Source: Duganella sp. Root1480D1 (GTDB lineage: Bacteria; Pseudomonadota; Gammaproteobacteria; Burkholderiales; Burkholderiaceae_D). From it: 64,000 nt of DNA. Location: positions 388,349 through 452,348 of the forward strand of contig NZ_LMFZ01000023.1 in NCBI RefSeq assembly GCF_001427305.1, in the 5' to 3' direction. Every line of letters begins with the position of its first letter. Position 1 is the stretch's first letter. Below are positions 1-64,000 of this stretch, piece after piece. Made by a program: the position numbers and the translations under genes. The notes under the pieces were generated by a model. That model worked only from the letters and a program-made list of their open reading frames with translations, had not been told where the DNA came from and ran no database searches.

Positions 1-2
1 AA

Positions 3-47
3 CTCGGCAAGCGCGCCGAACTGCGCGCAGAACTGGAGCCCGCATGA
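3..47 (+). CDS. C-terminal tail of the preceding ORF (partial)
   Basis: An open frame enters from the left edge and ends at a TGA at 45-47, overlapping the ATG of mdcB in an ATGA junction. The visible tail reads LGKRAELRAELEPA. Its position before mdcB suggests another malonate decarboxylase operon gene (mdcE or mdcG are the usual candidates), but 14 residues do not identify it. Confidence 0.5.
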   Translation, partial: LGKRAELRAELEPA

Positions 48-970
48 GCGCATCCGCCCTCCACCCGGCACCGCAAGCACGCGCACTGGCGGCAGCCGCC
101 CGCCTCACTGCCAATCCAAAGCCGCGCCGCCACGCCGCATATGCGCTTTCCCGCGAGGTCGCCCTGCGCGCAGTACGCAGCCTGTACCACGAGCTGGCAC
201 TTTACCCCAAGCCGGGCCTGGTCTCCTTTGTCGACAACGGCAGCCATGCCGACATGAACGCCGCCACCTTCATGCGCAGCCTGTTTTCGCTGCGCCACTA
301 TTACGCCCGCATCTGCCGGGCAGGCTACGATGGCGCCCCTTTCGCGGAATTGAAAAAACTCGGCATCGCCGCCGAGCGGCGCATGATGGCCGCCACACAA
401 GGCATCAACACCCACCGCGGCGCCATCTTCGCCCTCGGCCTGCTGTGCGCCGCGATGGGCCGCGTCCGGTCCCTGCACATGACGTTGACGCCGGCCGCCC
501 TGCGCACCGCACTCCTGCTGCACTGGGGCGAAGAGCTGGCCGCCCACACGCAGGCCAGCGGTAAATCGCATGGCCTGCAGGCAGCCGCACGGCATGCCGC
601 CAGCGGCGCCCGTGAAGAAGGTGCGCTCGGCCTGCCATCGGTATTCGACGTCGGCCTGCCGGCCCTGCAAGCCACGCTATCACGTGGCGCCCCCATGCTG
701 CACGCCCGTATCGACGCCATCTTTGCCTTGATGGCTCACATCAGCGACACCAATATCTACCACCGCGGCGGAGCCAAGGGAGCCGACACGGTGCGGCACT
801 CCGCCCGACACTTCCAGCAGCAAGGCGGCACCGCAAATCCGCAATGGAAAGAGCATGCCCTGGACTGCCACCGGCGCTTCGTCGCCCAACGACTGTCGCC
901 TGGCGGCGCTGCCGACCTGCTGGCCGCCACCTGCCTGGTGCATAGCCTCACCGCCATGCCACCGCCATGA
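44..970 (+). CDS. mdcB: Triphosphoribosyl-dephospho-CoA synthase MdcB
   Basis: Makes 2'-(5''-triphosphoribosyl)-3'-dephospho-CoA from ATP and dephospho-CoA, the precursor of the prosthetic group of the malonate decarboxylase acyl carrier protein. The 308-residue protein has the CitG/MdcB hallmarks: a YPKPGLVS segment near residue 55, the GINTHRG motif near residue 125, and SDTNIYHRGG followed by GA near residue 235. It starts in an ATGA overlap with the previous gene and its stop overlaps mdcH by 4 bases, so it is translated within the mdc operon. The N-terminus is about 30 residues longer than the conserved domain needs, so a later start is possible. Confidence 0.9.
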   Translation: MSASALHPAPQARALAAAARLTANPKPRRHAAYALSREVALRAVRSLYHELALYPKPGLVSFVDNGSHADMNAATFMRSLFSLRHYYARICRAGYDGAPFAELKKLGIAAERRMMAATQGINTHRGAIFALGLLCAAMGRVRSLHMTLTPAALRTALLLHWGEELAAHTQASGKSHGLQAAARHAASGAREEGALGLPSVFDVGLPALQATLSRGAPMLHARIDAIFALMAHISDTNIYHRGGAKGADTVRHSARHFQQQGGTANPQWKEHALDCHRRFVAQRLSPGGAADLLAATCLVHSLTAMPPP

Positions 971-1860
971 AAAGCCGCCTGCTGATCCTGTGTCCCGGCC
1001 AAGGCGGCCAGCATGCAGCCATGTACGACCTGGCGCGCAGCGACCCGCACGCCGCCTCCCTGCTGGCACAATTGGCGCCATGGCTGCCCGACCTGTCCCA
1101 GCCAGGTACGATGTTCAGCAACCGCAGCGCCCAACCGGCCATCGCCGCCAGCAGCCTCGCCATGTGGGAAGCATTGCGCCGCGACTGCCCGCAACCTGCC
1201 CTGGTGGCCGGCTACAGCGTCGGCGAGCTGACGGCCTACGGCGTGGCTGGCGCATTCACGCCCGAGCGCACCGTCGCCCTTGCAGCACAACGCGCCGCGC
1301 TGATGGACGCTTGCGTCTCCCCAGACAAGCCGCAGGCCATGCTCGCGATCAGTGGCCGCCGCTTAGCCCCCTTGCGTCCCCAGTTGGCATCCCACGGCTT
1401 CTACATCGCAATAGAAACAGGCGAGGATAGCTGCATCGCCGGCGGCCCCGCCTCGCATGCCGCCGACATTTCGCTCCCTGGCGCGCGTATCGCCCCGCTG
1501 CCAGTTGTTGTTGCCTCGCACACGCCCTACCTGCAAGGCGCCGTTGAGCCATTCGCGAATCTCCTCGCACAGGAAGAATTTGGAACGCCACGCGCACCTG
1601 TCCTGGGCGGAATAGATGCCACGCCCATACGAGAAAAGGACGCCGCTATCCGCCATCTCTCACGCCAGCTGGCAGAAACAATCGTCTGGTCCGAATGCAT
1701 GGACGCCTGCGTTGAGCAAGGCATTACGGCCGCACTGGAACTGGGCCCCGGCAGTGCTTTGTCGAAGATGTTGTCGGCCCGCCACCCCGGCATCGAATGC
1801 CGTTCGGTAGCGGATTTCCGCTCAATGGATGGAATCCGAACCTGGCTGGCGCGGGCTTAA
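967..1860 (+). CDS. mdcH: Malonate decarboxylase epsilon subunit (malonyl-CoA:ACP transacylase) MdcH
   Basis: Loads malonyl from malonyl-CoA onto the decarboxylase ACP, priming the malonate decarboxylase cycle. The 297-residue protein is a FabD-like acyltransferase: N-terminal LCPGQGGQ motif (residues 8-15), the nucleophile elbow GYSVGE with Ser84, and a C-terminal ELGPGSALSKM segment. It begins with an ATGA overlap with mdcB (967-970). It appears to be the last gene of the mdc operon, because the next gene is on the opposite strand and the two stop regions overlap by 4 bases at 1857-1860. Confidence 0.9.
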   Translation: MKSRLLILCPGQGGQHAAMYDLARSDPHAASLLAQLAPWLPDLSQPGTMFSNRSAQPAIAASSLAMWEALRRDCPQPALVAGYSVGELTAYGVAGAFTPERTVALAAQRAALMDACVSPDKPQAMLAISGRRLAPLRPQLASHGFYIAIETGEDSCIAGGPASHAADISLPGARIAPLPVVVASHTPYLQGAVEPFANLLAQEEFGTPRAPVLGGIDATPIREKDAAIRHLSRQLAETIVWSECMDACVEQGITAALELGPGSALSKMLSARHPGIECRSVADFRSMDGIRTWLARA

Positions 1861-2291
1861 CGCAAGTGCTGCTGCACCCAGGCGATGATGCTCTTGCTAT
1901 CCATTGCACCGGCCTGGCGCGCCAGTTCGCGGCCGCCTTTGAAGACTGCCAGCGTCGGGATGCTGCGGATGGCATAGCGCGCCGCCAGTTGCTGTTCCGC
2001 CTCGGTATTAACCTTCACCACACGGAAATACGGTTCCAGGTGCTGGGTGGCCTGCTCGTAGAACGGCGCCATCGTGCGGCAAGGCCCGCACCACGGCGCC
2101 CAGAAATCCACCAGCACCGGAATATCGTTGCGCTCAACATGCTTGAGGAAGCGCTCTGTCGCCAAGTCCACCGGGTGGCCGGTGAACAGGGGACGCAGGC
2201 ATTTGCCGCAGGTAGCCTCTTCTTCCAGGCGCACCGAAGGCACACGGTTGACCGCGTCGCAGTGGGGGCAGACGATATGCAAGTTTTCCAT
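1857..2291 (-). CDS. trxC: Thioredoxin 2 (TrxC), zinc-finger thioredoxin
   Basis: Cytosolic thiol-disulfide oxidoreductase. The N-terminus carries two CxxC pairs (Cys8/Cys11 and Cys28/Cys31) that form the zinc site typical of thioredoxin 2, and the thioredoxin fold follows with active site WCGPC (Cys68, Cys71) and the cis-Pro segment SIPT. At 144 residues it matches the family length. It is monocistronic and convergent with mdcH. TrxC genes are often induced by oxidative stress (OxyR in E. coli), but no operator is recognisable here. Confidence 0.95.
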   Translation of the reverse strand: MENLHIVCPHCDAVNRVPSVRLEEEATCGKCLRPLFTGHPVDLATERFLKHVERNDIPVLVDFWAPWCGPCRTMAPFYEQATQHLEPYFRVVKVNTEAEQQLAARYAIRSIPTLAVFKGGRELARQAGAMDSKSIIAWVQQHLR

Positions 2292-2313
2292 AGGTTCAAG
2301 TATAGCGCAGGCT

Positions 2314-2319
2314 TATAAT
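2314..2319 (+). promoter_or_regulatory. Candidate -10 box for the downstream alpha/beta hydrolase
   Basis: A perfect TATAAT lies 33 bases before the ATG at 2353, in the gap between trxC and the hydrolase. The -35 region (around 2291-2297) fits the consensus poorly, so the call rests on the -10 box and position. Confidence 0.4.
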
Positions 2320-2352
2320 CCCGAGGGCACGCTTCGCCAGCCAGGAGGCAAC

Positions 2353-3234
2353 ATGGAATACGTGAACACCGACCGCTTGCGCATTGCCTTCCGCCAGCAT
2401 GGCGACATGCAGGGAGAGCCGATCTTCCTGCTGCACGGCTGGCCGGATGATATGCATACCTGGGATGGCGTCCTGCCCTACCTGGCAGGCTGCGGCTACC
2501 GCTTGATCGTGCCCAGCCTGCGCGGTTTTGGCGACACCCGCTTCCTCGCCCCATCCACACCGCGCAGCGGCCAGCTTAGCGCGCTTGCACAAGACTTGCT
2601 GGACTTCGCCAGCGCGCTGGGCATCGAGCGTTTCAACGTGGTCGGCCATGACTGGGGAGCACGCGCAGCCTACAACGCCGCCCTGCTGGCGCCAGAACGC
2701 GTGATGCGCTGCATGGCCTTGTCGGTGGGCTGGGGCACCAATGACCCGAACCAGGTCCTGAGCCTGCACCAGGCGCGCAACTACTGGTATCACTGGTATA
2801 TGGCGACCGAGCGCGGCGCCGAAGCGCTACGCAAGGAGCGTCGCGAATTCGCGCTCCTGCTATGGCGCACCTGGTCGCCTTCATGGCATTTCGGCGAAGG
2901 CGTTTTCCACGACACCATGCATGCCTGGGACAATCCGGACTGGGTGGACGTAACGCTGCATTCATACCGCCACCGCTGGGGTCTGGCCCTGCCCGATCCA
3001 CATTACGCCCTGCAGGAAGGACGGCTGCGGCATGAATCGATGATCAGCGTGCCGACGCTGACTCTGCATGGCACGGAGGACGGCGCCAACAGCCCGCAAA
3101 CGTCGGAGCACAAGGAACACCTGTTCAGCGGCCCATATCACCGCGCACTGCTGGCCGGCGTCGGCCACTTCCCGCAGCGCGAGAACCCGGGCGCCGTGGC
3201 CGACGCCCTGCTCGCATGGCTGCAGCGCGCTTAG
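2353..3234 (+). CDS. Alpha/beta-fold hydrolase, epoxide hydrolase/haloalkane dehalogenase-like
   Basis: A 293-residue alpha/beta hydrolase. The oxyanion segment is FLLHGWPDD, the nucleophile elbow is GHDWGA with Asp100 rather than Ser, the acid region is LHGTEDGA and the general base is His272 in GVGHFPQRE. An Asp nucleophile places it with epoxide hydrolases and dehalogenases; the substrate is unknown. The frame is open from 2074, but an AGGAGG at 2343-2348 sits 4 bases before the ATG at 2353 and the protein fold begins there, so the longer version is rejected. The 3' end overlaps tupA by 4 bases in convergent orientation. Confidence 0.85.
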   Translation: MEYVNTDRLRIAFRQHGDMQGEPIFLLHGWPDDMHTWDGVLPYLAGCGYRLIVPSLRGFGDTRFLAPSTPRSGQLSALAQDLLDFASALGIERFNVVGHDWGARAAYNAALLAPERVMRCMALSVGWGTNDPNQVLSLHQARNYWYHWYMATERGAEALRKERREFALLLWRTWSPSWHFGEGVFHDTMHAWDNPDWVDVTLHSYRHRWGLALPDPHYALQEGRLRHESMISVPTLTLHGTEDGANSPQTSEHKEHLFSGPYHRALLAGVGHFPQRENPGAVADALLAWLQRA

Positions 3235-4037
3235 TCGGGCTTGGCGCTTGGGAAGAATAGCTGTTGGCCGCCGGGCCGGAACTGCGCAATCCTCGCCTGT
3301 CCTTCCGGCGACGTGATCCAATCGATCAACTGGCGCGCGCCCTTGTAGTTCACGCCCGGATGCCTGGCAGGATTGGTGGCGATAATGCCGTATGGGTTGA
3401 ACATGCGCTGATCGCCCTCTACCATCAACGCCAGTCCGGTCTTGGCCTGGTACACGCCGTAAGTCGCGCGGTCGGTCAGGGTATAGCCTCCCATCTCGGC
3501 TGCCATATTCAGCACTTCGCCCATTCCCAGGCCCGCCGAAACGTACTGCGCACCGGCGGGCTGCATGCCCACCTGCTTCCAATAGGCCTTTTCCATGATG
3601 TCGGTGCCGGAATTGTCACCGCGTGAAATGAACTTCGCCGGGCCGCCAGCCAGCTTGCGGAATGCAGCCAGGACATCCTTGCCGCCCTTGATGCCGGACG
3701 GATCGCTGGATGGGCCGACCACGATAAAGTCGTTGTACATTACATCCCGGCGATCGACACCCCAGCCTTCGGCCATGAATTTATCTTCCGCCGCACGCGC
3801 ATGCACCAGGGTCACGTCGACGTCGCCATTTTTCGACAGCTCGAGCGCCTTGCCGGTACCGACCGAGATCACATGCACCTTGCTGTTGGTCCTGGCCTCG
3901 AAGGCCGGCAGCAGGTAGGCCAGCAAGCCGGAATTTTCCGTGCTGGTCGTGGTCGACAGCCGGATGATCTGCTGGGCATAAGCACTGCCGGACAGTGCAA
4001 ACGCAGCGGCAAAGGTAAGCAGGAGCCTGCGCTTCAT
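3231..4037 (-). CDS. tupA: Tungstate ABC transporter substrate-binding protein TupA
   Basis: Periplasmic binding protein delivering tungstate (or molybdate) to TupBC. The 268-residue protein has a clear signal peptide (MKRRLL, hydrophobic stretch, cleavage near SAYA-QQ at 21-22), then the LSTTTSTENSGLL oxyanion-binding segment typical of TupA and FISRGDNSGT further on. It is the last gene of the fdh-tup operon and directly abuts tupC (TGA followed by ATG). TupA-type proteins usually prefer tungstate strongly over molybdate; that specificity is inferred from family and context, not read directly. Confidence 0.85.
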   Translation of the reverse strand: MKRRLLLTFAAAFALSGSAYAQQIIRLSTTTSTENSGLLAYLLPAFEARTNSKVHVISVGTGKALELSKNGDVDVTLVHARAAEDKFMAEGWGVDRRDVMYNDFIVVGPSSDPSGIKGGKDVLAAFRKLAGGPAKFISRGDNSGTDIMEKAYWKQVGMQPAGAQYVSAGLGMGEVLNMAAEMGGYTLTDRATYGVYQAKTGLALMVEGDQRMFNPYGIIATNPARHPGVNYKGARQLIDWITSPEGQARIAQFRPGGQQLFFPSAKPD

Positions 4038-4691
4038 TCACTTCTCCTCAAGTTGGCCGTCGCGCAGCTTCAGGCGCCGCACGTGCGGCAGGTTAATCAA
4101 GTCACGGTCGTGGCACGCCATGACTACCGTGCTGCCCGATTGGGTCAGCGATGGAATCAATGCCAGCACTTGTTCGCGCGCCTCGCCATCCAGGCTGGCA
4201 GTCGGCTCGTCAAGCAGCAGCAGGCGCGGATGCAGCACCTTGGCGCGGGCCAGCGCAACGCGCTGCTTCTCGCCCCCGGACAGGGTAGCCGGCTGGCTGG
4301 CGCGCAAATGCTGCACGCCGGCCCAATGCATGGCTTCCTCGACCAGTTGCGCCGCATCAGCACGCGCCATGCCGCGCGCTTTCAGGCCATAGCCGATATT
4401 TCCAGCCACGCTGGTCGAGAACATTACCGGATGCTGGTGCACATAAACGATCTCGCGCCGCAGCTCAGCGGGATAAGGCGCCAGAGTCACCGCTTCGCCC
4501 GCGAAGTGCATGCCCTCCGCGTCTGCCGGCGCCAGGCCTGCCAGCACGCGCAGCAAGGTACTTTTACCGGCGCCGTTCATCCCGGTCAGCACATAGGCGC
4601 GGGCAGCATCAAGCTTGAAATCCTGCAGGTCGAACAGCAGGTTTCCCCCATAACGTTTGGTCAGCCGGGCGATGGAAAGCATCGGCGTCAT
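4038..4691 (-). CDS. tupC: Tungstate ABC transporter ATP-binding protein TupC
   Basis: Cytoplasmic ATPase powering the TupB permease. In 217 residues it has Walker A GMNGAGKST (about residues 38-46), a Q-loop VHQHP, the ABC signature LSGGEKQR, Walker B RLLLLDEPTA, and a switch His in MACHDRD. It overlaps tupB by 4 bases (4688-4691) and abuts tupA. It is short for an ABC ATPase and lacks the C-terminal TOBE regulatory domain of ModC. Confidence 0.85.
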   Translation of the reverse strand: MTPMLSIARLTKRYGGNLLFDLQDFKLDAARAYVLTGMNGAGKSTLLRVLAGLAPADAEGMHFAGEAVTLAPYPAELRREIVYVHQHPVMFSTSVAGNIGYGLKARGMARADAAQLVEEAMHWAGVQHLRASQPATLSGGEKQRVALARAKVLHPRLLLLDEPTASLDGEAREQVLALIPSLTQSGSTVVMACHDRDLINLPHVRRLKLRDGQLEEK

Positions 4692-5398
4692 CCCCGGCCC
4701 CTGGCGGCATGGGCGTCGCCCTGCAGCACCATCATGGCGCCATTCATGGCCAGTGCGATGGTGACCAGTACCACGCCCAACGCGATGCCCTGCGCGAATT
4801 CTCCCTTGCTGGTTTCGAGCGCGATGGCAGTAGTGATGGTACGCGTCTCCCCCGCGATATTCCCGCCAACCATCATGGCACAGCCGACTTCCGAGATCAC
4901 CCGCCCAAAGCCGCTGATAATTGCCGCCATCACGCCAAAGCGCACTTCATAAAGGAGGGTCGACATCACCCGCCAAGGCGAAGCGCCATGCGCGATGGCG
5001 GTTTCCGCAAAGCGCGGATCGGCCGCCTGCACGGCCGCCAGCGTAAAGGCCAGCAGCACCGGCAACGCAATCACCACCTGCCCCGCCACGATGCCCGGTT
5101 GCGAAAACAGCCACTGCAGGCCGCCCAAAGGCCCGTGACGCGACAGCATCATGTACAGCAACAGTCCAATCAGCACAGTCGGCAGGGACAATGCCGCCTG
5201 CACCAGCCATATCACGACGCGGCGGCCACGGAACTGCGCCATCGCAATTGCATAGCCGCCGGCAATCGCAAACGGCGTCGCAACCAGCAAACCAAGCACG
5301 CTGGTGCTGACCGACACCCACACAATCCGCCAAAGAGCCGGATCGCCATTGAACAGCAGTTCAAACGCCCCGCGCACCGCATCCATCAGCCCCATCAC
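4688..5398 (-). CDS. tupB: Tungstate ABC transporter permease TupB
   Basis: Inner-membrane permease of 236 residues with about five hydrophobic segments. It carries the EAA-type coupling loop (EVGCAMMVGGNIAGETRT region near residue 165) that docks onto TupC. The start forms an ATGA overlap with the fdhD stop at 5395-5398, which links the transporter to the formate dehydrogenase genes in one transcript. Gene order permease-ATPase-binding protein (B-C-A) is conserved here. Confidence 0.85.
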   Translation of the reverse strand: MMGLMDAVRGAFELLFNGDPALWRIVWVSVSTSVLGLLVATPFAIAGGYAIAMAQFRGRRVVIWLVQAALSLPTVLIGLLLYMMLSRHGPLGGLQWLFSQPGIVAGQVVIALPVLLAFTLAAVQAADPRFAETAIAHGASPWRVMSTLLYEVRFGVMAAIISGFGRVISEVGCAMMVGGNIAGETRTITTAIALETSKGEFAQGIALGVVLVTIALAMNGAMMVLQGDAHAARGRG

Positions 5399-6288
5399 GG
5401 CTCCCGGCCGAGCTCGTGTCCCACCTTGGGGTCAGACCCCACGGCGGGACACGGCCTCGACGGTAGCTCTGCCAGCTCCGGTTCGGCGACCAGGCGTTGC
5501 GGTGATGCCAGCAGCAGGAAGTGGCGGCCGGTGCAGCGGGCCAGCAGCGTCATGCCTAGCCGGCTGGCGACACTGTGGCCCATTTGCGTGGTGCCGGAGC
5601 GCGACAACAGGAAGGGGATCGACATTTGCGCGCCTTTGATCACCATTTCCGATGTCAGGCGGCCGGTGGTGTAGAACACTTTATCGCCGCCTTCCACGCC
5701 GTCCAGCCACATTTTGCCGGCAATCGAGTCCACTGCATTGTGACGTCCCACGTCTTCGACAAAATACAATAACTCTCCGTCTTGCGTGAACAGGGCGCAG
5801 CCGTGCACCGAACCGGCCTGCTTGTAAATCGACTGCAGCGTGCGGATGGTTTCAACGATCCGGTACACGCCCGACTGCTTCAGCCGCGCGTCGGGCGGCA
5901 GCACGATGTCGTCCACTTCGTCCATCAGATCGCCGAACACGGAACCCTGGCCGCAACCGGTGGTTACCACTTTGCGTGCGGTGCGCTGCTCGATATCGGC
6001 CACGCCGCCGCGCGTCCTGACTGCCGCGGCGCCGACCGACCAGTCGACCTGGACCGACTCCACCTCTTCCACCGAGCGCACCAGCCGCTGGTTGCGCAGG
6101 TAGCCAAGCACCAGGGCTTCCGGCGCGCCGCCCAGCGTCATCAGGGTGACCAGCTCGCGCTTGTCCACGTACACGGTCAGCGGGCGTTCGGCGGGAATAT
6201 GGATCACGGAGCGGCGTCCCTTCTCGTCGATCGCTTCCACTTCCTGCGTCAGCGGCACGCTGGCCTGTGTCATCTCCGGTAGTCTCAT
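5395..6288 (-). CDS. fdhD: Formate dehydrogenase accessory sulfurtransferase FdhD
   Basis: Transfers sulfur to the metal-bis-MGD cofactor before insertion into formate dehydrogenase. The 297-residue protein has the FdhD core: PLTVYVDKRELVTLM, the VVTTGCGQGS loop carrying the sulfur-transfer Cys, FVEDVGRHNAVD, YTTGRLTSEMV and LSRSGTTQMG. I chose the ATG at 6288 because it forms an ATGA overlap with the fdhA stop; an ATG at 6273 is the alternative. The last ~20 codons are atypical: they are encoded by a 39-base palindromic repeat, giving AVGSDPKVGHELG, so the C-terminus looks recently extended. Confidence 0.9.
   Translation of the reverse strand: MRLPEMTQASVPLTQEVEAIDEKGRRSVIHIPAERPLTVYVDKRELVTLMTLGGAPEALVLGYLRNQRLVRSVEEVESVQVDWSVGAAAVRTRGGVADIEQRTARKVVTTGCGQGSVFGDLMDEVDDIVLPPDARLKQSGVYRIVETIRTLQSIYKQAGSVHGCALFTQDGELLYFVEDVGRHNAVDSIAGKMWLDGVEGGDKVFYTTGRLTSEMVIKGAQMSIPFLLSRSGTTQMGHSVASRLGMTLLARCTGRHFLLLASPQRLVAEPELAELPSRPCPAVGSDPKVGHELGREP
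5415..5453. repeat. Palindromic repeat inside the 3' end of fdhD
   Basis: A nested inverted repeat. The core TGGGGTC-A-GACCCCA (5427-5441) is a perfect 7+1+7 palindrome, flanked by outer arms CGTGTCCC (5415-5422) and GGGACACG (5446-5453). I have an impression, not checked, that similar GGGGTCAGACCCC elements recur in Oxalobacteraceae genomes. It is translated as part of fdhD. Confidence 0.7.
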
Positions 6289-9064
6289 GCGCCTGCCGCC
6301 TCCATCGCTCTGCCACCTCCAAAACTGGACTGGGGCGCGACTTCGCCGCCCAGCGTGACTTTGATTGCACAGTACTTGAATTCGGGGATCTTGCCAAACG
6401 GGTCGAGCGCGGGGTTGGTCAGCTTGTTGATCGCCGCTTCGTAATAGCAGAACGGTACGAACACCGCCCCGCGCGGCGAGCTGTCGTCGGCCCGCGCGTA
6501 CAGCGCAACCTGCCCCCTTCGCGAAGCAATGGACACCACATCGCCAGGCTTGCCGCCGAGTGCCGCCAGGTCCAGCGGATGCACCAGCGCTACCGGATCC
6601 GGTTCGATCGCATCCAGCACCGCCGTGCGGCGCGTCATGCTGCCTGTGTGCCAATGTTCGAGCTGGCGGCCGGTGATCAGGACCATCGGATATGCCGCGT
6701 CGGGACGTTCGTCGGCCGGGATGATGTCGGCCGGTACAAAACGCGCCCGGCCGGACTCGCGCGGGAAGTCTTCGGTAAACACCACAGGCGTGCCCGGATC
6801 GCCCTCTTCATGGCATGGATAGGTCACCGCATGCTCGCGCTCCAGCCGTTGCCAGGTAATGCCGGCAATGCTTGGCATGACTTGCCGCATCTCTGCAAAC
6901 ACGTCGGCCGCACTGCCATATTGCCAGTCCAGTCCAAGCCTTTGGGCAAGCTGCTGGATGATCCACAAATCCTGCCGCGCCTCACCGGGCGGTTCCAGCG
7001 CCTGCCGTCCGATCTGTACCAGCCGGTCAGTATTGGTGAAGCTGCCGGTCTTTTCGGGGAAGGCGCTGGCAGGCAGGATCACGTCTGCCAGGTAGGCGGT
7101 TTCGGTGAGAAAAATGTCCTGCACCACCAGGTGCCCCAGCGACGCCAGCGCGGCCCGCGCGTGATTGGCATCGGGATCGGACATGGCAGGGTTCTCGCCC
7201 ATGATGTACATGCCTTTGACCTGCCCGGCTTCGGCGGCATCCATCACTTCCACCACCGTCAGGCCGGGCTTGTCGTCCAGCGTGCCGGGCGCCAGCCCCC
7301 AGGCATTTTCGAAGCGGGCTTTGGCCACCGGCTCGGTCACGCGCTGGTAGTCCGGATACATCATCGGAATCAGGCCGGCATCGGACGCGCCTTGCACATT
7401 ATTCTGCCCGCGCAGCGGATGCAGCCCGGTGCCCGGCCGGCCGATCTGCCCCGTCATCAGCGACAGCGCGATCAGGCAGCGTGCATTGTCGGTGCCGTGC
7501 ACGTGCTGCGAGATTCCCATTCCCCACAGGATCATTGAAGCGCGCGACGTGGCGTATAAACGCGCCACCTCGCGGATGGTACTTGCCTCGACGCCACAGA
7601 TCGGCGCCATGGCTTCCGGACTGTAATCGGCCACGTTAGCCGCCAGTTCCTCGTAGCCGATGGTGCGGCTGGCGATGAAATCCTGGTCCACCAACCCCTC
7701 CGTCACGATCACGTTCATCATTGCATTCAGCAGCGCGACGTCGGTATCCGGTTTGAATTGCAGGAAGCGGTGGGCGATGCGCGACAGGTCGGAACGGCGC
7801 GGGTCGCACACCACGAGCTTTGTGCCCTGCCGCACGGCATTCTTGATCCAGGTCGCTGCCACCGGGTGGTTAACTGCCGGATTGGCGCCGATCAGGATGA
7901 CCACTTCGGCCTTTATTACGTCCTTGACCGGATTGGACACAGCGCCCGAGCCTATCCCTTCCAGCAGCGCAGCAACCGAGGAGGCGTGGCACAGGCGCGT
8001 GCAATGATCGACGTTATTGCTGCCAAAACCGGTGCGCACCAGCTTCTGGAACAGGTAAGCCTCTTCATTGCTGCCCTTGGCGGAGCCGAAGCCGGCCAGC
8101 GCACGCGGGCCGTGGGTATCGCGGATAGCGGCCAGCTTGCCGCCGGCCAGCGCCAGCGCTTCCTCCCAGCTCGCTTCGCGGAAGACGTCGTACAAACGTT
8201 CTGGGTCCATGGTGAAGTCGCCCGACTTCGCTGGCGCATCAGCGCGGCGCACCAGGGGCCTGGTCAGCCGGTGCGGGTGGTGCGCGTAGTCGAAGCCATA
8301 ACGGCCTTTCACACACAGCCTGCCCTGGTTGGCCGGTCCGTTGCGCCCTTCTACGTAGAGTATCCTGTTGTCCTTGACGTTGTAAGTGAGCTGGCAGCCT
8401 ACGCCGCAATAGGGGCATACGGAGTCGACGCGCTTGTCCGGCGCGGCCAGCGCAGCGTCGCGCGCCGGCATCAGCGCACCGGTCGGACAGGCTTGCACGC
8501 ATTCGCCGCAGGCGACGCAAGTGGATGCGCCCATCGGGTCATCCATGTCGAAGACGATTTTCTCGTGGTCGCCGCGCCAGGCCAGGCCAATCACGTCGTT
8601 CATTTGCTCGTCTCGGCAGGCACGCAGGCAGCGCGTGCATTGGATGCAGGCGTCGAGGTTGACCGCAATGGCGGCGTGCGTCAGGTCGCGAATTGGCTGC
8701 CTGCGCGCAGCGAAGCGCGGCTTGCCAACCGCAAGCCTGGCGGCCCATTGTTCGACTTCGTTATGGCGCGTATGCGCTTGCCCGGGCATGTCTGCCAGCA
8801 GGAGTTCCAGCACCATCTTTTGCGCTGCCAGCGCGCGCGGACTGTCGGTGCTGACTTTCATGCCCGGCGCGGGGTGGCGGCAGCACGATGGCGCAAGTAC
8901 GCGCTCGCCATCGATCTCCACCATGCACGCGCGGCAATTGCCGGCGGGCGCCATGCCGTCCTTGTAACACAGGTGCGGGATCTCGATGCCTTGGCGGCGG
9001 GCCGCCTGCAGCAGGGTCTCACCTTCCGCCGCCTGCACTGTGCGGCCATTGAGCTCGAACGCGA

Positions 9065-9068
<4 letters not shown>
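6285..9068 (-). CDS. fdhA: NAD-dependent formate dehydrogenase catalytic alpha subunit (Mo/W-bis-MGD)
   Basis: Oxidises formate to CO2 at a molybdenum or tungsten bis-MGD centre. The 927-residue protein has, in order, an N-terminal [2Fe-2S] domain (CRAC and SCC motifs), two ferredoxin-type clusters (CIQCTRCLRAC and CVACGECVQAC), the proximal [4Fe-4S] motif CPYCGVGC, and the catalytic domain with metal-ligand Cys360 followed by His361 (LCHASS), the Cys equivalent of the Sec-His pair of E. coli FdhF. A GGAGGT precedes the ATG at 9068, which overlaps the fdhB stop (9065-9068). The 969-residue open frame starting further upstream is rejected. Cytoplasmic: there is no Tat signal. Confidence 0.93.
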
Positions 9069-10783
<1,715 letters not shown>

Positions 10784-10894
10784 GCCCTGATTCACCTCGC
10801 AAAATGGCGTTGCTTACCTCAGGGTATCATGCGTAGCCCTGCGGCGGATCATGTTATTGTCAGTATAAGGATGCCACAGCACGGGAGGTCAACC

Positions 10895-11305
10895 GTGGAA
10901 AATTTTCAGTCGCTGGCGTCCATGTTGGACCTGTATCAGCTGAGCCTGACGATCATCCTCGTACTGCATGCGCTCAGCCTGGTACCGCAATGGCAGCGCC
11001 AATATTTCCACCCGCGCCTGATGCGGGTGGCCATGCTTGGAATGATGTTGGGGATTGCGCAGGGCGCGGTGATCGCCGCTGCCGTGGAATATAGCGCGAT
11101 CGTGCGTGGAGGCGGCATCGCCCTGCTGGGCGCCGCGATCATGATGCATGCCTGGGTTGCGCTGCAAAACCTGCTGGCCAGCTACGCCTTCGTTCGCCTG
11201 CACCGCGCCAGTGCCATGATGGCCCACCGCATGGTCTGGGCCCAGCGCCCGCTCGGTTACCTGAGTGCCGCGCTGACCGTCGTCGCCGGATGTACGCTGG
11301 CGTAA
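10895..11305 (+). CDS. Small inner-membrane protein, unknown function
   Basis: I do not recognise the family. The 136-residue product has four hydrophobic segments, at about residues 10-25, 45-65, 72-92 and 118-135, with short charged loops. The GTG at 10895 is chosen because GGGAGG at 10883-10888 sits 6 bases upstream; the upstream in-frame extension is antisense to fdhB. It is divergent from the formate dehydrogenase operon, sharing a roughly 110-base intergenic region, and convergent with the hydrolase at 11306, with no gap between the two. Confidence 0.65.
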   Translation: MENFQSLASMLDLYQLSLTIILVLHALSLVPQWQRQYFHPRLMRVAMLGMMLGIAQGAVIAAAVEYSAIVRGGGIALLGAAIMMHAWVALQNLLASYAFVRLHRASAMMAHRMVWAQRPLGYLSAALTVVAGCTLA

Positions 11306-12484
11306 TCAGTTACGGCCGGCAGTACCGTGTTCAGACCAGACGATATCGTTATCGACCGAGTACAAGCGGCATGGTTCCTTGCTCGCCGCCTGGCACGCCG
11401 CCAGCGCCTTCTCGTTGGTGTTCTCACCCTCTTCCGCCCAGCCCCAGGAACCGGTAGCCGAAATCGCAAAGGCGCGCGGCGTGGCCTTCGTCAGGAATGC
11501 GCGATACTGTTCGCGCCCGCGTTGCGGCAGGAACGGCACGGCATTCACGTCATCCAGCGCCGCATAGTGGGTGGCCTTTTGCACCGGCGGCTCCGCCACC
11601 GCATACACTTCGCGGGTCGGCATGCCGACGCCGGCCAGGAAACGCTCGACCTCCGGCAGCCAGATCGCAGCGCCGTCACGGTTACCCAGCAAGCCATGCG
11701 CGTCTTTCTTGAACGCGCCATACGCCACCAGGTCGGCCTTGCCGCCGGCCGCAATGAAGGCGCCATGCATGCGCGCCACCAGCTCCGGGCCGAAGTAACT
11801 GTCATTTGCGCCGTACAACCACATGCTTGGCAGCTTGTTGCGACGGCCATACTCGCCAAACGCCTTCACCAGGGCGCCCTGCCAGTTGCATAAGTCGCCG
11901 TGCACCTTCAGGCCGCCCGCAAAATTCATGATGCCGCGCACACCCGGCAAATCCTGGGTGGCCGCGGCCATGCTCGCCAAACCGCCAAAGGACTGGCCGG
12001 CCAGCACGATATGCTCATTGTCGACCCATGGCTGGGTGCGGGCGAAACGCACCACGTCGGCGATATCGCCCGCCTGCTCATAGCCATTGGCCGTCATATT
12101 GCAGCCATATTCGACAAATTTGCCGGTCGAATTGGCAAAGCCGGTGCGCATCGGCACCATCACCGCATAGCCGCGCCGCACGAAAGCCGTTGCCAGGTAA
12201 ATGAAACGGTCGCGGGCCTGCAGCTTGGGATTGCCCGGCGCCTTGCCATGGTTGACGATCAGCAGCGGGAACGGTCCCGGGCCGGGAGGACGGAAAACAG
12301 TGGTCTCCAACTGCACGCTCTGGGCGCGGCCCGCCGGTACCATGATGATTTGCTCATTCAGGCGCACGTCGAGCGCAGCTTCCCCCGCCTGCGCGAGTGG
12401 CAGGCTTGCACAGGCCAGCAGGATGGCGGCGACACGTGCAAACAGGGAATTTATGATGCTCTCCAGAACAGTGCGTTTGGGCAA
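11306..12484 (-). CDS. Secreted alpha/beta hydrolase (dienelactone hydrolase/peptidase S9-like)
   Basis: A 392-residue exported hydrolase. It has a signal peptide (hydrophobic stretch 15-31, cleavage near AQA-GEA), an oxyanion segment LLIVNHGKAPGN, and the nucleophile elbow GQSFGG with Ser at about 170. LYGANDSYFGP supplies a candidate catalytic Asp and KDAHGLL a candidate His. The C-terminal ~90 residues form a separate region (SATGSWGWAEEG with two later Cys) that may pack against the core. It follows the TetR gene by 60 bases on the same strand, so the two may be co-transcribed. The substrate is unknown; an esterase role is likeliest. Confidence 0.75.
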   Translation of the reverse strand: MPKRTVLESIINSLFARVAAILLACASLPLAQAGEAALDVRLNEQIIMVPAGRAQSVQLETTVFRPPGPGPFPLLIVNHGKAPGNPKLQARDRFIYLATAFVRRGYAVMVPMRTGFANSTGKFVEYGCNMTANGYEQAGDIADVVRFARTQPWVDNEHIVLAGQSFGGLASMAAATQDLPGVRGIMNFAGGLKVHGDLCNWQGALVKAFGEYGRRNKLPSMWLYGANDSYFGPELVARMHGAFIAAGGKADLVAYGAFKKDAHGLLGNRDGAAIWLPEVERFLAGVGMPTREVYAVAEPPVQKATHYAALDDVNAVPFLPQRGREQYRAFLTKATPRAFAISATGSWGWAEEGENTNEKALAACQAASKEPCRLYSVDNDIVWSEHGTAGRN

Positions 12485-12544
12485 TAACCCAGATTCTTAT
12501 GCGCACGGTTCAGGAAAGCAATCCCAAAACGTTAAACGTAGCAA

Positions 12545-13102
12545 TTAACTCAGCTTCAAGAGCATGGAACGCACGGATTCCAGCACTTCATCGGCTAGTT
12601 TGGGGTCTGTTTTGTAGACATTTCGCGACACTGAGATGCCGCCCACCAGCGCTGCCATGATGGCAATTGCCTGTTTGCGCTGGCCTTCCCCGGCCGGCAA
12701 CTGGCTGCCGATGTACTCCACCATCTGGCGGAAGCCGGCGGTATAGCCGGCGCCCACGGAAGCATCCTGGCGCGCCACTTCGCTGGCGGCAGCTGCCAAA
12801 GGGCAGCCTTCCGCCAGGTTGTCGCGCTGCTCGGGCGCCAGGTAGTAATCGACCAGTTGCGGCAGCGTGACAGGATGCTCGGTCACCTTGCCATAGGCGG
12901 AACGGGTGCTGAAATTCATGGCTTCCGCCGCCAGCGCATCCTTCGAGGGGAAATGAGCGTACAGGGCACCATGGGTCAGGCCGGCGGCCTTGCTGATTTC
13001 CGCCACGCCGACCCCATCGATCCCCTTCCCCCGGAACAGCCGCGCAGCCGTCTCAACCAGCACCTGCCGGTTTTCCGCTGCTTTTTCCTTGGTGATCTTC
13101 AT
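12545..13102 (-). CDS. TetR/AcrR-family transcriptional regulator
   Basis: A 185-residue repressor-type protein. An N-terminal TetR HTH (residues 10-55, with GVAEISKAAGLTHGALYAHFPSKDAL) is followed by a ligand-binding domain of the kind found in small efflux and NemR-like regulators (EGCPLAAAASEVAR segment). GGGAGG lies 7 bases before the ATG. It sits just upstream of the exported hydrolase on the same strand and is divergent from the flagellar-rod-like gene, so the 13103-13215 gap probably holds its operator. The effector is unknown. Confidence 0.85.
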   Translation of the reverse strand: MKITKEKAAENRQVLVETAARLFRGKGIDGVGVAEISKAAGLTHGALYAHFPSKDALAAEAMNFSTRSAYGKVTEHPVTLPQLVDYYLAPEQRDNLAEGCPLAAAASEVARQDASVGAGYTAGFRQMVEYIGSQLPAGEGQRKQAIAIMAALVGGISVSRNVYKTDPKLADEVLESVRSMLLKLS

Positions 13103-13203
13103 GGCCAGCCTCCCGCATCAATCATTGCGATCGTCATCATACCACGTGTTGCACCGACTGCTCATTTTTTGGGCAAGAACGATAATTCCCATGTGGAATC
13201 ATG

Positions 13204-13209
13204 TAAACT
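13204..13209 (+). promoter_or_regulatory. Candidate -10 box placed 6 bases before an ATG (leaderless?)
   Basis: TAAACT (matches TANNNT) ends 6 bases before the ATG at 13216, and no Shine-Dalgarno sequence separates them. Transcription from here would start at or next to the start codon. Confidence 0.3.
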
Positions 13210-13215
13210 GGCGCC

Positions 13216-13551
13216 ATGACGATCTCCGCACTCCAGGCCGGCCTGTCCGGCCTTCAAGCAAACCAGCGCGCACTGGATGTGGAAGGCCATAACGTTGCCA
13301 ATATGGCGACGCAGAACTTCCAGCCGCAGCAAGCCACGTTCCAGGAAACGCCGGGCGGGACCAGCGTCACCATTTCCACCGCCGCACGCGACCTGTCGGC
13401 GGCCGCCAATGCGGGCGGAGCGCCGTCGGGCACCGACCCGGCCAGTTCCATCACCAATTCCCTGGTCTACAAGGCCAATTTCGACCTGTCTGCCAAAGTA
13501 ATCAAGGCGGCGGACGAGCGAATCGGCACTCTGCTGGATATCAAGGCTTAA
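13216..13551 (+). CDS. Stand-alone flagellar basal-body rod-like protein
   Basis: A 111-residue protein with the conserved N-terminal rod/hook helix of FlgB/FlgC/FlgE/FlgG (residues 1-35: ISALQAGLSGLQANQRALDVEGHNVANMAT) and a C-terminal helix ending in AKVIKAADERIGTLLDI, which would form the usual paired N/C coiled coil. The middle is only about 45 residues, far shorter than FlgC (~135) or FlgE (>350). No flagellar genes adjoin it. Such mini-proteins are often annotated FlgE-like in beta-proteobacteria; the role is unproven. Confidence 0.75.
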   Translation: MTISALQAGLSGLQANQRALDVEGHNVANMATQNFQPQQATFQETPGGTSVTISTAARDLSAAANAGGAPSGTDPASSITNSLVYKANFDLSAKVIKAADERIGTLLDIKA

Positions 13552-13605
13552 CGCCGACGCCTTCCCGCGCTATGCTGTCGTATGTGCAGCATGGCGGAGG
13601 CTAGC

Positions 13606-14247
13606 ATGGACGACTTCGAACTCCCCCTTCAGGACCGCAAGCAAGCCGCCGAGCTGCTGGCCGAAAAGCTGGCGCACCTGCGCGGCAGCCATCCCCTGAT
13701 CCTGGCCATTCCACGCGGCGCCGTGCCGATGGGGCGCATCATTGCCGACCGCCTCGATGGCGAGCTCGATGTAGTGCTGGTACGGAAAATCCCCTCCGCC
13801 ATTGATCCCGAACTGGCAGTCGGCGCCGTCGACGAGCATGGCAACCGAGAACTGGCGCCCTACTTCAACCGCACGCGCACCAGTATGGAATGGGTCGAGC
13901 TGCAAACTCACGAACAGCTCGAATTGATGCGGCGCCGCCGCGCTTCCTACGGCAGCAGGCGGCCGCCGGCCAATCCCGAAGGCCGCACTGTGGTAATCGT
14001 CGATGACGGCCTGGCCACCGGCTCCACCATGGCGGCTGCCTTGCGCTCCACGCGCGCGCGCAAGCCCAGGCAGTTGATTGCTGCCGTCCCGGTCGCCGCG
14101 CCCGATTCCCTGGAAGTGATTGCTCCATTGGCCGATGGCATTGTCTACCTGGCTGCACCGATGAACTTCATGTCCGTCAGCCGTCATTACCGCAGCTTCC
14201 CGCAAGTATCGGAAGAAGAAGTCCTCGAACTGCTGACCAGCGAGTAG
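13606..14247 (+). CDS. Type I phosphoribosyltransferase-family protein
   Basis: A 213-residue PRTase-fold protein. The PRPP-binding loop VVIVDDGLATGST is near residue 127 and a pyrophosphate-loop-like IPRGAVPMG near 36. Phosphoribosyltransferases of this stand-alone group have no assigned substrate. The ATG at 13606 is preferred, because GGAGG at 13596-13600 precedes it by 5 bases; ATGs at 13582 and 13591 are in or near the same region but lack a ribosome site. It is followed 54 bases later by the peptidase C26 gene in the same direction, perhaps as one transcript. Confidence 0.8.
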   Translation: MDDFELPLQDRKQAAELLAEKLAHLRGSHPLILAIPRGAVPMGRIIADRLDGELDVVLVRKIPSAIDPELAVGAVDEHGNRELAPYFNRTRTSMEWVELQTHEQLELMRRRRASYGSRRPPANPEGRTVVIVDDGLATGSTMAAALRSTRARKPRQLIAAVPVAAPDSLEVIAPLADGIVYLAAPMNFMSVSRHYRSFPQVSEEEVLELLTSE

Positions 14248-14301
14248 TGCGACTTTGAATTGCCGCGTGTGCGACACTGGCGCTGAGGAGGCAGCCAACG
14301 G

Positions 14302-15255
14302 ATGACCGAACACGATCCCCGCAAGCATGACCGCCGCGAAGGCGACCGCGGACAGCGGCGTCGTGCCGGCGATGCGCCGCGCTACCTCGATCCCGGCGAA
14401 ACCATCTTCACGCTGTGGGGGCGCGTGATCGTGGCCCGCTACAAGCGCTGGGCTGCCGCGGCCACGCGGCATATCATCCAGCGGCCTTTGCACATTGGGG
14501 TTTCAGCCCGCATCTACCATCCCGAGCCCGGCGCCACGGGGTTGCGCAGCAAGAACCTGCAGTACCTCGAAGAGTCGGTGGCGCAGTGGGTCATGTCGCG
14601 CGATGTGCTGGTGTTCATGATCCCGACCGTGAATACTTCCGGCCTGCTGCATCCTTCCAATATCCGCCTGCGCGACTATGCCAAGCACCTGGACGGCCTG
14701 GTGCTGCAAGGCGGCGCCGACGTATCGCCCCAAAGCTACGCCGAAACGCCGACCAAGCCTGAATGGAACGGCGACCGGGCGCGCGATATGTACGAGCTGG
14801 AACTGCTGCATGAATTCGTGGAAGCGGGCAAGCCGGTGATGGGCATCTGCCGCGGTTGCCAGCTCTTGAATGTCGCCTTCGGCGGCACCCTGTACCAGGA
14901 TATCGAGACCGATGTGCCGGACGCCCATGCCCACGTGTCGAACGACTACGACCGGCACCGCCACGAGATCACCTTCCCGCCCGGCTCCTCGCTGCCCACA
15001 ATGGTGAGGGGGCCGCAGCGCGCGCTGGTGAATTCCATCCACCACCAGGCGGTGAAGTCACTCGGCAAGGATATGCAGGTGGAAGCGCTGTCCTATCCGG
15101 ACAATATGATCGAGGCGATCCGCTACACCCGGGCGCCCTTCGTCATGGGACTGCAATGGCACCCGGAATTCCACCGCGCCGGCGGCGTGGAACTGCTCGA
15201 TTGCACCGGCATCCTCGACAGCTTCCTGCGCGCCGCCCGGGAAACGCGCTTCTAA
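14302..15255 (+). CDS. Gamma-glutamyl-gamma-aminobutyrate hydrolase-like (peptidase C26) protein
   Basis: A class I glutamine-amidotransferase-fold hydrolase of 317 residues. The nucleophile is the first Cys of GICRGCQ (near residue 192) and the base is His in QWHPEFH (near 288). LVLQGGADVSP and NSIHHQAVK are typical of PuuD-type enzymes that cleave gamma-glutamyl amide bonds. A basic N-terminal extension of about 60 residues, rich in Arg/Asp, is unusual for the family. A TGAGGAGG lies 9 bases upstream. A YbdK-type gamma-glutamyl ligase-family gene lies 2.3 kb away, but no direct link is shown. Confidence 0.8.
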   Translation: MTEHDPRKHDRREGDRGQRRRAGDAPRYLDPGETIFTLWGRVIVARYKRWAAAATRHIIQRPLHIGVSARIYHPEPGATGLRSKNLQYLEESVAQWVMSRDVLVFMIPTVNTSGLLHPSNIRLRDYAKHLDGLVLQGGADVSPQSYAETPTKPEWNGDRARDMYELELLHEFVEAGKPVMGICRGCQLLNVAFGGTLYQDIETDVPDAHAHVSNDYDRHRHEITFPPGSSLPTMVRGPQRALVNSIHHQAVKSLGKDMQVEALSYPDNMIEAIRYTRAPFVMGLQWHPEFHRAGGVELLDCTGILDSFLRAARETRF

Positions 15256-15286
15256 TAAGCGTGCATCTGCCGCAAGCACTCAAGTG

Positions 15287-15763
15287 TCAGCGCTTGCAGG
15301 GTTTCCCATCGTATTGCAGTTGGTATTGCTTGTAGGCGCTGCCATTCCAGCGCTCGATCGGGAAGCAGAAGCCGGGACCGCCGATCTCGATGTCGGGCCA
15401 GCCGTCTTTGCCCTTGCTGGACAATACAGTCAGGATGCCGATGCCGTGCGTGATCACCTTCCAGCCGCCATCAGCCTGTTTGCTGACCAAGGTGTAAGCC
15501 ACGCCAGTGTCGCCATAGCACCCCGTTCCGCCCTCACTGATGATGGCTTCAGGAAGCCCGTCGCCGTTCATGTCCTGGACTTTTTCAATGGCCCCTGGGA
15601 CGTAGCTGGCGCCCGAATCCTTACAGGACTTCCACTGTTTTCCGTGTTGTTTGAACCCGGCTGCCTTGAATGCGGCAGCTTCGTCAGCCGCCGGCAATGA
15701 GTTTGTCCCCGCCAGCGAGGCCTGGCTGATCGCCAGGCTAAGAATTGTGATGATCAGTTTCAT
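15287..15763 (-). CDS. Exported hypothetical protein with an FG-GAP/VCBS-like motif
   Basis: A 158-residue protein with a signal peptide (MKLIITILSLAIS, cleavage near SLA-GT). The mature part contains VQDMNGDGLPEAIISEG and GWPDIEIGGPG, resembling the calcium-binding DxDGxxD loops of FG-GAP/VCBS repeats, plus four Cys that could form two disulfides. No catalytic signature is visible. It starts inside the end of the PhyH gene (26-base overlap), so it is translated from the same transcript. Function unknown. Confidence 0.65.
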   Translation of the reverse strand: MKLIITILSLAISQASLAGTNSLPAADEAAAFKAAGFKQHGKQWKSCKDSGASYVPGAIEKVQDMNGDGLPEAIISEGGTGCYGDTGVAYTLVSKQADGGWKVITHGIGILTVLSSKGKDGWPDIEIGGPGFCFPIERWNGSAYKQYQLQYDGKPCKR

Positions 15764-16436
15764 AATGCCACCCTCCCCGCTTTGGCCATTCTAATCCATG
15801 TGGTAGCCCAGCAGGACCAAAGAGGAAGTGCAAAACCCGGCGACGGCTGTTGCCTGTTGCTTTTGAGGAACGATGCAAAACCAGGGGACGCATCAGCAGA
15901 ACGTCGCCCGCCTGCACGAGGCAGGCTTGCTCGCCCTGCCGCATCGCCACTGCATCCCGCGGCGAAATGGCACCCTGCAGGTGCGATCCGGGCACCAGAT
16001 ACACCGGCCCGTCGTCCGCGCCGCATGGATCGAGATGCAGCCGCACCGCGACCAACTGCTCCAGCATATCCCGGTGTGGCTGCACATGCCAGCCATCTTC
16101 CTTGCGCGACCAGCCGCGCAGGGAAGGATTTTCGATGCGCTGGTGCACAGGGATACTCAGGTCCTGGTGCACCGGCACCAGCCAATTCACCGAGCCGGAC
16201 TTTTCAAAGAAGGTGCATTGGACGGCGACATGGCCGGCCGGCAGCAGGGCCCGCAGCGCAGGTGAAGAAACGAGGGAATCCGCAAGCTCGGCACACCAGG
16301 ACTGCGACAGCAAGGTCCGCGTGCCGGCCGAGCCGTGGGCACCGGTTTGCGCGGCATACCAGGCGCACTGCCCGGCGTCGGCGACGCCCGGAATGACCGC
16401 AAACCCGTGCCGCGCAAAATCAGCGACGGCATCCAC
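15738..16436 (-). CDS. Phytanoyl-CoA dioxygenase (PhyH) family protein
   Basis: A 232-residue Fe(II)/2-oxoglutarate-dependent oxygenase. The HxD pair is in VPVHQDLS (near residue 113), the distal His in PLVLHRSS (near 195), and the 2OG-binding Arg probably in NSRRRVLHF. Overall length and the double-stranded beta-helix pattern (YLVPGSHLQG) fit PhyH. The substrate cannot be read. It sits 3 bases after the 104-residue hypothetical gene and overlaps the next one, forming a three-gene operon (16754 to 15287). Confidence 0.8.
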   Translation of the reverse strand: MDAVADFARHGFAVIPGVADAGQCAWYAAQTGAHGSAGTRTLLSQSWCAELADSLVSSPALRALLPAGHVAVQCTFFEKSGSVNWLVPVHQDLSIPVHQRIENPSLRGWSRKEDGWHVQPHRDMLEQLVAVRLHLDPCGADDGPVYLVPGSHLQGAISPRDAVAMRQGEQACLVQAGDVLLMRPLVLHRSSKATGNSRRRVLHFLFGPAGLPHGLEWPKRGGWHYETDHHNS

Positions 16437-16439
16437 GCT

Positions 16440-16754
16440 TCAAGGTTTTTCGTAGAACACCAGCGAGCTGCCCAGTGTCAGCGATTCTTCGATATGGGGA
16501 TGCAGGTCGATAAAAGGCTTCTGCTCCAGCATTTCAGTTTGCAAGATGCTGAAAGCATCCATGGCCACTTCCTCGAACCCGAACTTGCTGGCCTCGATAA
16601 TCGCGGAATCCCAGAGAGCCTCGGCACCCTCCTGCAACAGGAACAGCATGCACTTGTGCAGCGCATGCTCTTTCGGGTGCGCGTATTCATACACCGGCTT
16701 GCCTTCGAAAATCCCTTCGAAGGTGTAAATCCCCAGGACACTGTTATCGCTCAT
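16440..16754 (-). CDS. Hypothetical acidic protein
   Basis: A 104-residue cytoplasmic protein with no signal peptide or membrane segment. It is rich in Glu, mixed alpha/beta in appearance, and starts MSDNSVLGIYTFEG. I recognise no family. It is first in the operon with PhyH and the FG-GAP-like protein, separated from PhyH by 3 bases, and is preceded by a good sigma-70-type promoter (16784-16811). No Shine-Dalgarno is apparent. Confidence 0.6.
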   Translation of the reverse strand: MSDNSVLGIYTFEGIFEGKPVYEYAHPKEHALHKCMLFLLQEGAEALWDSAIIEASKFGFEEVAMDAFSILQTEMLEQKPFIDLHPHIEESLTLGSSLVFYEKP

Positions 16755-16783
16755 GAGCTATTAGAATTAACTGGAAGTGCCTG

Positions 16784-16811
16784 ATTATACTGCGGACCTG
16801 GCGGTCGCCAA
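16784..16811 (-). promoter_or_regulatory. Sigma-70-type promoter for the PhyH operon
   Basis: On the minus strand, TTGGCG (plus 16806-16811) and a perfect TATAAT (plus 16784-16789) are 16 bases apart, 29 bases upstream of the 16754 start. This is the clearest vegetative promoter in the window. Confidence 0.55.
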
Positions 16812-16849
16812 TGCCCCGAACAGGCGCCCTTAAATGCCCGATTTCGGAA

Positions 16850-17212
16850 TCATCGCGCCGCGCGCTTGCGCTTCTTTTTCGACTGCTTCATAAGCAGGTC
16901 CTGCTCTTCCTGCGGAGAGAGGAACTCCAGGCTGGCACTATCGCCACCATATTCCATGACGCGATAATAGTTCCCTGGCCAAAGCAGGATTTTCATTCCA
17001 TCCTGCCCGGACATGCGAAGTGTCTTCTGATCCCCTGCGGCACCCGTTTCCACCACGATCTCAAAATCGACGGCCTCCTCCGAATACTGCGTCGGGATCG
17101 CCCTGGCCTCAAGCAGGAAGGCGGGATAATTCGCTACCGGCGCCGATTGAGCCAGGCAGGCCAGCGAATAAAGGCCGGCGGCAAGCAGGAGCTTAGCGCT
17201 CGTTCGAAACAT
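16850..17212 (-). CDS. Exported hypothetical protein with a basic tail
   Basis: A 120-residue protein with a signal peptide (hydrophobic 8-20, cleavage near QSA-PV), a short beta-rich mature part, and a strongly basic C-terminus (MKQSKKKRKRAAR). No family recognised. It overlaps the end of the TIMP-like gene by 20 bases and is the last member of the antiporter-YbdK operon. The basic tail could bind nucleic acid or anionic envelope polymer; that is speculation. Confidence 0.6.
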   Translation of the reverse strand: MFRTSAKLLLAAGLYSLACLAQSAPVANYPAFLLEARAIPTQYSEEAVDFEIVVETGAAGDQKTLRMSGQDGMKILLWPGNYYRVMEYGGDSASLEFLSPQEEQDLLMKQSKKKRKRAAR

Positions 17213-17597
17213 CTTTTACCTTGCGCATGAATTCATCTTCCTTGGAACGGTGGATGATCGCTGTACCCGTGCACATCGCGTTCACATAACCGCCTTCGCT
17301 CTCAAACACCATATAAGTATGTCCAACCGCCAGCGGCGTGCTGCAACTGTTTATGCCTGTCGCCACAGTACGGTTGCCAGCCTGGATTTCGCCCTTGGCG
17401 ATACGATGGGCCTGAATAACCGATTCGATGTACGAAGACCCGCCTTTCACCATGCGGCCGCTCATCACCGTCCCGATGTAGACGTATTTCGAGCCAGCCA
17501 CCGCCTCCGCCAACGCCGGGTCGCTGCATTGACAAGCCATGGCGGCAGCGGGTAGCAAGGCCGCCAGCAGGCTGGCAGCAAAAATGGCAGCCCGCAT
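17193..17597 (-). CDS. Exported TIMP/NTR-like cysteine protein
   Basis: A 134-residue exported protein. Signal-peptide cleavage after AAAMA would leave a mature N-terminus CQCSDP, the same Cys-x-Cys start as eukaryotic tissue inhibitors of metalloproteinases, whose first Cys chelates the target zinc. Two more Cys follow (INSCSTPLAVGHTYMVF and AMCTGT), allowing two disulfides, and YVYIGTVMSG matches the first strand of NTR domains. The ATG at 17597 overlaps the ybdK stop in TGATG. Lipidation at the same Cys is an alternative reading, but AMAC is a weak lipobox. Confidence 0.65.
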   Translation of the reverse strand: MRAAIFAASLLAALLPAAAMACQCSDPALAEAVAGSKYVYIGTVMSGRMVKGGSSYIESVIQAHRIAKGEIQAGNRTVATGINSCSTPLAVGHTYMVFESEGGYVNAMCTGTAIIHRSKEDEFMRKVKDVSNER

Positions 17598-18715
17598 CAA
17601 TTCCCCCTGAATTTCGCGATCGCCGCGTCCACCACACCTTCCACACTGCCGGAGGAATCGAATTCCGCCCGCAGGTAGTGCGCATCGCTGCCCATATGTG
17701 TCACCTGCATCAGGTGGTTCAGCGCGGCGCTGCCGCCGAGGGCTTCGGCGTGCAAGTCCATGCGTCGCAACGTGGTCAGGATGTCTTCGCGCAGGGACAG
17801 GCTTTCGTAGGTCTTGGGATGCACGACCGTGCCATCCAGCCCGAAACGGCAGGCCTGGAAGCGGTTGTAGTTGTAGACCAGGTAGTCGTCTTCCGCCGGC
17901 GGGGCCTCCTTGCGTTCCAACAGGTAGGAGCACAGGGCTTGCAGGTAGCAGGCCAAGGCTGCTGCACGCTCCACCGTCAACGGTGTGTCGCAGACGCGCA
18001 GCTCGATGGTGCCGTATTCAGGCTTGGGGCGGATGTCCCAGTAAAAGTCCTTCATCGACTTGATCACGCCCGTGTGTTCCATCTTCGAGAAGAAGCTATG
18101 TTCGAACTCGTCCCACTTCAGGATGAACGGCGCACGTCCGCTCATGGGAAAGGCGAACACGCTATTCAGGCGCGCCGAATTGAACAAGGTGTCATTGCCT
18201 TGCACATAGGGCGACGATGCCGACAGCGCGATGAAGTGCGGCACATAGCGGCTCAAGGAATGCAGCAGGTACAGCGCGTCGTCGCCGCTGGCGCAGCCGA
18301 TGTGCACGTGCTGGCCGAAAATGGTGAACTGCTTGGCCAGGTAGCCATACAGTGCCGATACTTCCTTGAAGCGCGGCTTGGAAAAGATCTTGCGCTCCGA
18401 CCAGCGCTGGAACGGATGCGTGCCGCCGCCGCAGATGCCGATGTTCAGCGTGTCGGCCGCCCGCACCAGCGTATCACGCGTTTCGCGCAACTGGGCCAGC
18501 AGCTCGCCGTGCCTGGTGTGCACGTCGCTGTTAATCTCGATCATGCTCTCGGTGATCTCCGGCGTTACGTGGCCGGGGAACGGCTTGCGCTCCAGCAGGT
18601 GCAGCAAGTCCGGGCTCGATGCGGTCAAGTCGAAGTCGGACAGGCTGACCAACTGCAGTTCGAGCTCGACGCCCATCGTCAAAGGTTGCGACGATTTGAA
18701 TTCTTCCAACGGCAT
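17597..18715 (-). CDS. ybdK: YbdK-family carboxylate-amine ligase
   Basis: A 372-residue GCS2-type ligase related to glutamate-cysteine ligase. Family marks include [11 protein letters not shown] near the start, [28 protein letters not shown], and [17 protein letters not shown]. coli YbdK shows weak gamma-glutamyl-cysteine ligase activity; the natural substrate is unknown. It begins one base after the antiporter stop and its own stop overlaps the TIMP-like gene, so it is mid-operon. Confidence 0.88.
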
Positions 18716-18716
18716 A

Positions 18717-19901
18717 TCAGCCCTCCTCTTTCGCCGTTTCGCGCGCTCGGATCAGCGCGCGCTGCGTGATGACAGGCCCCAGCACTTCCATGAACAGCGT
18801 CATGGCAGCCAGCGCGGCCAGCTCATCGACCAGCACAATGCCCATGTAGCGCGTCTGTTCAAGCAGCAGGATGGCGAACACCGACATCGGCGACAATGCC
18901 ACCCCGATCAACGCCCCCTTGCGCCACGAAATGCCCGCCACGTGGGATAACAAGGCAACGGCAATGGTCTTGGTGGCAAAGCGCACCAGCAACAGCAAGG
19001 CCCCCAGCGAAGCGCCGAACACCACGCGCTGCCAGTCAAGCGTGGACACTGCGAACACGAACAGCAGCACCGTCAACAGTTCGCCGATCGCGCCGAAATT
19101 ACGCTGCGTGCGCGTGAAGGTCACGCGGCGATGGCGCGCCATCAGGCCGAACGTCAGCGTCGCCAGCACCGGCGACAAGTCGGCCGCCTGCGTGATCGAC
19201 ACCAGCAGCACGACCACCATGGCAAAGGCCACGGTACCGTCGCGCGCCAACGTACCGAGGCTGCGCAACAGCGCTGGCACCAGCATGCCTGCCACCGCGC
19301 CGAGCACGGCCGAAGCAAGCAACTCGATCACGCTGCGCGACACAGCTTGCGTCAGGCTGCCTGATGTCTGGAACACCCAGAAGCCCACCACCACCTTGAA
19401 CACAAACAGCGCCAGCACACAGTTCATTGCCACCAGGTGCAGCAAGCGCTCAGTCACCTGGCCCGAGCTGCGCTCCTCATTAATCACGCGCAGCACGCCA
19501 GCCGGCGAACTCGACATCGCCAAGGAAGCAAGCAGCAGCGCCGTCAACGGCGGCATCCCTTGCCAGTAAGCGATCAGGAACACTGCGCCGAATGTAAGCG
19601 CGGATTCTGCAAGGCCACTGACGGCAATCCAGGGATTGACGCGCAGCCAGCGCAGGTTGATACGGTAACCAAATTCAAACAGGATAAGGCCGAAAGCGAT
19701 ATTGGCGAGCAGGGCTACCTGGCTGCTGCCATCCGGCACAAGAAGATCGGGCATGGCCTGTGCAAGCAGGAAACCCACCAGGCCGTACACACTGATGCGC
19801 GGCAGATTGGTCCAACGATGAACGAACTCGCCAGCAAGCCAGGCAAGCAACATGGCGCAAGGCCATGCGAGTTCGTCAGAGATGACTAACAAATCGGTCA
19901 T
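18717..19901 (-). CDS. Cation:proton antiporter, CPA2 (Kef-type) family
   Basis: A 394-residue inner-membrane antiporter with about 12 hydrophobic segments; there is no TrkA-N/RCK domain at the C-terminus, unlike full KefB/KefC. Segments such as [17 protein letters not shown] and [21 protein letters not shown] match the CPA2 core. It is first in an operon with ybdK, the TIMP-like gene and the basic-tail gene. Pairing with a gamma-glutamyl ligase relative is interesting because Kef systems respond to glutathione adducts, but regulation is not shown here. Confidence 0.8.
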
Positions 19902-19962
19902 AAACGTACCTCCGAGCCGTACTATATTGCATTTGTGAAAAACACGTCACACTTATCTCCGT

Positions 19963-19968
19963 TACAAT
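19963..19968 (+). promoter_or_regulatory. Candidate -10 box just before fghA
   Basis: TACAAT ends 7 bases before the ATG at 19976, and no ribosome site is visible, suggesting a leaderless or very short leader transcript. An inverted GTGA(N8)TCAC at 19935-19950 lies just upstream. Confidence 0.3.
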
Positions 19969-19975
19969 GCCATGC

Positions 19976-20821
19976 ATGGACATGATCAGCGAACACGTTT
20001 GCCATGGTGGAGTGCAGCGCTTCTACCGCCATGAGTCGGAAGCGATTGGCTTGCCAATGCGCTTCTCCATCTTCATTCCTCCGCAGGCAGCGCAAGGGCC
20101 ATTGCCCGCGCTGTTCTATCTCGCGGGGCTTACCTGCACCGAGGAGACCTTTGCCATCAAGGCCGGCGCGCAGCAGCATGCTGCGCGTGAAGGCCTGATC
20201 CTCATCGCGCCGGACACCAGTCCGCGCGGCGCCGGCATTGAAGGCGAAACGGCGAGCTGGGACATCGGCGAGGGCGCAGGCTTTTACCTCGATGCGACGC
20301 AAGCGCCGTGGTCGCAGCATTACTGCATGGAGAGCTACATCCACGAGCTGCGCCGACTGGTGATCGATGAATTGCCGGTCGATGCAAAACGCATCGGCAT
20401 CTTCGGCCATTCGATGGGCGGGCATGGTGCGTTGACGCTTGCCCTGCGCAGGCCGGACCTGTTCCGCAGTGTCTCGGCCTTCGCGCCGATTGCCGCACCG
20501 GTACGCTGCCCATGGGGACAGAAGGCTTTCGCCGGCTACCTGGGACCGGATAAGGAGACCTGGCTGCAGCACGACGCCAGCGCGCTGATGGCCGTGCAGG
20601 ACGAAGCGCCCTTCCCCCATGGCATCCTGATCGACCAGGGCCTGGCCGACAAGTTCCTTGAGGAGCAGTTATATCCGGGAGTGTTCGAGGATGCGTGCCG
20701 CGCCGCCGGACAACCTTTGGAGCTGCGCCGGCATGCGGGCTACGATCATGGCTACTACTTTATTTCGAGCTTCATTGGCGACCATGTGAAGATGCATAGC
20801 CGCCAGTTGAAAGAGCTTTGA
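19976..20821 (+). CDS. fghA: S-formylglutathione hydrolase
   Basis: Hydrolyses S-formylglutathione to formate and glutathione, the last step of glutathione-dependent formaldehyde detoxification. About 281 residues of esterase D fold: LAGLTCTEETF at the oxyanion loop, nucleophile Ser in GHSMGGHGAL, and the HAGYDHGYYF His motif near the C-terminus. Its product formate could feed the formate dehydrogenase at 6285-10783. The start is uncertain among ATGs at 19967, 19976 and 19982; MDMISEH fits family N-termini. No formaldehyde dehydrogenase gene is adjacent. Confidence 0.92.
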   Translation: MDMISEHVCHGGVQRFYRHESEAIGLPMRFSIFIPPQAAQGPLPALFYLAGLTCTEETFAIKAGAQQHAAREGLILIAPDTSPRGAGIEGETASWDIGEGAGFYLDATQAPWSQHYCMESYIHELRRLVIDELPVDAKRIGIFGHSMGGHGALTLALRRPDLFRSVSAFAPIAAPVRCPWGQKAFAGYLGPDKETWLQHDASALMAVQDEAPFPHGILIDQGLADKFLEEQLYPGVFEDACRAAGQPLELRRHAGYDHGYYFISSFIGDHVKMHSRQLKEL

Positions 20822-20828
20822 AGCGAAT

Positions 20829-21782
20829 TTACTTCGTCAGCACCTTGCGGATGGTCTCCGCCAGTTCTTCCGCCACGAATTTGGCCACGTAAGCGTCGGC
20901 GCCGACGCCTTTCACGTGGTCTTCGTTGGTCTTGCCCGACAGCGAAGAGTGGATCACCACCGGGATCCTGGAGAAGCGTGCATCCTGCTTCACAAGGCGG
21001 GTCAGCGTAAAGCCATCCATCTCCGGCATTTCCAGGTCGGTCAGCACCAGGGCCACGCGGTCTTCCACCGGGATGCCTTCGGCCTTGCAGCCTTCGGCGA
21101 TGTGATTCAGCTTATCCCAGGCTTCCTTACCGGTCTTCATCATCACGAACGGCGCATGCATGGCTTCCAGGCCGCGCTCGATCAGGTTACGGGCCACGAC
21201 TGAATCGTCGGCGGCCAGGATGAAGGTGCCAGGCTTCAGCGGCAGGCGGCCCACTGCGGTTTCATCGATGTCCTTGCCGTCGCTCGGGGTCAGGTTGCGC
21301 AGGATGGTTTCCACGTCCAGCACCTGTGCCAGGCGGGTGTTCTGCACGTCGCCATCGACACGCGCGATGGAGGTGACCATGCCGCCACCATGACTGCCTT
21401 CCGCGCTCAGAACCTGGCTCCAGTCCAGGCGCACGATCTCGTCCACCGATTCAACGGCAAAGGCCTGGGTGGTGCGCGCGAATTCAGTCACCAGCATGAT
21501 GTTCAGGCCAGTCTTCGGCTTCACGCCGACGATGCCCGGCAGGTCCATCACAGGAATGATCTGTCCGCGCAGGTTGACCACGCCCAGCATGTGCGGCTCC
21601 GAACCCGCGACTGCAGTCACGGTCGGCATCGCGACGATCTCGCGGATCTTGAAGACGTTGATGCCGTATAGCTCGGAATTGCCGCTGGTGCCATCGACGC
21701 CCAGGCGGAACAACAGCAGCTCGAACTTGTTGGAGTTTGTGAGGTTACTACGCTCGTCAACTTCTTGTTGAACGGAATTCAT
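20829..21782 (-). CDS. cheV: Chemotaxis coupling protein CheV (CheW-REC)
   Basis: Couples chemoreceptors to the CheA kinase with a phosphorylatable receiver. The 317-residue protein has an N-terminal CheW domain (residues 15-165, with MLGVVNLRGQIIPVMDL) and a C-terminal receiver (185-317) with acidic pocket AADDS, phospho-acceptor Asp in LVLTDLEMPEMDG, Ser/Thr in IHSSLSG and Lys in YVAKF. The ATG at 21782 has GGAG 7 bases upstream; a TTG at 21794 is less likely. A possible flagellar sigma-28 promoter precedes it. Confidence 0.93.
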   Translation of the reverse strand: MNSVQQEVDERSNLTNSNKFELLLFRLGVDGTSGNSELYGINVFKIREIVAMPTVTAVAGSEPHMLGVVNLRGQIIPVMDLPGIVGVKPKTGLNIMLVTEFARTTQAFAVESVDEIVRLDWSQVLSAEGSHGGGMVTSIARVDGDVQNTRLAQVLDVETILRNLTPSDGKDIDETAVGRLPLKPGTFILAADDSVVARNLIERGLEAMHAPFVMMKTGKEAWDKLNHIAEGCKAEGIPVEDRVALVLTDLEMPEMDGFTLTRLVKQDARFSRIPVVIHSSLSGKTNEDHVKGVGADAYVAKFVAEELAETIRKVLTK

Positions 21783-21828
21783 CGATCGCTCCAATCTGCT
21801 TTAAATGGCATTCCCTTTGGTATGGAAT

Positions 21829-21855
21829 GTTTCGGCAGTATACCGGCCTTTTTTT
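21829..21855 (-). promoter_or_regulatory. Possible sigma-28 (FliA) promoter of cheV
   Basis: On the minus strand an A-tract (plus 21849-21855) lies 12 bases before GCCGAAAC (plus 21829-21836). The FliA consensus is TAAAGTTT-N11-GCCGATAA; the -10 half matches well, the -35 half only partly. A chemotaxis target makes it plausible. Confidence 0.35.
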
Positions 21856-21883
21856 GACATCCGGGAGCGATGAGGGGCAGAAA

Positions 21884-21915
21884 CAACAAAAAAAGGACGC
21901 GCGTTGGCGTCCTTT
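21884..21915 (-). terminator. Rho-independent terminator after tRNA-Gly
   Basis: On the minus strand, AAAGGACGC (plus 21907-21915) pairs perfectly with GCGTCCTTT (plus 21892-21900) over a 6-base loop and runs into TTTTGTTG. It lies 9 bases past the tRNA 3' end. Confidence 0.85.
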
Positions 21916-21924
21916 CAAGAATTC

Positions 21925-22000
21925 TGGAGCGGGAAAAGAGTCTCGAACTCTCGACCTCAACCTTGGCAAGGTTGCGCTCTACCAACTGAGCTATTCCCGC
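21925..22000 (-). tRNA. tRNA-Gly (anticodon GCC)
   Basis: A 76-base cloverleaf with encoded CCA. The acceptor GCGGGAA pairs with TTCCCGC, the D arm has AGCTC...GAGC, the anticodon loop is CTTGCCAAG giving GCC, and the T arm GAGAGTTCGAGACTCT contains the conserved TTCGA. It is followed by a strong terminator. Confidence 0.97.
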
Positions 22001-22065
22001 AGAGGAGGCGTTATTATGACAGCCACTGTCCTGAGTGACAAGTTCTTTTTCGTTTATCATCCTCC

Positions 22066-22071
22066 TATAAT
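22066..22071 (+). promoter_or_regulatory. TATAAT placed 6 bases before the antiporter ATG
   Basis: A perfect -10 box ends 6 bases before the ATG at 22078 (TATAATGGCCGCATG), with no ribosome site between. The same arrangement recurs at 51566-51571, so a leaderless transcript is likely. Confidence 0.4.
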
Positions 22072-22077
22072 GGCCGC

Positions 22078-23724
22078 ATGGATTCTATCGAGATAGTTTT
22101 GGCAATGCTGCTGGCCGTCATCGCCAGCGCCTACATGAAGCGGATGCTGCCGGCCGGCATTCCCCTCCCCCTGGTGCAGATCGGCCTTGGCGCCGGCATT
22201 GCCGCGTGGTCCGGCCATGGCATCCAGCTCGACCCGGAAATGTTCTTCCTTCTGTTCATCCCGCCGCTGCTGTTCCTCGATGGCTGGCGCATCCCCAACA
22301 CGGGCCTGTTCCGTGACCGCGTCGTGATCCTGGAATTGGCGCTCGGCCTGGTGATCTTCACCGTGCTTGGCGCCGGCTACCTGATCCACTGGATGATTCC
22401 CGCCATGCCATTGCCGGTGGCGTTCGCGCTGGCGGCCATCCTGTCGCCAACCGATCCGATTGCGGTCGGCTCCATCGCTTCGCGTGCGCCGATCCCGAAA
22501 CGCCTGATGCACATTCTGGAAGGCGAAGCCTTGCTGAACGATGCCAGTGGCCTGGTGTGCTTCCGCTTCGCCGTGGCTGCCGCCTTGACCGGCACCTTCT
22601 CGCTGACCACCGCATCGCTGACCTTTGTCTGGCTGGCGGCCGCCGGCATTGCCACCGGCGTGGCGGTAACCCTGGCCATCGCCTGGCTGCAAGGCCGGCT
22701 CACCATGCGCTATGGCGAGCCGGCTGGTTCGCCTATCCTGGTCAGCCTGCTGATTCCCTTTGGCGCCTACCTGGTCGCAGAGCGCCTGCACGCCTCGGGC
22801 ATCCTGGCCGCCGTGGCGGCCGGCATCACCATGAGTTATGTGGAGCTGGGCGGCCAGGCGCTGGCCGCCACCCGCATCCAGCGTACCGCCGTGTGGGACA
22901 CGGTGCAGTTCACGCTGAACGGCGTGATGTTCGTGCTGCTCGGCGAGCAGCTGCCCGACATCCTGCGCGGCGCCAGCGAATCGCTGGAGCAAAGCGGCCA
23001 CATCAACTCATGGTGGCTGGTGCTGTATGCCTTCACCATCAGCTTCGGCCTGATTGCACTGCGCTTCGTATGGGTGTGGGCGACCCTGCGCGTGACTCTG
23101 TATCGCCGCAGCCGCCGCGCCACCGCGGCGCAAGGCGGCAAGCCGCACTGGCGCCTGTTGCTGGCGACCGCCTTGGCGGGTGCGCGTGGTGCGATCACCC
23201 TGGCAGGCGTGCTGACCTTGCCGCTGTTCCTGCCGAACGGCGATCCGTTCCCGGCACGCGACCTGACCATCCTGCTTGCCAGCTCGGTGATCCTGATTTC
23301 CCTGCTGGCCGCCAGCATCGGCTTGCCACGCCTGTTAGGCGGCATGCGTTTCCCCGAGGAGCCGGCGGAGCGCCAGCAGGAAGACATGGCGCGGCGCCAG
23401 GCAGCATCGGCCGCCATTGCCGCCATCGAGCGCGCCGAACTGGCGCTGGCCGACGCCCACCATCCGGACGTGCTGCCGCAAGCCGCGGCGCGCGTGATCG
23501 CGCTGTATGAATACCGCCTGAACGTGGCCTGGTCGGCGGAAGACCAGAACAAGGAACACTTCCGCAAACTGGACCGCGCCGAGCGCGAGCTGCGCCTGGC
23601 GGCCATGGCGGCCGAACGCCAGGCCATCTTCGAGCTGGCGCGCCACCATCACATTTCCGACGAAACGGCACGCAAGCTGGTGCGCGAGATTGACCTCGTC
23701 GAAGCACGCCACCAGAAGAAATGA
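22078..23724 (+). CDS. Na+/H+ antiporter, CPA1 (NhaP-type) family
   Basis: A 548-residue antiporter. About 12 membrane segments cover residues 1-420, with ILSPTDPIAVGSI and the GEALLNDASGL motif holding the ion-binding Asn-Asp pair typical of CPA1. A 120-residue soluble helical tail (420-548) is rich in Arg, Glu and Ala and probably regulatory. It heads a three-gene operon: its stop overlaps the sensor kinase start (23721-23724). Co-expression with a LytS/LytR-type pair suggests that the system senses or controls ion or cell-wall stress. Confidence 0.85.
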   Translation: MDSIEIVLAMLLAVIASAYMKRMLPAGIPLPLVQIGLGAGIAAWSGHGIQLDPEMFFLLFIPPLLFLDGWRIPNTGLFRDRVVILELALGLVIFTVLGAGYLIHWMIPAMPLPVAFALAAILSPTDPIAVGSIASRAPIPKRLMHILEGEALLNDASGLVCFRFAVAAALTGTFSLTTASLTFVWLAAAGIATGVAVTLAIAWLQGRLTMRYGEPAGSPILVSLLIPFGAYLVAERLHASGILAAVAAGITMSYVELGGQALAATRIQRTAVWDTVQFTLNGVMFVLLGEQLPDILRGASESLEQSGHINSWWLVLYAFTISFGLIALRFVWVWATLRVTLYRRSRRATAAQGGKPHWRLLLATALAGARGAITLAGVLTLPLFLPNGDPFPARDLTILLASSVILISLLAASIGLPRLLGGMRFPEEPAERQQEDMARRQAASAAIAAIERAELALADAHHPDVLPQAAARVIALYEYRLNVAWSAEDQNKEHFRKLDRAERELRLAAMAAERQAIFELARHHHISDETARKLVREIDLVEARHQKK

Positions 23725-24785
23725 ACCGGCGCGCCACGCTTTCACTGGTTAGCGCCTGGCTGCTGTTCTGGGCCTTGATGGTGACTACCGCGGTGCAGGA
23801 CTTCCTGCGCCAAGACGACCACGGGCCGCTGTGGCAGCCTATCCTGTGGGAGTCGTCGTCGATGGCAGTGGCCTCCCTGCTGCTTGCGCTGCAGCGGCTT
23901 TGTACCCGCCGCCATGACGTCCTGTTGGCAACGCCTTCGCGCTGGTTCGCGCGGCAGGCCCTTTGGCTACCGGTGTGGTGGATCCTTTTCACGCCGCTGG
24001 CATTCGGCATCCGGCATGGCGTCTATGCCCTGCTTGGCGCCGAATACCGGCACGAGCCCTGGGGCGAGACTTTCCTGTACGAGAACGTGAAGATCTCGGT
24101 CTTCATCATTATCTTCACCCTGATTACCTTTGGCGTATTGTCGTACCGTGCGGCGGAGCAAGCCAACGCCCAGTTGCGCACGGCCCAATTGCACCAGCTT
24201 ACGCAGCAGATGCAGCCGCATTTCCTGTTCAATGCACTGAACACGATCTCTTCGCTGATGCACACCGACGTCGAACGCGCGGATACCACGCTGGTGCAGT
24301 TGGCCGACGTGCTGCGTGCGACACTGGATATCAGCGGCCAGCAGCAGGCGCCGCTATTGACCGAATTGCGGCTGCTGCGTGGTTACGCAAGGCTGATGGA
24401 AGAACGCTTTGCCGATCGCGTGCAGATCGAATGGCAGATTGATGCGGCCTGCGGCGACTGCCTGGTGCCCGTGATGAGCATGCAGCCTTTGCTGGAAAAC
24501 GTGTTCAAGCACACCGTCGAGCGGCGGCGCGGGGTAACGAAGATCGCCATCAGCGCGCAACGTGATGGCGGGGTATTGCTGCTCGCAATCAGCGACGATG
24601 CGGGACGGCTGGCCGAAGGTGCCGGCGACGCCAACATTGGCGGCACGGGCGACGCTGGAGGTATCGGCGTGCGCAACTTGCGGGAACGGCTGCAGGCGCT
24701 GCATGGCGCGCAGGCAACGTTCCGGCTGATGCAGCTTGAGCCGGCCGGAGTACGGGCGGAGATGAGGCTGCCATGCGTGTCCTGA
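23721..24785 (+). CDS. LytS/YehU-type sensor histidine kinase
   Basis: A 354-residue membrane kinase with four hydrophobic segments in residues 5-145, followed by a His_kinase (PF06580-type) domain. The phospho-acceptor His is in QMQPHFLFNALNTI (near residue 170), and the HATPase_c region has MQPLLENVFKH (N-box) and GIGVRNLRERL (G-box). The start overlaps the antiporter stop and the end overlaps the response regulator by 13 bases. The stimulus is unknown. Confidence 0.88.
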   Translation: MNRRATLSLVSAWLLFWALMVTTAVQDFLRQDDHGPLWQPILWESSSMAVASLLLALQRLCTRRHDVLLATPSRWFARQALWLPVWWILFTPLAFGIRHGVYALLGAEYRHEPWGETFLYENVKISVFIIIFTLITFGVLSYRAAEQANAQLRTAQLHQLTQQMQPHFLFNALNTISSLMHTDVERADTTLVQLADVLRATLDISGQQQAPLLTELRLLRGYARLMEERFADRVQIEWQIDAACGDCLVPVMSMQPLLENVFKHTVERRRGVTKIAISAQRDGGVLLLAISDDAGRLAEGAGDANIGGTGDAGGIGVRNLRERLQALHGAQATFRLMQLEPAGVRAEMRLPCVS

Positions 24786-25507
24786 TCGTTGACGACGAAC
24801 GCCCGGCACGCGACAAGCTGCGCCGCATGCTGGAGCAGGAGGCAGGCGTGGCAGCAATCGACGAAGCGCGCGATGGCGTGGAAGCGCTGGAGAAAGTCGC
24901 CAGCTTCGCCCCCGATGCCATCTTCCTCGACGTACAGATGCCGGAAGTCAGCGGCCTGGAAGTAGCCGCCTCCCTGCCCCAGCCAGCACCGCTGGTGGTG
25001 TTCGCCACCGCTTTCGACGAATACGCCGTGCCGGCTTTCGATGCCAACGCCATCGACTACCTGCTGAAGCCCTTCGACGCCGCGCGCCTGCAGCGCGCCA
25101 TGCAACGGCTGCGCGAACGCCTGGCCAGCCGCGCCGCCCAGGCGCAACCCGCCCCAGGCGGCCTTGCAGCCCATGGCCTGCCGCTGCAACAATTGCTGGT
25201 CAGCGAGCGCGGCGGCACCCGCGTGGTGGCAGTGGCCGACATCCAATGGCTCGAAACCGCCGACAACTATGTCGCACTGCACACGCCGCAAGGCGCGCCC
25301 CTGCTGCGTCAGACCCTGACCGACCTGCTGGAGAGCCTGGGCAGCCAATTCCTTCGCTGCCACCGCCGCGCAGCCGTCCGGCTCTCCCTGGTCGACAAGA
25401 TCGACCAGGAGGGCCAACTGGTCCTGCACAACGGTACCCTGGTTCCCCTCGGCCGCAACTTCAAGGCCGCCATCCTGGAAGCCCTCGCCCATCGGCAATC
25501 CCGATAA
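24773..25507 (+). CDS. LytTR-family response regulator
   Basis: A 244-residue DNA-binding regulator and partner of the preceding kinase. The receiver domain (1-115) has the acidic pair in IVDDE, phospho-acceptor Asp in IFLDVQMPE, Thr in VFATAFDEYAV and Lys in YLLKPFD. The LytTR domain (140-244) shows IQWLETADNYV and FLRCHRRAAV. LytTR proteins bind paired short direct repeats; none is obvious in the nearest upstream region. Confidence 0.9.
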   Translation: MRVLIVDDERPARDKLRRMLEQEAGVAAIDEARDGVEALEKVASFAPDAIFLDVQMPEVSGLEVAASLPQPAPLVVFATAFDEYAVPAFDANAIDYLLKPFDAARLQRAMQRLRERLASRAAQAQPAPGGLAAHGLPLQQLLVSERGGTRVVAVADIQWLETADNYVALHTPQGAPLLRQTLTDLLESLGSQFLRCHRRAAVRLSLVDKIDQEGQLVLHNGTLVPLGRNFKAAILEALAHRQSR

Positions 25508-25584
25508 CTGGCATCGCCAATTCCCGTTTCCGTTTCACTCCGCGCGCCGCGACAATGGCGCCGTCCACAACCGAGGAGGAAATC

Positions 25585-26292
25585 ATGGAACGGGTATTGA
25601 TCGCCGGCGGCAGCTCCGGCATGGGATTGGCGCTTGCCGAGCGCCTGCTGCGCGAAGGTTGCGTGGTGACGATTGTCGGCAGATCGACGGAAAAGCTGGC
25701 AGACGCCCAGGAGAAACTGCCACAGCTCACGACTGTTGCGGCAGACATCACGCAAGAAGATCAGGTCGCCAGCCTGTTCGCGCAATGCGGCCGGTTTGAT
25801 CACATCGCCTGCACCGCTGCAGACATTGGCGGCGCCTACCAGCTATTGCCGGACACCGACGTCGCAGTCATGCGCAAGGCGATGGATTCCAAGCTGCTAG
25901 GCCCGCTCCTGCTGGCCAAGTATGGCGCCCCCTTCCTGTCCGCCTCCGGCAGCATTACCTTTACTTCCGGCATCGCCTACTGCCGTCCAGCGGCGCGCGG
26001 CTCGGTGGTGGCCGCAATAAATGGCGGCCTCAACTCGCTCACCTACGCCCTGGCGATAGAACTGGCGCCGCTCCGCGTCAACGCCGTATCACCCGGCTGG
26101 GTTGATTCGCCGATCTGGGAGTTTGTCGCTGGTGACGCCAAAGCCGGCATGCTGGAAGGCATGGCAAAGAAACTACCGCTTGGCCGTGTCGGCCATGTGG
26201 ACGACATAGCCGACGCCATCTGCTTCCTCATGCGAAACCGCTTCACCACCGGCAGTGTGTTGCACGTCGACGGCGGGCACCGGCTCGTGTAG
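25585..26292 (+). CDS. SDR-family protein lacking the YxxxK active site
   Basis: A 235-residue Rossmann-fold protein. The nucleotide-binding motif GGSSGMG (residues 7-13) and the C-terminal NAVSPGWVDSP and FTTGSVLHVDGGH are classical SDR. Where YxxxK normally follows the catalytic Ser, the sequence reads GSVVAAINGGLNSL, so the Tyr and Lys are absent. A group of SDRs with this N-G substitution exists; activity is uncertain. The ATG at 25585 has GAGGAGG just upstream; the longer frame overlaps the response regulator and is rejected. Its last 120 bases overlap the LysR gene in antisense. Confidence 0.75.
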   Translation: MERVLIAGGSSGMGLALAERLLREGCVVTIVGRSTEKLADAQEKLPQLTTVAADITQEDQVASLFAQCGRFDHIACTAADIGGAYQLLPDTDVAVMRKAMDSKLLGPLLLAKYGAPFLSASGSITFTSGIAYCRPAARGSVVAAINGGLNSLTYALAIELAPLRVNAVSPGWVDSPIWEFVAGDAKAGMLEGMAKKLPLGRVGHVDDIADAICFLMRNRFTTGSVLHVDGGHRLV

Positions 26293-27168
26293 CGCTGCGC
26301 GCTGCCGGAGCGTATCCTGGAACTGGCGCAAGGCAAGCGGCAGTTGCCTTGGCCGCCAGCTCATATGGATGCCAATGCGACCACCGCCTCCTTGCCACGG
26401 CAATGCGGCGATTCCAGCGTCCAGCCCAGCAACCGCCAGGCGCGGCATCAAGGCACAACCGAAGCCGGCGCGGACCATGCTCACGATCGCGCCCAGGCTG
26501 CCGTATTCGCCAGCCACTTGCGGCAACTGGTGCCCGGCGGCAGAAAAAGCGCTGTCAAACATGGCACGATAGGCACATCCCTGCGCGGTCACCAGAAAGC
26601 GTTCGGCCGCAACATGTTCTGCTCCAACGCTGGCAAACCCGCCAAGTGGGTGGCCGGCCGGCACCAGCAGGACCAGTTCGTCAGAACCGACGCATTCGCT
26701 GTGCAGGCCGCTATCATGGGGCGGCTGCGTGAACGAAAAACACAGGTCCAGCGAGCCATCCTTCACTGCTTCGCGCAGCGCGCCAGTGCCAGCCACCTGC
26801 AAATCAAGTTGCAGGCCGGGATGCTCGGCCTGGAAACCGGCCAGTATCGGCGCCAGCCAATGCGCACACAAGGTTTCCAGCGCCCCAAGCGACAGCTTGC
26901 CCCGCAACGCCGCGCAGCCAGCCACGGCAGCCTTGGCATCTGCTGCCAGCGCCAGCATGGACTCGGCATACTCGACCAGTTTTCCGCCCGCGTCGGTGAG
27001 CGCCAGCCTGCGCTGCGAGCGTTCGAACAGCGCCACGCCCAAGTCCGCTTCAAGCGCCTGGATCTGCTCGGTCACGCTGGACTGCGCGAGATGGACCTTC
27101 TGCCCAGCCTTGGTGAAGCTGAGCGTGGACGCCACCGCCAGGAAAGTTCGTAGATGTTTGAGCTGCAT
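26173..27168 (-). CDS. LysR-family transcriptional regulator with extended C-terminus
   Basis: A 331-residue LTTR. The winged HTH is at residues 1-60 (QLKHLRTFLAVASTLSFTKAGQKVHL) and the periplasmic-binding-like effector domain at 90-295. The usual family length is about 300; the last 36 residues here come from sequence antisense to the SDR gene and end in MADTAKR, apparently because an earlier stop is missing. The start may be ATG 27168 or 27177. Its likely targets are the divergent metallophosphoesterase or the convergent SDR gene; neither is proven. Confidence 0.82.
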   Translation of the reverse strand: MQLKHLRTFLAVASTLSFTKAGQKVHLAQSSVTEQIQALEADLGVALFERSQRRLALTDAGGKLVEYAESMLALAADAKAAVAGCAALRGKLSLGALETLCAHWLAPILAGFQAEHPGLQLDLQVAGTGALREAVKDGSLDLCFSFTQPPHDSGLHSECVGSDELVLLVPAGHPLGGFASVGAEHVAAERFLVTAQGCAYRAMFDSAFSAAGHQLPQVAGEYGSLGAIVSMVRAGFGCALMPRLAVAGLDAGIAALPWQGGGGRIGIHMSWRPRQLPLALRQFQDTLRQRAALHEPVPAVDVQHTAGGEAVSHEEADGVGYVVHMADTAKR

Positions 27169-27260
27169 GCTGCGCATTATCGCCGAGATCCCGCAAAAAA
27201 AAATCGTTTGAACTTTTGGTAGGTCTGCCTGTCCATAGCGGACTAACCAGGGAGACCATC

Positions 27261-28283
27261 ATGCCAAAACAAAAACTGCTTGCAACTTTGCTGCACATCT
27301 CCGACCTGCATATCGGTAGCCTTGATCCAAACACAGGCGATGCCACCATCAGCCCGGCGGTACAATTCGGGCTGGATAATTTTCCGATATTCGATGGACT
27401 CCTCGGGCACCACGCCACAGCCTTGCGTGCCCTTGCCGAGTTCGTTGAGGACTTGCGCGCGAGCGACGAAAAATTCCAGATTCTGGTCACGGGCGACCTG
27501 AGTCGCAACGGCGATGCACATGAACTTGCGCTGGCGCGCCGGTTTTTCGAGAGCGAAATCGACATCCTTCCACCCAACGGCGATTATGTAGGCCTGCATG
27601 CCGCTGGAAAAGTCATCACAATTCCCGGGAATCACGATCACTGGGCTGGCATATCGGTGCCGATTGGCGCAACGCCTTCCAACTTTTACCACTACTTCAT
27701 TCGCTCGCTGCCCGCCACGCGCAGCCTCCCGCTAGGAAATCACGGCCATGAGCTGACCTTGATTGAACTTGATTCGGATGCCGACGTGCGCCCCAATTCC
27801 ATCCAGCGCTCCTACGCGCGAGGAAGCTTCTGCTCGCAATTACAACTACTTGACGCCATGCTTGAACCGCGCAAGATACGTGAAGTCCGCGTAATGATCA
27901 TCCACCACGCACGGACATGGACGGGTTTCAGCCTGGCCATGTCCCACGCTACAAAGTACGCCCTGGATCACTTCCTGCAACAGCACGAAATTGCCGTGAT
28001 CCTGTGCGGCCACACGCACAAAACCGCAGTGCGGCGCCACTATGCCGGCGCCAGGGAATGCTGGGAATGCGGGGCGGGTTCAACGACACAATTTGACGCT
28101 GTGCCCCGCAAATGGAGAGTCAGGCTGCGCAAACCTGACAGCGTCAACCTCGAGCCGAATGCACTGATGCTCCATCGAATCTTCGATACGGATGGCCGGC
28201 TCGATTGGGTTACGACGACTTACCATCGTTCAGCAATGGGCTTCGCTAGCGCTCATCCCCCGCGCGAGTTCACGCTGCAATAA
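27261..28283 (+). CDS. Calcineurin-like metallophosphoesterase
   Basis: A 340-residue phosphoesterase with every dimetal motif in order: DLHIG (DxH, residues 12-16), VTGDLSRNGD (GD), IPGNHDHW (GNHD), IIHHARTW (distal His) and CGHTHKT (GHTH). This is the class III cyclic-nucleotide/phosphodiesterase layout, but the substrate is unknown. GGGAG lies 6 bases before the ATG at 27261. No signal peptide, so cytoplasmic. The 3' end overlaps the sigma-like fusion gene by 54 bases in antisense. Confidence 0.85.
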   Translation: MPKQKLLATLLHISDLHIGSLDPNTGDATISPAVQFGLDNFPIFDGLLGHHATALRALAEFVEDLRASDEKFQILVTGDLSRNGDAHELALARRFFESEIDILPPNGDYVGLHAAGKVITIPGNHDHWAGISVPIGATPSNFYHYFIRSLPATRSLPLGNHGHELTLIELDSDADVRPNSIQRSYARGSFCSQLQLLDAMLEPRKIREVRVMIIHHARTWTGFSLAMSHATKYALDHFLQQHEIAVILCGHTHKTAVRRHYAGARECWECGAGSTTQFDAVPRKWRVRLRKPDSVNLEPNALMLHRIFDTDGRLDWVTTTYHRSAMGFASAHPPREFTLQ

Positions 28284-29846
28284 CGTCGACCCGTGTGCGA
28301 GGTCGCGCTGGTTGGCGCACCAGCGCTGCACCAGTGCGTCCTTCTTAAGAAACCCTTCCGGGCGCGCCGTTTGCGGCAATTTGGAAAACGTATTCGCGCC
28401 CAGATAATAATATCCGCCAACCAGGAGAGGCGAAGCTTGCAGCATGCAAAACAGGCTACGCACAAGCACCGGCGCCTGCTCCAGTTCCAGGTCAAGCGTG
28501 CCAGCAACACTTCCGTTCAATAGGGCGCGGCTGATCGCTACGCTCTTGCCTTTTTGCTTGACGACGATGTCAGGGTCCGCGTTTTTGCGGGCTATCGCTC
28601 CGTCTCCGGCGCGACGCAGGGCGCGATTGAACAGCAATTCCATTTCATGCAAAGCCTCGAACACCATGCCGGGTGTCAGGCCGTATTTCAACAGGCGTTC
28701 GCCGGCAGGATCGCCACTTCTGCAGGATGCGTGATGCTCGCGCAAATGGGGCTGCAGGTCAGGCGGCAGCTTGGCGCCGCCCATGAGCGCAAGCTCCCAT
28801 TCGCCTTGCCCGGACGGTGGACGCATTTCATCGAGTTTCTCAAGCAACGCGGACCAGGCATCCGCGATCACCTGTTGCTCGGCATAGAGCAAGGCGGCAA
28901 CCGAGGGCTGGAGTTCGTCGATTTCGGCATTCGCCGATTCACCGCTGCTCAACGCTGCATACACGGTTGCAAGCCATTCTGGACGTTCGGCCAGTGCGGC
29001 GCATTCACGGTCATCGAGCAACAAGTCTTCCTGTTCCAGCGCCAGGCGGATCTGCTGCGCATGCGTGCGCAAGTTCTCCAGTGCGACGCGATCGTCAAAT
29101 GCGTTGAGTGCTTTCCTGAGTATATCGAGTTCCGGCATGATTTTTCTCCCCTGGCGATCAGGCTGCCCGGTACGGCGTACTGAATTCAGCAGTGCTTGCG
29201 CAAAGCGTGCCTTGGCCTGGTTCACCTGTTCGGTTGACATTCCGAGTTCGGCGGCCACGGTGCGTGGCGTCTGGTCCATTACCCAAACCCGGTGAGCGAT
29301 GTCGGCATCGGTCGAATGCGGCCGAGCCTCTAACAATTGCAACGCGACCCGGCTCACCGTTGCAGCCAGTTGGTCGCGCAAGCGATAGCGCGTGAGGTGG
29401 TGTTTCTCTGCGAGTTCGCGCTCGCCCGGCGCATAGTCAGACAGGAAATCAGCCAGCAGGGCCTGCTCGGCCACGGGCAATTGCCCGATAGCCGCCTTGA
29501 GCTGGGCGATCTGCTGCTTCATTTCGGCTGCCTCCGGCGGCAAAGGGTCGGCCGCGGCCAAGTCGAGGCATTCTTCGATATCGACGGCACGCGAACGCAG
29601 CCGGTGCAGTTTCAACTGCCGGCGTCGGCCAAAGCGGTAAAAAGCGGTGGCGAGGTAGGGGGCGAAATCGCCCTTGGCCGCGTCAAAGCGGCTGTTGAGA
29701 GCATCCCATTCAAGGAAGAAGTCATGGATCAGGTCACGCGCGTCGTGGGGCTGGATGTGATAGCCATCTCTTACCAGCTTGCTCAGCACGCGCCACAGCA
29801 GAGGCTCGTACTCGAGGAATTCCTTGGGGGACGCCAACGCACTCAT
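28230..29846 (-). CDS. ECF sigma-like protein with a large C-terminal extension
   Basis: A 538-residue protein. Residues 1-215 resemble an ECF sigma factor: region 2 around ARDLIHDFFLEWD and FDAAKGDFAPYLATAFYRFGRRRQ, and a region-4-like HTH around TPRTVAAELGMSTEQVNQAKARF. Residues 220-538 are a mostly helical domain I do not recognise, beginning MPELDILRKALNAF, so two once-separate proteins may be fused. GGAG precedes the ATG at 29846; a GTG at 29867 is possible. No anti-sigma gene adjoins it, so the extension may regulate the sigma part in cis. Convergent with the metallophosphoesterase. Confidence 0.6.
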   Translation of the reverse strand: MSALASPKEFLEYEPLLWRVLSKLVRDGYHIQPHDARDLIHDFFLEWDALNSRFDAAKGDFAPYLATAFYRFGRRRQLKLHRLRSRAVDIEECLDLAAADPLPPEAAEMKQQIAQLKAAIGQLPVAEQALLADFLSDYAPGERELAEKHHLTRYRLRDQLAATVSRVALQLLEARPHSTDADIAHRVWVMDQTPRTVAAELGMSTEQVNQAKARFAQALLNSVRRTGQPDRQGRKIMPELDILRKALNAFDDRVALENLRTHAQQIRLALEQEDLLLDDRECAALAERPEWLATVYAALSSGESANAEIDELQPSVAALLYAEQQVIADAWSALLEKLDEMRPPSGQGEWELALMGGAKLPPDLQPHLREHHASCRSGDPAGERLLKYGLTPGMVFEALHEMELLFNRALRRAGDGAIARKNADPDIVVKQKGKSVAISRALLNGSVAGTLDLELEQAPVLVRSLFCMLQASPLLVGGYYYLGANTFSKLPQTARPEGFLKKDALVQRWCANQRDLAHGSTLLQRELARGMSASEAHC

Positions 29847-30024
29847 CAATATCTCCAATCGGGGCACTCAATACAGTGATATTGCACGGCGCTGGCCAAC
29901 TGGTTGAAATCTGCGTCAATAAATACGTTCGCCCCGGCCAAATGCTGTTCGCCACTTATTGCTGGCCTGGCAAGTTCGGTGTCCGTAAGCTGGATTCATT
30001 ACCAACCCAGCTTGACAAACCATC

Positions 30025-31191
30025 ATGCAAAACCAACGCCTGTATTTCCTCGACTGGCTGCGCATCGGCGCATTCTTCCTGCTCGTGCTGTACCACACCG
30101 GCATGTATTACGTGACCTGGGACTGGCACGTCAAAGCGCCCCACCCCAGCGACGCCATCGAGCCCCTGATGCTGCTGTCTTCGCCCTGGCGCATGTGCCT
30201 GCTATTCCTGATCGGCGGCGCGGCCGCCGCCTTCCTGCTCGACAAGCTGGGCGGCAAGGGCCTGGCCAAGGAGCGCAGCAAACGCCTGCTGGTTCCGCTC
30301 ATTTTCGGTATGTTTTTCATCGTACCGCCCCAATCCTACTTTGAAGTGGTATCGGACGTCGCCTACCAGGGCAGCTATATCGACTTCATGCAGCTTTACG
30401 TGCGCGCCTACCACGGCTTCTGCGACCGTAATGGCTGCCTCGACCTGCCGACCTGGAACCACCTTTGGTTCCTGCCCTATTTGTGGATCTACACACTGCT
30501 GCTGGCCGCCATCGGCAGCCTGCGCATCCAGGCCATGGGGGCCTGGATGCTGCGCCACCTGCCTGGCTGGAAGCTGTTCGTGCTGCCGGCGGCCTTCCTG
30601 GCAGCCGGCCGCATCCTCCTGCTTCCTCACTGGCCACACACCCATAACCTGACGTCCGACTGGCATAACCACGCGATGAGCCTGCCTTATTTCCTGCTGG
30701 GAGCCGCCATGGCCCGCCGCGGCGAATTCTGGCAGCGCCTGGAAAGCGTCCGCTTTGCCGCGCTGGGCTTCTTCCTCGCGAGCTGGGCTTCCATCATCTT
30801 CTTTTATGCAACGGGCGACACGTTTAAGGATTGGCTGCCGCTGGCGCGCACCGTGTACGCCCTTTGCCAGTGGAGCGGCATCGCCGCCGTGTGCGGTTTC
30901 GGCCACCGCCACCTGAACTTCGACAGCGCCAAGCGCCGCTACCTGACGCAAGCCGTGTTCCCGGTCTATATCCTGCACCAGACCCTGATCGTCTGCCTGG
31001 CCATGGCTTTCCGCGCGGCCAGCCTGCCGCCGGTGACGGAAGGCGCGCTGATCGTGGTGCTGACGCTTGCCATCAGCTTTGGCGTATTCGAAGTCGTGCG
31101 CCGCGTGCCGCTGCTGCAGCCACTGTTCGGTCTAAGCGGCAGCGGTTCGCAGCTCAAAATGGAACAAGAGTCGAAAGCGATTATTTGCTAG
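30025..31191 (+). CDS. Membrane acyltransferase, acyltransferase-3/OpgC-like
   Basis: A 388-residue integral membrane protein with about 10 hydrophobic segments. The N-terminal LYFLDWLRIGAFFLLVLYHTG contains the conserved Arg and His of acyltransferase-3 enzymes, and NHLWFLPYLWIYTLLL matches the OpgC-like subgroup that modifies periplasmic glucans or surface polysaccharides. No ribosome site is evident. It stands alone; upstream (29847-30024) is a divergent gap shared with the sigma-like fusion gene, downstream is the AT-richer insert. Confidence 0.8.
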   Translation: MQNQRLYFLDWLRIGAFFLLVLYHTGMYYVTWDWHVKAPHPSDAIEPLMLLSSPWRMCLLFLIGGAAAAFLLDKLGGKGLAKERSKRLLVPLIFGMFFIVPPQSYFEVVSDVAYQGSYIDFMQLYVRAYHGFCDRNGCLDLPTWNHLWFLPYLWIYTLLLAAIGSLRIQAMGAWMLRHLPGWKLFVLPAAFLAAGRILLLPHWPHTHNLTSDWHNHAMSLPYFLLGAAMARRGEFWQRLESVRFAALGFFLASWASIIFFYATGDTFKDWLPLARTVYALCQWSGIAAVCGFGHRHLNFDSAKRRYLTQAVFPVYILHQTLIVCLAMAFRAASLPPVTEGALIVVLTLAISFGVFEVVRRVPLLQPLFGLSGSGSQLKMEQESKAIIC

Positions 31192-31509
31192 CCGTGCCCT
31201 AGCTCTTGCATGTCACGTCTTTTAACTTAAACGCACGGCACAGGGCTATCGATGGCAACCTAGAGCGATAACCGGCGTTTCAACTTTGCTTCGAAATGCT
31301 CGAATGCCCGCGATAGTACTTAGGGGAAGCGAGTTTAAGTCGACTGCCTTTTGCCGAAGATCAACGTCGGCAGAGGTTACACGTGCAACGATAGACATCT
31401 GCATCGTTTGGAGATTGCAGCACCTGCTGACGGCGCTGGCTACCGCCGGCGAGTTCGATGCTATCGAAAAAGTGCGTGAGCATAAGCCGCATGGACTAAG
31501 GGTGAGATC
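31192..31509 (+). other. Non-coding or decayed stretch at the left edge of the effector insert
   Basis: 318 bases between the acyltransferase and the lipase effector. Base composition is visibly less GC-rich than the left neighbour. Short frames exist on both strands (31286-31543 plus, 85 codons; 31246-31521 minus, 91 codons), neither with a ribosome site or recognisable domain. The plus frame contains LLTALATAGEFDAIEKV, which looks protein-like and could be a gene remnant. No promoter or terminator recognised. Confidence 0.4.
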
Positions 31510-33201
31510 ATGGCGACGCAACTTTCAGTCGAGTTCAACCTAAGCGGGACTAAAGCCACTGGGTTCGCTACGCCGCGAGAAGACAAGACTCCCCAAGTGA
31601 TGAGGGTTCCGCCAAGGCGCATTATCCCAGTGGTATTTTTGCCCGGAATTATGGGATCGAATCTTCGGGTAAGCAGCCAACGACAAAAAGAATTGAAACT
31701 GTCCAATAACGCGGTCTGGCGCCCGGATAAAGTAAAAGAGGTCGGTTCCTTATTGTGCAGCGGCCCAAGCAGAAGGCAGCGTTTGTTGGATCAAGCCACT
31801 ACTGAAGTTGATACTTACGACCCTGACCATAACTCCACTGGCAATGCCGACGAGACTTCCGACCAACGCAACAGCAAAGTAGTGGACATTGACGTTACCC
31901 TGCCTTACGAATCGGGGTCACCGCGATTGATAGGCGACCCCCTTCACGGCTGTCATCGCTTATCTATTGAAGAAAGGGCCCGCCATCGTGGATGGGGAGA
32001 AGTATTCTTCTCTAGCTACAGGCAATTGCTTGAAACCCTCGAAGAACGGCTAAATAGTCAATACGATTCGAGTCACTTGAGCGAATTGGCAGGAATCGAT
32101 CCAACTGTATGGCAGGCGCATCCAGAGCCAAGGCTGCGAGCCCTGTCGGAGGAAGACATTCGTAAAGCCCTTAACGGACAGTACCTCCCAGTCCATGCGA
32201 TGGGATACAACTGGCTCCAATCCAATTACGATTCGGCCAAGACTATAAGTACCCGTATCGAGAAACTTATTGAGGACTATCAACGGTGCGGGTTCCTTTG
32301 CGAGAAGGTAATCATTCTCACCCACTCTATGGGAGGGCTGGTTGCGCGTGCGTTGGCTCATCCAAAAATCGGCAATATGAGCGACAAGATTCTTGGCGTT
32401 GTTCATGGGGTGCTTCCGGCGGTGGGTGCTCCCGCCGCATACAAGCGCATGCGATGCGGATTTGAGGAGAAGAAGGCGGGCCTTGACCCAGTTCCAAAAA
32501 TCATCGGCAACAAGGGCAGCGAAGTAACGGCGGTGTTAGGAAATTCGCCAGGGGGCCTTCAGCTTCTTCCTTGCAGTGCATATGGAAACGGCTGGCTGCA
32601 AATCCGCCATAACGGAATATTGTTTGACTCACTTCCGAAGCACGGTGACCCCTACGAAGAAATTTACAAACTACGCGATCATTGGTACGGACTATTGCGC
32701 GAAGAGTGGTTGAACCCTGCCGAACAAGCCGACGCCACCTTCAAAAGAGCATGCGGTTTTCTTAATGAAGCGCGCGATTTCCACGAGCTGCTTGGAGACT
32801 TCTATCACCCGCGCACATATGGGCATTACGGCGCTGACCCGAGCCAACCATCGTGGGAGTCCGTCGTTTGGGAAATTAGTCGTGATTACGTTGGTCGGCG
32901 CTGGCGCGAGCTTAGGATCATGGAGGACGACGATCAGGGTGGACTCAAGGCTAGAGAAACGTTGGAGGGTCGCCATCTCGATACCAAGATAAAGCTTGGT
33001 CCATCCCACGGTGCTGGCGACCAGACGGTGCCTCTACGTTCGGCAGAACATCAACTATTAATAGGCGGTTTGAAAGGCGTATTTCGCCAGACTGGTTATG
33101 AGCACCAGGAGAGCTACAAGAATCAACTCGCGCTGAACAGCACGCTGTATTGCGTTATAAAGATAGCCGGGAAGATGTGGTGGGTAAATGACGACAAGTA
33201 A
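31510..33201 (+). CDS. Probable type VI secretion phospholipase effector, Tle4-like
   Basis: A 563-residue alpha/beta hydrolase of PGAP1/LCAT style: VVFLPGIMGSNLR (41-53) forms the oxyanion loop and ILTHSMGGLVARAL (nucleophile Ser273) the elbow, with a candidate catalytic His region at GPSHGAGDQTVPL near residue 500. There is no signal peptide, as expected for a T6SS cargo. The next gene is a Tli4-family immunity protein overlapping by 14 bases, the order found for Tle4/Tli4 (TplE/TplEi) in Pseudomonas. Codon use is AT-richer than its neighbours. No vgrG, hcp or PAAR gene is in the window. GGTGAG lies upstream. Confidence 0.72.
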   Translation: MATQLSVEFNLSGTKATGFATPREDKTPQVMRVPPRRIIPVVFLPGIMGSNLRVSSQRQKELKLSNNAVWRPDKVKEVGSLLCSGPSRRQRLLDQATTEVDTYDPDHNSTGNADETSDQRNSKVVDIDVTLPYESGSPRLIGDPLHGCHRLSIEERARHRGWGEVFFSSYRQLLETLEERLNSQYDSSHLSELAGIDPTVWQAHPEPRLRALSEEDIRKALNGQYLPVHAMGYNWLQSNYDSAKTISTRIEKLIEDYQRCGFLCEKVIILTHSMGGLVARALAHPKIGNMSDKILGVVHGVLPAVGAPAAYKRMRCGFEEKKAGLDPVPKIIGNKGSEVTAVLGNSPGGLQLLPCSAYGNGWLQIRHNGILFDSLPKHGDPYEEIYKLRDHWYGLLREEWLNPAEQADATFKRACGFLNEARDFHELLGDFYHPRTYGHYGADPSQPSWESVVWEISRDYVGRRWRELRIMEDDDQGGLKARETLEGRHLDTKIKLGPSHGAGDQTVPLRSAEHQLLIGGLKGVFRQTGYEHQESYKNQLALNSTLYCVIKIAGKMWWVNDDK

Positions 33202-34276
33202 AGCGCTTGGTCGCTCGATGCTTTTAGCCTCGTTGGTCGCCATTTCGACTTTGCTTTCCATTGAGAAGAAGGGAAACGCGATGAAATCCTCGCCGACCAA
33301 TAGAATGACCGAATTGTTCGAAACCACAAAGACCATTTGTATTGGGAGATTCGTACTCGATGTCCCAGCGGAATCTGAGGTCATCTTCGGCCCCGCTAGA
33401 TTGCCTTATCTCATTGAGCTGCGGTCGAATGCGGTAAGCGATTTTGACGAAGTTATCGCAGGGCGGTTGAAGGAAATTACACTAAACGATTTTCCTCGTG
33501 CACGCGGCCCATTGATAAAGCCTGATTCGATGTTCGGAAAAGTCATCAACGGCGCCGTTAATAACCAAAGAATAGTCTTCGGTGCAAGCAAGGGTATCGG
33601 TTCCTTCTACTCCATTGAATCCATCCAGATGGTAGGGCATAGTCTATACGTCCAGAGCACAATGGCGTATGGCGACGACTACCGCGAGTCAATCGCCCAG
33701 CTCAATGCCGTTGCGCCTCTTTTACAGCCTCGACGCGACGACGAAGTTCCGACAGTACCGGGCGTGTGCCTTGAGGGAGCATTCATCAACGAGCCGGGGA
33801 CGCCAATTTACGAGGCTGTTTCGTTGGGTGTTAGGCTTCGCAAATACCCAGACGTCCATCTTTCCCTCGAAATGACTAAGAAGTTCCTCAAGGTTGAAGG
33901 TGACTCGCTGGAAGCTCGGGCCAATGAGGCGGAGAAAGATGCCAGACGATCTGGGGCAGGAAGTTGGTATGACCGAGTGAAAGTGTTTCGCCGTGGAGAG
34001 CGGAAAATCGGTCAATGGTCGGGCTCGGAATATCTGGCAAGGAAGCCAGCGATTGGCCAAGTGCACGATTCGCATGAGTTTGCATATTTCTCCCACGGGG
34101 AATCCGGAAATCCTATGGTACCGGCCTTGGATATTGAACTCGACACCGGGGTGAAGAACAACAAGGTTGGCGGCATGCAAACCAGCATTACTGATGACGA
34201 GGCAATTTACTTGTGGGACAAGATAACTTCGTCCCTCAGGCCAAGGCCGACGTCAGGGGGACATGCCAGAAAATGA
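33188..34276 (+). CDS. Tli4-family T6SS immunity protein
   Basis: A 362-residue protein. It starts with a hydrophobic segment (10-25) that can serve as signal or anchor, which puts the protein in the periplasm where Tle lipases act. The motif KTICIGRFVLDVPAESEV (about 48-65) is characteristic of Tli4-type proteins, and a C-terminal region near SGSEYLARKP and VPALDIELDTG fits the Tli4 C-terminal domain. The start overlaps the effector stop, so the pair is translationally coupled. An internal ATG at 33281 is a less likely start because it loses the export segment. Confidence 0.75.
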   Translation: MTTSKALGRSMLLASLVAISTLLSIEKKGNAMKSSPTNRMTELFETTKTICIGRFVLDVPAESEVIFGPARLPYLIELRSNAVSDFDEVIAGRLKEITLNDFPRARGPLIKPDSMFGKVINGAVNNQRIVFGASKGIGSFYSIESIQMVGHSLYVQSTMAYGDDYRESIAQLNAVAPLLQPRRDDEVPTVPGVCLEGAFINEPGTPIYEAVSLGVRLRKYPDVHLSLEMTKKFLKVEGDSLEARANEAEKDARRSGAGSWYDRVKVFRRGERKIGQWSGSEYLARKPAIGQVHDSHEFAYFSHGESGNPMVPALDIELDTGVKNNKVGGMQTSITDDEAIYLWDKITSSLRPRPTSGGHARK

Positions 34277-34418
34277 TGACTTTCTGTGCCGATGTCAAAG
34301 TCAACGTCAACCATGCCATGCAAGCGTTCCAAGTCGATCTGGGCCATGATGTCTGCCTGCTCCGCTGGAATTTGGCCAGTGGCGGCAATTTCGCGCTATG
34401 TCCGCCGCAACGGAAGGA

Positions 34419-35348
34419 TCAGTTCAGCACCTTGCGTGAGCGCTTGGCGCGGTACATCTCGGCATCGGCAATCGCGAGGGCTTCCTCCAGGTCGATGCCG
34501 GGCTTGCGCATCGCCATGCCGATCGAGGCCCGCACGTCGTAGCCGGCCAGCGTTTCCTGCACCCGCAGCAGCATGGCCTGGGCGTCGAAATAATCGCATT
34601 CGACCATCAGCATCGCAAACTCGTCGCCGCCCATGCGCGCCACCACGTCCGAACCACGCGTGACTTCCTTCAGGGCCTTGCTGCAACGGATCAGCAAGGC
34701 ATCGCCCGAGGCATAACCCTGGGTATCGTTATAAAACCTGAGGTCATCCAGGTCGATCGACACCACGCAGGCCGGGTGGCCATAACGGCGGCAACGCTCA
34801 TCCTCGCGCACCATCAGCATGTCCCAGCCGCGACGGTTATACAGGCCGGTCAGTTCATCGCGGGTAATGTCCACGTCCATCCGCTCAGCCTTGCGCGCCG
34901 CTTCGGTGCTGGCCAGTTCTGCTTCCAGCAAGCCGCCCAGCAGCTCGCCCATCAGTACCACCATGTCCTTGTCTTCGCGGATGCGCTCCGGTTGCGGCTC
35001 GGGATCGATGGCGCACAGGGTGCCGAACAGGGTGCCGTCGGCCCGCCGCAGCGGTACGCCCACATAGGCGCCTACGGTGATCTTGTCGGTGATCGGGGCC
35101 TGTGCATAGGCCGGCTCGCTTGCCACATCGGGCGCAATGTGCGGCCCCTGGCCTTCCACCATGCGTGAACACAAGGTTTCCGCCCAACTATAAACCTGGC
35201 CTGCCTTGACGCCATAGCCATGGTCGTCGGCGAACAGCACGATCCAGTCTTTCCCGTCGGTACGAGTGACCATCCACAATTTGAAGCCCAGGCGCTGCCG
35301 AAGGAATTGCATGGTGGCCTTGGAAGCGGCCGCAAAATCGTTCATCAT
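34419..35348 (-). CDS. GAF-GGDEF diguanylate cyclase
   Basis: A 309-residue cytoplasmic cyclase making cyclic di-GMP. An N-terminal GAF domain (15-145, with GAYVGVPLRRADGTLFGTLCAID) is followed by a GGDEF domain (155-309) with the active site RMGGDEF and an intact inhibitory RxxD (RGSD) five residues before it. The ATG at 35348 is preferred: GAGG lies 7 bases upstream. The longer open frame from 35651 is antisense to the hydrolase and rejected. No membrane segment. Confidence 0.9.
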   Translation of the reverse strand: MMNDFAAASKATMQFLRQRLGFKLWMVTRTDGKDWIVLFADDHGYGVKAGQVYSWAETLCSRMVEGQGPHIAPDVASEPAYAQAPITDKITVGAYVGVPLRRADGTLFGTLCAIDPEPQPERIREDKDMVVLMGELLGGLLEAELASTEAARKAERMDVDITRDELTGLYNRRGWDMLMVREDERCRRYGHPACVVSIDLDDLRFYNDTQGYASGDALLIRCSKALKEVTRGSDVVARMGGDEFAMLMVECDYFDAQAMLLRVQETLAGYDVRASIGMAMRKPGIDLEEALAIADAEMYRAKRSRKVLN

Positions 35349-35448
35349 TGCTTGCCTCATCAATAGCTGGTTCCGGCTCGGAGTCGAAATGTCATTATGC
35401 ACCGGTCGGAGTAGACTTGACAGCGCTAATTTACCTGGAGATCGACAG

Positions 35449-36339
35449 ATGACCCGCCTGACCGCCAAGGATTTTGAACCGGAAGTATTGGAGCTGTTCG
35501 ACAAATATGTGCACGGCCAGTTGAGCCGCCGCGATTTCATTGCCTCGGCCACGCGCCATGCAGTGGCCGGCGCTACCGGCGCCAGCCTGCTGGCCACCCT
35601 GGCGCCCAGCTTCGCCGCCCCGCTGGTGGCGGCCGACGACAAGCGCCTCAAGGCCGGCTACCTTGAATATCCGTCGCCGCAAGGCTACGGCAAGCTGCGT
35701 GGCTACCTGGTGCAGCCGGCCGCAGCCAAGGGCAAGCTGCCTGCCGTGCTGGTGGTGCATGAGAACCGCGGCCTGAATCCGCATATCGAGGACATCACGC
35801 GGCGCCTGGCGCTGGACGGTTTCCTGGTTTTTGCCCCGGATGCCCTGTTCCCGCTGGGCGGCTATCCCGGCGACGAAGACAAGGCGCGCGAACTGTTTGC
35901 CAAGCTCGACCAGGCCAAGACCCGCGCCGACTTCCTGGCTGCCGAGCAAATCCTCAAGGCGCATCCGGCGGCCAATGGCAAGGTCGGCGTGGTGGGCTTC
36001 TGCTATGGCGGCGGCATGGCCAACTACCTGGCCACCATGGTGCCGGGGCTGGCAGCAGCAGTTCCCTTCTACGGCGCCCAGCCTCCAGCCGCCGATGTGC
36101 CGAAGATCAAGGCCCCATTGCTGGTCCACGACGCCGGCAACGATGCCCGCATTCTGGCTGGCTGGCCAGCTTACGAAGCGGCGTTGAAGGCGGCCGGTAC
36201 CCGCTACGAGCACTTCGTCTACCCCGGCGTCGAGCACGGCTTCAATAACGACACCACGCCGCGCTACGACGAAGCCGCTGCCAAGCTGGCCTGGCAGCGC
36301 ACGGTGGACTTCCTGCGCCAGCACCTCGCTACTTCGTAA
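35449..36339 (+). CDS. Dienelactone hydrolase family protein (YghX-like)
   Basis: A 296-residue hydrolase with a Cys nucleophile in GFCYGGG (near residue 184), acid in LLVHDAGNDARI and base His in GVEHGFNN. The N-terminus has SRRDFIASAT followed by a hydrophobic Ala-rich stretch (residues 28-65), resembling a twin-arginine-type export or anchor signal. CTGGAG lies 8 bases before the ATG at 35449, which decides against the longer frame. Convergent with the penicillin acylase (11-base overlap). Substrate unknown. Confidence 0.85.
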   Translation: MTRLTAKDFEPEVLELFDKYVHGQLSRRDFIASATRHAVAGATGASLLATLAPSFAAPLVAADDKRLKAGYLEYPSPQGYGKLRGYLVQPAAAKGKLPAVLVVHENRGLNPHIEDITRRLALDGFLVFAPDALFPLGGYPGDEDKARELFAKLDQAKTRADFLAAEQILKAHPAANGKVGVVGFCYGGGMANYLATMVPGLAAAVPFYGAQPPAADVPKIKAPLLVHDAGNDARILAGWPAYEAALKAAGTRYEHFVYPGVEHGFNNDTTPRYDEAAAKLAWQRTVDFLRQHLATS

Positions 36340-38716
36340 ACGTCAGCGTATATGCCGCTGCTCCGGGCAGCAGCGGCGTGGCCTTGCCGGCTACCCAATC
36401 GGCATGGCCGGCAAGGAAGAATGGCGACAAGGGGTGGCCGCTCTGGCCGCCCGGCATATTGAACAGGCCCTGCTCCTCGCGCCCCGGCGACACCGTCATG
36501 CGCTCGGACTGGCCGAACGCCGGCCCCGCCACGCGCGGCATATTGCTGTCGCCCGGAAGCTGGTCGGGTGGCACGCTAAGCCACTTCTTCAGCATCGGCA
36601 TCGCGCCGGCTATCGGGTGCGCAATCGTGGCGGTGTTGCGCACGCCCCAGGTGGCGGAAGCCAGCGGCTTGCCGCCCGCCGTCAGGTGTTCGATGGTACG
36701 GTCCAGCGCGGCAAGTTGCAGCGCCTTCCAGTTTGCGTAACCCTGCGGCAGCCAGCCGCCCGGCTGTTCGTCCAGCAGGCGCCCCAGCACCACCGGCCAG
36801 CGGCTGGATGCGGCGCGCATATTGGCATCCTTGTTCAACTTGGCCAGCTCGATATTGGCGCCGCCATACAGCAGCTCATACAGCGACCACATAAAGGCAC
36901 GGCTGGCGCGGTAGGACACCGAATCCACGCTGGCATGGCCATTCCAGTTGTCTTTCAACAGGCGCGCCAGCTCGGTGCGCTGCGGCTTGCCTTTCACCGC
37001 TTCGGCATCCAGCACGGCCAGCGCGCGCTCGCGCCATTGGGCGATGAACAGTGCCCGGTCGTCCAGCGTCACACTGTAGACGCCCTTCTCGTCGGTCTTG
37101 TCGCCCAAGGCGGACAGCGCATCGCGCGCCTGCCTGGTGCGCGCGCCCAAATCGAAACCGCCGTCGCCCAGCTTGACGGAGTCTGCGCCCAACAGCTGGC
37201 GGCTGTTGGCTGTCACCAGCTGGCCATTCTCCGGATTGCGCACCGAAGGATAGGCGGCGGCCGGCAGCAAGCCTTGCCAGCCGCGCGTGCTGCCGTTGGC
37301 CGACAGCGGGTAGCTGGAATCGACCGGCGTGGCAGGCCGCTGCGGCAGCGGGCCGACAATGGTCCAGCCGATATTGCCATTGCTGTCGCCCGCCACCAGG
37401 TTTTGCGCCGGCATGCCGACTTTCGGCGCCAGCGCCAGCGCTTCGGCGACGCTGTCCACTTCTTCCATATGGCGGATCGCCAGGTTGACGGCTTTCACAT
37501 CGTGCGCCACCCAGTGCACCGCATATTCGCGGCCGCCGGACTGCATGATCGGGCCCAGCGAGGTCTCGCGCACTTGCATGGTGACGGCCGGCTGGCCTTT
37601 GACCAGGATGGTCTCGTCATGTACCACCGGCGTTTCCCAGCCGCCCGGCAGCTTGGCCTGGCCGGGGCGGTCCTTGGCCGAACCGACTTCCACCAGGTCG
37701 ACGTAGTCGCCATAACTGTTGGTGAAGCCCCAGGCCACATTGCCATTGCTGCCCGCCACCACGGCCGGCACACCCGGAATGCTGACGCCGACGACGCGGC
37801 GCGTGCTGCCATGTTGTGCCGGCACTTGCAGCAACAGTCGATACCAGGTGTTGGCCAGCTTGATTCCCAGGTGCATATCGTCCGACACAATGGCACCGCC
37901 GGTGCTGCTGCGCTTGCCGGACACTGCCCAGTTATTGCTGCCTACGCCATCGACGAAAGCCGCAGCGGCCAGCGTGGCGGGTTCCTGGGCCACGCCCTTG
38001 CCCCACCAGTCCGGCGCGCGCGCCGGGATCGGCGCATCCGGCGGCGGCGGGCTGGCGGCATCCAGCGGCGCATCCCATTGGGTGCTGGCCGGCAGCAGGA
38101 AAGCCAGTTGCTCGGCGTTGGCGTGCTCCTTCAGCCAGCCACGGGCCAACTCGCGGCCGATGCCCGTCACTTGCAGGTCGATATACATTGCCCAGGCCAC
38201 CAGGAAGGAGTCTTCCAGCGCCCAGGCGCGCGGGCCGGCGCCCACCAGGCCATATTCGAAAGGACGATTGCCAAGCGCATTCAAGCCATCGTTGACGCCT
38301 GCCGTGTAGCGCTCCAGCAGTTGGCGGTCGGGCGCCGGCATGGCCTCGATCGCCTGCGTAGCGCGGGCACGGAAGCGGTGCAGGCGGTTGATGCGGTCCG
38401 TCGCCAGCGCCTTGTCGCCAAACAGTTCGGACAGTTCGCCGGCCGGCATGCGGCGCAGCAGGTCCATCTGGAAGAAGCGGTCCTGGGCATGTACGAAGCC
38501 GGTCGCGTAGGCCACGTCGTTGCGGTCGCCGCCGGAGATGGAAGGAACGCCCTTGTCGTCGCGGGTCACCGTCACGTTGCCGGCAAGTCCGGCGGCAGTG
38601 CGCCGGCCATCGAGCTGGGCCAGGCTGCCACGCAAGAAGAACCAGAGCCCCAGCACCAGGACCAGCAGCAGCACCAATATTGCGAGGACAAGACGTTTCA
38701 GCCATAACTTCGCCAT
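36329..38716 (-). CDS. Penicillin acylase family Ntn hydrolase
   Basis: A 795-residue periplasmic amidase precursor. An N-terminal hydrophobic anchor/signal (residues 9-30) is followed by the alpha region (VAYATGFVHAQDRFFQMDL) and the self-cleavage site at GSNNWAVSG, where Ser260 would become the N-terminal nucleophile of the beta chain. VSDDMHLGI and WGFTNSYGDYVDLVEV are conserved beta-chain features. Members include acyl-homoserine-lactone acylases and beta-lactam acylases; the substrate here is not readable. A TTG at 38722 is an alternative start. Confidence 0.88.
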   Translation of the reverse strand: MAKLWLKRLVLAILVLLLVLVLGLWFFLRGSLAQLDGRRTAAGLAGNVTVTRDDKGVPSISGGDRNDVAYATGFVHAQDRFFQMDLLRRMPAGELSELFGDKALATDRINRLHRFRARATQAIEAMPAPDRQLLERYTAGVNDGLNALGNRPFEYGLVGAGPRAWALEDSFLVAWAMYIDLQVTGIGRELARGWLKEHANAEQLAFLLPASTQWDAPLDAASPPPPDAPIPARAPDWWGKGVAQEPATLAAAAFVDGVGSNNWAVSGKRSSTGGAIVSDDMHLGIKLANTWYRLLLQVPAQHGSTRRVVGVSIPGVPAVVAGSNGNVAWGFTNSYGDYVDLVEVGSAKDRPGQAKLPGGWETPVVHDETILVKGQPAVTMQVRETSLGPIMQSGGREYAVHWVAHDVKAVNLAIRHMEEVDSVAEALALAPKVGMPAQNLVAGDSNGNIGWTIVGPLPQRPATPVDSSYPLSANGSTRGWQGLLPAAAYPSVRNPENGQLVTANSRQLLGADSVKLGDGGFDLGARTRQARDALSALGDKTDEKGVYSVTLDDRALFIAQWRERALAVLDAEAVKGKPQRTELARLLKDNWNGHASVDSVSYRASRAFMWSLYELLYGGANIELAKLNKDANMRAASSRWPVVLGRLLDEQPGGWLPQGYANWKALQLAALDRTIEHLTAGGKPLASATWGVRNTATIAHPIAGAMPMLKKWLSVPPDQLPGDSNMPRVAGPAFGQSERMTVSPGREEQGLFNMPGGQSGHPLSPFFLAGHADWVAGKATPLLPGAAAYTLTFTK

Positions 38717-38884
38717 CGGCAAACCCCATTGTTATATTGTTGCTTCAAATCTTGCCAGAAATCCAAATGGAACGGCAGGGAAATTGTTTAACCGTGCTAC
38801 AGTGGGCTGGTTCAAGGCGGTCATTGGCCTGGGCCAAACCTGCGAAGGGGCCCGGCTGGGCGCATTCGCGGCGCTTTCGGCCAG

Positions 38885-41800
38885 CTAGGTGCCGGTTGGC
38901 GCGTGGCCGTCGCCGCCATGCGTCAAGGCATGGTAGCGGAAGGCTTCGCGGATATTGTCGCGCAGTGCCTGGTCGTCCCAAGGCTTGGTATAGAAGCGGT
39001 AAATCTCACCGCGGTTGATGGCGTTCAGCACGGACTCCAGTTCGGCATAGCCGGACAGGATGATGCGCACCGTGCCCGGGTACAGCTTGCGCACCCGGCT
39101 CAGGAACTCGGTGCCGTTCATGTCCGGCATGCGCTGGTCGCTGACCACCACCTGCACTTCATGGGTGGCCAACATGGAGAACGCTTCCTGTGCATTGTGC
39201 GCCGCCAGGATCCTGTAGCCATCGCGCCGCAATAGCCGCATCAGGGACGACAGCACATTCGGCTCGTCATCGAGCAGCAGCAAAGTGCCCTTGCGGTCCT
39301 CCGCCGCCCGCAGCGCCGGCTGGCGCGATTGCTCCTGCTTCAGCAAGGCGGCGAAAGCCTCCGGCATAATCGGTTGGCTGAGGTGGTAGCCCTGGGCTTC
39401 ATCACAGTTATAGCGCTGCAGATAGGCCAGTTGCCCTTCCGTCTCCACGCCTTCGGCAATGATGCGGAAGTCGAGGCTGTGGCCCAGCGAAATCACCGAG
39501 CGCACGATGGCCGCCACCGTGGGGTCGCCCAGCATGTCGCGCACGAAGGACTGGTCGATTTTCAGGTAGTCGATGGGGAATAGCTTGAGGTAGGCCAGGC
39601 TGGAATAACCGGTGCCAAAGTCGTCGATCGAGATCCCCACCCCGACCTTCTTCAGGCGCTGCACGGCGACCACCGCCTCATCGGCGTTCTGCATCATCAT
39701 GCTCTCGGTCAGCTCCAGTTCGAGGTATTGGGCCTGCAGGCCGGTGCTGCGCAGCGCCTCCACCACCTCGTCAGCCAGGTTCTTGTCGCGGAACTGGCGT
39801 GCCGAAACATTCACTGCCACCCGTAACGGCCGCAGCCCGGCGTCCTGCCAGGCCTTGTTCTGCGCGCAGGCGGCGTTGATCACCCAGCGCCCCAGCGCCA
39901 CGATCAGGCCCGTTTCTTCGGCCACGCCAATGAAGCGCCCCGGAGGGATCAGGCCCATGGTCGGATGGCGCCAGCGCAGCAGAGCTTCGACGCCGGAGAT
40001 TTCGCCGCTGGCTACATTCATCTTGGGCTGGTAGACCAGGAACATTTCACCGCGCGCCAGGGCGCCGCGCAGTTCGTTTTCAATGGCGGCCCGCTCCACG
40101 ATGCGCGCATGCATGGCAGGCTCGTAGAACTGCACCTGGTTGCGGCCGCTCTCCTTGGCGCGGTACATGGCAATGTCGGCATAGCGCATCAGGAGCTGCG
40201 GATCGGTGCTGTCGGCCGGGTACAGCGCCACGCCCATGCTGCAGGTCACCGTATGCTCCTGCCCCGCCAGCTGCATCGGCGCCGACACGCTGTCGATAAT
40301 CTTGCTCAGCATGGCTTGCGATGGCGTCGCATCGTGGCTATCGAGCAGCACCAGCACGAATTCATCGCCGCCCATGCGCGCCACGGTGTCGGTGTCGCGC
40401 ACGCTGGAGCGCAGGCGGCCAGCCACGGTGCGCAGCAGTTCGTCGCCGGCCCCGTGGCCCTGGTTGTCGTTGACCAGCTTGAAGTTGTCCAGGTCGAGGA
40501 AAGCTACCCACACCGTGTGGCCATAGCGCTGCGCATAGCTGATCGCTTGCGCCAGGCGGTCGCCGCACAGGTTGCGGTTGGGCAGGCCGGTCAGTGCATC
40601 GTGGCTGGCCTGGTGCTCGAGCTGCGCCTGGTAATCCATGGTGGAGGTCATGTCGGTCAGCACGCAGACCCGGTGCGTGTGCTGGCCTTCGCTGCCGCCA
40701 ACGGGCGCCACGTGCAATTGCGCCCACCAGCTGCGGCCATCGCGGTGGCGGCCGCGCAGCATGAGCTGCACATCGCTTTGGCCATGCACCGCCGCATGCA
40801 GGGCGGCTTGGGCCGCCGCATCATCCCGGTCGGCCAGCAATTGCTCAAGGCTGCGGCCGGCCAGTTCGCCGGCCGCATCGCCGGTCAGCTCGGCCAGCGC
40901 CTGGTTGGCGTATTCGATGGTATCGCTGCCGTCATGGATAGCGGTGATGGCAATTGCATTCACGCTCGATTCCAGCGCGCGGTTATGTAACTGCAGCATC
41001 AGCTCGACCTGCTTGCGCTCCGACACATCCTCGATGGTGCCGAGCAGGCCGATGGTCTTGCCAGCCTGGTCGTGCAGGGGCAGCTTGTTGATCAGGAACC
41101 AGTGCACGCTGCCGTCGGCGAACAACAGGTGGTCTTCGCGATTCAGCTCAGGCACACCACTGTGGATGATCTTGGCATCGTCGGCGCGGATGCGCTCCGC
41201 GTTATGCGACCAGGGGAAATCGAAATCGCTCTTGCCCACGACCGCTTCCTGCGACGACAGGCCGGCCGCTCGCAGGAACACGTCATTGCAGCCGCGGTAC
41301 CGCAAGTCCAGGTCCTTCCAGAAGATCTGGTGCGGGATATGGTCGACCACCAGTTGCGTCATCTCCTGCGATTCATGCAGGGCCTTTTCGACCCGCAGGC
41401 GCCGGGTCACGTCGTGGGCGAACACGAAGCGTGCCTTATGCCCTGCCATCAGCAAAGGATGCGAGGAGATCTCGACCTGGATCAGGCGGCCATCCTTGCA
41501 GCGATGGGTCCAGGCGCCGGATTGCTGCGCCGCGGCCTGCGGTGAAGTCTCCAGGTCGTCATGCAGACGCTCCAGCTCGTGGTCGGGGCGGATGTCCTCG
41601 ATCGTCATCTCGAGGAATTCTTCCTCGCTGTAGCCGTAAATCGCCACCGCCGCGCGATTCACCACCAGGAAACGCAGGGTGGCCACGTCGTACACCCACA
41701 TGGCATGCGGGTGATGGTCGAACAGGCGCTTGAAGCGCAGCCGCGAACCATAGGAATCGGCCTCGGGCAGCGGGGTGACGATGCAGCGGAAGCATTCGGG

Positions 41801-42136
41801 CTGGGCGCCATGCCCGGCGTAGTATTCCAGCGCCAGCGAAACCGGGGCACCGTCGCCATCCTTCTCGCACAATGCCAGCTCGCCGCGCCACACGCCGCGC
41901 TGCTTGGCCTCGGGAATGGCATCGTCGCGCAGTTCGGCGGCGGCCCAGCTGCGGAACAAGCCGAACGCCTTCTCCCCGGAGCCGAGCTCCTCTGCCAACC
42001 GTCGCGCATGGGCGTTCGCGGCAAGCAAAGTGCCATCGGCATCCATCATAAAAGCCAAGTTGGGGCTGTGTTCATACACCGCGGTGAATGCATCCAGCCT
42101 GGTCCTTCCGGGCGAAGCGAGAGAAGCCCTATCCAT
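38885..42136 (-). CDS. PAS-GGDEF-EAL protein with a C-terminal receiver domain
   Basis: A 1083-residue cyclic di-GMP protein. PAS-type sensor domains lie at about 15-500, the GGDEF domain at about 505-660 (RMGGDEF with an intact RDTD I-site), the EAL domain at about 690-930 (EALLRW, DDFGTGYSSL, KIDQSFV), and a receiver at about 950-1070 (LLDDEPN, VSDQRMPDMNG, LSGY, YTKPW). Both catalytic motifs are intact. Receivers usually sit at the N-terminus; here it is C-terminal and resembles those of RpfG-type regulators. No membrane segment. It stands alone after a 168-base gap. Confidence 0.92.
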   Translation of the reverse strand: MDRASLASPGRTRLDAFTAVYEHSPNLAFMMDADGTLLAANAHARRLAEELGSGEKAFGLFRSWAAAELRDDAIPEAKQRGVWRGELALCEKDGDGAPVSLALEYYAGHGAQPECFRCIVTPLPEADSYGSRLRFKRLFDHHPHAMWVYDVATLRFLVVNRAAVAIYGYSEEEFLEMTIEDIRPDHELERLHDDLETSPQAAAQQSGAWTHRCKDGRLIQVEISSHPLLMAGHKARFVFAHDVTRRLRVEKALHESQEMTQLVVDHIPHQIFWKDLDLRYRGCNDVFLRAAGLSSQEAVVGKSDFDFPWSHNAERIRADDAKIIHSGVPELNREDHLLFADGSVHWFLINKLPLHDQAGKTIGLLGTIEDVSERKQVELMLQLHNRALESSVNAIAITAIHDGSDTIEYANQALAELTGDAAGELAGRSLEQLLADRDDAAAQAALHAAVHGQSDVQLMLRGRHRDGRSWWAQLHVAPVGGSEGQHTHRVCVLTDMTSTMDYQAQLEHQASHDALTGLPNRNLCGDRLAQAISYAQRYGHTVWVAFLDLDNFKLVNDNQGHGAGDELLRTVAGRLRSSVRDTDTVARMGGDEFVLVLLDSHDATPSQAMLSKIIDSVSAPMQLAGQEHTVTCSMGVALYPADSTDPQLLMRYADIAMYRAKESGRNQVQFYEPAMHARIVERAAIENELRGALARGEMFLVYQPKMNVASGEISGVEALLRWRHPTMGLIPPGRFIGVAEETGLIVALGRWVINAACAQNKAWQDAGLRPLRVAVNVSARQFRDKNLADEVVEALRSTGLQAQYLELELTESMMMQNADEAVVAVQRLKKVGVGISIDDFGTGYSSLAYLKLFPIDYLKIDQSFVRDMLGDPTVAAIVRSVISLGHSLDFRIIAEGVETEGQLAYLQRYNCDEAQGYHLSQPIMPEAFAALLKQEQSRQPALRAAEDRKGTLLLLDDEPNVLSSLMRLLRRDGYRILAAHNAQEAFSMLATHEVQVVVSDQRMPDMNGTEFLSRVRKLYPGTVRIILSGYAELESVLNAINRGEIYRFYTKPWDDQALRDNIREAFRYHALTHGGDGHAPTGT

Positions 42137-42155
42137 GCGACCGATGGTAGCAGAA

Positions 42156-43034
42156 CTATTTTGCTAGCAGCGCCCATCTGAGCGGCAATGCATCTTCCCG
42201 CCACACAAGCTGCTGCGGCTGGAATTCCCAGTGCCTTTCCGTTCCGTCCAAGACAACGCGCGCCGTTCCGCTCATCTGTAACAGACCGCCGCTCTCAAAA
42301 TCCGGAAACACCAGGCCTGCCCTGCCATTCAGCAGTATGTTACCGAGAGTCGCAAAGAAGCGATTGCCTTCATAGTCTGGCACCAGCAGGCTCCCTGTGC
42401 TGCTGATCTGGACAAAGCCTGGCGGCCCGCCGCGGTGCGACACGTCCACACGCATTTCCTCGCCGTCGACAAAATACGTCGCGACAAAAAAAGTTCCGGA
42501 ACGCCCGATCAGATCGCGCGCCAGTGCATCGAGTTGCGGCAAGTTGCGTGGCGGCAAGCCCGACGGCTCGTCCGGCATCCGCTCGAAACGATAGTCCCGT
42601 TCGTGAATGTACTTCGGGCAATTGCCGAACGATTCGGCTACCGCGATTTCAAACTGCTCGCCACCGAGTGCGCGCAGCCGGCCATTCAAGCGGTTGCGGC
42701 GGCGCGTATGCAATTCGATGCCGAGCATGCCGACTGCCGCCCCATCGCGCAGGCCGGCCTGCGCCGGGTCGTCGTGCTCCGCCGGCAGCAGGAGCTGCAA
42801 GCGCTGCGGATCCGGCGCATGCATGAAGCCTTCTTCCCCGGCACGCAGCGTGGCCCACGGCCGTCCTTCGGCATCGACGCTGCCGAACACGGCGAACGGC
42901 AATTGGGCGAAAAAGTCGCGGTGCTGGTCCGGCATGTAATTGCGGATCACCTTGCGGCCGATTTCGTCCATGCGTTCTACCGCGCCAATAGTGGACTGGA
43001 TCGCGATTTCGCCGGCGTGCCAGGGCGCGTTCAT
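42156..43034 (-). CDS. Pyridoxamine 5'-phosphate oxidase family (FMN split-barrel) protein
   Basis: A 292-residue protein with a flavin split-barrel fold: [26 protein letters not shown] (40-65) and later [21 protein letters not shown] are the two half-barrels, so the domain is duplicated. This group is annotated as PPOX-like but is not PdxH; FMN or F420 use is unknown. The start forms an ATGA overlap with the GST stop (43031-43034), so the two genes are co-translated. A role in detoxifying reactive electrophiles together with the GST is an inference. Confidence 0.8.
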
Positions 43035-43642
43035 GCTGCCAGCCCGACCGGTGATTTGATGAAGGGCTGGAAGCGCGGCAGGTTTTCAACGCGGGCCAGC
43101 CAGGCTTTCACGTTGGCGTAGTCCGCCAGGTCGACATTGCCCTCGGGTGCACGCGCGATATAGCTATACAACGCGATATCGGCAATGGTCGGCCAGCCGG
43201 CGGCGATCCACTCCTTGCCGGCCAGGCTGCCTTCGACCAGGCCCAGGATGCGGTGGGCACGAGCGATGGCGTCGGCCGGGTCGATCGGCTTCTTGAACAG
43301 CTTGATGATGCGGGCGGTAGCCGGGCCGCTGGCAATTTCACCGGCAGCAACCGATAGCCAGCGCTGCACCCCGGCGGCGCCGACCGGGTCTTGCGGCAGC
43401 CAGTTGGCGTTGCCATAGCGCGTGGCGAGGTAGACCAGGATGGCGTTGGAGTCGGCGATCACCACGCCGTCATCCTCCAGCACCGGCACCTGGCCGAAAG
43501 GGTTCAGCTGGAGGAAGGCCTCGGTCTTTTGCTCGGACTTCATCAGGTCGACTTCGACCAGCTCGAAGTCCAGGCCCAGCAGGGACAGGAACAGGTGGGC
43601 GCGGTGGGCGTGGCCGGAAATTGGGTGGTAGTACAGCTTCAT
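43031..43642 (-). CDS. Glutathione S-transferase family protein
   Basis: A 203-residue GST. The thioredoxin-like domain (1-80) carries [18 protein letters not shown] at the glutathione site, [14 protein letters not shown] with the cis-Pro, and [11 protein letters not shown], which binds the gamma-glutamyl part. The helical domain fills the rest. AAAGGAG precedes the ATG at 43642 by 6 bases. It is first in a two-gene operon with the flavin split-barrel gene. Confidence 0.9.
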
Positions 43643-43741
43643 TGGATCTCCTTTCAAGTAATGATGAAAGTTTGATCCATGTTGACGATGATGAGAATCA
43701 CCGCCAACAACAATTGACTATTCCATTAATCGGAACAATGC

Positions 43742-44881
43742 TCAGGGCAGCACTTCGAACAGCAGGAATTGCGTGACCTGGCTCTTGCCAAAGTTGTCGT
43801 CGCTGGCAAACAGCAGGGTGGCGTGGCCGTTTGGCAGGCGCGGGCCGAAGGCCATGGCTTCCAGGTTGTCGATGCGCGGCAGGCCGAGCGCGCGGAAGTC
43901 CAGCACCAGCCGCTTGCGTGCCGGCGTGAATTGCGCACCGGCCAGGCCGGGCAAAGACTTCACATCGCTCGCCTCGCGTGCATCGCTGGCGTACAGCCGC
44001 ACGTAATTGGTATGGATGCCATCGGCGCTTTGTACCGTGGCGCGTTCCAGCACCAGCAGTTCGCCATCGGGCAGCGCGAGGATTTCGGACACGCCGTTTT
44101 CGGCATCCTTGCCCGGCCCCGGTTCAGCCGGAATAGCGTCCAGCGGATAGGCGAACTGGCGCAGCACCTGGCCGTCGCGCTGGAACTGCGTCATGCGCAC
44201 CACGGCGCCGTGCTGCGGGGTCGGGATCGGGCCATCTTCATACAGCGGCCATTCGATGGAGGCCCACAGGCTGCCACCACCCGGCGCGAAGGCCAACCCT
44301 TCGAAGGTAGCGTTGTAGCGCGAGCCGCGTTCTTCGTCCTTGTGCACCTTGAAGTTCTCCGGCAACGGCAATTCGACCAGCAACGCGCCCTCGCGGGTAG
44401 CATGGCGGATGAAGGGATCGAGGCTGTAGCGCCGGTCCCCTTCGCTCGAATACCACATGCTGCCGTCCAACGGATCGATGCGGATCGATTCCACGTCGGC
44501 GCGCGTACAGCCCCCGGCGGTGGCGACAAAGTTCTTGCCGTCGGCGTTCAGGAAGTAATGCATGCCGGTAAAGCGTACCGCCCGGAATGAAGTAGCGTCG
44601 AAATCCAGTTCGGCTTCGTAATAGCGCGCGGGGTTGTGCGTACACCGGTCGTCGCTTTCGACCACCCAGCGGCCGCGGGCCGCATCGTAATCGAGGCCGG
44701 AGAAACCGCCCAGCATGGTGTCCTGGAACATGGCCTGGTGCGGTACGCGCTGTTCGCCAATGAAGCGCAGCGCGCTGACTGAAGATGCCGTGGAAGCAGG
44801 TGCAAGGCGGGCGGCTGGAGCACAGGCGGCCAAAGCCGCCCCCATTGCCAGCGAGGCAAGGCAACGAACGACGCGCATCAT
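43742..44881 (-). CDS. Phytase-like esterase family lipoprotein
   Basis: A 379-residue protein of the esterase-like activity of phytase family (PF13449 type). The signal peptide ends in LAACAPA, a good lipobox, so it is probably membrane-anchored. DTMLGGFSGLDYD, SIRIDPLDGSMWYSSEGD, FEGLAFAPGGGSLW and DNLEAMAFGPRL give the repeated beta-propeller blades. The start at 44881 overlaps the DUF3422 stop in ATGA; the ORF running further upstream is rejected. The true substrate of this family is not established. Confidence 0.82.
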   Translation of the reverse strand: MMRVVRCLASLAMGAALAACAPAARLAPASTASSVSALRFIGEQRVPHQAMFQDTMLGGFSGLDYDAARGRWVVESDDRCTHNPARYYEAELDFDATSFRAVRFTGMHYFLNADGKNFVATAGGCTRADVESIRIDPLDGSMWYSSEGDRRYSLDPFIRHATREGALLVELPLPENFKVHKDEERGSRYNATFEGLAFAPGGGSLWASIEWPLYEDGPIPTPQHGAVVRMTQFQRDGQVLRQFAYPLDAIPAEPGPGKDAENGVSEILALPDGELLVLERATVQSADGIHTNYVRLYASDAREASDVKSLPGLAGAQFTPARKRLVLDFRALGLPRIDNLEAMAFGPRLPNGHATLLFASDDNFGKSQVTQFLLFEVLP

Positions 44882-46179
44882 GCGTGGTGCAGGCGCTTGT
44901 GCATGCTGCGCAAACCGAGCCACATGCCGGCTGCCACTACCGGCACCATCACACCCATCAGCAGTTCGGGATTGATGCCGACGCCGAGGACCTTGGCGCC
45001 CTTGGCGGTATAGCCGATCAGGCCCACCACGTAATACGAGATCGCCGCCACCGACAAGCCTTCCACCGCTTGCTGCAGGCGAAGCTGTTGCGCGGCGCGC
45101 GCATTCATCGACTGCAGGATCTTGCGGTTCTGCGCTTCCTGCACGATGCCGACGCGGGTGCGCAGCAAATCGTTGCAGTTGGCGATACGTCCGGCCAGCG
45201 CCTGCTGGCGCGCGGCCACGGCTTCGCATGTCTTCATGGCGGGCGCCAGGCGGCGCTCCATGAACTCTTCCACGGTGGGCGTGCCTTCGATGCGCAGCTC
45301 GCGCAATTCGTCGATGCGGGCGTTGACCAGGCCGAAATACGCCTTGGCCGCGGCGAAGCGGTAGCTGGTATCGGCCGAAACCTTTTCAATGCGCGCCGCG
45401 AGGTGGGTAATGCGGTCGAGCAGCGCCTGTTCGGTGGAGCCGTCGTCGACCTTGCCGTCGGCTTCGACCAGGGCGCCGGCCAGCGTGGCCAGTTCAGCCT
45501 CCACTTCGTTCAATTCCGGCGTGGCGTTTTGCGCGGCCGGCAGGCCTAGCAAGGCCATCATGCGGTAGGTTTCGATTTCCAGCACGCGCTGCACCAGGCG
45601 GCCCGACTGCTGTTCATGCATGCCGGCGTCGCAGATCACGAAGCGGCTGAAACCGTCGGCGTGGATGGCAAAGTCGGTCCACATTTCGCCGCCATTCATC
45701 ACCTGGCTGCCTGCCAGCGGGGCACCCTGGAACAGGCGCTGAAGGCTCTCCGCGAACGCACGTTGCATGCCGCCCGGACGCCCAAGCAGCACGTGCGCCG
45801 CCACCAGCACCCTGCCCTGCAGGCGCAACAGCCATTGCTCAGGCAGGTGGCGCGAAGGCATATTGGTGAAGGCGTCTTCCGGCAGCGGCATGCTGGCCAC
45901 GGTTTCAGCGAAAGTGAAGGTGGCGAATTCCGTGTGCAGCTCCCACTTCAGGCGAAAGCGGCCAAAGTCGTGGGTAAAGTATTTACCGCCTGCCGCCGGC
46001 GGCGCCACGCCGAAATGGCCACACAGCTCCGCCAGCAACTCCTGCTGCTCCTGTTCGCCCATGATGGCGAAATGGGTCAGCAGAGTCGGCGCATCCAGTT
46101 TCAGGAAGGGACGCGAGTGGATTTCGGCAGCGAGGGGCACGCGCTGCGCGTGGTTCAGGCTGGAAAACACGATACTCAT
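44878..46179 (-). CDS. DUF3422 family membrane protein
   Basis: A 433-residue protein of DUF3422, common in proteobacteria and without an assigned function. The N-terminal part is soluble (VPLAAEIHSRPFLKLDAP and FGRFRLKWELHTEFATFTF are conserved marks), then a coiled-coil region (about 225-370), then two C-terminal membrane helices (385-425). The ATG at 46179 begins the conserved sequence; an in-frame TTG at 46209 is less likely. Coupled by ATGA to the phytase-like lipoprotein gene, so both probably act at the membrane. Confidence 0.85.
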   Translation of the reverse strand: MSIVFSSLNHAQRVPLAAEIHSRPFLKLDAPTLLTHFAIMGEQEQQELLAELCGHFGVAPPAAGGKYFTHDFGRFRLKWELHTEFATFTFAETVASMPLPEDAFTNMPSRHLPEQWLLRLQGRVLVAAHVLLGRPGGMQRAFAESLQRLFQGAPLAGSQVMNGGEMWTDFAIHADGFSRFVICDAGMHEQQSGRLVQRVLEIETYRMMALLGLPAAQNATPELNEVEAELATLAGALVEADGKVDDGSTEQALLDRITHLAARIEKVSADTSYRFAAAKAYFGLVNARIDELRELRIEGTPTVEEFMERRLAPAMKTCEAVAARQQALAGRIANCNDLLRTRVGIVQEAQNRKILQSMNARAAQQLRLQQAVEGLSVAAISYYVVGLIGYTAKGAKVLGVGINPELLMGVMVPVVAAGMWLGLRSMHKRLHHA

Positions 46180-46247
46180 TGGACTGGGCTCGGTGATGGC
46201 GGAGACCAAATATTAACATTGTATTTACCATAAGCCCGGCGGCTGGC

Positions 46248-47006
46248 CTAGGGCTGGGCGCCGAAGCGCAAGGTGACGGAGCCACCGGCCGCTGCCACGA
46301 TTGGCTCCAGCCACAGGTATGCCGGCGGGTCACCGGTCCCCAGCCGCAGGCTGGCGCCATCGCTTGTGAACTCCAGTAAGCGCCCGCTGGCCGGGTCGAG
46401 CAGGCGCAGCGCGGGATCAACGCCGTTGCCCTTGTCCAGCAGGTAGCGCGCTTGTCCCGGCAGGTCGGCCAGCGGGCGCGCCGAGCGGCAATCCCATGGC
46501 GTGCCGGCGACATCCTGCGCGTGCTCGCCGGCCGGCACCACGCGCGCCGCGCTCACCTGCAGCAATTGGCCCGGCACCTCGCCTTCGCCGGCGATATTGA
46601 ACGCCGCGCGCAGGCAAATCGTCGCCGCTGCGGCTGCTGGCGCCTGGCAATGCAGCGTGAGGCAGCTCGCTTCGTCCAGGATATAGGTCGCCACCACGGC
46701 GTGCGGACCGGGACTGACCAGGCGCAGGCCGACGCTGGCGTCCTCCAACAGCGGCACTGCGTGCCAGGGCAGGCGGTGCAAGGCACGTCCCGGCGCGGGA
46801 AGCAAATGGATGCCGCAATCCGGCGCTTCGCCGTGCACGACGTTGGCGAGCCGGCCATTCCGGTCGGGTGCGTGGAGCCCGGCAATTGCACCGCCCAGCG
46901 TGCTGATCCGCACCTCCATCCCGTGACGGTTGGAAAGCGCAAAAATGAACAGCGGCAAACCCTCTGCCGTATGTCCCGCGTCCTCCTGCGTAATACTTAG
47001 TTCCAT
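46248..47006 (-). CDS. Aldose 1-epimerase-like protein, probably non-catalytic
   Basis: A 252-residue GalM-fold protein, shorter than the usual ~340. The N-terminus has LGGAIAGLHAPDRNG and the middle AAFNIAGEGEVPGQLLQVSA, where galactose mutarotases have HxYFNL and a second His. Both His positions are non-His here, which argues against mutarotation. WLEPI near the C-terminus retains a Glu. It may be a sugar-binding relative. Monocistronic; its start codon lies in the loop of an 8-bp inverted repeat. Confidence 0.65.
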   Translation of the reverse strand: MELSITQEDAGHTAEGLPLFIFALSNRHGMEVRISTLGGAIAGLHAPDRNGRLANVVHGEAPDCGIHLLPAPGRALHRLPWHAVPLLEDASVGLRLVSPGPHAVVATYILDEASCLTLHCQAPAAAAATICLRAAFNIAGEGEVPGQLLQVSAARVVPAGEHAQDVAGTPWDCRSARPLADLPGQARYLLDKGNGVDPALRLLDPASGRLLEFTSDGASLRLGTGDPPAYLWLEPIVAAAGGSVTLRFGAQP

Positions 47007-47017
47007 CTTCTAAGTAT
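46993..47017 (-). promoter_or_regulatory. Inverted repeat enclosing the GalM-like start codon
   Basis: ATACTTAG (46993-47000) and CTAAGTAT (47010-47017) are perfect 8-base arms around a 9-base loop that contains the ATG (47004-47006). In RNA this would put the start codon in a hairpin loop; in DNA it could be an operator. Confidence 0.5.
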
Positions 47018-47076
47018 ATTCAGCCACCCGGGATTTGATAAAATGGGTGTTTATTTCCCGTCGGCAAAATAAATAA

Positions 47077-48261
47077 ATGCAGGCATTGCAAATTTCCTCT
47101 CGTACAGCCCTTGCGCTAGGGGCCGCGCTATTAATTGCGTGTTTTTCCGCGCAGGCCGATGAGGTCGCAGATATCAATAAAATGATGCGCGGAGGGCAAT
47201 TGCCAGCCGCTTTGGCCAAGGTTGATGTTGCATTATCGCAACGGCCAAGGGATGCACAATTGCGATTTATTAAAGGGATGATATTGTCCGAACAGGGCAA
47301 AACTGCCGATGCAATTAATGTTTTCCAAAAACTGACGGAAGATTATCCGGAATTACCTGAGCCTTATAACAACCTGGCCGTGCTGCATGCATCGGCCGGC
47401 AATTACGATAAGGCCCGCGTTGCGTTGGAACGGGCGATCCGCACCAATCCAGCGTATGCCACCGCCCACGAAAACCTGGGCGATGTCTACGCAAAGCTGG
47501 CCAGCCAGTCTTATGACAAAGCCATGCAACTGGCCGATCCGAACCAGCAGCCACCGCAGAAGGCCAAGCTGGCAATGGTGCGGACGCTGACGCCGAAGGG
47601 CGGCGAGGCCGCGTCACCGCTGGCGGCAATCGCTGCAGCGTCGGCGCCGGCACCTGCCAAGACCGCCGCGCCGTCCTCGGCGCCGGCCCCGGTCATCGCG
47701 CAGGCGGCGCCTGCCCCGGTTCCGGCCCCTGCCCCCGCTCCGGCCAGGTTGCCTCCGGCGGCTGCAAAACCTGTCCCGCTTCCAGCACCGGCGCCCGCGC
47801 CGGTCCTGGCACAGGCCAAGCCAATCCCGACGGTTCCGCCGGCGGCGGCCCCGGCTCCAGCGCCGGCGGTACAATTGGCAAAGGCGGCGCCCAAAGCCGA
47901 GCAGGCCCGGAAAGAAGATGCCGATGGCACCGATGTCGTCAGGGCTGTCGAGAACTGGGCTAAAGCCTGGAGCGCACAGGACATGAAAGGCTACCTGAAC
48001 GCCTACGGCAGCAATTTCCAGACGCCGAAAGGCCAGAACCGCAAAGCCTGGGAAGCCGACCGTACCGCCCGCATCGAGGGCAAAGGCCATATCAAGGTGT
48101 CCGTCGAGGCGCCGCAAGTGACGGTCAATGGCAATACCGCGACCGTGAAATTCCGCCAGAAGTATGTGTCGGACCGCCTCAGCACCACCGGACGCAAGAC
48201 CCTGGTGCTGGAGAAGCAAGGCAAGAATTGGCTGATCAAGCAAGAGCAGTCGGGGGGCTGA
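47077..48261 (+). CDS. Exported TPR protein with Ala/Pro linker and NTF2-like C-terminus
   Basis: A 394-residue periplasmic protein. After a signal peptide (cleavage near AQA-DE, residue 27) come TPR repeats (30-155; PEPYNNLAVLHASAGNYDKARVALERAI), then an Ala/Pro linker of roughly 115 residues (178-290), then a C-terminal SnoaL/NTF2-like domain (300-394; VENWAKAWSAQDMKGYLNAYG). The long linker would span the periplasm or cell wall. Its stop overlaps the L,D-transpeptidase start. Both share a similar C-terminal domain, suggesting a joint role in peptidoglycan assembly. Confidence 0.78.
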   Translation: MQALQISSRTALALGAALLIACFSAQADEVADINKMMRGGQLPAALAKVDVALSQRPRDAQLRFIKGMILSEQGKTADAINVFQKLTEDYPELPEPYNNLAVLHASAGNYDKARVALERAIRTNPAYATAHENLGDVYAKLASQSYDKAMQLADPNQQPPQKAKLAMVRTLTPKGGEAASPLAAIAAASAPAPAKTAAPSSAPAPVIAQAAPAPVPAPAPAPARLPPAAAKPVPLPAPAPAPVLAQAKPIPTVPPAAAPAPAPAVQLAKAAPKAEQARKEDADGTDVVRAVENWAKAWSAQDMKGYLNAYGSNFQTPKGQNRKAWEADRTARIEGKGHIKVSVEAPQVTVNGNTATVKFRQKYVSDRLSTTGRKTLVLEKQGKNWLIKQEQSGG

Positions 48262-49487
48262 TGGAGATGTCGAAGCGAGCAAGTGCCAGCGCCGCTGCAG
48301 CGCTGCTGGCAGCATGCGCCCTGCTGACGCCAGCCGGTACCGGCATGGCCAAGTCCATTCATCCGGCCGAAGCCCCGCGCGCGCGCAAGGATGCGGAAAT
48401 CATGCTGCTCGAGATTTACCAGGACCTGCGCGCCAGCCAGCTTCAGGAAGCAATGGCCAAGGCCGATGCCCTGGTGCAGGCCTACCCGAATTTCCGCGTT
48501 GGCCACCTGATCCGCGGCGACCTGCTGCTGATGCACACCAAGCCGGTGGGCCAGCTCGGCGCCGGCGCCAGCGGCCCGGCCGACAAGCTGAAAGACTTGC
48601 GCGATGAAGCGCGCGTGCGCCTGCAAACCCTGGTGGCGCGTCCCGGCCCGGAGCTGGCGCCGCGCTCCGTACTACAGCTTCGCGCCGACATGCGCCATGT
48701 GCTGGTGGTCGACGCCACCCAATCGCGCCTGTACGTTTACCAGCACAACAACGGCGAGCTGAAACTGGTGACCGATTACTACGTCAGCCAGGGCAAGCTG
48801 GGCGTCGACAAGTTCCGCGAAGGCGACCAGAAAACCCCGCTCGGCGTGTACTACATTACCGGCCGCGTATCCGGCCCCAAGCTGCCCGACTTTTACGGCG
48901 CCAGCGCACTGCGCATCAATTACCCCAACGAGTGGGACCGGCTGAATGGCCGCAGCGGCGGCGGCATCTTCCTGCATGGCACGCCAGCCGATAATTACAG
49001 TCGCCCGCCCCTCGCCTCCGATGGCTGCGTGGTGCTGACCAATGACGATTTGCGCAAGCTGGAAGGCACGGTCGACATCGGCAAGACCCCGGTGGTGATT
49101 GCCGACCACCAGGAATTCATCAGCAAGGCCAAATGGGATAACGAACGCTTCACCGCGAACCGCCTGGTCGAATCCTGGCGCGCCGACCTGGTCAGCGCCG
49201 ACAGCAAGCGCCTGCTGAAGAACTATTCGGGCAAGTTCAAGTCGGCCAATGGCGAAGACCTGAAGACCTGGTATGAGAAGGACATGCGCCCCTTGGCCAG
49301 CGTGGCTGGACTCAGCGTGTCGCTCAGCGAAGTGACCATCTTCCGCTACCCAAGCCGCGACGACATGCTGGTCAGCACCTTTACCCTCGAGTCGAAGATC
49401 GGCAAGAACCGCTCCACCCAGCGCAAGCGCCAATACTGGGCGCGTGAAGGCAGCGAGTGGAAGATCATCTTCGAAAGCATGATCTGA
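48261..49487 (+). CDS. L,D-transpeptidase (YkuD family)
   Basis: A 408-residue periplasmic cross-linking or protein-anchoring enzyme. A signal peptide (to about 35) and a helical region precede the YkuD catalytic domain (about 145-285), with active-site His in IFLHGTPADN and nucleophile Cys in LASDGCVVL. The C-terminal 110 residues form an NTF2-like domain like that of the upstream TPR protein (FTLESKIGKNRSTQRKRQYW). The ATG at 48261 overlaps the previous stop in TGATG. Confidence 0.88.
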   Translation: MEMSKRASASAAAALLAACALLTPAGTGMAKSIHPAEAPRARKDAEIMLLEIYQDLRASQLQEAMAKADALVQAYPNFRVGHLIRGDLLLMHTKPVGQLGAGASGPADKLKDLRDEARVRLQTLVARPGPELAPRSVLQLRADMRHVLVVDATQSRLYVYQHNNGELKLVTDYYVSQGKLGVDKFREGDQKTPLGVYYITGRVSGPKLPDFYGASALRINYPNEWDRLNGRSGGGIFLHGTPADNYSRPPLASDGCVVLTNDDLRKLEGTVDIGKTPVVIADHQEFISKAKWDNERFTANRLVESWRADLVSADSKRLLKNYSGKFKSANGEDLKTWYEKDMRPLASVAGLSVSLSEVTIFRYPSRDDMLVSTFTLESKIGKNRSTQRKRQYWAREGSEWKIIFESMI

Positions 49488-50038
49488 AGATCCCCTTGCG
49501 CACGCAACTTCTCAGTTGCGCCGCACTGGCGGGCATCGCCATTGCCATCCTGCTGCTCCGGCAGGCGCCGCTCGCCGCATTGCTGCAGGCCGGCTGGCCG
49601 TGGTGGCAGCAAGGCCTGGCGGGCATTGCCATCGGGCTGCTTGCGGGCGGCACTTCAGCCCTGACCACGCTGCGCAAGCCAGATTCCGAAGCCGTGCAGC
49701 GCACTGCCGCCAGCTACGCGCGGCTCGACCTCAGTGGCTGGAATCCCTTATGGATATCGCTCGCCGCCGGCGTATCGGAAGAACTGCTGTTCCGTGCCGC
49801 GCTGCAGCCGCTGGCCGGGATCTGGGGCGCCAGCCTGCTGTTCCTGCTGGTGCACGCCGGCGCCTACGACTTCCGCCGCTTCGACCGGGCGGCCCTGTGG
49901 CAAGCCAGCGGCGTGTTCGGCATGGGCGTGCTGCTCGGCTTCGCCTTCGAGTACGCCGGCTTGCTATGCGTGATGATCGCCCATGCCATCGTCGACATCA
50001 TTGGCCTGTGCCTGGTTCGCCGGCTGGCCATGCGTTAA
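49457..50038 (+). CDS. CPBP-family intramembrane glutamic protease
   Basis: A 193-residue membrane protease of the CAAX/Abi (CPBP) group with about five hydrophobic segments. The catalytic motifs are present in order: SEELLFRAALQP (EExxxR), FLLVHAGAYDF (His) and MIAHAIVDI (HxxxD). The only upstream in-frame starts are rare codons: the GTG at 49457 lies inside the transpeptidase gene (31-base overlap), and a TTG a few codons later is possible. Last gene of the TPR-transpeptidase operon. The substrate is unknown. Confidence 0.78.
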   Translation: MEDHLRKHDLKIPLRTQLLSCAALAGIAIAILLLRQAPLAALLQAGWPWWQQGLAGIAIGLLAGGTSALTTLRKPDSEAVQRTAASYARLDLSGWNPLWISLAAGVSEELLFRAALQPLAGIWGASLLFLLVHAGAYDFRRFDRAALWQASGVFGMGVLLGFAFEYAGLLCVMIAHAIVDIIGLCLVRRLAMR

Positions 50039-50042
50039 CCCT

Positions 50043-51533
50043 TTACTGGAAGGCCACCTCGGCGAAACTGCGCAGTTTGCGGCTATGCAGCTTGTCCGAA
50101 CCTAGGCCGCGCAGCAATTCAAGCGCGCGGATGCCGATGCGCAGGTGCTGGTCGACGCGGTCGCGGTAGAACTGGTTGGCCATGCCTGGCAGCTTGATCT
50201 CGCCATGCAGCGGCTTGTCGCTGACGCACAGCAGCGTGCCGTAAGGGACGCGGAAGCGGAAGCCGTTGGCGGCAATGGTGGCACTTTCCATGTCCAGCGC
50301 CACCGCCCTGCTCTGGCTGAAGCGGCGCTCAGGGGTGCGCTGCGGCAGCAGCTCCCAATTGCGGTTGTCGGTACTGGCCACGGTACCGGTGCGCAGCACG
50401 CGCTTCAGGTCATGGCCGCCCAACCGAGTGACTTCCGCCACCGCCGATTCGATCGCCACCTGCACTTCGGCCAGGGCCGGAATCGGCACCCACAGCGGCA
50501 AATCCTCGTCCAGCACGTGGTCTTCACGCACATAGCCGTGGGCCAGCACATAGTCGCCCAGCTGCTGCGTATTGCGCAGGCCGGCGCAGTGGCCCAGCAT
50601 CAGCCAGGCATGCGGGCGCAGTACCGCGATGTGGTCGGTGGCGGTCTTGGCGTTGGCCGGGCCGACGCCGATATTCACCATGCTGATGCCGCTGCCGTCG
50701 GCGCGCACCAGGTGGTAGCCCGGCATCTGCGGCAGGCGTGGCGGCGCGGCGCCCAGGTCGTCGCCCGGCTGCATGGCGTGGCCGACGCGGCGCGTGACGA
50801 TATTGCCCGGTTCGACAAAGGCTACATAGCCGTCGCTGTCGGGGCTGGCCATCAGCTCATGGCCCAGGCGCACGAATTCGTCGATGTAGAACTGGTAGTT
50901 CGTGAACATGACGAAGTTCTGGAAATGCTCGGGCGAGGTGCCGGTGTAATGGCGCAGGCGCTGCAGCGAATAGTCGACGCGCGGCGCGGTGAACAGCGAC
51001 AAGGGCTGCGCCTCGCCGGGTGCAGCCTCGAATGTGCCGTTGGCGATGCCGTCGTCCATGGCCGCCAGGTTGGGCAGGTCGAAGACGTCGCGCATCAGCA
51101 GGCGGCGCTCGGCGCTCAGGCTGCCCTCGATGTGGTCGTGCTCAGCGAAGGAAAAGTGGATGGGAATCGGCTGCGAGCTGAGCCCTACTTCGATCTGCAT
51201 CTGCTGCTGGCCGTGGTTTTTCAACAGCAGCCGGAATTGTTCGGTGTAATAGCCTTCAAACAGGTCGGGGCGCGTCAGGGTTGTTTCGAAGGCGCCGGGG
51301 CCGGCGACAAAGCCGTAGGACAGGCGCGAATCGGCGCGCGCCACGGTTTCTGTCTGCACCCGGACATACGGGTAGCAGGCCCGCACGCGCTCGGTCGGCG
51401 TTTCGCCTTCGACAAAGCGCTGCAGCGATTCGCGCAGGAAGCGGATACTATCGTCATAAATTGCCCGGACCTGGGCCAGTGCTGCGGAAGGATCGTCAAA
51501 CATGCGGGGTGCTACGTGGGGACGGCTGAACAT
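50043..51533 (-). CDS. amn: AMP nucleosidase
   Basis: Cleaves AMP to adenine and ribose 5-phosphate, setting the adenylate pool and feeding purine salvage. At 496 residues it matches the Amn length. An N-terminal Amn-specific domain (RPHVAPRMFDDPSAALAQVRAIYDDS onward) precedes a nucleoside-phosphorylase-like catalytic domain with GVGPANAKTATDHIAVLRP, LGHCAGLRNTQQLGDYVLA and ALDMESATIAANGFRFRVPYGTLL, where the Asp/Glu bind ribose and base. AGGAG lies upstream of the ATG at 51533. A divergent TATAAT-containing gap separates it from the binding-protein gene. Confidence 0.93.
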   Translation of the reverse strand: MFSRPHVAPRMFDDPSAALAQVRAIYDDSIRFLRESLQRFVEGETPTERVRACYPYVRVQTETVARADSRLSYGFVAGPGAFETTLTRPDLFEGYYTEQFRLLLKNHGQQQMQIEVGLSSQPIPIHFSFAEHDHIEGSLSAERRLLMRDVFDLPNLAAMDDGIANGTFEAAPGEAQPLSLFTAPRVDYSLQRLRHYTGTSPEHFQNFVMFTNYQFYIDEFVRLGHELMASPDSDGYVAFVEPGNIVTRRVGHAMQPGDDLGAAPPRLPQMPGYHLVRADGSGISMVNIGVGPANAKTATDHIAVLRPHAWLMLGHCAGLRNTQQLGDYVLAHGYVREDHVLDEDLPLWVPIPALAEVQVAIESAVAEVTRLGGHDLKRVLRTGTVASTDNRNWELLPQRTPERRFSQSRAVALDMESATIAANGFRFRVPYGTLLCVSDKPLHGEIKLPGMANQFYRDRVDQHLRIGIRALELLRGLGSDKLHSRKLRSFAEVAFQ

Positions 51534-51565
51534 CGTGCTACTCCTTTCTGCGGGCTTCGTCCTAT

Positions 51566-51571
51566 TATAAT
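51566..51571 (+). promoter_or_regulatory. TATAAT 6 bases before the binding-protein ATG (readable on both strands)
   Basis: ATTATAAT is self-complementary in its core, so it can serve as -10 for the plus-strand gene (ATG 51578) and for amn on the minus strand. On the plus strand it ends 6 bases before the ATG with no ribosome site. Confidence 0.4.
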
Positions 51572-51577
51572 GGCAGC

Positions 51578-52321
51578 ATGTGGCAGAAATATTTAATCGG
51601 ATTGATTGCGGCAGGCGGCACGGCAAATGCGCTGGCAGATGCGCCGTTAACCGTAGCCTGGCGCGAGAAACCACCTTACTATTACTTTGACGAGAACAAG
51701 GTCGCGAAAGGCTTCATGCTGGAACGCGCCAAGCAGGTATTTGCAGCAGCCGGCGTGCCTGCGGTGTTCGTCAACGAGCCGCAAAAACGCATCTGGGCCA
51801 ATTTCAACCACGGCACCCCGAATTACTGTTCGATCAGTTGGTACCGCCTGCCCGAGCGCGAAGCCGTTGCGCAATATTCGCTGCCGGTGCATGCCGACCT
51901 GCCGCATGCCGTGCTGGCCGTGCCGGCGGTGGCGGACCGCATCAGGTCCCACCAGAACCTGAAAGCCCTGCTTTCGGATAAATCGCTGACGCTGGGCGTG
52001 ATCGATGGCGTTTCCTATGGTCCGGAACTCGATGCCCTGATCGCCAGCAGCAAGAACCGCATCATGCGGCGCACCGTGGAAACCTCGGCCATGTTCCGCA
52101 TGGTGGCATTCGGCCGCGCCGATTACCTGTTTGTCGATCGCGAAGACTGGAACTACCTGCGCCTCAAGTTCCCTGAACTGCAATCGCTGGTACTGATCGA
52201 TGTCGCCGACATGCCGCCCGGCCTGAAACGCCATATCGTCTGCAGCCGGGACGTGCCGCCTGAGACGATGGACCGCCTGAACCGCGCCATCCTGGCGCGC
52301 AACGATACGCCGCGCCGCTAG
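51578..52321 (+). CDS. Periplasmic solute-binding protein, SBP_bac_3-like
   Basis: A 247-residue exported binding protein. After a signal peptide (to about 21, NALA-DA) it shows TVAWREKPPYYYFDENKVAKGFMLERAKQVF, the lobe-1 pattern of amino-acid-type extracellular solute-binding proteins, and LTLGVIDGVSYG for lobe 2. No permease or ATPase genes adjoin it, so it may instead sense or scavenge a ligand. Such orphans are common in chemotactic beta-proteobacteria. Probably leaderless. Confidence 0.78.
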   Translation: MWQKYLIGLIAAGGTANALADAPLTVAWREKPPYYYFDENKVAKGFMLERAKQVFAAAGVPAVFVNEPQKRIWANFNHGTPNYCSISWYRLPEREAVAQYSLPVHADLPHAVLAVPAVADRIRSHQNLKALLSDKSLTLGVIDGVSYGPELDALIASSKNRIMRRTVETSAMFRMVAFGRADYLFVDREDWNYLRLKFPELQSLVLIDVADMPPGLKRHIVCSRDVPPETMDRLNRAILARNDTPRR

Positions 52322-52323
52322 CT

Positions 52324-52908
52324 TTATATTCCCTTGGCGCCGAGCACCTGCATGCGCTGGCGCCAGGCCGCCACCGCCACCGCATCCATCTTGCCGGCGC
52401 CGCCGACCAGCGTCTTGCGCACCGGCGCAATGCCGACGAAGTTCAGAATATTGCGCTCCAGCGATTTCAGGCTGTGGGCGCAGAAGTACCAGCGATAGAA
52501 CAGCGCCGGCATCCCCATCGTCACCACCACGCGTGCGCTGCGGCCGGCCAGCAGGCCCGCGTGCAGAGGGTTCCTGGCCTTGCTGTCCAGTGCAAAACCG
52601 GGGCGCGCCACCTGTTCCAGGAAGGCTTTCAGGCGAGCCGGCATGTCGCCCAGCCAGAGCGGATAGAAGATCGCGATATGCTGCGCACCGGCGATGCAGC
52701 GCTGGGCCGGGGCCAGCGCCGGCGGCACGTCGCCCTGCTCCCATTCATGGGCATTGGCCAGCAAGGGAAATTCCAGCATGGCCGGCGTGACCACCTCCAC
52801 CTGGTGGCCGGCTGCACGGGCAGCGCCGGCATAGGCCTCGGCCAGGGCATGGCACAGATGCCCGCCGGCCGGGTCGGGATGGCCCTGGATCACGAGGATC
52901 TTGCTCAT
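52324..52908 (-). CDS. NAD(P)H quinone oxidoreductase-like flavodoxin-fold protein
   Basis: A 194-residue flavoprotein of the MdaB/Kef-ancillary type. ILVIQGHPDPAGGHLCHAL (4-22) binds the FMN/FAD phosphate, IAIFYPLWLGDMPARLKAFLEQV is the conserved middle, and VVTMGMPALFYRWYF the third flavin loop. The start overlaps the phosphorylase stop (ATGA at 52905-52908), so the two are one operon. It probably reduces quinones or electrophiles; the link to nucleotide metabolism is unclear. Confidence 0.82.
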   Translation of the reverse strand: MSKILVIQGHPDPAGGHLCHALAEAYAGAARAAGHQVEVVTPAMLEFPLLANAHEWEQGDVPPALAPAQRCIAGAQHIAIFYPLWLGDMPARLKAFLEQVARPGFALDSKARNPLHAGLLAGRSARVVVTMGMPALFYRWYFCAHSLKSLERNILNFVGIAPVRKTLVGGAGKMDAVAVAAWRQRMQVLGAKGI

Positions 52909-54404
52909 GCGTCCTCCACCGTGACCAGGTTGCTTTGGGCTTCGGCGTATTCCAGCGCATAAGCCAGTTCGCCCGGCGTGTCGGCATGAATCGACAGGAT
53001 TGGCTGACCCACTTCGAGCCTGCTGCCAAGCGGCGCAAGGAAGCGCACGCCGGCGGCTGCGGCGCGCGGCGCACCGGCCAGCTTGGCCAGCGTGGCAAGC
53101 TTGCGGTTGTCGACGGCCACCACGCGGCCGGCATGGCGCGCATCCAGCACGTGGGTGCAGGCAGCAACCGGAGGCTGGCGCATGCCGCCCTGCGCGGCGC
53201 AGATGGCCTGGAACTTGGCCCAGGCGGCGCCCGAGTCCAGGGTTTGCGCGGCCAGCGCCATGCCTTCGCCGGGTGCGGCGCGGCCGCCCAGTTCCAGTAC
53301 GCCGGCGGCAAGTGCCAGGGCGCGCTGGCGCAAGTCCTGCGGCGCGTTGGGCGCGCCTTGCAGCACCGCCAGCACGTCCATCGCTTCCAGCGCCGGGCCG
53401 ATGCCGGCGCCGACCGGCTGGCTGCCGTCGCTGAGGATGCATTGCACCGCCAGGCCCAGCGCTCGGCCGGCGCCTTCCAGGCGCCCGGCAAGCTGGCTTG
53501 CGGCCTGTTCGGAGCGCACCTTGGCGGTACGGCCGACCGGAATGTCGATCAGCACGTGGCTGGCGCCGGCCGCCAGCTTTTTCGACAGTACCGAGGCAAC
53601 CAGCAAGCCATCGCTATCGAGTTCCAGCGGTCGTTCGACGCGAATCAGCACGTCGTCGGCCGGGCTCAGGGTCACGCTGCCGCCCCATACGATGCAAGCG
53701 CCCTCCTGCTGCACCACGCGGCGCATGGCGTCTATGCCGATGGCTACCGGCGCCAGCGTTTCCATGGTATCGGCCGTGCCGGCCGGCGACGTGATGGCGC
53801 GCGAAGAAGTCTTGGGCATGGTCATGCCGCAAGCTGCAACAATCGGCACCACCAGCAGCGTGGTGCGGTTGCCGGGCAGGCCGCCGACGCAGTGCTTGTC
53901 CACCACCACCTGGGGCGTCCAGTGCATGCGCTGGCCTGCCGCAGCCATGACGCGCGTCAGGGCGATGGTTTCCGCCAGGTCGAGGCGATTGCCCGAGCAG
54001 GCCGTGATGAAGCTGGAAAGGTGGATGTCCGGATAGCGGCCGCCGGCAATATCGGTAATGATGGCCTGCGCCGCCGCATCGTCCAGCGGCCGGCCGTGGA
54101 TCTTGCCGCGCACAGCGGCGAAGGAAGCCAGTGGCGCCGGGTGGCGCACGCTGACCGGGATGCCAGGCGTCGCAGCCAGCGCTTCCCAGGCCGCCTCGGA
54201 CAGGCCGATATCCTGCTCGTCCAGCAGGTCGCCATCGACCACGTTCAGCGTTGCGACGACGCTTTGCGCGCCGCATTGCAATTCAATGCGCGATTGCGCT
54301 TCAAAGCCTTCGGCGCGGCACACCTTGCAGTCGCGCCGCATATAAGCCACCGGTTGCTGGTAGGTGTCGATGCCAAGCCGCCTGGCACGTAATGCATATC
54401 CCAT
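52905..54404 (-). CDS. AMP/thymidine phosphorylase, archaeal AMPpase-type family
   Basis: A 499-residue nucleoside-phosphorylase class II protein. An N-terminal ~85-residue domain precedes the core, as in archaeal AMP phosphorylase and unlike E. coli DeoA. Core motifs are VVVDKHCVGGLPGNRTTLL (about 170-190), MPKTSSRAITSPAGTADTME (about 200-220) and LSDGSQPVGAGIGPALE. This fits the bacterial putative thymidine phosphorylase branch (TIGR02645 type). True substrates could be AMP or pyrimidine nucleosides; the nearby amn gene hints at nucleotide catabolism. AAAGGAG precedes the ATG. Confidence 0.82.
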   Translation of the reverse strand: MGYALRARRLGIDTYQQPVAYMRRDCKVCRAEGFEAQSRIELQCGAQSVVATLNVVDGDLLDEQDIGLSEAAWEALAATPGIPVSVRHPAPLASFAAVRGKIHGRPLDDAAAQAIITDIAGGRYPDIHLSSFITACSGNRLDLAETIALTRVMAAAGQRMHWTPQVVVDKHCVGGLPGNRTTLLVVPIVAACGMTMPKTSSRAITSPAGTADTMETLAPVAIGIDAMRRVVQQEGACIVWGGSVTLSPADDVLIRVERPLELDSDGLLVASVLSKKLAAGASHVLIDIPVGRTAKVRSEQAASQLAGRLEGAGRALGLAVQCILSDGSQPVGAGIGPALEAMDVLAVLQGAPNAPQDLRQRALALAAGVLELGGRAAPGEGMALAAQTLDSGAAWAKFQAICAAQGGMRQPPVAACTHVLDARHAGRVVAVDNRKLATLAKLAGAPRAAAAGVRFLAPLGSRLEVGQPILSIHADTPGELAYALEYAEAQSNLVTVEDA

Positions 54405-54466
54405 GGTCCACTCCTTTCGCCCAGCCTAAGCGATCCACCCGGTACCCGGAATGACCTGGATCAATT

Positions 54467-55204
54467 TCAGAAGCTGCGCGCCAGCCCGAGAACCAGTTTG
54501 CTGTGCATCCTGCTGGACGGGGAGCTGGCGCGGCTGCCATAGCCGCCGCTGGCGCCAGCGCCCTGGTTGCGCAAACGGACCGTATCCAGGGAGAGCTGCA
54601 TTTGCCAGCCTTCGAAAGCTGTCCCGATGCCTAAACGCCCTTCCGCGCGGTTGCTTTCCGCATTCCCGGGCGCGGCCAGGTAGCCGCCGCGCCAGAAGTA
54701 GCGCCAGGCAGGCCCCAGCGATCCGCCGCCATTGAGTTCAGCATATAGCGTGCGCTCGCGGAAGCCGAGGTAGTCGGGGGAATAATGCAGGCGCGCCGAA
54801 TAGTTTTCAAAGGACAGGCCGGCAAACACTTCGCGGAAGTTCCAGTCCGGTGCGCCGTGGAAGGCATAGGCCGAAACGCCCGCTTCCCATGAGAGGCCGG
54901 ATTGCAGGCGCTGGGCGTACCCGCCATAACCCAGCCACTGTGCGTTGCGGTGCGATTGCGGCGCCAGCTGGCCGCTGACCACCTGGCCACCGGCAAACCA
55001 GCCAGCGGCGCCGTCGATATCGAGCGAGAGCCGCGCCGCCGGCTTGCCTGAACTGAGGGAGATGCCGCGGTACATGTAGTCCGAGACGATGCCGGCGCTG
55101 CCGCTCACTTGTGCCTGGGCACTCGCTGCAAAGATGCAGGCCAGCCCTGTCAGGGCGAACGCGCCAGGTTGTCGGTGGAAGGGTTGGGGCATGCGCAGGA
55201 ACAT
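54467..55204 (-). CDS. TorF-family putative porin
   Basis: A 245-residue outer-membrane barrel of the TorF/Gcw_chp type. After a signal peptide (to about 31, AQA-QV) comes GSAGIVSDYMYRGISLSSGKPA, the family signature, then amphipathic strands ending in KLVLGLARSF with a terminal Phe typical of outer-membrane barrels. It overlaps the subtilase gene and is the last gene of the sigma operon. ATG 55192 is an alternative start. The solute is unknown. Confidence 0.8.
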   Translation of the reverse strand: MFLRMPQPFHRQPGAFALTGLACIFAASAQAQVSGSAGIVSDYMYRGISLSSGKPAARLSLDIDGAAGWFAGGQVVSGQLAPQSHRNAQWLGYGGYAQRLQSGLSWEAGVSAYAFHGAPDWNFREVFAGLSFENYSARLHYSPDYLGFRERTLYAELNGGGSLGPAWRYFWRGGYLAAPGNAESNRAEGRLGIGTAFEGWQMQLSLDTVRLRNQGAGASGGYGSRASSPSSRMHSKLVLGLARSF

Positions 55205-56436
55205 TTACCGGTAATGCGCATGATGGTGGCGCAAAGATCTATCCCCGTCAACGGTGCGGGGCCGCTGCTGCGCACGATGCCTTCATGGAGGCGCTCGCCG
55301 TTCAGCTGCGGCTTCAGTTCGCCGAGCAGGGCAAGCATGCCGCTGACATGTGCGGCCGCGTAGGACGAGCCGGAGACCATGCCCCAGCGGGCGCCAGGCA
55401 TGGTGGTCGGCACGTCGCGCCCTGGTGCAAGCAGGCATTGGGCATTATGGCGCGGCGCGTCGTCGGCAGCGACAGCGAACACGCCCGGGCTGTTGGCCGG
55501 AAAGCCGCCGTCGCCGCGCCCAGGGTCGATTGCGCCCACCACGCGGACGCCGCGCGCCTGCGCCACGCCGACCAGTTGCTGCAGCAGGCGATCCTGGGGG
55601 CCGGACAGGCTCATGTTGATCACTTGCGCATTGTGCAGCAAGGCGTAGTTGAGGGCTTTGGCCAGCGTGAAGCTGTTGCAGCGCGTGGCGCTGTCGGCTT
55701 GCCAGCAGGCGCGCAGTGCCATCAGGCGAGCTTCCGGCGCAATGCCGGCGATGCCGATGCCGTTGTCGGCGCGCGCGGCGATGACGCCCGCCACCGCCGT
55801 GCCATGTTCTTCGGCTATATAGGCCTGGCCGTCGACGAAATTTTCCTGCACCGCCACCTGGCCCGCCAGGTCGGGATGGCCGGCTTCGACGCCGCTGTCG
55901 ATCACCGCCACCAGCACATTGCGGCCGGTGGTGGACTTGCGCACCTGTTCCAGTTGCCATGGCGCTGCCGCCGGCTGCACTCGGTACAACGGGTCGCCCG
56001 GGCTGCCGGACGTGCCGGCAGCCCCGCCCTGCGCGCTGAATTCCTGGATGGCCTGCGCCCAGGCGACGCGGCTGTCACGCGTCAGCGCGGCCAGCACCGC
56101 AGCCGGATCGCGGCCAGCGGCAAGCCGCATGCGATAGCAATCGACGTTCAGCGCCGGCATCGGCCAGTCTTCCATCATTTGCAAGCCATGCTCGCGCGCC
56201 AGTGCCGCGGCAATGCGTTGGCGCGCCTGGCGGCCGGCATCGTCGCGATAACTGGCCCCGCTGTAGCCGTCGGCCCGGAAATGGGGCGCCGGCAGGTGCA
56301 GCATGACGAGGATGTCCGCACCGGCTGCGGTGGCGGGAATGGCGGCCGCCGGCGTGGTTTGCGCCCCTTGTGCGGCGCCAGCCAGTCCGCAACACGCCCA
56401 TAGCATGCAGGCGATCAATGCCATCCAACCCTTCAC
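55150..56436 (-). CDS. S8 (subtilase) serine peptidase
   Basis: A 428-residue exported protease. A signal peptide (to about 24) and a pro-region (40-135, with DPAAVLAALTRDSRVAWAQA) precede the catalytic domain, with Asp180 in VAVIDSGVE, His211 in HGTAVAG and Ser358 in SGSSYAAAHVSG. The usual oxyanion-hole Asn (AAGN) is replaced by Asp in GAIDPG. The C-terminus ends with a Cys cluster. GTG 56436 overlaps the anti-sigma stop in GTGA; the longer 610-residue frame is rejected. Its position behind a sigma/anti-sigma pair suggests a regulatory or maturation role. Confidence 0.82.
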   Translation of the reverse strand: MKGWMALIACMLWACCGLAGAAQGAQTTPAAAIPATAAGADILVMLHLPAPHFRADGYSGASYRDDAGRQARQRIAAALAREHGLQMMEDWPMPALNVDCYRMRLAAGRDPAAVLAALTRDSRVAWAQAIQEFSAQGGAAGTSGSPGDPLYRVQPAAAPWQLEQVRKSTTGRNVLVAVIDSGVEAGHPDLAGQVAVQENFVDGQAYIAEEHGTAVAGVIAARADNGIGIAGIAPEARLMALRACWQADSATRCNSFTLAKALNYALLHNAQVINMSLSGPQDRLLQQLVGVAQARGVRVVGAIDPGRGDGGFPANSPGVFAVAADDAPRHNAQCLLAPGRDVPTTMPGARWGMVSGSSYAAAHVSGMLALLGELKPQLNGERLHEGIVRSSGPAPLTGIDLCATIMRITGKCSCACPNPSTDNLARSP

Positions 56437-57113
56437 TGCTTGCCCTCCGCTGCCAGTGCCTCGGCCAACGCAACTGCGGGATCGGAGCGCAGGGCCGCCA
56501 ACACCGCGCTGCGCTGCGCGGGTTCGACATCGAGCAGCCAGGCGCCGGTGGCGGTCGGTCCGCCAACCAGGTGTGCGCCGGATGTTTTCAGCAGGCGCTG
56601 CACGTCCTGCACACTGGCATCGGGCTTGAACACCACGAGCACGTCGGGCGTGGCTGCGGGCGCGCTGCCGAGCGCCTTGTACACAGGCGGTGCGCCGGCC
56701 GGCAGCATATTGGCTGCCAGTACCACGATCGCCAATGCCTGTGCCGCGATGGCCCAGCCCTTCCAGTCGCCGGGCCCGCGCAGCCAGTCCAGCAAGGCAC
56801 TGGCAAAGCGGGACGGCGCCTGCACAACGGGGGATGGCTGGGCGGCGGGCTGGGCCAAAGGGGGCGGCGCCTCGTCCAGCCGCGACATCAGGCGCGCCAG
56901 GGCGCGTTCCTGGTCCAATGCGGCCGGCAACGGGGCTGCCGTTTCGATCAGGCGGCGCTGCCAGGCCAGTTCGGCGCGGCATTCGGGGCAGTCGCGCAAA
57001 TGCCGCTGCACGCGTCCAGCCTCGCCGTCGGCCAGCGAGCCGGCGGCATACCAGGGCAGCAACGCCTGCATGTCCTGGTGTTCCGCAATGTTCGATGGGT
57101 CTTGCATGTTCAT
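56433..57113 (-). CDS. Zinc-finger anti-sigma factor with a protease-prodomain-like periplasmic region
   Basis: A 226-residue membrane anti-sigma factor. The cytoplasmic ZAS motif H38-xxx-C42-xx-C45 would hold the ECF sigma factor, and one membrane helix lies at 119-137. The periplasmic part (155-220) reads LVVFKPDASVQDVQRLL and AVLAALRSDPAVALAEA, matching the pro-region of the subtilase encoded next. That similarity suggests a bait or inhibitor domain for the protease. The start overlaps the sigma stop (ATGA, 57110-57113). Confidence 0.85.
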   Translation of the reverse strand: MNMQDPSNIAEHQDMQALLPWYAAGSLADGEAGRVQRHLRDCPECRAELAWQRRLIETAAPLPAALDQERALARLMSRLDEAPPPLAQPAAQPSPVVQAPSRFASALLDWLRGPGDWKGWAIAAQALAIVVLAANMLPAGAPPVYKALGSAPAATPDVLVVFKPDASVQDVQRLLKTSGAHLVGGPTATGAWLLDVEPAQRSAVLAALRSDPAVALAEALAAEGKQ

Positions 57114-57685
57114 CGTATTTCTTCCAAATGGTCGGACAACATGTCCTTCAACCGCAGGCGTGCATGGAACATGCGCGTCTTCACGGTATTTACCGGGCAG
57201 CCGATGGTTTCGGCGATCTCCTGGTAAGCCATGCCGTGATAATAAGTCAGGCAGACCACGGCGCGCTGCTCCAGCGGCAAGGCGTCCAGCGCGCGGCCGA
57301 CCCCGCGCTGCAACTGGAGCGCAGCCAGGGCGTGCTCGGGTTCGTGCCATTCTTCACCGGCGACATCCGGCGCTTCCTCCAACGGTTCGTCCAGCCCGCG
57401 CAGGGCTTTCAGGGCCTGCCGGTAGGCGATGCCGAAGATCCAGGTCGACACCTTGCTGCTGCCGTCGTAGCTGGAGGCCTTCTGCCACACCACCAGCATG
57501 GTGTCGTTGACGATTTCCTCCAGCAGCGGCACGTTGCGCGTCATGCGGTCGAGAAAACGGGCCAGGCGCGGAAAGTAGGCGCGATACAGGGACTGGAAGG
57601 CCAGGCGATCGCCGCCCCCTACCAGCCGTATCAGCTCACCGTCGTCGACATCGCCTGTCACTCCCGTCCTCCTGCCAAACCGCAT
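57110..57685 (-). CDS. ECF-family RNA polymerase sigma factor
   Basis: A 191-residue extracytoplasmic-function sigma factor. Region 2 spans 30-100 (FQSLYRAYFPRLARFL and VSTWIFGIAYRQALKALR) and region 4 spans 125-185 (LPLEQRAVVCLTYYHGMAYQEIAETI with the HTH). AAAAGGAG precedes the ATG. It is the first gene of the operon sigma-anti-sigma-subtilase-TorF. The upstream gap carries a candidate ECF promoter on each strand, so it probably activates itself and the divergent redox operon. Confidence 0.93.
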   Translation of the reverse strand: MRFGRRTGVTGDVDDGELIRLVGGGDRLAFQSLYRAYFPRLARFLDRMTRNVPLLEEIVNDTMLVVWQKASSYDGSSKVSTWIFGIAYRQALKALRGLDEPLEEAPDVAGEEWHEPEHALAALQLQRGVGRALDALPLEQRAVVCLTYYHGMAYQEIAETIGCPVNTVKTRMFHARLRLKDMLSDHLEEIR

Positions 57686-57710
57686 GCACTTTTCTCCTTT
57701 TTACGCCTGT

Positions 57711-57738
57711 GAATACCCAGCCGGAGGAGAAAGGTTCA
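57711..57738 (-). promoter_or_regulatory. Candidate ECF promoter of the sigma operon
   Basis: On the minus strand TGAACC (plus 57733-57738) and GTATTC (plus 57711-57716) are 16 bases apart, 25 bases upstream of the sigma ATG. The same pattern with the same spacing appears on the plus strand at 57772-57799. AAC in the -35 box is typical of ECF promoters. Confidence 0.55.
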
Positions 57739-57771
57739 AAGAAACTTCAAAAATATTTTCCCACCTGATTT

Positions 57772-57799
57772 TGAACCATTTCCGCCTGCGCCGGTATTG
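57772..57799 (+). promoter_or_regulatory. Candidate ECF promoter of the MrtJ-cytochrome operon
   Basis: TGAACC (57772-57777) and GTATTG (57794-57799) are 16 bases apart, the mirror of the site at 57711-57738. If used, transcription starts near 57806, which excludes a TTG start at 57797 for the next gene. Confidence 0.55.
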
Positions 57800-57832
57800 A
57801 CCGTAACAACATTGACAGAATGTTCAGTACCT

Positions 57833-58168
57833 GTGTTCGCTCAAACTGCCGTCTGCGGCCCCGCCCTGCTCTCGCCCGACCTGGCTGCCGTGCTGCGTCT
57901 GCTGGTGCTGGCGCCTTTGCTGGAGGAATGGGTGGTGCGCGCCGGGCTGCATGCCTGGCTGCTGCCGCGCGTTAGCGCCTGGGTGGCGGTGCCGGCCAGT
58001 GCGGCGGCCTTCAGCGCGCTGCACCTGGGCAGCGGGCCGCTGGCGGCAGCGCTGGTGTTCGGCCCGGGCCTGGCGTTCGGCCTGGCTTACCAGCGCTGGC
58101 GCGACTGGCGGCTGTGCGCCCTGCTGCATGGCGCATGCAATGCCTGGGCCCTGTCGATGTGTGCTTGA
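57833..58168 (+). CDS. JDVT-CTERM-type glutamic intramembrane protease (MrtJ-like)
   Basis: A small CPBP-family membrane protease, about 111 residues from GTG 57833 (TTG 57812 and TTG 57797 are alternatives; no in-frame ATG exists). Catalytic motifs are LLEEWVVRAG (EExxxR), FSALHLG (His) and LLHGACNAW (His with Asn). Its size and its position directly before a protein with a JDVT-CTERM-like segment fit the protease proposed to process JDVT-CTERM sorting signals. It is the first gene of the plus-strand operon behind the ECF-type promoter. Specificity is inferred from context. Confidence 0.65.
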   Translation: MFAQTAVCGPALLSPDLAAVLRLLVLAPLLEEWVVRAGLHAWLLPRVSAWVAVPASAAAFSALHLGSGPLAAALVFGPGLAFGLAYQRWRDWRLCALLHGACNAWALSMCA

Positions 58169-58194
58169 ACAACTCACCAACCACGGGAGCAGCA

Positions 58195-60780
58195 ATGAAA
58201 CATCACCGACCTTGGGCTTTGCTGGCATTGGGCCTGGCGCAGGCTGCGCATTTCGCGCAGGCTGCCGATGCCCTGAACGGCAAGAGCCTTTACCTGAACG
58301 GCCCCACGTCCGGCGGCACCAGTTGCGCCGCCTGCCACGGCGCCTCGCCGGCCAATAACGTCAACAACGTCCTGGCGGCAGCCAATAATCCGTCAGTGAT
58401 CAGCTCCGCTTTCGCCGCCAACAAGGGCGGCATGGGCTCCCTCTACAACGGCAAGTTCAGCTCGGCGGAGATCGCCGACATGGCGGCCTTCATCGGCAAT
58501 CCGAACGTGACCGCGGCGCCGGCGGCGTCCGTGGCCCCTTCCACACTGTCCTTCGGCGGCGCCACCGTCGGCCAGGACAGCGGGGCGCTGGCCACCACGC
58601 TGTCCAACACCGGCTCGGCGGCGCTGAACATCGGCAGTATCGCCGTCGGCGGCAGCAATGGCGGCGACTTCCGGGTCACAGGCGGCAGCTGCGCCTCCGG
58701 CTCATCCCTGGCGGCCGGCGCCAACTGCACCGTGCAACTGGTGTTCCATCCCACAGCCAGCGGCACCCGCAGCGGAGCGCTGACCATCAACCATAACGCC
58801 ACCGGCGGCTCCAGCAGCGTGACGCTGTCCGGCACCGGCAATGCCGTGGCCCAGGCCACGCTGTCGCTGTCGGCCAGCGCGCTGGATTTTGGCGCACTGC
58901 TGACCAATGCCCCGTCGCAGCGCACCCTGACCCTGACCAACAGCGGCCAGGCGGCCCTGAACTTTTCTTCGATCAGCGTAAGCGGCGCCCAGGCCAGCTA
59001 CTTCACCCTGGGCGGCAGCTGCGCGACCGGCACAGCAGTGGCGGCCGGCGCCAACTGCACCGTTGTGGTGCAAGCCTTGCCGACTGCGGCAGGTGCCTTC
59101 AGCGCCAGCCTGAATCTCGCATCGAACGCCAGCAATGCGAACGTCGCGGTCGGTCTTTCCGGCAATGCCGCTGCCCAGGCACCGGCCATCAGCGCCAACC
59201 CGAGCGCTGTTGCCTTCGGCCTGTGGACCATCGGCGCCGCGCCGCTCGCGCAGCAAGTCACGCTGAATAACCGCGGCAATGTGGCGCTGGCCTTCAGCAG
59301 CATTGCCGTCAGCGGCGCACAGGGCATCTCGCTCGCCGGCGGCGGCGATTGCGGCAGCAGCCTGGCCGTCGGCGCGAGCTGCACGGTCCCACTGGCATTC
59401 GCTCCGGCTGCGGCAGGCACCGTGACCGGCACCTTGCTGGTACGCTCCAATGCCGCCGACCTGTCGGTAGCGGTCACCGGTTCCGGCACCACGTCGCCGG
59501 TGGCGCGTCCTGCATTGAGCAACCCTGGCCCCGTGGCCCTCGCCGATACCCAGGTGGGGCAGCAATCGGCCGCGCAACGCAATACATTCTCCAATAGCGG
59601 CACCGGAGCCTTGAAGATTGCCTCGCTGGTGCTGGGCGGCAGCAATCCGGGCGACTTTGCGCTGGCCGGCAGCTGCGCTGCCGATGCCACGCTGAGTCCA
59701 GGCGCAAGCTGCACGATTGACGCCACCTTCAAGCCAACCGCGGCCGGCGCGCGCAATGCCGACATGCTGCTGGTCACCGATGGCGGCGCCCAGTTCAGCG
59801 TGCGGTTGAACGGCAATGCCAGCGCGGTCCCGGCACCGGTGCCTGCCCTTGGCGTGAGCCCGCAAGCCTTCGACTATGGCAATGCCGCGGCAGGCGGCAC
59901 GGGTTTAATCAAGCGCTTCGTGCTGTCGAATACCGGCGCCGCAGCGCTGGTGCTGAACGGCGTAAGCTTCAGCGGCCCGTTCGCTGTGGCGAGCGGCGAA
60001 AGCAACGCCTGCGGCCCCTTCCCACTGACACTGCAAGCCGGCGCTTCCTGCGAACTGCCGGTGCGCTTTAGCCCGACTGCGGCTGGCAGCGCCACCGGCA
60101 GCGCGACCCTGCAGGCAAACGGCGCAAACTGGCAGGTCGCCCTCAGCGGCCAGGGCGCGACCGATGCGGCGCCTGCCGGCGCGGCACAGAACCGTGGCGG
60201 TGGCGGTTGCTCCTCGATCAGCGGCGGTAATGACCCGATGCTGGCCGTGCTCGTGGTCCTGGCTGCAGGTGTGCTGCTGTGGCGCCGCCGCCAGGCGCAG
60301 GTGCTGGCGGCAGCGGCCGCGCTGGCAGTGGCGGGCCAGGCCATGGCGCTGGAACCGGGCCAGGCCGCGCCTGCCTTTTCGTTGAGCGGGCCAAGCGGCA
60401 CGGTCAAGCTGGAACACTACCAGGGCAAGCTGGTGTACATCGATTTCTGGGCCTCGTGGTGCGGCCCATGCCGCCAATCCTTCCCATGGATGAACGAGAT
60501 GCAGGCCCGCTACGGCGGACAGGGATTGCAGGTGATCGGCATCAATGTCGATGCCAAGACCGACGATGCGCGCAACTTCCTCAACGCGACGCCAGCCAGC
60601 TTCGCGATCGCGTTCGACCCGAACGGCACGGCGCCGCGTAATTATGGCGTCAAGGGCATGCCAAGCAGCGTGCTGATTGGCCCGGACGGGAAAGTGCTGT
60701 ATGAGCACAGCGGCTTCCGGCCGGCCGACCGCACCGTGCTGGAGGCGCGCATCAAGACTGCGCTGGGAGTACGTCAATGA
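58195..60780 (+). CDS. Cytochrome c / choice-of-anchor D / JDVT-CTERM / TlpA-thioredoxin fusion
   Basis: An 861-residue exported protein. After a signal peptide (to about 24) comes a cytochrome c motif CAACH (44-48), then five ~100-residue immunoglobulin-like choice-of-anchor D repeats (about 115-660), each with one Cys pair 9-12 residues apart. The JDVT-CTERM-like segment follows: GGGGC (668-672), DPM (680), hydrophobic stretch, RRR (697-699). After it, from Val703, a second signal-like stretch leads to a TlpA/ResA thioredoxin domain with WCGPC (Cys756, Cys759). GGGAG lies 6 bases before the ATG. The thioredoxin could be a separate product from GTG 60301, where two genes have merged. Confidence 0.82.
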   Translation: MKHHRPWALLALGLAQAAHFAQAADALNGKSLYLNGPTSGGTSCAACHGASPANNVNNVLAAANNPSVISSAFAANKGGMGSLYNGKFSSAEIADMAAFIGNPNVTAAPAASVAPSTLSFGGATVGQDSGALATTLSNTGSAALNIGSIAVGGSNGGDFRVTGGSCASGSSLAAGANCTVQLVFHPTASGTRSGALTINHNATGGSSSVTLSGTGNAVAQATLSLSASALDFGALLTNAPSQRTLTLTNSGQAALNFSSISVSGAQASYFTLGGSCATGTAVAAGANCTVVVQALPTAAGAFSASLNLASNASNANVAVGLSGNAAAQAPAISANPSAVAFGLWTIGAAPLAQQVTLNNRGNVALAFSSIAVSGAQGISLAGGGDCGSSLAVGASCTVPLAFAPAAAGTVTGTLLVRSNAADLSVAVTGSGTTSPVARPALSNPGPVALADTQVGQQSAAQRNTFSNSGTGALKIASLVLGGSNPGDFALAGSCAADATLSPGASCTIDATFKPTAAGARNADMLLVTDGGAQFSVRLNGNASAVPAPVPALGVSPQAFDYGNAAAGGTGLIKRFVLSNTGAAALVLNGVSFSGPFAVASGESNACGPFPLTLQAGASCELPVRFSPTAAGSATGSATLQANGANWQVALSGQGATDAAPAGAAQNRGGGGCSSISGGNDPMLAVLVVLAAGVLLWRRRQAQVLAAAAALAVAGQAMALEPGQAAPAFSLSGPSGTVKLEHYQGKLVYIDFWASWCGPCRQSFPWMNEMQARYGGQGLQVIGINVDAKTDDARNFLNATPASFAIAFDPNGTAPRNYGVKGMPSSVLIGPDGKVLYEHSGFRPADRTVLEARIKTALGVRQ

Positions 60781-60995
60781 GCGCGCGCCTGTTGATGCTC
60801 TGCGCCGTGCTGGCCGGCCTGTCCGGCTGCGCCCTGAAGCCGGTGCAGCCTTGGGAGAAAGGCGAACTGGCACGCACCGACATGCTGATGCAAGGCGACG
60901 GCCTGGAGACACGCTTCAATGAACATATCTACGCCAGCAAGGAAGCGGCTTCCGGCGGCAGCGCCGTGGGTGGCGGCGGCTGCGGCTGCAACTGA
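60777..60995 (+). CDS. DUF4266 lipoprotein
   Basis: A 72-residue lipoprotein. The lipobox LSGC places lipidation at Cys18; KPVQPWEKGELARTDM and a Gly/Cys tail (GGGGCGCN) are typical DUF4266 features. Starts in an ATGA overlap with the thioredoxin-containing ORF and is followed 11 bases later by DUF3570. DUF4266, DUF3570, a TlpA-like protein and ApbE form a recurring neighbourhood in proteobacteria as I know it; the molecular role is unassigned. The terminal CGC might bind metal. Confidence 0.82.
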   Translation: MSARLLMLCAVLAGLSGCALKPVQPWEKGELARTDMLMQGDGLETRFNEHIYASKEAASGGSAVGGGGCGCN

Positions 60996-61006
60996 CAAGG
61001 ATTACC

Positions 61007-62152
61007 ATGGATAACAAACCACAGAACGGCATGCCGGTCGGCCAGGCCTTGCTGGCGGCAGCGATGCTGCTGCCGGGGATGGGCAGCGTGCATGCCGAAA
61101 CGCCTCCGGAACGGGGCAGTATCGGTGTCAAGTACCTTTATTACAAGGAAGACCAGCCTGGCCTGGACCGGGTCCGCGTGCATGCTCCGGCTGTGTCGGT
61201 GCTGGCGCCGATCGCCGGCGAATGGACGGTGGCCGCCAGCGCGACGGTGGACGACGTATCGGGCGCCTCGCCGCGCTACCACACCGCGGTCTCCGGCGCT
61301 TCGCACATGGACGACTTGCGCAAGGCTGGCGATGTGACTGTCACGCGCTACCTGCCGCGCGGTACCGTCAGCGTATCGGCGGCCTATTCGACCGAGCATG
61401 ACTACGTGTCACGCGCGCTGTCGCTGCAGACTTCCCTTGCCAGCGAGGACAAGAACACCACCTGGAACTTCGGCCTTGGCGGCTCGGACGACAGCATCAA
61501 TCCGGTCAACCATATCGTGCAGGATGCCGGACGCCAGACCGTCAGCGTGCTGGCGGGGGTGACGCGGGTACTGACGCCGGTCGATATCGGCCAGCTTACG
61601 CTGACCCATACGCAAGGGCATGGCTATTACTCCGACCCGTACAAGCTGGCCGACAACCGGCCCGATTCGCGGCGGCAGGACACCGCCCTGCTGCAGTGGA
61701 ACCACCGTTTCGTCGAAATGCGGGCGACCAGCAGGCTCAGTTATCGCTACTACCGCGACAGCTACGGCATCAGCGCCCATACGCTGGCTGCGGAATGGGT
61801 ACAGGGACTGGGCGAGGGCTGGACAGTCACGCCTGCGGTGCGACTGTATACGCAGCGCGCGGCAGACTTCTATTTCGACCCAGTGTACGACAGCCAGCTT
61901 GGCGCGCCCTTCCCGCCCGGTTATGTGTTCGGCAGTTCGCAAGCCAGTTCCGCCGACCAGCGCCTGTCCGGCTTTGGCGCGCTCACGCTGGGCGTGAAGC
62001 TGGCGAAACAGCTCAACCGGGACTGGGCCGTCGACTTCAAGGTCGAGCGCTACGAACAGCGCGGTGCCTGGCGCCTGTTTGGCAACGGCAGCCAGGGGCT
62101 GGCGCCGATGCGGGCGGTCAGCCTGCAGCTTGGAGTGACGCGGCAGTGGTGA
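61007..62152 (+). CDS. DUF3570 outer-membrane barrel protein
   Basis: A 381-residue exported beta-barrel. A signal peptide (cleavage near VHA-ET, residue 30) is followed by alternating amphipathic strands to the terminal Trp (VTRQW). Residues 82-88 (DDVSGAS) and 94-99 (AVSGAS) match the D/S-x-x-S/T-G-A-S/T pattern that ApbE flavinylates in proteins such as NqrC and RnfG, and the apbE gene overlaps its stop. Whether this barrel or another protein carries FMN is untested. CAAGGA lies upstream. Confidence 0.8.
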   Translation: MDNKPQNGMPVGQALLAAAMLLPGMGSVHAETPPERGSIGVKYLYYKEDQPGLDRVRVHAPAVSVLAPIAGEWTVAASATVDDVSGASPRYHTAVSGASHMDDLRKAGDVTVTRYLPRGTVSVSAAYSTEHDYVSRALSLQTSLASEDKNTTWNFGLGGSDDSINPVNHIVQDAGRQTVSVLAGVTRVLTPVDIGQLTLTHTQGHGYYSDPYKLADNRPDSRRQDTALLQWNHRFVEMRATSRLSYRYYRDSYGISAHTLAAEWVQGLGEGWTVTPAVRLYTQRAADFYFDPVYDSQLGAPFPPGYVFGSSQASSADQRLSGFGALTLGVKLAKQLNRDWAVDFKVERYEQRGAWRLFGNGSQGLAPMRAVSLQLGVTRQW

Positions 62153-63036
62153 GCCCGATTTACACGATCGACTTCCAGGCGATGGCCAGCCGCTGCGAGA
62201 TCCGCCTGGCCGCCGCTTCGGGCGCCGAAGCGCGGGCGCTGGCAGATCCCGCGCTGGAGGAAGTGCGGCGGATCGAAGCCAAGTACTCGCGCTATCGCGC
62301 CGACAGCATTGTGAGCCGGATCAATGCGGCGGCCGGCATTTCCGCGGTCGACTGCGATGACGAGACCCTGGCGCTGCTGGACTATGCCGATGCCGTGTAT
62401 CGCAGCAGCGGCGGACGCTTCGACATCACCTCCGGCGTGCTGCGCAAGGTGTGGGACTTCCGCATGGGTACCGCGCCTTCGCCGCGGTCGCTGGAGCGGC
62501 TGCTGCCGCTGGTGGGCTGGCCGCAGGTGCGGCGGGAAGGCGGCAGCGTGATGCTTTCGCACGCCGGCATGGAACTGGATTTCGGTGGCTTTGGCAAAGA
62601 GTATGCGGTCGACCGCGCGGCGGAGATCCTGACCGCGCAAGGTGTGCAGCACGGCTACGTGAACCTGGGGGGCGATATGCGTTTCCTGGGGCCGCGGCCC
62701 GATGGCGGGGAATGGAGCATCGGCATCCAGCATCCGCGCGACACGCAGGCCACGGTTGCCAGCGTGCCTTTCAGCCGGGGAGCACTGGCGACCAGCGGCG
62801 ATTATGAGCGCTATTTCGAGGCGGATGGGCGGCGTTATTGCCACATCCTCGATCCGCGCAATGGCATGCCGGTGTCGTATTGGCGCTCGGTGAGCGTGGT
62901 GTCGCCGATGGCCATTGCCGCCGGCAGTTGCAGTACGACGGCCATGCTGCTGGAGCGCGACGGACTGGATTTCCTGGAGCAGTCTGGCTTGTCCTTCCTG
63001 GCTATCGACCAGGAAGGGCGAATTTTTCGGAGATGA
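62149..63036 (+). CDS. apbE: FAD:protein FMN transferase ApbE
   Basis: A 295-residue enzyme that transfers FMN from FAD to Ser/Thr of exported target proteins. Family motifs include MASRCEIRL, the EAKYSRYRADSIVSRIN region, DFGGFGKEYAVDRAAEIL, VNLGGDMRFLG, SGDYERYFEADGRRYCHILDPRNGMP and SVVSPMAIAAGSCSTTAMLL near the Mg2+ site. No obvious signal peptide is visible from the GTG at 62149, which overlaps the DUF3570 stop in GTGA; the longer frame is rejected. Many ApbE are lipoproteins, so how this one reaches the periplasm is unclear. Confidence 0.9.
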   Translation: MSPIYTIDFQAMASRCEIRLAAASGAEARALADPALEEVRRIEAKYSRYRADSIVSRINAAAGISAVDCDDETLALLDYADAVYRSSGGRFDITSGVLRKVWDFRMGTAPSPRSLERLLPLVGWPQVRREGGSVMLSHAGMELDFGGFGKEYAVDRAAEILTAQGVQHGYVNLGGDMRFLGPRPDGGEWSIGIQHPRDTQATVASVPFSRGALATSGDYERYFEADGRRYCHILDPRNGMPVSYWRSVSVVSPMAIAAGSCSTTAMLLERDGLDFLEQSGLSFLAIDQEGRIFRR

Positions 63037-64000
63037 ATATGAAGTTCCTGATTCAATGGCTGGCGGCGCTGCTGCTGGCTTCTGTGATGGGCGGGCCCGC
63101 CCTGGCCGATGATTTCCTGGCGCCGGAACGGGCGTTTGACTTGCGTGCGGAATTGCGGGCGGATGGGCAGCTAGCGCTGCACTGGACGATCGCACCCGAG
63201 TATCATCTTTATCGCGATCGCATTGTCTTGCGCAGCGATGGAGCGGTGTTGCCGGTGCTCCTGCCAAGCGGGAAGCGCAAGTATGACGAGAATTTTGGCA
63301 AGGAGATGGAGACTTATGCCGGGGAGCTGGCGTTGCAGTTGCCTTGGCAAGGGCGCGCGGGCGCTTCCCTGGTTGTCGGGTACCAGGGGTGTGCGGATGC
63401 GGGCCTGTGCTATCCGCCGGTTGAGCGACGCTACAGCATCGACCCGGCGCATCCCGGCCTGCTGGTAGCGCTGCCCGACGCTTCGGCCGCACAGTCCGCG
63501 ACGGCCGGCAGCGCGGCGGCGACCGGCGGCGCTTCGGCCGCGCCGGCGGTGGTGGCGGAGGATGACACGTCGCTGGCGCAGCGCACGCTGCAAAGCGGCA
63601 GCGCGTGGCGCATCGGCGCAGCGTTCCTCGTGTTCGGGCTGCTGCTGTCGTTCACCCCTTGCGTGCTGCCGATGGTACCCATCCTGTCCTCCATCATCGT
63701 CGGCGAAGCGCAGGTGACGCGCAAGCGCGGGCTGTTGCTGGCGGCCGCGTACAGCCTGGGCATGGCCCTGGTCTATACCTCGCTTGGCGTTGCAGCGGGC
63801 CTGGCGGGCGAAGGCCTGGCCGGTGCGCTGCAGAAGCCGTGGGTCCTGGTCACCTTCGGCGCGCTGCTGGTCGCGCTGGCCCTGTCGATGTTCGACGTCT
63901 ACCAGCTCCAGTTGCCAAGCGCCCTGCAGACCCGCCTGAGCAACGCAAGCGGCAATCTGTCCGGCGGCCGCCTGGCAGCAGTATTCACCATGGGGGCAGT
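63033..64000 (+). CDS. dsbD: Thiol:disulfide interchange protein DsbD (partial, cut by window end)
   Basis: The first ~322 residues of DsbD, which carries reducing power from cytosolic thioredoxin across the inner membrane to periplasmic thioredoxin-like proteins. A signal peptide (to about 26) precedes the N-terminal immunoglobulin-like domain with the reactive Cys pair in GYQGCADAGLCYPP. Then the membrane domain begins with FTPCVLPMVPIL. The C-terminal thioredoxin domain lies beyond 64000. The ATG at 63033 overlaps the apbE stop; ATG 63039 is nearly equivalent. Placement after apbE links thiol reduction to the Cys-rich fusion protein. Confidence 0.9.
   Translation, partial: MNMKFLIQWLAALLLASVMGGPALADDFLAPERAFDLRAELRADGQLALHWTIAPEYHLYRDRIVLRSDGAVLPVLLPSGKRKYDENFGKEMETYAGELALQLPWQGRAGASLVVGYQGCADAGLCYPPVERRYSIDPAHPGLLVALPDASAAQSATAGSAAATGGASAAPAVVAEDDTSLAQRTLQSGSAWRIGAAFLVFGLLLSFTPCVLPMVPILSSIIVGEAQVTRKRGLLLAAAYSLGMALVYTSLGVAAGLAGEGLAGALQKPWVLVTFGALLVALALSMFDVYQLQLPSALQTRLSNASGNLSGGRLAAVFTMGA

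What the first reader, a model, noticed from the sequence alone, without database searches (positions are those of the whole stretch)
54467..64000. Candidate undescribed envelope redox system with its own sigma switch and sorting protease
Eleven adjacent genes, in divergent operons, bring together an ECF sigma and anti-sigma pair, a subtilase, a TorF-like porin, an MrtJ-like intramembrane protease, a heme-binding sorted protein with a thioredoxin domain, a DUF4266 lipoprotein, a DUF3570 barrel, ApbE and DsbD. Together they could make and regulate an envelope device that moves electrons through heme, flavin and thiols. The individual families are known; I know of no described system combining them.
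Basis: inference. Interest (0 to 1): 0.78.

Follow-up and report, generated by a model that had tools for sequence, protein, structure and literature searches.

The report
Sigma-controlled surface electron-relay operon
A soil bacterium (a Duganella relative) carries a conserved set of genes that looks like a small electron-carrying device for the cell surface, built from heme, flavin and thiol proteins, with its own on-switch and its own protein-sorting enzyme; the parts were known, but I found no description of their joining into one commonly controlled unit.

Summary
The genes are as described: ten ORFs (not eleven), DsbD running past the window end. The redox half is a known kind: Meheust et al. 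2021 describe DsbD/ApbE/DUF3570/DUF4266/thioredoxin clusters. MrtJ with one JDVT-CTERM protein is also known. New is the link. In 392 genomes of the family, 58 of 64 MrtJ loci have DUF4266 2.7-3.0 kb downstream on the same strand. All 58 genomes also have the anti-sigma factor of the ECF module, against 45 of 334 others; the four genes ECF/anti-sigma/subtilase/TorF are complete in 57 of 58, adjacent in 27 and apart in 30. A promoter-like motif, GAACC-N15-GGTATTNAC, precedes both the MrtJ operon and the sigma gene in 58 of 58. In this genome its only two good sites are these two divergent promoters. So the halves look like one regulon, though the sigma module also occurs alone. In 12 of 58 operons, this one included, the redoxin is fused behind the sorting tag with a second signal-peptide-like segment: a precursor probably cut twice. 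Electron flow and purpose remain inference. Verdict: new variant of a known kind.

The parts
54467..55204 (-). TorF-family putative porin, last gene of the sigma operon
   Evidence: TIGR02001 58.8 bits, cut-off 47.15; Gcw_chp PF09694
55150..56436 (-). subtilase (S8); triad D/H/S present, conserved Cys positions and Cys-rich tail
   Evidence: PF00082 E 2.8e-30; triad 28 of 28, Asp at the presumed oxyanion position 28 of 28
56433..57113 (-). anti-sigma factor: zf-HC2 domain, hydrophobic segment, C-terminal end that resembles a subtilase prodomain in relatives
   Evidence: PF13490 in 13 of 13, PF22148 Fervidolysin_NPro-like in 7 of 13 relatives, best E 7.6e-5, not in the window protein itself; HxxxCxxC in 29 of 29
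57110..57685 (-). ECF sigma factor
   Evidence: PF04542 and PF08281 over cut-off, TIGR02937
57709..57740 (-). promoter-like motif of the sigma operon: TTTGAACC-N15-GGTATTCAC
   Evidence: one of two sites with at most 1 mismatch in the genome
57770..57801 (+). promoter-like motif of the MrtJ operon: TTTGAACC-N15-GGTATTGAC
   Evidence: present before 58 of 58 MrtJ operons
57797..58168 (+). MrtJ, glutamic intramembrane sorting protease (listed ORF starts inside the promoter motif; the true start is probably the in-frame TTG 57812 or GTG 57833)
   Evidence: NF033192 81.6 bits over cut-off 75; EExxxR and HxxxN in 58 of 58; sequence
58195..60780 (+). 861-aa precursor: signal peptide, monoheme c domain (CAACH), 5 choice-of-anchor-D Ig-like domains, GGGGC JDVT tag, TM, RRR, second hydrophobic segment ending AMA before LE, redoxin with WCGPC
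60193..60294 (+). JDVT-CTERM sorting tag, internal (residues 667-700); tag Cys codon 60208; RRR from 60283
   Evidence: NF033191 48 bits, cut-off 27; positions
60295..60348 (+). internal signal-peptide-like segment ending AMA, followed by LEPG
   Evidence: similar border in the stand-alone redoxins of relatives shown
60777..60995 (+). DUF4266 small lipoprotein-like protein with C-terminal CGC
   Evidence: PF14086 74.4 bits; CxC in 58 of 58, lipobox pattern in 46 of 58
61007..62152 (+). DUF3570 protein with two SGAS motifs (predicted flavinylation sites)
   Evidence: PF12094 208.9 bits; two motifs
62146..63036 (+). ApbE flavin transferase, no signal peptide seen by eye
   Evidence: PF02424 259.2 bits; N-termini
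63033..64000 (+). DsbD, first part; gene ends about 900 bases past the window
   Evidence: NF001419 579.6 bits on L005:8582-10450

Best explanation
A sigma-switched envelope electron relay of the DsbD/flavinylation kind, extended by a surface-sorted cytochrome. Regulation (supported by sequence): the ECF sigma factor acts at a GAACC-N15-GGTATTNAC promoter and turns on two units, its own operon (sigma, anti-sigma, subtilase, TorF porin) and the MrtJ operon. Signal step (inferred): the periplasmic subtilase and the prodomain-like end of the anti-sigma factor form the sensor; cleavage or unbinding there frees the sigma factor. Build (partly inferred): MrtJ cuts the precursor at the GGGGC tag, leaving a Cys-anchored rod with one heme c at its far end; where the redoxin is fused behind the tag, as here, the second signal-peptide-like segment is cut too and the redoxin is set free in the periplasm. 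ApbE puts FMN on the two SGAS motifs of DUF3570. Electron flow (inferred): cytosolic thioredoxin, DsbD, redoxin, the CGC thiols of DUF4266, the flavins of DUF3570, the heme of the sorted protein, then an outside acceptor.
For: MrtJ-DUF4266 adjacency 58 of 64 loci. Full-length DsbD downstream in 58 of 58 MrtJ operons against 1 of 17 MrtJ-less DUF4266 loci checked. Anti-sigma factor in 58 of 58 against 45 of 334 genomes, Fisher p 2.7e-41, not corrected for kinship; four-gene sigma module complete in 27 adjacent and 30 of 30 distant cases, the remaining one cut by a contig end. Motif before the sigma gene in 58 of 58 MrtJ genomes (57 by scan; G358) and in G363, and before the MrtJ operon in 58 of 58 (57 by scan; G104 by reading). 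Controls: shuffles 1 of 2900; random windows 30 of 3240, 29 of them near a MrtJ or ECF start; MrtJ-less DUF4266 operons 1 of 21, among them second copies in four genomes that also own the MrtJ type. Genome-wide: two sites with at most 1 mismatch; with up to 3 mismatches 28 against 28 in the reversed control. CxxCH exactly once in 58 of 58, tag GG.GC or GAGGC in 58 of 58, two SGA[ST] in 58 of 58, EExxxR/HxxxN in 58 of 58. One JDVT-CTERM protein over the cut-off in this genome. An adjacent monoheme c protein also in 8 of 21 MrtJ-less operons, 7 of the 8 with a lipobox-like N-terminus.
Against: No expression or protein data. The order of electron carriers is not shown by any result here; heme may be a sensor or structural. 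ApbE shows no signal peptide by eye at any of the 67 loci listed with one, which sits badly with periplasmic flavinylation of an exported DUF3570. ApbE is missing from the operon in 8 of 58 loci, though all 8 genomes have ApbE elsewhere. The anti-sigma factor occurs without the MrtJ operon in 45 genomes, so the module must have another role there. 13 of 21 MrtJ-less DUF4266 loci showed no neighbouring monoheme c gene (the filter used can miss some). Outside the family MrtJ was not adjacent to DUF4266 in any of 41 genomes. Profile comparison of the subtilase with the anti-sigma end found no match; the prodomain reading rests on Pfam matches in 7 of 13 members, not including the window's.
Confidence: 0.55

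Rival explanations
1. Two independent units that happen to lie side by side in Duganella: a general envelope-stress sigma module and a flavin/thiol operon, with no shared control.
For: The anti-sigma factor is found without the MrtJ operon in 45 of 334 genomes, and the module is not adjacent in 30 of 58 MrtJ genomes.
Against: When apart, both still carry the same motif; no MrtJ operon was seen in a genome without the anti-sigma factor; in this genome the two promoters are the only good sites.
Confidence: 0.07
2. The device is for repair or maintenance of envelope proteins, not for outward electron flow: DsbD and the redoxin reduce disulfides or other oxidised groups of surface proteins, and flavin and heme act as sensors or as oxidant scavengers.
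For: Thioredoxin-like proteins outside the cytosol often serve protein maturation and repair (PMC8238504, passage). The subtilase has conserved Cys residues including a CxCxC tail in the rows shown, and the anti-sigma has a Cys/His zinc-finger motif, which would fit a redox-stress input.
Against: A lone repair path would not explain the constant pairing of two flavin sites and a tagged monoheme cytochrome (58 of 58).
Confidence: 0.25
3. A metal-uptake helper: the chain reduces Fe(III) or Cu(II) outside the outer membrane for uptake, with TorF as pore.
For: Meheust et al. note 25 such clusters with a VIT1 iron transporter (PMC8238504).
Against: None of the ten genes here is a known metal transporter; I did not search the neighbourhoods of relatives for one.
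Confidence: 0.13
4. For the fused precursor: it is not cut twice. Either the redoxin stays tied to the membrane through the tag helix and the second helix, or it is also made from an internal start.
For: Only 12 of 58 operons are fused, so this double cut is not a general requirement of the system. In-frame GTG/TTG/ATG codons lie in the linker of the junctions read.
Against: No ribosome-binding-like sequence at a fitting distance before those codons in the 11 of 12 junctions read correctly; in G104 the first in-frame start lies 28 codons behind the W of WRRR, just before the AxA border, too late to leave a signal peptide. An AxA-like border followed by LE, AD or AE is kept in all 12, LE in 10 of 12.
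Confidence: 0.3

Closest known systems
DsbD-type flavinylation gene clusters (ApbE, DUF3570, thioredoxin-like, DUF4266, DsbD), Meheust et al. 2021, PMC8238504
   Same: Same five components, same proposed hybrid thiol/flavin electron path; two [S/T]GA[S/T] motifs in DUF3570.
   Different: Neither MrtJ nor JDVT-CTERM occurs in that paper (it is not among the hits); the passages and section I saw mention no sigma module and no sorted cytochrome with these clusters. The redoxin here is TlpA/ResA-like (PF08534/PF00578), not PF13899.
MrtJ/JDVT-CTERM two-gene sorting pair (Haft 2024, as described in PMC11980579; the 2024 paper itself was not held)
   [quoted passage not shown] catalytic motifs and tag parts present.
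   Different: In this family the pair heads a redox operon; in 12 of 58 operons the tag is internal and a redoxin follows in the same chain.
Myxosortase MrtX/MYXO-CTERM in Myxococcus (Guo, Haft, Wall 2025, PMC11980579; passages)
   Same: Model for the cut: intramembrane protease, tag Cys needed, surface anchoring.
   Different: Different subfamily and host; 35 tagged proteins there, one over the cut-off here.
midcut-by-XrtH protein (NCBIfam NF033207)
   Same: By its name, a sorted protein cut in its middle; weak match to one Ig-like stretch here (E 0.0074).
   Different: Exosortase system by its name; far below the curated cut-off (16.3 against 45 bits).
ECF sigma groups with subtilases in their context (ECF54, as cited in PMC8999054; passages)
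   Same: ECF sigma with a subtilase gene nearby.
   [quoted passage not shown] here an anti-sigma with a prodomain-like end is present.

Membership tests
DsbD-type flavinylation cluster | ApbE, DUF3570, DUF4266, thioredoxin-like and DsbD genes together | tested here: met
   all five together in 50 of 58 MrtJ operons, 8 lack ApbE in the operon
DsbD-type flavinylation cluster | two [S/T]GA[S/T] motifs in DUF3570 | tested here: met
   two SGAS in the window; 58 of 58 MrtJ-linked
DsbD-type flavinylation cluster | CXC end of DUF4266 | tested here: met
   GGCGCN end; 58 of 58 by pattern
DsbD-type flavinylation cluster | thioredoxin-like protein of PF13899 | tested here: not met
   the operon's redoxin matches PF08534/PF00578; PF13899 matches the DsbD C-terminus
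DsbD-type flavinylation cluster | exported (extracytosolic) ApbE | tested here: inconclusive
   no signal peptide visible by eye; no predictor was run
DsbD-type flavinylation cluster | covalent FMN on DUF3570 | not testable with these tools
   needs protein chemistry
MrtJ/JDVT-CTERM system | MrtJ over curated cut-off, EExxxR and HxxxN | tested here: met
   81.6 against 75 bits; motifs 58 of 58
MrtJ/JDVT-CTERM system | tag with invariant Cys, TM helix, Arg cluster | tested here: met
   48 bits, cut-off 27; GGGGC, helix, RRR
MrtJ/JDVT-CTERM system | tag at the C-terminus of its protein | tested here: not met
   internal, residues 667-700 of 861; chain ends within 70 residues of the tag in 46 of 58 operons
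ECF sigma/zinc-finger anti-sigma pair | sigma regions 2 and 4; HxxxCxxC anti-sigma | tested here: met
   29 of 29
ECF sigma/zinc-finger anti-sigma pair | sigma controls its own promoter | tested here: inconclusive
   same motif before sigma and target operon, no transcription data
Subtilase with prodomain-bearing anti-sigma partner | anti-sigma end is a subtilase prodomain | tested here: inconclusive
   PF22148 in 7 of 13, best E 7.6e-5, not in the window protein; hhalign against the operon's subtilase negative; structure prediction switched off

The most novel reading that the evidence does not exclude
A dedicated, sigma-switched surface electron conduit in which thiol electrons from DsbD pass through a twice-flavinylated DUF3570 protein to a monoheme cytochrome held out on an Ig-like stalk, and in which one clade makes the stalk cytochrome and its periplasmic reductant as a single polyprotein that a CAAX-type intramembrane sorting protease and signal peptidase cut apart; the switch is an anti-sigma factor that carries a subtilase prodomain as bait for the neighbouring subtilase.
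Probability: 0.3. Interest if true: 0.78.

Novelty: new variant of a known kind. Interest (0 to 1): 0.62.

Why it matters
It ties two poorly understood things to each other and to a regulator: the DUF3570/DUF4266 flavinylation systems, whose function was called uncertain in 2021 (PMC8238504), and the MrtJ/JDVT-CTERM sorting pair, described as a two-gene neighbourhood (PMC11980579). A defined promoter motif and a small apparent regulon make the system testable: one sigma deletion should silence both operons, and one tag mutation should show where the cytochrome goes. The fused precursor is a natural test of whether a sorting protease of the CAAX type can cut in the middle of a chain.

Tried and rejected
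Rejected: chance adjacency. Rejected: fusion as a sequencing or frame error of this genome; 12 of 58 operons share it and their rows lie in one clade (100/97), and 9 of the 28 named-record loci show it too (some may be the same genomes as G handles). Tried without result: profile comparison of the subtilase with the anti-sigma end. A first tag pattern was too strict and printed 'no tag' for every row; replaced by the pattern (58 of 58). My note said 13 fused; the right count is 12. Labels ('no sigma arm in genome') are wrong for G177, G248, G376 and G303, which have the module; the rows shown are their second DUF4266 copies. In one search the 450-base window before the redoxin of G085 missed a motif that searches show further upstream, before a cytochrome gene; counting it, 2 of 21 MrtJ-less operons carry the motif, both beside a sigma module. 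In G065 the DUF4266 genes follow TorF on the same strand as the sigma genes, so no second promoter would be expected there. One junction (L046) was read in a wrong frame and is left out there. The gene filter (GC content at third positions over 0.62) dropped the G085 cytochrome seen and may have dropped others. The base before GAACC is A in both promoters of 17 of 19 unlinked genomes of the window's genus, but these are nearly all one clade, so I do not count it as independent evidence. Seven weak or partial anti-sigma genomes of the 110 were dropped before the count of 103 (among them G348, E 2e-17, which has DUF4266 but no MrtJ operon). The promoter scan's weights were set by eye after the motif was seen.

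Full report
What is there. The window lies in a 6.6-Mb genome. By DUF3570 similarity its closest relatives among the 28 named records found are Duganella sp. CF458 and Root336D2 (92-93% identity). From 54467 to the window end there are ten ORFs in two divergent runs: leftward ECF sigma, anti-sigma, subtilase, TorF-family porin; rightward MrtJ, an 861-aa heme/tag/redoxin protein, DUF4266, DUF3570, ApbE, DsbD. All family names were confirmed by profile searches. The genes of each run overlap or nearly so (coordinates). DsbD ends outside the window, and a carbonic anhydrase gene (PF00194) overlaps its end.

Is the set conserved? In 392 genomes of the family, MrtJ reached its cut-off in 63 and DUF4266 in 100. 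I took 64 MrtJ loci (those of the 63 plus G298, just under the cut-off at 70.5 bits); 58 of 64 have DUF4266 2687-3005 bases downstream on the same strand. In the other six genomes (G115, G017, G024, G232, G373, G173) no DUF4266 was found. All 58 neighbourhoods were fetched. The order is MrtJ, tagged cytochrome, redoxin, DUF4266, DUF3570, ApbE, DsbD; full-length DsbD is present in 58 of 58 and ApbE in 50 of 58. The eight genomes without ApbE in the operon have ApbE genes elsewhere (8 of 8). Outside the family the link was not seen: 41 genomes with MrtJ, 4 of 41 with DUF4266 and none adjacent (in G648 they are about 9.4 kb apart on opposite strands); the anti-sigma profile matched 2 of these 41. 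So this is a lineage-specific union.

Do the two halves belong together? The sigma gene is directly divergent in 28 of 58 loci, with all four genes in 27 (the 28th, G362, is cut by a contig end). In the other 30 genomes the four genes lie elsewhere, in the same order and on one strand in 30 of 30. A profile of 13 anti-sigma proteins (A1) found relatives in 110 of 392 genomes. After dropping seven weak or partial ones, all 58 MrtJ-operon genomes have one, against 45 of 334 others (Fisher p 2.7e-41; kinship not corrected). Of 20 anti-sigma loci fetched, 16 without and 4 with a DUF4266 operon in the stretch, all 20 have the four genes. The module is thus a unit of its own: present, in this sample, wherever the MrtJ operon is, but also without it. 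DUF4266 without MrtJ shows no such tie (9 of 42 genomes).

The promoter. Between the divergent runs lie two copies, one on each strand, of TTTGAACC-N15-GGTATT(C/G)AC. A scan written after seeing the motif found it before the sigma gene in 58 of 58 cases then held (57 MrtJ genomes plus G363); the last MrtJ genome, G358, was fetched later and has it too. Before the MrtJ operon the scan found it in 57 of 58; the 58th, G104, carries it and was missed because the MrtJ match began too early. In the 30 genomes where the runs lie apart, both promoters carry it. Ten genomes of one genus (g19) have a 14-base spacer at MrtJ. Controls: 1 of 2900 shuffled windows; 30 of 3240 random windows, 29 of them near a MrtJ or ECF start; MrtJ-less DUF4266 operons 1 of 21 (2 of 21 with the site found further upstream in G085). 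In the window's own genome the pattern has two sites with at most one mismatch, both here; with up to three mismatches there are 28 sites against 28 for the reversed control. The scan's weights were set by eye on this motif, so the scores are descriptive; the controls are the evidence.

The precursor. In 46 of 58 operons the tagged protein ends within 70 residues of the tag and the redoxin is a separate gene; in 12 of 58, this one included, one ORF runs on through RRR, a second hydrophobic stretch and an AxA-like border into the redoxin. The residues behind the border, LExGxxAPxF or close to it, resemble those behind the signal peptides of the stand-alone redoxins shown (11 printed). No ribosome-binding-like sequence precedes the in-frame start codons of the linker in the 11 junctions read correctly, so independent translation looks unlikely. 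On a DUF3570 tree (75 rows) the fused rows form one clade (100/97) with one other member, G363, which lacks MrtJ and the cytochrome but keeps sigma module, motif and a stand-alone redoxin with a signal-peptide-like start. This fits one fusion followed by one split. It also shows that the sigma module and the thiol/flavin part can persist without MrtJ. The MrtJ-linked rows plus G363 are separated from the 16 other rows by one branch (94/97; the program warns of long branches). By the myxosortase model (PMC11980579, passages) MrtJ would cut at the tag Cys; signal peptidase at the AxA border is my inference.

The switch. The anti-sigma factor has a zf-HC2 domain with HxxxCxxC (29 of 29), a hydrophobic segment and an end of about 80 residues. 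This end matches the Fervidolysin_NPro-like subtilase prodomain in 7 of 13 members (best E 7.6e-5), though not in the window's own protein. The neighbouring subtilase keeps D, H and S in 28 of 28; the residue I take for the oxyanion Asn (position assigned from memory of the fold) is Asp in 28 of 28, and the three Cys positions tested are invariant, with a CxCxC tail in the 12 rows shown. I infer that the protease and the prodomain-like end form the sensing pair. A direct profile comparison of the two was negative and does not help the claim.

How it may work. Electrons from DsbD to a thioredoxin-like protein, and a DUF3570/DUF4266 extension, were proposed by Meheust et al. (PMC8238504, passages, one section). 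New is the constant presence of a monoheme c protein: CxxCH exactly once in 58 of 58 tagged proteins. Among 21 MrtJ-less DUF4266 loci, 8 also have an adjacent monoheme c protein; 7 of these 8 show a lipobox-like N-terminus instead of a C-terminal tag (a spurious frame at L074 was not counted); 13 of 21 showed none. Two anchoring solutions for the same kind of cytochrome point to a lipid-anchored, possibly surface-held heme as a recurring optional part. The direction of electron flow, the acceptor and the signal are not shown. A thiol-repair or oxidant-defence role remains a serious rival.

Literature. In the held library, DUF3570 or DUF4266 occur in one paper, JDVT-CTERM in one, MrtJ in this sense in one of seven hits, the accessions PF12094, PF14086, NF033191 and NF033192 in one paper, and flavinylation with ApbE and DsbD in one. 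Searches for an ECF/anti-sigma/subtilase/prodomain unit found a review that mentions subtilases beside ECF54. A wider flavinylation search listed six papers; apart from PMC8238504 I saw only their listing. I found no paper that joins MrtJ, the flavin/thiol cluster and a sigma module; the library lacks most subscription journals and the 2024 Haft paper.

Verdict. I file it as a new variant of a known kind: a sigma-controlled, DsbD-linked flavinylation cluster with a MrtJ-sorted cytochrome and, in one clade, a polyprotein-like precursor.

Noticed in passing
window 62146-63036: ApbE of these operons starts without a signal peptide visible by eye at the loci listed, although DUF3570 seems exported: either flavinylation happens before export or ApbE reaches the periplasm otherwise.
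   Followed up: partly
L005:10447-11193 (just past the window): A carbonic anhydrase gene (PF00194) overlaps the end of DsbD; matches at 4 loci, directly behind DsbD in 3.
   Followed up: partly
window 55150-56436: The subtilase has Asp at the presumed oxyanion position (28 of 28) and a Cys-rich tail; it may be slow, redox-controlled or altered in function.
   Followed up: partly
L130-L133, L071, L112, L107, L110: DUF4266 operons without MrtJ can carry a lipoprotein-like or secreted monoheme cytochrome (8 of 21).
   Followed up: partly
L072, L073, L074, L114: Four genomes hold a second DUF4266/DUF3570/ApbE operon without MrtJ, motif or DsbD; its DUF3570 has only one [ST]GA[ST] motif.
   Followed up: partly
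L076-L080, L060: Six MrtJ loci of the family have no DUF4266; two (L079, L080) have a cytD-like match about 3.5 kb upstream of MrtJ.
   Followed up: no
window 49457-50038: Another CPBP/Rce1-like protease gene (PF02517), not part of this locus.
   Followed up: no
G000:C47:338228, G000:C49:224676: Two further DsbD_N genes in the genome: the operon's DsbD is an extra copy.
   Followed up: no
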